A DNA stretch of 11,746 nucleotides from JAZDEY01 sp043808325 [NCBI: Candidatus Eiseniibacteriota bacterium]. Its GTDB lineage: Bacteria; Arandabacterota; Arandabacteria; Arandabacterales. Position 1 is the stretch's first letter. Every line of letters begins with the position of its first letter. The DNA lies in contig JAZDEY010000063.1 in NCBI GenBank assembly GCA_043808325.1, positions 1 through 11,746 of the forward strand, written 5' to 3'. The notes below the pieces were generated by a model that ran no database searches, was not told the DNA's origin, and saw only the letters and a list, made by a program, of their open reading frames with translations. The translations under genes were made by a program, and so were the position numbers. Shown piece after piece: positions 1 through 11,746 of the stretch.

Positions 1-1143
1 ACTGAGTATCAGCTCCGGGTTGGCAACTGCTTCGCAGACCTTCTCCCACACGGCATCCTCAACCCATCTTGCCGTGACCGACCCACCTCGACACTGGCTC
101 TTCAGGGGGAACGTGCGTGCCCTGTCACCACACCGGTAGGCGAGCCGCCCTCGCGAGGCCATCCCGTACATCGGCGCGCCGCACTCACCACACTTGAAGA
201 GGTTCCGAAGGAGATAGTCGTGCTTGACATTCCTCTGCGATCGTTCCGCATTCACCTTGAGCTGCTTCTGAGCCAACTCGAAGGTCTTCCTGTCCACTAT
301 CTCAAGCGACTCAGGCAGCGGGATTGCTGTCCACTGGTCCTTCGGTCTGAGGCGTTTGCTTGAATTCTTGGTCCTCCTGTACACGGCACCAGTCCGGAAG
401 CGTTTTGGCTCCACACTGGCGAACTTGCCGTAGTAAGTCGTACCGATATAGGTCTCGTTCCTCACAATTCGCTGTACGGTACCATGCCTCCAGCACTTCC
501 CCTGCCGGGGGCTCATGCCTCGCATCACCAGTTCCTTCGCTATCCCTCTCACCGACAACCCGTCATGAACGAGCATCCTGAATATGAGTCTTACAACTCT
601 TGCCTCTTCAGGCGCCACCTCGTAATGCCCGGGCTCCTTCTTGTTTCTGTCCCCGAGTACGTACCTGTAGCCGTAAGGGGCCCACCCTCCAATCACGAAG
701 CCACTCTGAGCCTTGTGGAGCCTGCCACGTCTTGTCCTTTCCAGTATCTTGGTCTTCTCGTACTCGGCAATCACACCTTGGACATTCTCCAAGAGCTTCT
801 CCTCCGGGGTGTCCTTGCTTTCCGGCCGATTGAGGTACTTGATCTTCACTCCAGCCTTTGCCAGTTCCTCTTGCAGGATACCCAGGTGTATGAAGCTCCT
901 GGAGAGCCGGTCTGGGGAGTGCACCAAAACGGTGTCGAAGAGGCCCTTCTTGGCATCGTCCCTGAGGCGATCCAGGGCCGGCCGTCCCAGGAGCTCACCC
1001 GTGTAGCCATCGTCGGTGTACTCCTTGCAGTTGGCCGAGCCGTTCCCGCCGGCGAATGTGCGGAGGGCCACCACCTGAGACTGGATGGTCTCCTGCTTCT
1101 CCTGTTTCTCGGTGCTCACCCTGGCGTAGGTCACAGGCTTCAT
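1..1143 (-). CDS. Large serine recombinase (integrase), 3' end outside window
   Basis: Site-specific recombinase of the resolvase/invertase superfamily, expected to catalyse integration or excision of the element through a Ser-DNA intermediate. I translated 381 codons from the ATG at 1143 to the left edge with no stop, so the C-terminus is missing. The resolvase domain covers about residues 2-140, with the nucleophile Ser10 in YARVSTEKQ, the motif HSPDRLSRS (75-83) and EYEKTKILERTRRG (127-140). A recombinase domain follows (about 150-255: GGWAPYGYRY, GLSVRGIAKEL, RNETYIGTTYYGK). A zinc ribbon has Cys318, Cys321, Cys338 and Cys351. The start is set by GGAAGGA eight bases upstream; an in-frame ATG at 1173 lacks a comparable site. 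It lies 58 bases downstream of the 51-aa gene. The length and domain order fit a large serine integrase, not a short resolvase. The family call is firm; the role as this island's integrase is inference. Confidence 0.95.
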   Translation of the reverse strand, partial: MKPVTYARVSTEKQEKQETIQSQVVALRTFAGGNGSANCKEYTDDGYTGELLGRPALDRLRDDAKKGLFDTVLVHSPDRLSRSFIHLGILQEELAKAGVKIKYLNRPESKDTPEEKLLENVQGVIAEYEKTKILERTRRGRLHKAQSGFVIGGWAPYGYRYVLGDRNKKEPGHYEVAPEEARVVRLIFRMLVHDGLSVRGIAKELVMRGMSPRQGKCWRHGTVQRIVRNETYIGTTYYGKFASVEPKRFRTGAVYRRTKNSSKRLRPKDQWTAIPLPESLEIVDRKTFELAQKQLKVNAERSQRNVKHDYLLRNLFKCGECGAPMYGMASRGRLAYRCGDRARTFPLKSQCRGGSVTARWVEDAVWEKVCEAVANPELILS

Positions 1144-1176
1144 CTGGCGTATCCTTCCATTGCCATGGAACATACA

Positions 1177-1205
1177 CGGATAGTGCCAGGCACATAGCAA
1201 GTCAA
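1177..1205 (-). promoter_or_regulatory. Possible promoter with inverted repeat ahead of the recombinase
   Basis: On the minus strand TTGACT (1205-1200) is followed after 17 bases by TATCCG (1182-1177). The -35 matches five of six consensus bases, the -10 only three. An 11-base perfect inverted repeat, GTGCCTGGCAC (1193-1183), fills the spacer against the -10, where a repressor could act. The -35 overlaps the stop codon of the 51-aa gene. This is a weak call, made only because spacing and repeat coincide. Confidence 0.3.
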
Positions 1206-1357
1206 TTCTGGCCCCCGAAGTCGATTTCTGAGGCCTCCGAAAGGCCCAGGAGGAACTGGTACACCCGCAGGAGCCGGTCCTCGGCGTCCTCGGTTGGATC
1301 GTGTTCCCACTCAACGTCATACGCAGGCTCGCCCAATACCGATTCCCTGTCTCCCAT
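1202..1357 (-). CDS. 51-aa uncharacterised acidic protein upstream of recombinase
   Basis: Short protein that I cannot assign to a named family. It begins MGDRESVLGEPAYDVEWEHD and ends EASEIDFGGQN before TGA. The middle, DAEDRLLRVYQFLLGLSEA, looks like one amphipathic helix, and the protein is clearly acidic. A good ribosome site (GAGGGGTGGTGAGG) sits directly before the ATG at 1357. It lies between the ATPase and the serine recombinase in the same direction, so it probably belongs to the same operon. Small acidic proteins at this position could be recombination directionality factors or recombinase partners, but nothing in the sequence shows this. Supported by the ribosome site, position and codon flow, not by homology. 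Confidence 0.7.
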   Translation of the reverse strand: MGDRESVLGEPAYDVEWEHDPTEDAEDRLLRVYQFLLGLSEASEIDFGGQN

Positions 1358-1379
1358 CCTCACCACCCCTCGGTTCGTT

Positions 1380-1433
1380 GTTTACCCCACACCCCAGTTT
1401 CTATTAGTTTACCCCACCCCTCAGTTTCCATTA
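1380..1433 (-). repeat. Two tandem 27-bp repeats between ATPase and 51-aa gene
   Basis: Two adjacent 27-base copies, 1380-1406 and 1407-1433, agree at 24 of 27 positions; each starts GTTTACCCCAC on the plus strand. A third, partial copy (minus strand ACCGAGGGGTGG) merges into the ribosome site of the 51-aa gene, so the motif ACTGAGGGGTGGGG recurs with the spacing of a duplicated leader. The unit is nine codons, and in the ATPase frame the repeats are open, coding after the TAG at 1438-1440 for two LxETxxWGK-type units that end at a TGA at 1362-1360. They could be duplicated leader DNA, binding sites, or a coding repeat read past the TAG. Confidence 0.8.
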
Positions 1434-1437
1434 ATTG

Positions 1438-2313
1438 CTACCCCACTCTCGATTCTCCACCATTCTCGCCACCAGCCGTCAGAGTCTCGTCTCCGGGCAG
1501 CACCGGTACTATGAGCCTCAACCTGGCGTCGTCGGGATCTGTCTCCAGCGTGATGAGTCCTGCCATCTCCAGCATTGGTATGATCTCCTTGTCCAAGACC
1601 CACCTGGGGAGAGGTCTCTGGAAGGCCCGATAGTGCGTCTGCAATATGTCCTTCCGCGTGAGACCACGGCCGCGCTCTTTGTAGCAGGGGACGATTACAT
1701 CCGTGAACAGCTGGAAGATGTACGGTGGTATATTGAGCTCCTGGCACAGCGCGATCTCCTCCCAGATTCTCAGGCCAGCCTCAATGTCCTCTTGTGTGGC
1801 GACAATGGTATGCAGGTCGCCCGGAGATTCCCTGTGCCATAGATTGAGTACGGCGTGACTCTTCACTAGTGAGAAGACCCTCTTCACATCACGCTGATAT
1901 CTTGGCTTCAGGATCTTGCACTTGGAGAGAAACCTCTCCCTCACGGTATCCGCGTCAGGTATCCTGACAGCCGATATCCTCTCTTCTCTTATAGCTTCTA
2001 TTCGCCGAATGAGGAGCTGCCTTCTGGGGTCCTTGTTGAGCCTTTCGAAATATCCCTCGGGATCGGCCTCCTTAGCCACCGCCTCCTCAATCCCCAGACG
2101 GATCTTGACCTGCGTCGTCTCGGGGGACAGGAGAATGAAGCGAGTGGCTTCCTGCTCATCCACCTTCAGGCCAGCCGTGCAGAATATGACCGACGGGTAG
2201 CCCCGGAGAACCGCATTCTTGGTTCTCAGACCCTGCTTCTCCCTCTTGTCGGTTATCTTGACGCATATCTCCTTCTGGTCATGTGAAAGCATGGGTCTGA
2301 GCCGTTGGAGCAA
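1438..2313 (-). CDS. P-loop ATPase, C-terminal fragment after in-frame TAG
   Basis: C-terminal part of the ATPase whose N-terminal part is at 2326-2748. Both are in one frame, separated only by a TAG and four codons (P-Q-T-D); the read-through product would be about 436 aa. This part begins LLQRLRPMLSHDQKEI and continues through ITDKREKQGLRTKNAVLRGY, PSVIFCTAGL and DEQEATRFILLSPETT, which reads as the second half of a P-loop NTPase domain with conserved arginines that could sense the nucleotide. A helical region and a winged-helix-like C-terminus (about 170-291) follow. The first possible start in the fragment is TTG at 2313 with only a weak ribosome site, so it may be made by reinitiation, by read-through, or not at all. 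It ends at TAG 1440-1438. Most likely a nonsense-broken gene or a base error. Confidence 0.75.
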   Translation of the reverse strand: MLQRLRPMLSHDQKEICVKITDKREKQGLRTKNAVLRGYPSVIFCTAGLKVDEQEATRFILLSPETTQVKIRLGIEEAVAKEADPEGYFERLNKDPRRQLLIRRIEAIREERISAVRIPDADTVRERFLSKCKILKPRYQRDVKRVFSLVKSHAVLNLWHRESPGDLHTIVATQEDIEAGLRIWEEIALCQELNIPPYIFQLFTDVIVPCYKERGRGLTRKDILQTHYRAFQRPLPRWVLDKEIIPMLEMAGLITLETDPDDARLRLIVPVLPGDETLTAGGENGGESRVG

Positions 2314-2325
2314 GTCCGTCTGGGG

Positions 2326-2748
2326 CTAGTCCAGGAATACGAGGATCTTCCGTTGGAGGTCGAGAATGATGCACTTGTTCTCGCTGTCCCATACCCCGGT
2401 GTCGTGGAAGAATGCCGTGGGCGAGCAATAACCGACCTTGATCACGTCAGCTTTGGGGAAGAAGGAGGTAACCTCCAATGGAATGTAGGACTTGCCGGTT
2501 GCGGATGGCGCGTTGAAGCTTATGTTGAACTGAGATTCCTCTGTGTACGCCGACACGCAGCACAGGAAAGCCACCGCCTTGTTGACGCGGTCCTCCTTTA
2601 TGGTCAGCGTGAGGATCTCGCAGAGCTCGTCCAGTGAGAGTGGCCGGAATTCCTGCCGCCCAACGGCCCTTCGTTCTTGCACTCGCGCTTCCACCTTGAC
2701 ATCTTCTTCCAACTTCTCGAATTCATCTTCAAACGCCTTGTCGTTCAC
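2326..2748 (-). CDS. P-loop ATPase, N-terminal fragment ending at in-frame TAG
   Basis: N-terminal 140 residues of a P-loop ATPase typical of integrative elements and prophages, probably a helicase-like or DNA-handling factor that works with the primase-type protein just upstream. The Walker A is FNAPSATGKSY (Gly85, Lys86, Ser87). The Walker B is ILVFLD, with Asp140 as the last residue before TAG at 2328-2326. The acidic, helical residues 1-50 look like an interaction segment. I chose GTG at 2748, which has AAGGGGG about nine bases upstream and overlaps the primase-like gene by 20 bases; an in-frame ATG at 2823 would overlap it by 95. Alone this product lacks the second half of its ATPase fold and should be inactive. 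See the C-terminal fragment at 1438-2313. Confidence 0.78.
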   Translation of the reverse strand: MNDKAFEDEFEKLEEDVKVEARVQERRAVGRQEFRPLSLDELCEILTLTIKEDRVNKAVAFLCCVSAYTEESQFNISFNAPSATGKSYIPLEVTSFFPKADVIKVGYCSPTAFFHDTGVWDSENKCIILDLQRKILVFLD

Positions 2749-3586
2749 TGTCTCTGCCCCCTTGTGCCAAGTAGGCGATGGCCTGCTTGAAGTTGTAGCC
2801 GAAGCGAAGCCTGATAAACTCAATGGAATCGCCGCTCTTCTGACAGCCGTAACAGCGGAACCTATTCTTATCCGGGTAAATGACCAGCGAGGGGTGCTTA
2901 TCGCTATGGAACGGGCAGCGAGCTACGTAGTGTTTCCCGGCCTTCTTAGTTTCGAGGACACCGGACATCACATCGAGGATCGGCACCTGCCTTGCCCTGG
3001 CGACTCTCTCGTCGTAGTCAAGGTCAAGGCCGTCGTGGTCCTCAACGCCGAAGATTCGGGCGGCAACCCGCTTCAGCCGCTTCAATCGCGCCACTTGCCC
3101 GAGGGCCTCCTTGAGCTGCCGTGCCGCTGGCGATATCTTCAGGACTTCTGTGCAAAACCACCTTGACCATTCATCCTCGATCTGCCTGATCTCATTCAGA
3201 GCGTCCTTTATCCCCCTGCGGGACTCCCGCACCACACCCAGCCACTCAGCAATCTTGTCATCGAGGAGGTGCTGCGCTTCGAGGTTCGATGGGAAGAAGA
3301 TTCGGATGAGATCCTCTGCAGCCGGGTAAGGCAGCGAAGGGGTCCTTGCAGGCAGCAAATCGTCTTCGTTAGAGTCCCAATCAGGGGTGGCTGGATCTTG
3401 TATGCCCCGTCCCATCGTGCTCTCAGGAAACCGCCGCTCGTCTTCCGGTAAGCAAGTCCCTAACTCAGATCCCGTGGCACCCACTGTTTCTTGTTGACAA
3501 TCCAGCCAGTGATCGCCTACTAGTAGATTGGAGGCTGAGGGAATCCGATAGGCATCTGAAACGCTGTGGGGCGTTGACTTTGTCAT
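2729..3586 (-). CDS. CHC2 zinc-finger primase-like protein
   Basis: Carries the DnaG-type zinc-binding domain that recognises single-stranded template DNA during primer synthesis. In the 285-aa product from ATG 3586 the finger spans about 205-275, with ligands Cys224, His227, Cys245 and Cys248 in ARCPFHSDKHPSL and FRCYGCQKSGDSIEF. The following GYNFKQAIAYLA is the usual helix after the finger. No TOPRIM catalytic domain follows, so it is either a primase accessory or an element-specific replication protein. The first 80 residues look disordered, and 90-200 is helical. ATG 3586 has AAGG eight bases upstream; a TTG five codons earlier is less likely. The gene overlaps the P-loop ATPase, as expected for a primase/ATPase pair. 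The preceding 124-aa frame ends in TAG and lies in the same frame only seven codons away. Confidence 0.85.
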   Translation of the reverse strand: MTKSTPHSVSDAYRIPSASNLLVGDHWLDCQQETVGATGSELGTCLPEDERRFPESTMGRGIQDPATPDWDSNEDDLLPARTPSLPYPAAEDLIRIFFPSNLEAQHLLDDKIAEWLGVVRESRRGIKDALNEIRQIEDEWSRWFCTEVLKISPAARQLKEALGQVARLKRLKRVAARIFGVEDHDGLDLDYDERVARARQVPILDVMSGVLETKKAGKHYVARCPFHSDKHPSLVIYPDKNRFRCYGCQKSGDSIEFIRLRFGYNFKQAIAYLAQGGRDSERQGV

Positions 3587-3607
3587 CGGTTCTACCTTCA
3601 ACTTCCT

Positions 3608-3982
3608 CTAAAAGCTTTTCGCAAGACCCACGCCGAGGCTGCAAACCCGCGTGGGTTTTGCGTTTGTTCTGCTTAGAATTCTCACGCGTAACCCAATTCG
3701 TGTCAAAAAGTTTCTAGTCCCCAAGGCGGCTTTGGCACTATTTTTCCAGTCCCTCCCCTCCAGGACTGCAGCCTCACAAATCCAAACTTCACCTGACTCT
3801 GCGCGCCAGGATTTCTCCCCACGACGGCGGGCCCACCTCGCCAGGAGATCGAGAGCGCGGCTCAGGGCATGCTCATCGACCTCGGTTACGGCCTCGAATT
3901 CCTGGAGGGCGATGTCGGGAGCCTGGAGCCTCGGCTGTGGCCGTAGGCCTCGTGACTTCGATTCAAGCCTCTGTCTGGGCAT
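3608..3982 (-). CDS. 124-aa uncharacterised basic protein
   Basis: Not recognised with certainty. The most protein-like part is residues 34-58, with VDEHALSRALDLLARWARRR as a convincing amphipathic helix. The first 30 residues are Arg-rich and overlap the Cys-rich gene upstream in another frame by 97 bases; the ATG at 3982 has no clear ribosome site, so the true start may lie further in. The last 25 residues (from about NAKPTRVCSL) are encoded by a strong stem-loop. It ends with TAG, 22 bases before the CHC2 protein and in its frame. Its place between the Cys-rich protein and the primase-like gene suggests part of the element's core operon. The helical core may be real even if the ends are not. 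Confidence 0.5.
   Translation of the reverse strand: MPRQRLESKSRGLRPQPRLQAPDIALQEFEAVTEVDEHALSRALDLLARWARRRGEKSWRAESGEVWICEAAVLEGRDWKNSAKAALGTRNFLTRIGLRVRILSRTNAKPTRVCSLGVGLAKSF
3621..3661. repeat. Strong inverted repeat upstream of the CHC2 gene
   Basis: Left arm GCAAGACCCACGC (3621-3633) pairs with GCGTGGGTTTTGC (3649-3661): 12 of 13 positions are Watson-Crick, the other a G-T pair, around a 15-base loop. A second hairpin, AAACCC-GCGT-GGGTTT, would use part of the loop and the right arm, so the two exclude each other. It sits about 14 bases before the ribosome site of the CHC2 gene, over the end of the 124-aa frame. No T-run follows on either strand, so it is not a simple terminator; an RNA switch, processing site or protein site is possible. 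Confidence 0.6.
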
Positions 3983-4239
3983 CGTGGCACGGGGCCTAGC
4001 TTTGGATACTCGTTCTCATCGTTTCTCGAAAAACCCCCTGATTTTCCCACCAGTTTTTCGCAACCAAGCCCATTCCTGTGCCTGCCTCGATTCCCATGGT
4101 ACGGATTCCCGCCAAAGCGGAACGGATAGAGCGGGCAGCCAGCCACAGTGCAGAGGCGTACCTCCTTACGGCTGCCCTGCGAGCACTCGAGGCACTTCAT
4201 ACGGATCGCACCCAACGGAGACTTGTCACGTCCACTCAT
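3886..4239 (-). CDS. Small Cys-rich (zinc-binding type) mobile-element protein
   Basis: First gene of the left-hand operon. The N-terminal 45 residues match a small Cys-rich family I associate with prophages and integrated elements: AIRMKCLECSQGSRKEV, then LCTVAGCPLYPFRFG. Cys16, Cys19, Cys30 and Cys35 would bind one zinc ion. The function of the family is unknown; nucleic-acid binding or transcription control is plausible. ATG 4239 has GAAGGG about nine bases upstream. The tail after residue 50 is low-complexity and rich in Gly, Arg and Asn. Its final 30 residues overlap the 124-aa frame, so the natural length may be less certain than the start. It begins only 25 bases after the terminator that closes the previous operon, so its own promoter is not obvious. 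Confidence 0.75.
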   Translation of the reverse strand: MSGRDKSPLGAIRMKCLECSQGSRKEVRLCTVAGCPLYPFRFGGNPYHGNRGRHRNGLGCEKLVGKSGGFSRNDENEYPKLGPVPRCPDRGLNRSHEAYGHSRGSRLPTSPSRNSRP

Positions 4240-4263
4240 CGATCTAACCCTTCATGCAGCATC

Positions 4264-4304
4264 AAAAGAAAAATCCCGGACACTCGCGCTTCGAGTACCC
4301 GGGA
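4264..4304 (-). terminator. Rho-independent terminator of the 228-aa/320-aa operon
   Basis: On the minus strand TCCCGGGTACTCG (4304-4292), loop AAGCG and CGAGTGTCCGGGA (4286-4274) form a 13-bp stem with 11 Watson-Crick pairs and two wobble-type positions. It is followed at once by TTTTTCTTTT (4273-4264). This is the only complete terminator seen in the window and it lies 76 bases after the stop of the 320-aa gene. Because the next gene starts at 4239, it could also act as an attenuator for that operon. Confidence 0.88.
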
Positions 4305-4380
4305 CAAAGATATGAACTGTGACTATGGCAACGCTATGTAACGAATAAACTCTCTTGGCGGTTATTCTCTACATGACCCG

Positions 4381-5343
4381 TTACGCCCCAAATCGCTCGG
4401 TCCACCAAGCCGGACAGGTTCGCTTCCACTCGCTCATGAAGTCATCAACGGCGCGCTCCACCGGACGCATGGCGGCTGGGTCCCTCCGCATCTCTTGCAC
4501 TCGCGACCTCACCTTGTTCTTGAGGTCCCACCTGTCCGGTATCTGGTCGGTATTCGGTATCCCCCGTGCGCCCTCACTCAGAATGAGCGTAGGGAAACTC
4601 TCGAATCCCGCGAAGTGGAGCAGACGGGGGAGGACTCCCCAGTGAGGCTTGCCTGTGCTCCGCATGAAGTACTCATGCAGCTTTGCTGCGACCAAGCCCC
4701 AGTCATCCTTCTTGGCCTTACCGCTTTTCTTCCTGCCGATGACATCAGTCTTCCTGTACAGAGGCTTCTGCCCAGGCTCCGACTTGAGGGTCCAACCGGG
4801 CTCGTGCAGATTGAGATCCTCGATGACAGCCAAGAACTCATGCACGTTCTTGGCTGTCTCAATCCCCCGCTGGCAGACCTTCACGAACGGGTCGAACTCC
4901 GGCGATCCGTAGTAGTTGGCAACAAGTGAAGTGATGGGAAAGCCTCCGAATTCTGAGAGAAACTTGTCCGCCTTTCTTAGAGAGTTCATGCCACGTCGCC
5001 AGTAGTTGTAAGACGAGAGCTTTCTCCAATCCGACGTGCTCTTCGTCTCCCATTGCCCATCGCCACGCATCAGTATGCCTTCGAACATGAGGCAGATGAT
5101 CACATGGGGACTGACACCCTGCTCCGCGAGAGCCTTGAGATCCTCTGCCGCTTCCTTCGCGAATCGCTCAAAGCGGTTATAGACCCCATGGAAGGGACTG
5201 TCAGGCCGGCTCTCCACCCGCTTGAACCAGTCGGCATAGTAGGCCAGCCCAGCCGCGACCACATCTCTTATGTCATCTGCACCTTCAGACTTCTCGGCGA
5301 CCGATGCAGACACCTTGTCCTTAGAAGCTGCATGCCTTCTCAT
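4381..5343 (-). CDS. 320-aa uncharacterised protein
   Basis: I do not recognise a family. The protein is soluble, with no signal peptide or membrane segment. Residues 25-115 are helical (VVAAGLAYYADWFKRVE; HGVYNRFERFAKEAAEDLKA). The centre (about 120-200) has many aromatics and ends near VHEFLAVIEDLNLHEPGW. A Lys-rich linker (GRKKSGKAKKDD) leads to KLHEYFMRSTGKPHWGVLPR, which resembles a small helical DNA- or protein-interaction module. ATG 5343 has a weak GGTGGTG before it. It follows the 228-aa gene by 42 bases and precedes the terminator, so the two form one transcription unit driven from 6144. The frame is the same as that of the upstream gene and separated from it only by two TAG codons. 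Position next to a restriction-modification-like operon suggests an accessory or independent defence role, but this is inference from place alone. Confidence 0.8.
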   Translation of the reverse strand: MRRHAASKDKVSASVAEKSEGADDIRDVVAAGLAYYADWFKRVESRPDSPFHGVYNRFERFAKEAAEDLKALAEQGVSPHVIICLMFEGILMRGDGQWETKSTSDWRKLSSYNYWRRGMNSLRKADKFLSEFGGFPITSLVANYYGSPEFDPFVKVCQRGIETAKNVHEFLAVIEDLNLHEPGWTLKSEPGQKPLYRKTDVIGRKKSGKAKKDDWGLVAAKLHEYFMRSTGKPHWGVLPRLLHFAGFESFPTLILSEGARGIPNTDQIPDRWDLKNKVRSRVQEMRRDPAAMRPVERAVDDFMSEWKRTCPAWWTERFGA

Positions 5344-5385
5344 GTCACCACCGACTACGCAGCCGAGCCCCTATCGACCACCTAT

Positions 5386-6072
5386 CTATCCGCGAAGGAG
5401 GTAACGAACGAACCGGGTTCCCAGGGGAGTCAGATGAAGCGGGTAGTTGCCGTAATTCTCTGTGGCTGCCACAGGCAAGGAGCGGAGGTGCATTAGATTC
5501 ATCGAATTCAGTTCCCCGACGAGCCCCATCAGCAGGTGAGGATCTGTATGTTTCATTTCCTGCTGCAATCTTCCGAAATCGATTCGATACGGGCTCCTAT
5601 CGAGGTTCTTCATGCCATCTCGCTCAGCGACGGCCACAGCGTGTCCCAGTGCATCGATGGCCCCGATGGAAAGTATCTCTAGACAACGGGCAAAATGGTC
5701 CAGCTCAGTGTAGGTCAACTTATCAGGATCGTTCGGCTTGAGGAGAGTATTGGCCACAAGAGCCGCCGAAGCTCTCAGCTTGCTTTCCTTCTGTGTCCGA
5801 CCAACGATCACCACGAAGGACTTGAATATCTCCGCGAATTCATCTTTGTCAATTAACTCGACATCGATTCTATCGTTCAGCTCCCGGAGCCTTCTCCCCA
5901 GATCGTCGAACGCCTTCCGAAAAGCCTTCTCCGTAGCCGATGGGATGTAATCGTCGATAAGGTTCGCGATCGGACCACCAACCCACGGCACTGCAGAAAC
6001 TGTCGCCTTGCAGATTGCCAAGATGTGATCGGCCCTAGTCTTCCTCACAAGGCTCTTTTCGTCACTCGCCAC
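5386..6072 (-). CDS. 228-aa uncharacterised helical protein (PWVGGP-type)
   Basis: Unknown function. About 20-45 residues in is AVPWVGGPIANLIDDYIP followed by a helix-rich segment, EKAFRKAFDDLGRRLRELND. This Pro-Gly-Gly turn plus long helices recalls a widespread group of uncharacterised bacterial proteins sometimes found near defence genes; I cannot name the family. The segment around AICKATVSAVPWVGG is hydrophobic but too short to call a membrane anchor. The C-terminus has LHLTPLGTRFVRYLLRG, a winged-helix-like ending. The frame opens at TTG 6144, but that codon is the -35 box of the promoter, so translation must start further in. GTG 6072 with GGAAAG and GAAGGA upstream is the first good choice. 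It ends in TAG. First gene of a two-gene unit with the 320-aa protein. Confidence 0.8.
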   Translation of the reverse strand: MASDEKSLVRKTRADHILAICKATVSAVPWVGGPIANLIDDYIPSATEKAFRKAFDDLGRRLRELNDRIDVELIDKDEFAEIFKSFVVIVGRTQKESKLRASAALVANTLLKPNDPDKLTYTELDHFARCLEILSIGAIDALGHAVAVAERDGMKNLDRSPYRIDFGRLQQEMKHTDPHLLMGLVGELNSMNLMHLRSLPVAATENYGNYPLHLTPLGTRFVRYLLRG

Positions 6073-6115
6073 GGCGCTTTCCGTTCCTTCGTTGGAAGCG
6101 ACAAGACCATAGGCC

Positions 6116-6144
6116 AGTATAGTCCCGAGCTGAGTCCCTGTCAA
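6116..6144 (-). promoter_or_regulatory. Near-consensus sigma-70 promoter for the 228-aa/320-aa operon
   Basis: TTGACA (6144-6139) and TATACT (6121-6116) are separated by exactly 17 bases. The -35 is a perfect match and the -10 matches five of six consensus positions. Transcription would begin near 6108, leaving about 36 bases of leader before GTG 6072. This promoter separates the unknown two-gene unit from the nuclease operon upstream and rules out the TTG at 6144 as the start codon. Confidence 0.85.
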
Positions 6145-6386
6145 ATCACAGGCCTTGGCAATTCAGGCCCGCTGCCGCTAGCAAACTCGCGCTTTGACTT
6201 GGGCATCCCTGGTTCCCGTCCCCTCCGGCTCCCCGAGCTGTACCATAGGCAGAATGTTCAGGGTGGCGTTGGGCCGTCTGGGGCAACATCGAGGCGGACC
6301 TCAGGAGGTAACCGTCACCAAACCGACAGCCCTTATCCCTTCCCTTGTTGCTCCTCACCGCCGTTGCAGCGGCCCATTCGTTTGGC
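6145..6386. other. Intergenic stretch between nuclease and next promoter
   Basis: 242 bases with no convincing gene. An 86-codon minus-strand frame (6406-6146) opens inside the nuclease gene, has low-complexity composition and no ribosome site, so I leave it out. A very short frame starting MPKSKREFAS with a purine-rich leader ends at the promoter; it may be chance. A small palindrome ACCTC-AG-GAGGT lies near 6298-6309. I see no terminator with a T-run after the nuclease gene, so read-through into the next unit is possible. Confidence 0.5.
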
Positions 6387-6734
6387 TTATACAGTCGCCA
6401 AGACATACTCCATATTCCGCTGCTTGCACCATATCTCGGCCGCTTTTCGCTTCCGCTGCACGTCGTTAGAGTCCACGCGGCTTGGGTCTTTCACCTCCAC
6501 GATGACCTTCCGGCCGCCTTCGTATTCGACAAGAAAGTCCGGCACATATCGGCGCTGATGCTTCTGCCCGTCAATCCATGGGATTGTGATGCCGTGCCGC
6601 TTCATCCACTTCACGACGTGCGGATCGCGCTCCAGCCGATCCATCATCCGACGTTCCAAGCCACTTTGGAACCTCTCGAAGCTCCAGGGGCTTTTCTTAG
6701 GGTTCTCATACGTACCATGTATGCTAATCGCCAT
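6387..6734 (-). CDS. TnsA-like PD-(D/E)xK nuclease, stand-alone
   Basis: A 115-aa protein with the layout of the TnsA N-terminal nuclease domain, expected to cut DNA with metal ions. Glu27 lies in FQSGLERRM, followed by DRLERDPHVVKW. The core is RRYVPDFLVEYEGGRKVIVE with Asp66, then Glu80 and Lys82 in VEVKDPS, and the closing helix KAAEIWCKQRNMEYVLAT. These supply E...D...ExK. ATG 6734 has GGGGAT about eight bases upstream and overlaps the helicase stop by 11 bases, giving tight translational coupling. The helicase of this operon lacks the C-terminal nuclease domain of usual type III Res subunits, so this small protein is probably the missing cutting subunit. It could also be an independent nuclease; no other TnsA-TnsB-TnsC type transposition genes are near. 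Confidence 0.82.
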   Translation of the reverse strand: MAISIHGTYENPKKSPWSFERFQSGLERRMMDRLERDPHVVKWMKRHGITIPWIDGQKHQRRYVPDFLVEYEGGRKVIVEVKDPSRVDSNDVQRKRKAAEIWCKQRNMEYVLATV

Positions 6735-8739
6735 ATTCAATGATCCCCGCTATCAGTCCGGGAGTGGCCCCGACCTTGGTCTTCATCTGCCGGAGCATTT
6801 TCCAGGCGAAATTGACTTCCTCGCGTTCAGCCAATCCCAGCGAAGAACCGTTAAGGAACTTCTTACGCACATGATGAACAAGCGCACTGTAAACTCGGTC
6901 CTTAAAGGCTGCCGCACAACCGGCTTCAACAGTTAGATCCTCTGCTATTTCCAGCATGCCCACCTTTACCGCGTCCCGGATTGCCTCGTCCGACACTTGA
7001 AGACCCGCCTCGGTGGGAGCAGAAGGATCGGGTGCCGAGTGGATCGTTTTCCAGCCGTCTTTACCGAGTTCCTGGCCGACCACGCCGGAGATGCCCAATT
7101 TCGTAATCTCAATCGCCGTGGGGTCGTACTCGATTGCGTCCAATGCCGCTTGCCAGTTCTTCAGCGGTTGGGGTGGCGGGCCGAAGTCACCCAGGACAAA
7201 CGGGTGGTCATCCACAACGGACGGATCGACCGGCGGCAGATCAATCACAAGGTCGGCGTTAGCGAACTCCTGCTTGGGCGGCGGCGGCGGAAGGTCTTCT
7301 GTCTCGTCATACACGTCCTCAATCAGAACGCCCTCGCGCTTCCGGGCGTTCAAGATGTCCCAAAGCCATTGATGTTCGAGCTTGGGATGATCCACTATGG
7401 AGCAGACTTGAGGCTCCGTCGGCTCGACGCCTTTCACCCGAACCCGGCGCAGGCCGCGCCCGATGACCTGTTGTCCATATACCGTCGAACCGAACTTGCG
7501 CAGCAACAGGATCACGCCCACCTCGGGTACGTCCCAGCCCTCGCGCAGCATCAGCACGCTGACCACGGCCTTGTAAGGCTTGCCGGACTTCTGTTGTCTG
7601 CCCAATTCACGCGCTTTCTGTCGGTCTTCCTCGTCGCTGTCTTCCGTGACAAGCAGTGTCTTCATCTTGAAGTACGTGTTCAGTGTGTTTGCGGCTTTTT
7701 CCGCGTCTGCTTTGCATACCGCGACCACAAACAGAATAGGCTGATACCGTCCTTTGGCCCGCCGCTCCTGCTCCTCCAATCGGCGCAGCGCAATCGCCAT
7801 CTGCTGACGCATCGGTTCATCATCCGTCACCCATTGCGTTGCGCTAAGACCGAGCCGGTCCACCTCGTCCCAGTTAATCTCTTCCACTTTGCGCTTCTCG
7901 CCCGTCCGGGCGTCGGTATAGGTAAGCTGCACCGTCTTGATGTCCGGTTGATACACCACGGGCGTGGCAATGAGCCCGTCGGCCAACGCGTCCGCCACGC
8001 CGTATTCAAAGATCATATCGCTATCGGGCGTCCTCCCGTCGGCGCGGTCGGGCGTTGCTGTCGTGTCCAACCGTAAAACGACCTTCTCGCGCATCCGCGA
8101 TAGCGTCGCCTCGTATTCCGGCGCGGGGGAGTTGTGCGCCTCATCGTTGAACAGGGCGAAATCCGGTCCGTTCATCAGCGCTGACAGATTGCTCTGCCCG
8201 CTCTTGTTGCTCTGGTAAAACTGATGGATGTTGCCCAGGATAACGCTCGCGCTGAGCAAGCTCGACCAGCCACCCTCCTTGCCGCTGCCCAGCGTGGTCA
8301 GGTCGAACTCGCCAACCGCGGAAGCCCAACCAGGAATCAAATCGCGGTCCTTGAAAACTTTGCCGCCCTGAAAGTCATCCTCCAGGCGGTCCCGGACGAT
8401 CAGATTGGGGCACAGCAGCACGAACTTCTGGACGCTATGCGCAATGCGCAGCCAGGCGATTACCGCTGCGATTACCGCCGTCTTGCCACCGCCCGTAACG
8501 ACATTAAGAAGCATCCCGTCCGCGCCGATTTCAGCCTTGCCAAGAATCTCGTGCGCATACACCACCCGTAGAAACGATTCCCACTGGTGAGGCCATAGCG
8601 TCCCGGACCGCGCCGCCTGGTCGTCGTCGGGTGAGGTCAAGAATTCGATGTACTTGTACGATTCCGCCTTCAGGCCAGGCATCCCATCCCGTCGCCAGTC
8701 GTGGAAAGCATCCTCGTATCGTGCGAACTGGTTGAACAT
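6724..8739 (-). CDS. DEAH-box helicase, type III restriction Res-like
   Basis: A 671-aa superfamily 2 helicase/translocase like the Res subunit of type III restriction systems. Visible motifs: GTLWPHQWESF (46-56, Q-type region), Walker A NVVTGGGKT (79-87), LLCPNLIVRDRLEDD (motif Ia), DEAH 199-202 in FNDEAHN, TATP 227-230, LREGWDVPEVGVI (398-410), and QVIGRGLRRVR (424-434) with the arginine fingers. A proline run at 484-488 joins the motor to a C-terminal region (about 520-671) with a helical, SNF2-unlike coupler and no visible PD-(D/E)xK motif. ATG 8739 follows the methyltransferase stop by only four bases. It ends in TAG, overlapping the small nuclease gene. It should unwind or translocate on DNA and bring methyltransferase-recognised sites to the separate nuclease. 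Family call firm; exact system type inferred. Confidence 0.93.
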   Translation of the reverse strand: MFNQFARYEDAFHDWRRDGMPGLKAESYKYIEFLTSPDDDQAARSGTLWPHQWESFLRVVYAHEILGKAEIGADGMLLNVVTGGGKTAVIAAVIAWLRIAHSVQKFVLLCPNLIVRDRLEDDFQGGKVFKDRDLIPGWASAVGEFDLTTLGSGKEGGWSSLLSASVILGNIHQFYQSNKSGQSNLSALMNGPDFALFNDEAHNSPAPEYEATLSRMREKVVLRLDTTATPDRADGRTPDSDMIFEYGVADALADGLIATPVVYQPDIKTVQLTYTDARTGEKRKVEEINWDEVDRLGLSATQWVTDDEPMRQQMAIALRRLEEQERRAKGRYQPILFVVAVCKADAEKAANTLNTYFKMKTLLVTEDSDEEDRQKARELGRQQKSGKPYKAVVSVLMLREGWDVPEVGVILLLRKFGSTVYGQQVIGRGLRRVRVKGVEPTEPQVCSIVDHPKLEHQWLWDILNARKREGVLIEDVYDETEDLPPPPPKQEFANADLVIDLPPVDPSVVDDHPFVLGDFGPPPQPLKNWQAALDAIEYDPTAIEITKLGISGVVGQELGKDGWKTIHSAPDPSAPTEAGLQVSDEAIRDAVKVGMLEIAEDLTVEAGCAAAFKDRVYSALVHHVRKKFLNGSSLGLAEREEVNFAWKMLRQMKTKVGATPGLIAGIIEYGD

Positions 8740-8743
8740 GCGG

Positions 8744-10570
8744 TCAGGTTACCTCGATCTCGGCGGTCCACAGGCCTTCACCGCCCATGTCATCCTGCAC
8801 CTTGCAGGCAATGCGCTTCTTTCCTGCCGCGGGGAACTCGTATTCCGCCTGCAACTCCGGCTCCTTCGTCGCGCCGCGCACAAACGAATATCCCGGCGTG
8901 CTCGAAAAGCGCTTCCCAAAATCAAAATCCCACTGCACGTTGATAATCTTTGCCCCCGCGTTCATCACCGCCGTTTCGCTCACGTCGAACCGGAAAGTGC
9001 ATCTAGCGATGCGCTTGTAGCCCACCTCGACCTTCGGCGGCTGCACAAAGGTCAGGAAGTTTTCGTAGTCGGCGTTGTCGGTCGAGAGCGCCGCCACGTG
9101 CTCGCGGAAGGGCGGCGAGTCGATGCGGACCTGGTCAAGCCGGATGAAATTGAGGTCCGTCTGCTCCAAACGGCGCAACCGCTCAGCTGCGTCCATCGCA
9201 TCCTGCCGGAACGCCCACGCCAGCATGATCCCGTCGCGCAGGTTATCCTGCTTATAACGCAGCGTCTTACGGATGGTATTGGCGAAGTCCTGCACGTCCT
9301 GCGCCGAGACGCCCTTCTTGGGGTTAGGCTCGCCCACCCAGACGGGAACCGCGCCTTTCATTCCGTGGATACCTGTCTGATGTTCCTCATCCACCGCGCC
9401 GAAGCATTTGAGGACGAAGGCGCGGAACTGCTCGGGCGGCATGTCTGAAAGTCGCCGCGTTTCGTACACGCCCCAATGCTCGACAGTGAAGTCCGGCACA
9501 GGGAACAGCTTGCCCGTCTGCTCCCAGATTTGCCGCGTCAGCCGGTCCGCCATGATCGCCACCGCCACCCGCGACTGGTCGCAGGCAATCCAGCGCCGCT
9601 CCAGCCGTTGAGCCACAGCCACAGTTGTCCCGCCACCGCAGAAGAAGTCGGCAACCACGTCCCCTTTAGACGAGTGGCCGCGAATCACTCGCTCAAGAAC
9701 TGCCTCTGGCTTTTGCGTGGGATAGCCGATCCACTCCTTCGAATGATTCGGTGGTCGCGAGATGTCCCATACGCTTCCTGCGACTTTTCCCTTTTCATTG
9801 AAGAGTTCGCGGCGTGACTCGGCGATGATCGCATCATATGCGATTCTCACTTCATCCGTGTTGAAGGTGTAGCCCGAGGCTGCGCGCGTGTACCACAGGA
9901 TGACATCGTGCTTTCTGCCGTACCTGTGCTTGCTTCCCCCGCCGGACCTGTAAGACCAGATAATCTCGTTCTGAAGAAGTTCGTACCCGAATATCTTGTC
10001 TAGCTCAATCTTGATGTAGTGGCTTGCGTGTAGGTCGCAGTGAACCATCAGACTGCCCGTCTTCCTAAGCAGCCTCTTCATCTCATACAGCCGGGCATTG
10101 AGCCAGATGAGGTAGCCGGGCATCCCGCCTTCCCAGATGTCGGAGAAGGAGCGCAGTTCGTTCTGGTCACCGAAGATGACATTATATTGCCGTCCGGAAA
10201 AGAACGGCGGGTCAATGTAGATGAGGTCAATGCTCTCGCTGGGTAGTTGGCGCATCACGTGCAGGTTGTCACCCCAGAGCAGGCGGTTTGGTTCCAGTTC
10301 AGGATGCCCAAACTGGACGCGCTCGACCACCTGGAATGGCAGCATGACCTGGGGAAAGAGTTTGCGGAAGCCCTTGCGCCGATCCCAGCCCAGCGGCTCC
10401 TTCTCAACCGGCACGCTGCCGAAACGCGTCGGCGGTCGCCAGAACTCCTCCTGCGCGGGTAGAGCGTCCGTCCGCTCGTCCCGATCCACGACCTCGGGGG
10501 GTGAAATGAAATCGCCCTTCACAGGACCGGTGGTCGGTTTGTCCTTTTCTTCGCTGTCTTTCTTTGCCAT
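8744..10570 (-). CDS. Beta-class site-specific DNA methyltransferase (Mod-like) with C-terminal extension
   Basis: A 608-aa N6-adenine or N4-cytosine methyltransferase. The catalytic motif DPPF (120-123, in IYIDPPFFSG) precedes the AdoMet motif FFCGGGTT (309-316), the order of the beta class; TQKPEAVLERVI (285-296) is motif X. Residues 124-280 should hold target recognition. About 370-480 (QFRAFVLKCFGA, IHGMKGAVPVWVG, VSAQDVQDFA) resembles a degenerate Mrr-like fold without a clear catalytic set. The last 100 residues (WDFDFGKRF, YEFPAAGKKRIACKVQDDMG) read like a PKD/Ig-type beta-sandwich, unusual for a cytoplasmic methyltransferase. The first 50 residues look disordered. ATG 10570 has GAAGGGA eight bases upstream. 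First gene of the operon, with helicase and nuclease after it. It is expected to mark host DNA and supply specificity to the complex. Confidence 0.93.
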   Translation of the reverse strand: MAKKDSEEKDKPTTGPVKGDFISPPEVVDRDERTDALPAQEEFWRPPTRFGSVPVEKEPLGWDRRKGFRKLFPQVMLPFQVVERVQFGHPELEPNRLLWGDNLHVMRQLPSESIDLIYIDPPFFSGRQYNVIFGDQNELRSFSDIWEGGMPGYLIWLNARLYEMKRLLRKTGSLMVHCDLHASHYIKIELDKIFGYELLQNEIIWSYRSGGGSKHRYGRKHDVILWYTRAASGYTFNTDEVRIAYDAIIAESRRELFNEKGKVAGSVWDISRPPNHSKEWIGYPTQKPEAVLERVIRGHSSKGDVVADFFCGGGTTVAVAQRLERRWIACDQSRVAVAIMADRLTRQIWEQTGKLFPVPDFTVEHWGVYETRRLSDMPPEQFRAFVLKCFGAVDEEHQTGIHGMKGAVPVWVGEPNPKKGVSAQDVQDFANTIRKTLRYKQDNLRDGIMLAWAFRQDAMDAAERLRRLEQTDLNFIRLDQVRIDSPPFREHVAALSTDNADYENFLTFVQPPKVEVGYKRIARCTFRFDVSETAVMNAGAKIINVQWDFDFGKRFSSTPGYSFVRGATKEPELQAEYEFPAAGKKRIACKVQDDMGGEGLWTAEIEVT

Positions 10571-10686
10571 TGCGTCATTCCCTTCATTAGTGGAATCTCG
10601 CCTATCATTGGACAGTTAACGATAATTAGATTGATCTGCACAAAACAAAGTTGCTTGCCTTCGCGAGGTATTCGACTGTCTCAAAA

Positions 10687-10701
10687 AGACTTCTGAAGAC
10701 T
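10687..10701. promoter_or_regulatory. Near-palindrome in methyltransferase leader
   Basis: AGACTTCTGAAGACT is symmetric at 12 of 14 positions around the central T. It lies about 10 to 24 bases downstream of the predicted start of the methyltransferase transcript, where a repressor or controller protein could bind. No controller (C-protein) gene is seen nearby. It could be chance. Confidence 0.25.
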
Positions 10702-10717
10702 GAGTATTAAGAATTAA

Positions 10718-10746
10718 AATCTACACATTTTGGCAGAACCTGTCAA
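10718..10746 (-). promoter_or_regulatory. Sigma-70 promoter for the methyltransferase operon
   Basis: TTGACA (10746-10741) and TAGATT (10723-10718) are spaced by 17 bases; the -35 is perfect and the -10 matches four of six. Transcription would begin near 10711, giving a leader of about 140 bases before ATG 10570 that is AT-rich (about 32% G+C in 10681-10740). The promoter lies just after the stop of the 52-aa membrane peptide and in a gene-free stretch of 185 bases, so it probably drives methyltransferase, helicase and nuclease together. Confidence 0.75.
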
Positions 10747-10755
10747 ACAATGCTT

Positions 10756-10914
10756 TCAGTTACCTTGGTTCGCCGCAATTATTATCAGGATGCCAAGGAA
10801 CGTTAAGGCCAACAGAGCCACAAAACCAATTAGGCCGTTGCCATAAATGGCGGATAGGCAGAATGCGGTAACTGCTAAAACCACTCCAAGAGCTGTATTT
10901 GTTATATAGTTCAT
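10756..10914 (-). CDS. 52-aa small membrane protein, two helices
   Basis: A short hydrophobic protein not assignable to a family. It begins MNYITNTALGVVLAVTAFCL; the first helix is about residues 4-22, a short loop YGNGL follows, and a second helix is about 27-48, near LLALTFLGILIIIAA, ending NQGN. The ATG at 10914 overlaps the stop of the tiny frame upstream (ATGA), with GAGAA as a modest ribosome site. Composition is AT-rich and unlike the methyltransferase gene. It ends ten bases before the methyltransferase promoter. Roles seen for such peptides include toxin-like pore peptides, regulators of membrane enzymes, or superinfection exclusion; nothing here selects one. Hydrophobic pattern and overlap support a real gene. 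Confidence 0.65.
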   Translation of the reverse strand: MNYITNTALGVVLAVTAFCLSAIYGNGLIGFVALLALTFLGILIIIAANQGN

Positions 10915-10973
10915 TTCTCAGTCTTTACCATTGATACCTTCACCCTTTTCAGCTCTTCCAGGAGTTCCGTCAC
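10911..10973 (-). CDS. Possible 20- to 36-aa ORF upstream of membrane peptide
   Basis: An open stretch ends VTELLEELKRVKVSMVKTEK before TGA, which overlaps the next gene's ATG (ATGA). The open frame extends back to a TGA at 11021-11019 and before the GTG at 10973 reads SDDPENHLIYQA, which is protein-like, but it has no ATG, GTG or TTG there. The nearest fit is a GTG overlapping the end of the 81-aa gene: deleting one G from the GGGG at 11012-11015 would give about 36 continuous codons. So this may be a real small gene with a rare start, a frameshifted gene, or a base error. Low certainty. Confidence 0.35.
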   Translation of the reverse strand: MTELLEELKRVKVSMVKTEK

Positions 10974-11014
10974 CGCCTGATAAATCAGATGATTTTCTGG
11001 ATCATCGCTTGCCC

Positions 11015-11260
11015 CTATTCACCTACCAGACCCGAATGAAGGATGCTCCCATTCTCTTTGGATATGGCGATCAAATAGGCCGCCCCTGTGGAAGTCCCTA
11101 TCAGTGAGGGGCTGAATGTGATGTACCAACAGTCGGCCAGCCTATCGACTGCATAGACCTGCCACCCGGCGTTCCACTTGTCGGTTATTTCGATATGGAA
11201 TAGTGTGCTGATATTGCTCCTGGCAATGTCGAGGGCTTCTTCCCTGGTGATTTGGCTCAT
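11015..11260 (-). CDS. 81-aa small protein, YrhB/Imm35-like
   Basis: A soluble small protein beginning MSQITREEALDIARSNIS, then WNAGWQVYAVDRLADCWYIT and YLIAISKENGSILHSG. A helix followed by a beta-sheet with Trp-rich strands and a Gly turn near the end recalls the YrhB/Imm35 immunity group, whose members share the opening EEAxxIA helix and a closing 'xxGxxxxxG' strand. I rate this as a possible match only. ATG 11260 overlaps the stop of the 62-aa gene (ATGA) and has GGAAAAGGG directly upstream. It ends in TAG. If it is an immunity protein, the toxin partner should lie upstream or be encoded elsewhere; nothing visible here is a clear toxin. Confidence 0.65.
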   Translation of the reverse strand: MSQITREEALDIARSNISTLFHIEITDKWNAGWQVYAVDRLADCWYITFSPSLIGTSTGAAYLIAISKENGSILHSGLVGE

Positions 11261-11445
11261 CCCTTTTCCGCCCTTTCGCTTCTCGACAAGGTTGCCTGCA
11301 CTTTTTTCATCTCCTTCAAGAGTTCCTTCTTGGTGATGATACCCTTACGGTCGAGCAGATTGATCAGGGCATCCGACTGAATAACCTCAGACATGAGCAG
11401 TTCCCGGAGATCGACGATTTCGCTGGGATCGAGTTGCTCAGCCAT
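11257..11445 (-). CDS. 62-aa uncharacterised small helical protein
   Basis: A small, mostly helical protein of unknown function with no membrane segment. The pattern EIVDLRELLMSEVIQSDALI followed by LLDRKGIITKKELLKEM is familiar from small uncharacterised proteins of anaerobic proteobacteria-like genomes, but I cannot name the family. The GIITKKEL turn resembles the short helix-turn-helix motif of SHOCT-like peptides. ATG 11445 has GAGGGG about six bases upstream and overlaps the thermonuclease stop by eight bases; its own stop overlaps the next start. These junctions make co-translation with its neighbours very likely. Confidence 0.75.
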   Translation of the reverse strand: MAEQLDPSEIVDLRELLMSEVIQSDALINLLDRKGIITKKELLKEMKKVQATLSRSERAEKG

Positions 11446-11746
11446 TGCCGCCCCTCACCTTCAATCGTTTCCGAAAATCATTCGGCCTCTCATATCCTGG
11501 TAACGACCAGATTCCTCTCCTTGCGGATCTTGCTTCCTTCTCCGCCCGAATAAACTGTGCTCGATAGGGTTCCTTCAGATATTCAAGATAGGCTTCGGCA
11601 TATCCCTCTTTAACCATCTCCAGGTTGATATTCCTGTTGCCGATCCAGATCACTCCCACCATGCGTTTGTAGCGGTCAATGTCGATGATGTCCAGCCTGA
11701 CCTGCTTCCCCATGATTTTGGCTTCCAGTGCCTTCCATGACTCTTC
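11438..11746 (-). CDS. Thermonuclease (SNase family), 5' end outside window
   Basis: C-terminal part of a calcium-dependent nuclease of the staphylococcal nuclease family, which degrades DNA and RNA. The frame is open to the right edge (EESWKALEAKI before Met at 11713), so ATG 11713 is internal and the start is missing. Visible landmarks are VRLDIIDIDRYKRMVGVIW, with the Arg that matches catalytic Arg87 of the staphylococcal enzyme in its DxYxR context, NINLEMVKEGYAEAY, and AEKEARSARRGIWSLP, the usual closing helix and Trp. The two other catalytic residues would be upstream, outside the window. The tail RKRLKVRGGNG is basic. It is the first gene seen of the small-gene run and overlaps the next by eight bases. 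Confidence 0.88.
   Translation of the reverse strand, partial: EESWKALEAKIMGKQVRLDIIDIDRYKRMVGVIWIGNRNINLEMVKEGYAEAYLEYLKEPYRAQFIRAEKEARSARRGIWSLPGYERPNDFRKRLKVRGGNG

Follow-up and report, generated by a model that had tools for sequence, protein, structure and literature searches.

Classical type III restriction-modification (R-M) systems, represented by EcoPI and EcoP15I, have adjacent mod and res genes, a β-class methyltransferase (Mod) with a central variable region and an SF2 motor (Res) that also contains the nuclease. In PMC3874151 and PMC8259958, these enzymes are described as methylating one strand, as forming Mod2Res1 complexes, and as cutting in an ATP-dependent manner 25–27 bp from one of two head-to-head sites. 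PMC8259958 also describes m4C type III systems with DPPY/F Mods (the motif is named there for six type III Mods), a PD-(D/E)XK nuclease at the C terminus of Res and, in some, a third gene, which encodes a second helicase-like ATPase 5' of mod while Res keeps its nuclease. In CglI, according to PMC5737866, separate motor and nuclease proteins form an ATP-dependent restriction complex, R2H2, and no type III Mod is named in that cutting complex.

The window analyzed here, a stretch of 11,746 nucleotides, contains a locus that shares with the classical type III systems the adjacent mod and res genes, the β-class Mod with a central variable region and the SF2 motor, but its nuclease (Nuc) is a separate 115-aa protein and not part of Res. 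The locus resembles CglI in that motor and nuclease are separate proteins and differs from it in having a type III Mod; its third gene encodes the nuclease, whereas that of the m4C systems encodes an ATPase. The BPTD_3080 family (NF046055) and the PADLOC REase_III profile PDLC03648 match Res of the window with their helicase parts and Nuc with their C-terminal parts (positions 858–943 and 739–829, respectively), but both represent single polypeptides, and the NF046055 cut-off of 800 bits, which applies to a 970-residue single protein, is reached neither by Res (78.3 bits) nor by Nuc (40.4 bits). Searches of the open-licence literature brought up no title or abstract on a type III system whose nuclease is detached. 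We consider it highly probable that the locus represents a three-subunit variant of type III R-M, comprising Mod, motor, and nuclease, that arose by an old gene fission.

Mod, Res, and Nuc in the window

The original prediction described a type III-like R-M operon in which the three closely packed genes have one gap of 4 bases and one overlap of 11 bases between them. The sequence confirms the packing, coordinates, and order, and the operon type is supported by the profile matches of Mod and Res and by the adjacent mod-then-res order that is characteristic of type III systems. The features are as follows.

Mod, 8744..10570, minus strand: 608 aa; β-class DNA amino-methyltransferase; its target-recognition segment is central and variable, its C-terminal extension conserved
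Mod catalytic motif IV, 10202..10213, minus strand: D120-P-P-F123, invariant in 19 aligned copies
Mod target-recognition segment, 9728..9973, minus strand: residues 200–281, hypervariable and apparently exchanged between copies
Mod AdoMet-binding motif I, 9629..9649, minus strand: DFFCGGG, residues 308–314; D308, F310, and G312–G314 invariant in 19 copies
Mod-Res spacer, 8740..8743, minus strand: 4-base gap from the Mod stop to the Res ATG, read from the sequence
Res, 6724..8739, minus strand: 671 aa; SF2 helicase-like motor without a nuclease domain
Res Walker A, 8479..8496, minus strand: TGGGKT, residues 82–87, invariant in 29 copies
Res Walker B/DEAH box, 8134..8145, minus strand: residues 199–202, invariant in 29 copies
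Res helicase motif VI region, 7444..7470, minus strand: QVIGRGLRR, residues 424–432; Q424, V425, and G427–R431 invariant in 29 copies; matched by type III Res profiles
Res C-terminal helix bundle, 6733..6990, minus strand: residues 584–669, four helices in the AlphaFold2 model; candidate docking surface for Nuc
Res stop/Nuc ATG overlap, 6724..6734, minus strand: 11 bases, possibly a site of translational coupling
Nuc, 6387..6734, minus strand: 115 aa from the ATG at 6734; stand-alone PD-(D/E)xK nuclease with a predicted TnsA-like fold
Nuc D66, 6537..6539, minus strand: expected catalytic residue, invariant in 35 rows
Nuc E80-x-K82, 6489..6497, minus strand: expected catalytic residues, invariant in 35 rows

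The ORF list gives Nuc as 117 aa, an upstream TTG having been taken as its start. When the ten ORFs of the window were scanned, Pfam cut-offs were passed by Mod (N6_N4_Mtase, E 1.6e-45, its sole match above a Pfam cut-off), Res (ResIII, E 5.6e-14), and Nuc (Tn7_TnsA-like_N, PF08722, E 1.1e-13, above the curated cut-off); no transposase or TnsC was matched among the ten, so that Nuc is without the TnsB or TnsC neighbor of a transposition protein there. The window contains no tRNA genes and no Rfam families at gathering scores, a promoter scan gave 4 sites, an uninformative number against the 2.7 expected, and no plasmid was a near match to the window as a whole.

Mod is also matched by the PADLOC MTase_II and MTase_III profiles, and motif IV, the recognition segment, and motif I follow one another in the order that defines the β-class. 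Alignment of 19 of the 31 Mods found (30 loci and the window; alignment A3) gave a median pair identity of 0.23 for the recognition segment versus 0.72 for the core (r = 0.16, 171 pairs), and in three pairs the recognition segment is more alike than the core. Recognition segments thus seem to have been swapped between copies, as in the variable specificity of type III systems. Since this segment varies while Res and Nuc stay conserved, Mod should determine the specificity of cutting, as it does in type III enzymes; a variable Mod combined with a conserved Res and Nuc is the pattern that would be expected of a restriction system with a Mod-guided nuclease.

EcoP15I Res matches Res of the window (E 1.3e-5), as expected for an SF2 type III Res. 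Conservation was scored in alignment A2 (29 rows), which lacks L026 and the six loci omitted from the 30-row alignment A1 (L002, L017, L024, L032, L033, and L034). The structure model of Res is of moderate confidence overall (mean pLDDT 73.0, with most of residues 497–581 at low confidence); its C-terminal part consists of a beta hairpin and the helix bundle, for which block means of pLDDT are 78–92, and the PD-(D/E)xK arrangement is absent from the AlphaFold2 model of residues 584–669. With four profile libraries searched for a nuclease in the C terminus, the best-scoring stretch listed for each family ends by residue 451. The unfiltered Nuc profile, run against 31 split Res proteins, had a best whole-protein E of 0.026, at residues 264–307, and gave only three 18-residue matches past residue 440, with E 6.5 or worse. 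Profile searches and model are therefore in accord with the earlier observation that the helicase C terminus carries no nuclease motif: the PD-(D/E)XK domain that type III enzymes have at the C terminus of the same Res polypeptide is encoded here by a separate ORF.

That this ORF specifies a separate TnsA-like PD-(D/E)xK protein, as had been proposed, is upheld by the Pfam match and by the predicted fold. The model of Nuc has a pLDDT of 91.3, and in fold comparisons it matched TnsA with Z 11.2 over 111–112 residues, the best non-TnsA fold having a Z of 6.5. The nuclease subunit of CglI belongs to the phospholipase-D-like family, whereas the predicted fold of Nuc is of the PD-(D/E)xK type. Residues E27, D66, E80, and K82 are invariant in 35 of 35 aligned rows, a count that omits only L032 from the 36 copies, and comparison of the window with L001 indicates purifying selection on Nuc (dN 0.067, dS 1.1). 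Nuc is like TnsA of Tn7 in its predicted catalytic-domain fold but is much shorter than TnsA chains (115 aa versus 260–264 residues) and is partnered by the Mod-Res pair; it scores 41.8 bits against NF033179, for which 110 are needed, and its profile had no match among PDB sequences.

Related loci and the Res-Nuc junction

The original prediction proposed a search for the same gene set in other genomes, and 35 related loci were found (33 in genomes and 2 in viral contigs), in records of many phyla. In all 35, Nuc lies directly after Res in a separate frame and starts from an ATG of its own at the Res stop, and in L032 a stop interrupts the Nuc frame. Mod or part of Mod is located upstream of Res in 30 of the 32 loci that hold sequence there. 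Mod and Res are about 0.7–1.8 kb apart in 7 of the 35 (L006, L009, L010, L017, L021, L028, and L029) and likewise in L153 and L156. Broken copies include a frameshifted Res (L017), Mods in two pieces (L009, L021, and L153), and a Mod reduced to its last 160 residues (L002). Antisense frames of Nuc aside, there is no conserved fourth gene: the commonest other neighbor cluster, two members of which are ordinary sugar-nucleotide epimerases, occurs in 4 of the 36 copies, and no HsdS or HsdM gene of a type I R-M system recurs beside the three genes across these copies.

The Nuc ATG precedes the final base of the Res stop by 10 or 13 bases in 35 of the 36 copies, including the window. This constant +1 frame relation, with an overlap of 11 or 14 bases, could be taken as a sign of programmed ribosomal frameshifting that yields a Res-Nuc fusion beside free Res. 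However, the junction in L029 is a stop-start TAATG in another frame, that in L152 is a 4-base overlap, the ATG start is kept in 36 of 36 copies, and no slippery sequence is evident by eye at the junctions. The differing geometry argues for separate translation of Nuc and disfavors a programmed frameshift, which we regard as very improbable.

Frequent occurrence of the small nuclease away from Mod and Res would have spoken against a dedicated subunit, and this was not observed: in each of the 33 locus-holding genomes, a single protein is closely related to Nuc (E 4e-41 or better) and must therefore be the copy beside Res. Nuc and Res distances are closely correlated (r = 0.96 over 24 copies), with none of 2000 permutations giving a value as high. 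Both results bear on the alternative that Mod and Res are a methylation or regulatory pair, with Nuc as an effector in its own right that might nick DNA or be set free upon activation to cause abortive infection. Control of this kind would be feasible with an unattached nuclease, but the lack of a second close Nuc in the 33 genomes and its close co-divergence with Res make this alternative unlikely. Weaker matches to Nuc number 21 in these genomes (E 2e-12 to 8e-5), 15 of them in open frames of at least 450 aa, and 167 were listed from four phylum samples, 136 of them in such frames; these tallies are lower bounds, since in many genomes scoring was limited to 13–22 candidates from a first look. 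One weak match, in G002, covers 30 residues, lies close to the remains of a Mod, and is probably a decayed second copy. The remaining 31 shorter matches in the phylum samples include genes that are broken or ended by the contig as well as stand-alone proteins; four stand-alone relatives of about 150–270 aa (L073, L113, L132, and L144) have no Res match near by. Distant stand-alone cousins of Nuc thus exist; no close one was observed at a distance from Res.

Origin of the separate nuclease

In fused relatives, the parts corresponding to Res and Nuc are collinear in one ORF of about 820–1130 aa, and of the 40 used for tree building, 38 are accompanied by a Mod match, weak in one case, within the sequence retrieved around them. 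The spacing from helicase to nuclease is 247–264 residues in 21 of 39 fused proteins, as compared with 260–270 when Res and Nuc are placed end to end. The split systems (n = 18) form one clade, with support of 100/100 by Res and 97/73 by Nuc. In a Res tree rooted on EcoPI Res, which was added after 14 of 59 rows had been dropped (two long branches, the odd L150, and 11 for time), the 13 split rows kept nest within the fused ones with support of 100/99, on an outgroup branch of 4.41 and with a weakly supported sister group of the split clade (87/61). This tree carries long-branch warnings, in that the outgroup meets L158/L175 and one fused group meets the split group; if the root fell on the split branch itself, the fused-to-split polarity would no longer hold. 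Descent of the split system from a fused ancestor is supported by the trees, and the split state has been kept through long evolution across many bacterial phyla.

Two other origins were weighed. (i) Two genes would also be simulated if a frameshift or sequencing error had interrupted a normal fused type III Res gene; the Res and Nuc ORFs do overlap, in different frames, and follow the collinear order of fused Res proteins, and L150 is probably such a case, being a BPTD_3080-type gene that is split in two and lacks about 85 profile positions. However, the split is common to the 35 related loci, each Nuc begins with an ATG where Res stops, junction geometry and frame vary, both halves are under purifying selection, and the split systems are one clade, which together make this origin extremely improbable; conservation over 35 loci likewise makes a sequencing slip or assembly error very unlikely. 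(ii) After loss of its original nuclease, a helicase might have recruited one from a TnsA-type transposition protein. TnsA is by far the best fold match of Nuc and also its best Pfam match, and stand-alone TnsA-like relatives occur elsewhere with weak E values. Against recruitment, the split Nuc proteins are one clade among Res C termini in a tree built without TnsA proteins, their order and spacing are collinear with fused Res, the rooted Res tree nests split within fused systems, and some fused Res C termini also match TnsA-like profiles, below cut-offs. Trees (from which TnsA proteins are absent) and collinearity thus disfavor a recruited TnsA, an origin that we judge distinctly unlikely. 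Because of the same trees and collinearity, the preferred interpretation is that Nuc was once the C-terminal nuclease of a type III Res and became detached, and not that it is a recruited transposon protein. Residues 840–933 of EcoPI Res give a weak alignment (9.6 bits) with the Nuc profile.

Proposed mechanism and wider significance

In the proposed mechanism of the three-subunit system, Mod would use its exchangeable recognition segment to find an asymmetric site, which it would methylate. If the site is unmethylated, the bound Mod would recruit Res, an SF2 ATPase that would convert the complex to a sliding or translocating form. Nuc, made beside Res through translational coupling, would dock on the C-terminal region of Res and supply in trans what is the Res tail in ordinary type III enzymes, and cutting would take place when two such complexes meet. 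We infer the ATP-driven communication between sites, the cutting site, the docking of Nuc on Res, and the role in defense by analogy with the type III family. A further possibility, which we put forward tentatively and consider rather doubtful, is that Nuc can dissociate from the Mod-Res motor and is taken up into it for one particular step alone; assembly would then limit self-damage, and the split systems would be a lasting and widespread class whose cutting module could be swapped or studied in trans.

The usual description of type III enzymes combines one methyltransferase dimer with one helicase-nuclease, and the split clade suggests that the covalent linkage of helicase and nuclease is dispensable. 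In such a naturally divided system, the nuclease can be omitted, titrated, or swapped, and recognition, ATP-driven communication, and cutting could be measured separately. Because recognition segments are apparently swapped, new methylation specificities should be obtainable from this clade. Domain-based annotation will label Nuc as TnsA-like and may overlook the whole system.

Distant relatives of Res, with identity of up to 26.4%, were present in 12 plasmid records, and one weak match to Res was found in phages. Distant relatives of Nuc were present in 7 plasmid records and include three Acinetobacter proteins, two of which are named TnsA and one a TnsA N-terminal-domain protein.

Organization of the operon and its two separate Res and Nuc proteins

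The original prediction placed a type III-like operon with a stand-alone TnsA-like nuclease at 6387-10570, its three genes packed with a 4-base gap and an 11-base overlap, and the window sequence bears out this packing. On the minus strand, the gene for a DNA amino-methyltransferase (Mod) is followed after 4 bases by that for an SF2 helicase-like motor (Res) and then by that for a 115-residue PD-(D/E)xK nuclease (Nuc), whose ATG precedes the TAG of Res so that the two overlap by 11 bases.

ORFs of the window and their matches
10570-8744, minus strand: Mod; N6_N4_Mtase, above the curated cut-off in the family scan
8739-6724, minus strand: Res; ResIII, above the curated cut-off in the family scan
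6734-6387, minus strand: Nuc; Tn7 TnsA-like N, above the curated cut-off in the family scan
2729-3601: ORF whose match is a DnaG-type zinc finger, E 3.3e-22
4381-5343: 320-residue ORF downstream of Nuc, without a match
5386-6144: 252-residue ORF directly downstream of Nuc; phrog_26838 (function unknown), E 1.6e-6
11438-11713: ORF upstream of the operon that resembles staphylococcal nuclease; SNase, E 2e-18

Two ORFs without a Pfam match, of 165 and 291 residues, come after the ORF at 2729-3601; this may be a replication module of a mobile element.

That the nuclease is a separate, TnsA-like protein was confirmed: it has its own ORF after Res, and TnsA is both its family match and its closest solved fold (Foldseek E 4.1e-5; Z 11.2 across 111-112 residues, as compared with Z 6.5 for the best non-TnsA fold). 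The structure model of Nuc (pLDDT 91.3) has a PD-(D/E)xK arrangement in which D66 begins one strand and E80-x-K82 ends the next, and E20, E27, D66, E80, and K82 are invariant in 35 aligned copies, L032 alone being left out. Between the window and the related locus L001, Nuc has dN of 0.067 and dS of 1.1.

Across 29 copies of Res, the Walker A and DEAH motifs and most positions of motif VI do not vary. Foldseek matches the Res model, which is of moderate confidence (mean pLDDT 73.0), to EcoP15I Res, RadD, and further SF2 proteins. The C terminus of Res had been described as lacking a nuclease motif. None was recognized there by family scans, in which the best stretches listed reach no further than residue 451, or by the Nuc profile, which, applied unfiltered to 31 Res proteins, gave beyond residue 440 just three 18-residue matches with E 6.5 or worse; residues 584-669 are wholly helical in the model (block means of pLDDT 78-92).

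Related loci and the Res/Nuc junction

A search with Res identified 33 loci in bacterial and archaeal genomes and two in viral contigs, with 44 to 88% identity to Res in the best segment. Their records are labeled Tabrizicola, Verrucomicrobiae, Chloroflexi, Planctomycetota, Nitrospirae, Armatimonadetes, Cyanobacteria, Acidobacteriota, and others; because nearly all are titled as metagenome bins, individual labels may be wrong. Some of the contigs are long (1.28 Mb for L017 and 3.0 Mb for L023). The gene set recurs in these loci: Nuc lies directly 3' of Res, in a different frame, in 35/35 loci, and Mod or a portion of it is present in 30. The sequence starts within Res in L024, L026, and L033, and just 674 bases are available upstream of Res in L020. 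Locus L032 retains just a remnant, in which Res is truncated and Nuc meets a stop after 16 codons; Mod is reduced to its last 160 residues in L002, and Res is frameshifted in L017. In L009 and L021, and likewise in L153, which is not one of the 35, Mod is divided into two pieces.

In all 36 copies (the 35 loci and the window) Nuc is opened by an ATG at the end of Res, located 10 or 13 bases ahead of the last base of the Res stop codon in 35 of them; the junction in L029 is TAATG, and the overlap in L152, a locus found later, is 4 bases. Because the junction geometry varies while the start codon is kept, separate translation is favored over programmed frameshifting.

Apart from frames antisense to Nuc, no further neighbor recurs in more than 4/36 copies, the commonest (four copies) belonging to a sugar-nucleotide epimerase family, of which two members were scanned. 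Mod and Res are about 0.7-1.8 kb apart in 7/35 loci. The intervening genes include toxin-antitoxin-like pairs in L006 (4258-5993; an IrrE-like and a DUF4411 protein) and L021 (4729-5980; a 261-residue protein of no known kind and a PIN protein), a 296-residue protein without a Pfam match and DUF5131 in L028 (4312-5936), GIY-YIG and Bro-N in L029 (4654-5976), and a PDDEXK_3 protein in L009 (5397-5855).

The split system as originally described would sit poorly with a small nuclease often found apart from the Mod-Res pair. Each of 33 locus-bearing genomes contains one close match to the Nuc profile (E 4e-41 or better), which must be the one beside Res; 15 of the 21 weaker matches are in open frames of at least 450 residues. 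In phylum samples of 301, 343, 201, and 296 genomes around those of L005, L009, L021, and L023, the number of genomes with a close match (E 1.2e-30 or better) is 2, 2, 3, and 2, respectively, or 5/1137 with the center genomes excluded, one of the five being the already known genome G013. Among the 167 weaker matches listed, 136 sit in open frames of at least 450 residues. In the genome of L002, a second stretch (L065) contains a Mod remnant (776-1780; profile positions 413-618, E 3e-92) and near it a weak 30-residue Nuc-like piece (2329-2418), perhaps together a decayed second copy.

Relationship to fused Res proteins

Single proteins spanning the Res and Nuc halves are already represented in two libraries: NCBIfam NF046055 (the BPTD_3080 family) matches Res with its helicase part and Nuc with positions 858-943, and PADLOC PDLC03648 (type III Res) likewise matches Res with its helicase part and Nuc at 739-829. 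In the longer stretches that were retrieved, fused proteins run helicase then nuclease, and a Mod match accompanies 38/40 of those used for the trees, that of L180 being weak. The helicase-nuclease distance in 39 fused proteins falls into two groups, 247-264 (n = 21) and 322-385 (n = 18); placed end to end, split Res and Nuc give 260-270.

In trees of 59 proteins, 18 split systems form one clade (support 97/73 for Nuc and 100/100 for Res). Rooting on phage P1 EcoPI Res places the split clade (13 rows, 100/100) within the fused proteins, and the branch joining it to 17 fused relatives has 100/99 support. The outgroup branch is long (4.41), the sister group of the split clade is uncertain (87/61), and both Res trees drew a tool warning of long branches that meet; the polarity, split from fused, is the same for any root placed outside the split clade. 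The Nuc profile aligns weakly (9.6 bits) with EcoPI Res 840-933. From the collinear fused relatives and the trees, Nuc is best read as a former type III Res tail, detached one time. In L150 (361-2944), unrelated to the split clade, a BPTD_3080-type Res is divided between two ORFs that overlap, and about 85 positions of the profile are absent; this is probably decay, or else a second split.

Site recognition, proposed mechanism, and known systems

When 19 Mods are aligned, the median identity between pairs is 0.23 at residues 200-281 versus 0.72 in the core, and across the 171 pairs the two identities correlate at just 0.16. Identity is higher in 200-281 than in the core for three pairs: window/L003 (0.98 versus 0.84), L007/L030 (0.95 versus 0.78), and L010/L016 (0.77 versus 0.72). 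At the sequence level this looks like exchange of the target recognition region; likewise, EcoP1 and EcoP15 mod genes are described as alike at their ends and different in the central third (PMC3874151). Nuc and Res distances are correlated (r = 0.96, 24 copies; 0/2000 permutations as high). Because Nuc and Res stay conserved while Mod 200-281 varies, site choice should rest with Mod. The base that Mod makes may be m6A or m4C, since the DPPY/F motif is also named for m4C type III Mods (PMC8259958). The last 89 residues of Mod (8747-9013), conserved in the 19 aligned Mods, resemble a PKD domain, with a PKD_4 match of E 0.004 that does not reach the curated cut-off.

The simplest mechanism would be type III-like with the nuclease provided as a subunit. 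By analogy, we infer that Mod would recognize the site, Res would move in an ATP-driven manner, and Nuc docked on Res would cut when two complexes meet, the system serving in defense. Control of the cutting step by subunit assembly, as suggested in the original prediction, is an attractive hypothesis.

The published description of type III enzymes is Mod2Res1, in which a single Res contains both helicase and nuclease (PMC4005696; PMC8259958), whereas here the nuclease is in a separate Nuc. The original observation holds: this one defining feature is absent and the other testable type III features are present. A precedent is CglI, described as having motor and nuclease as distinct proteins in one R2H2 complex (PMC5737866). 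Searches of open-access papers gave none that describes a type III nuclease in detached form. The third gene reported for certain type III systems encodes an additional helicase-like ATPase and precedes mod (PMC8259958), whereas that of the window is a nuclease. In the plasmid-borne fused relatives L036 (1-4096) and L037 (235-3096), an SNF2-like gene precedes Mod, separated from it by one extra gene in L036; this SNF2-like gene resembles the third gene that some m4C type III systems have (PMC8259958). On a Leptospira plasmid (L038, 4902-7148), a Res-related helicase of 632 residues without a Nuc-profile match adjoins a caspase-family gene and a 110-residue protein of no known kind.
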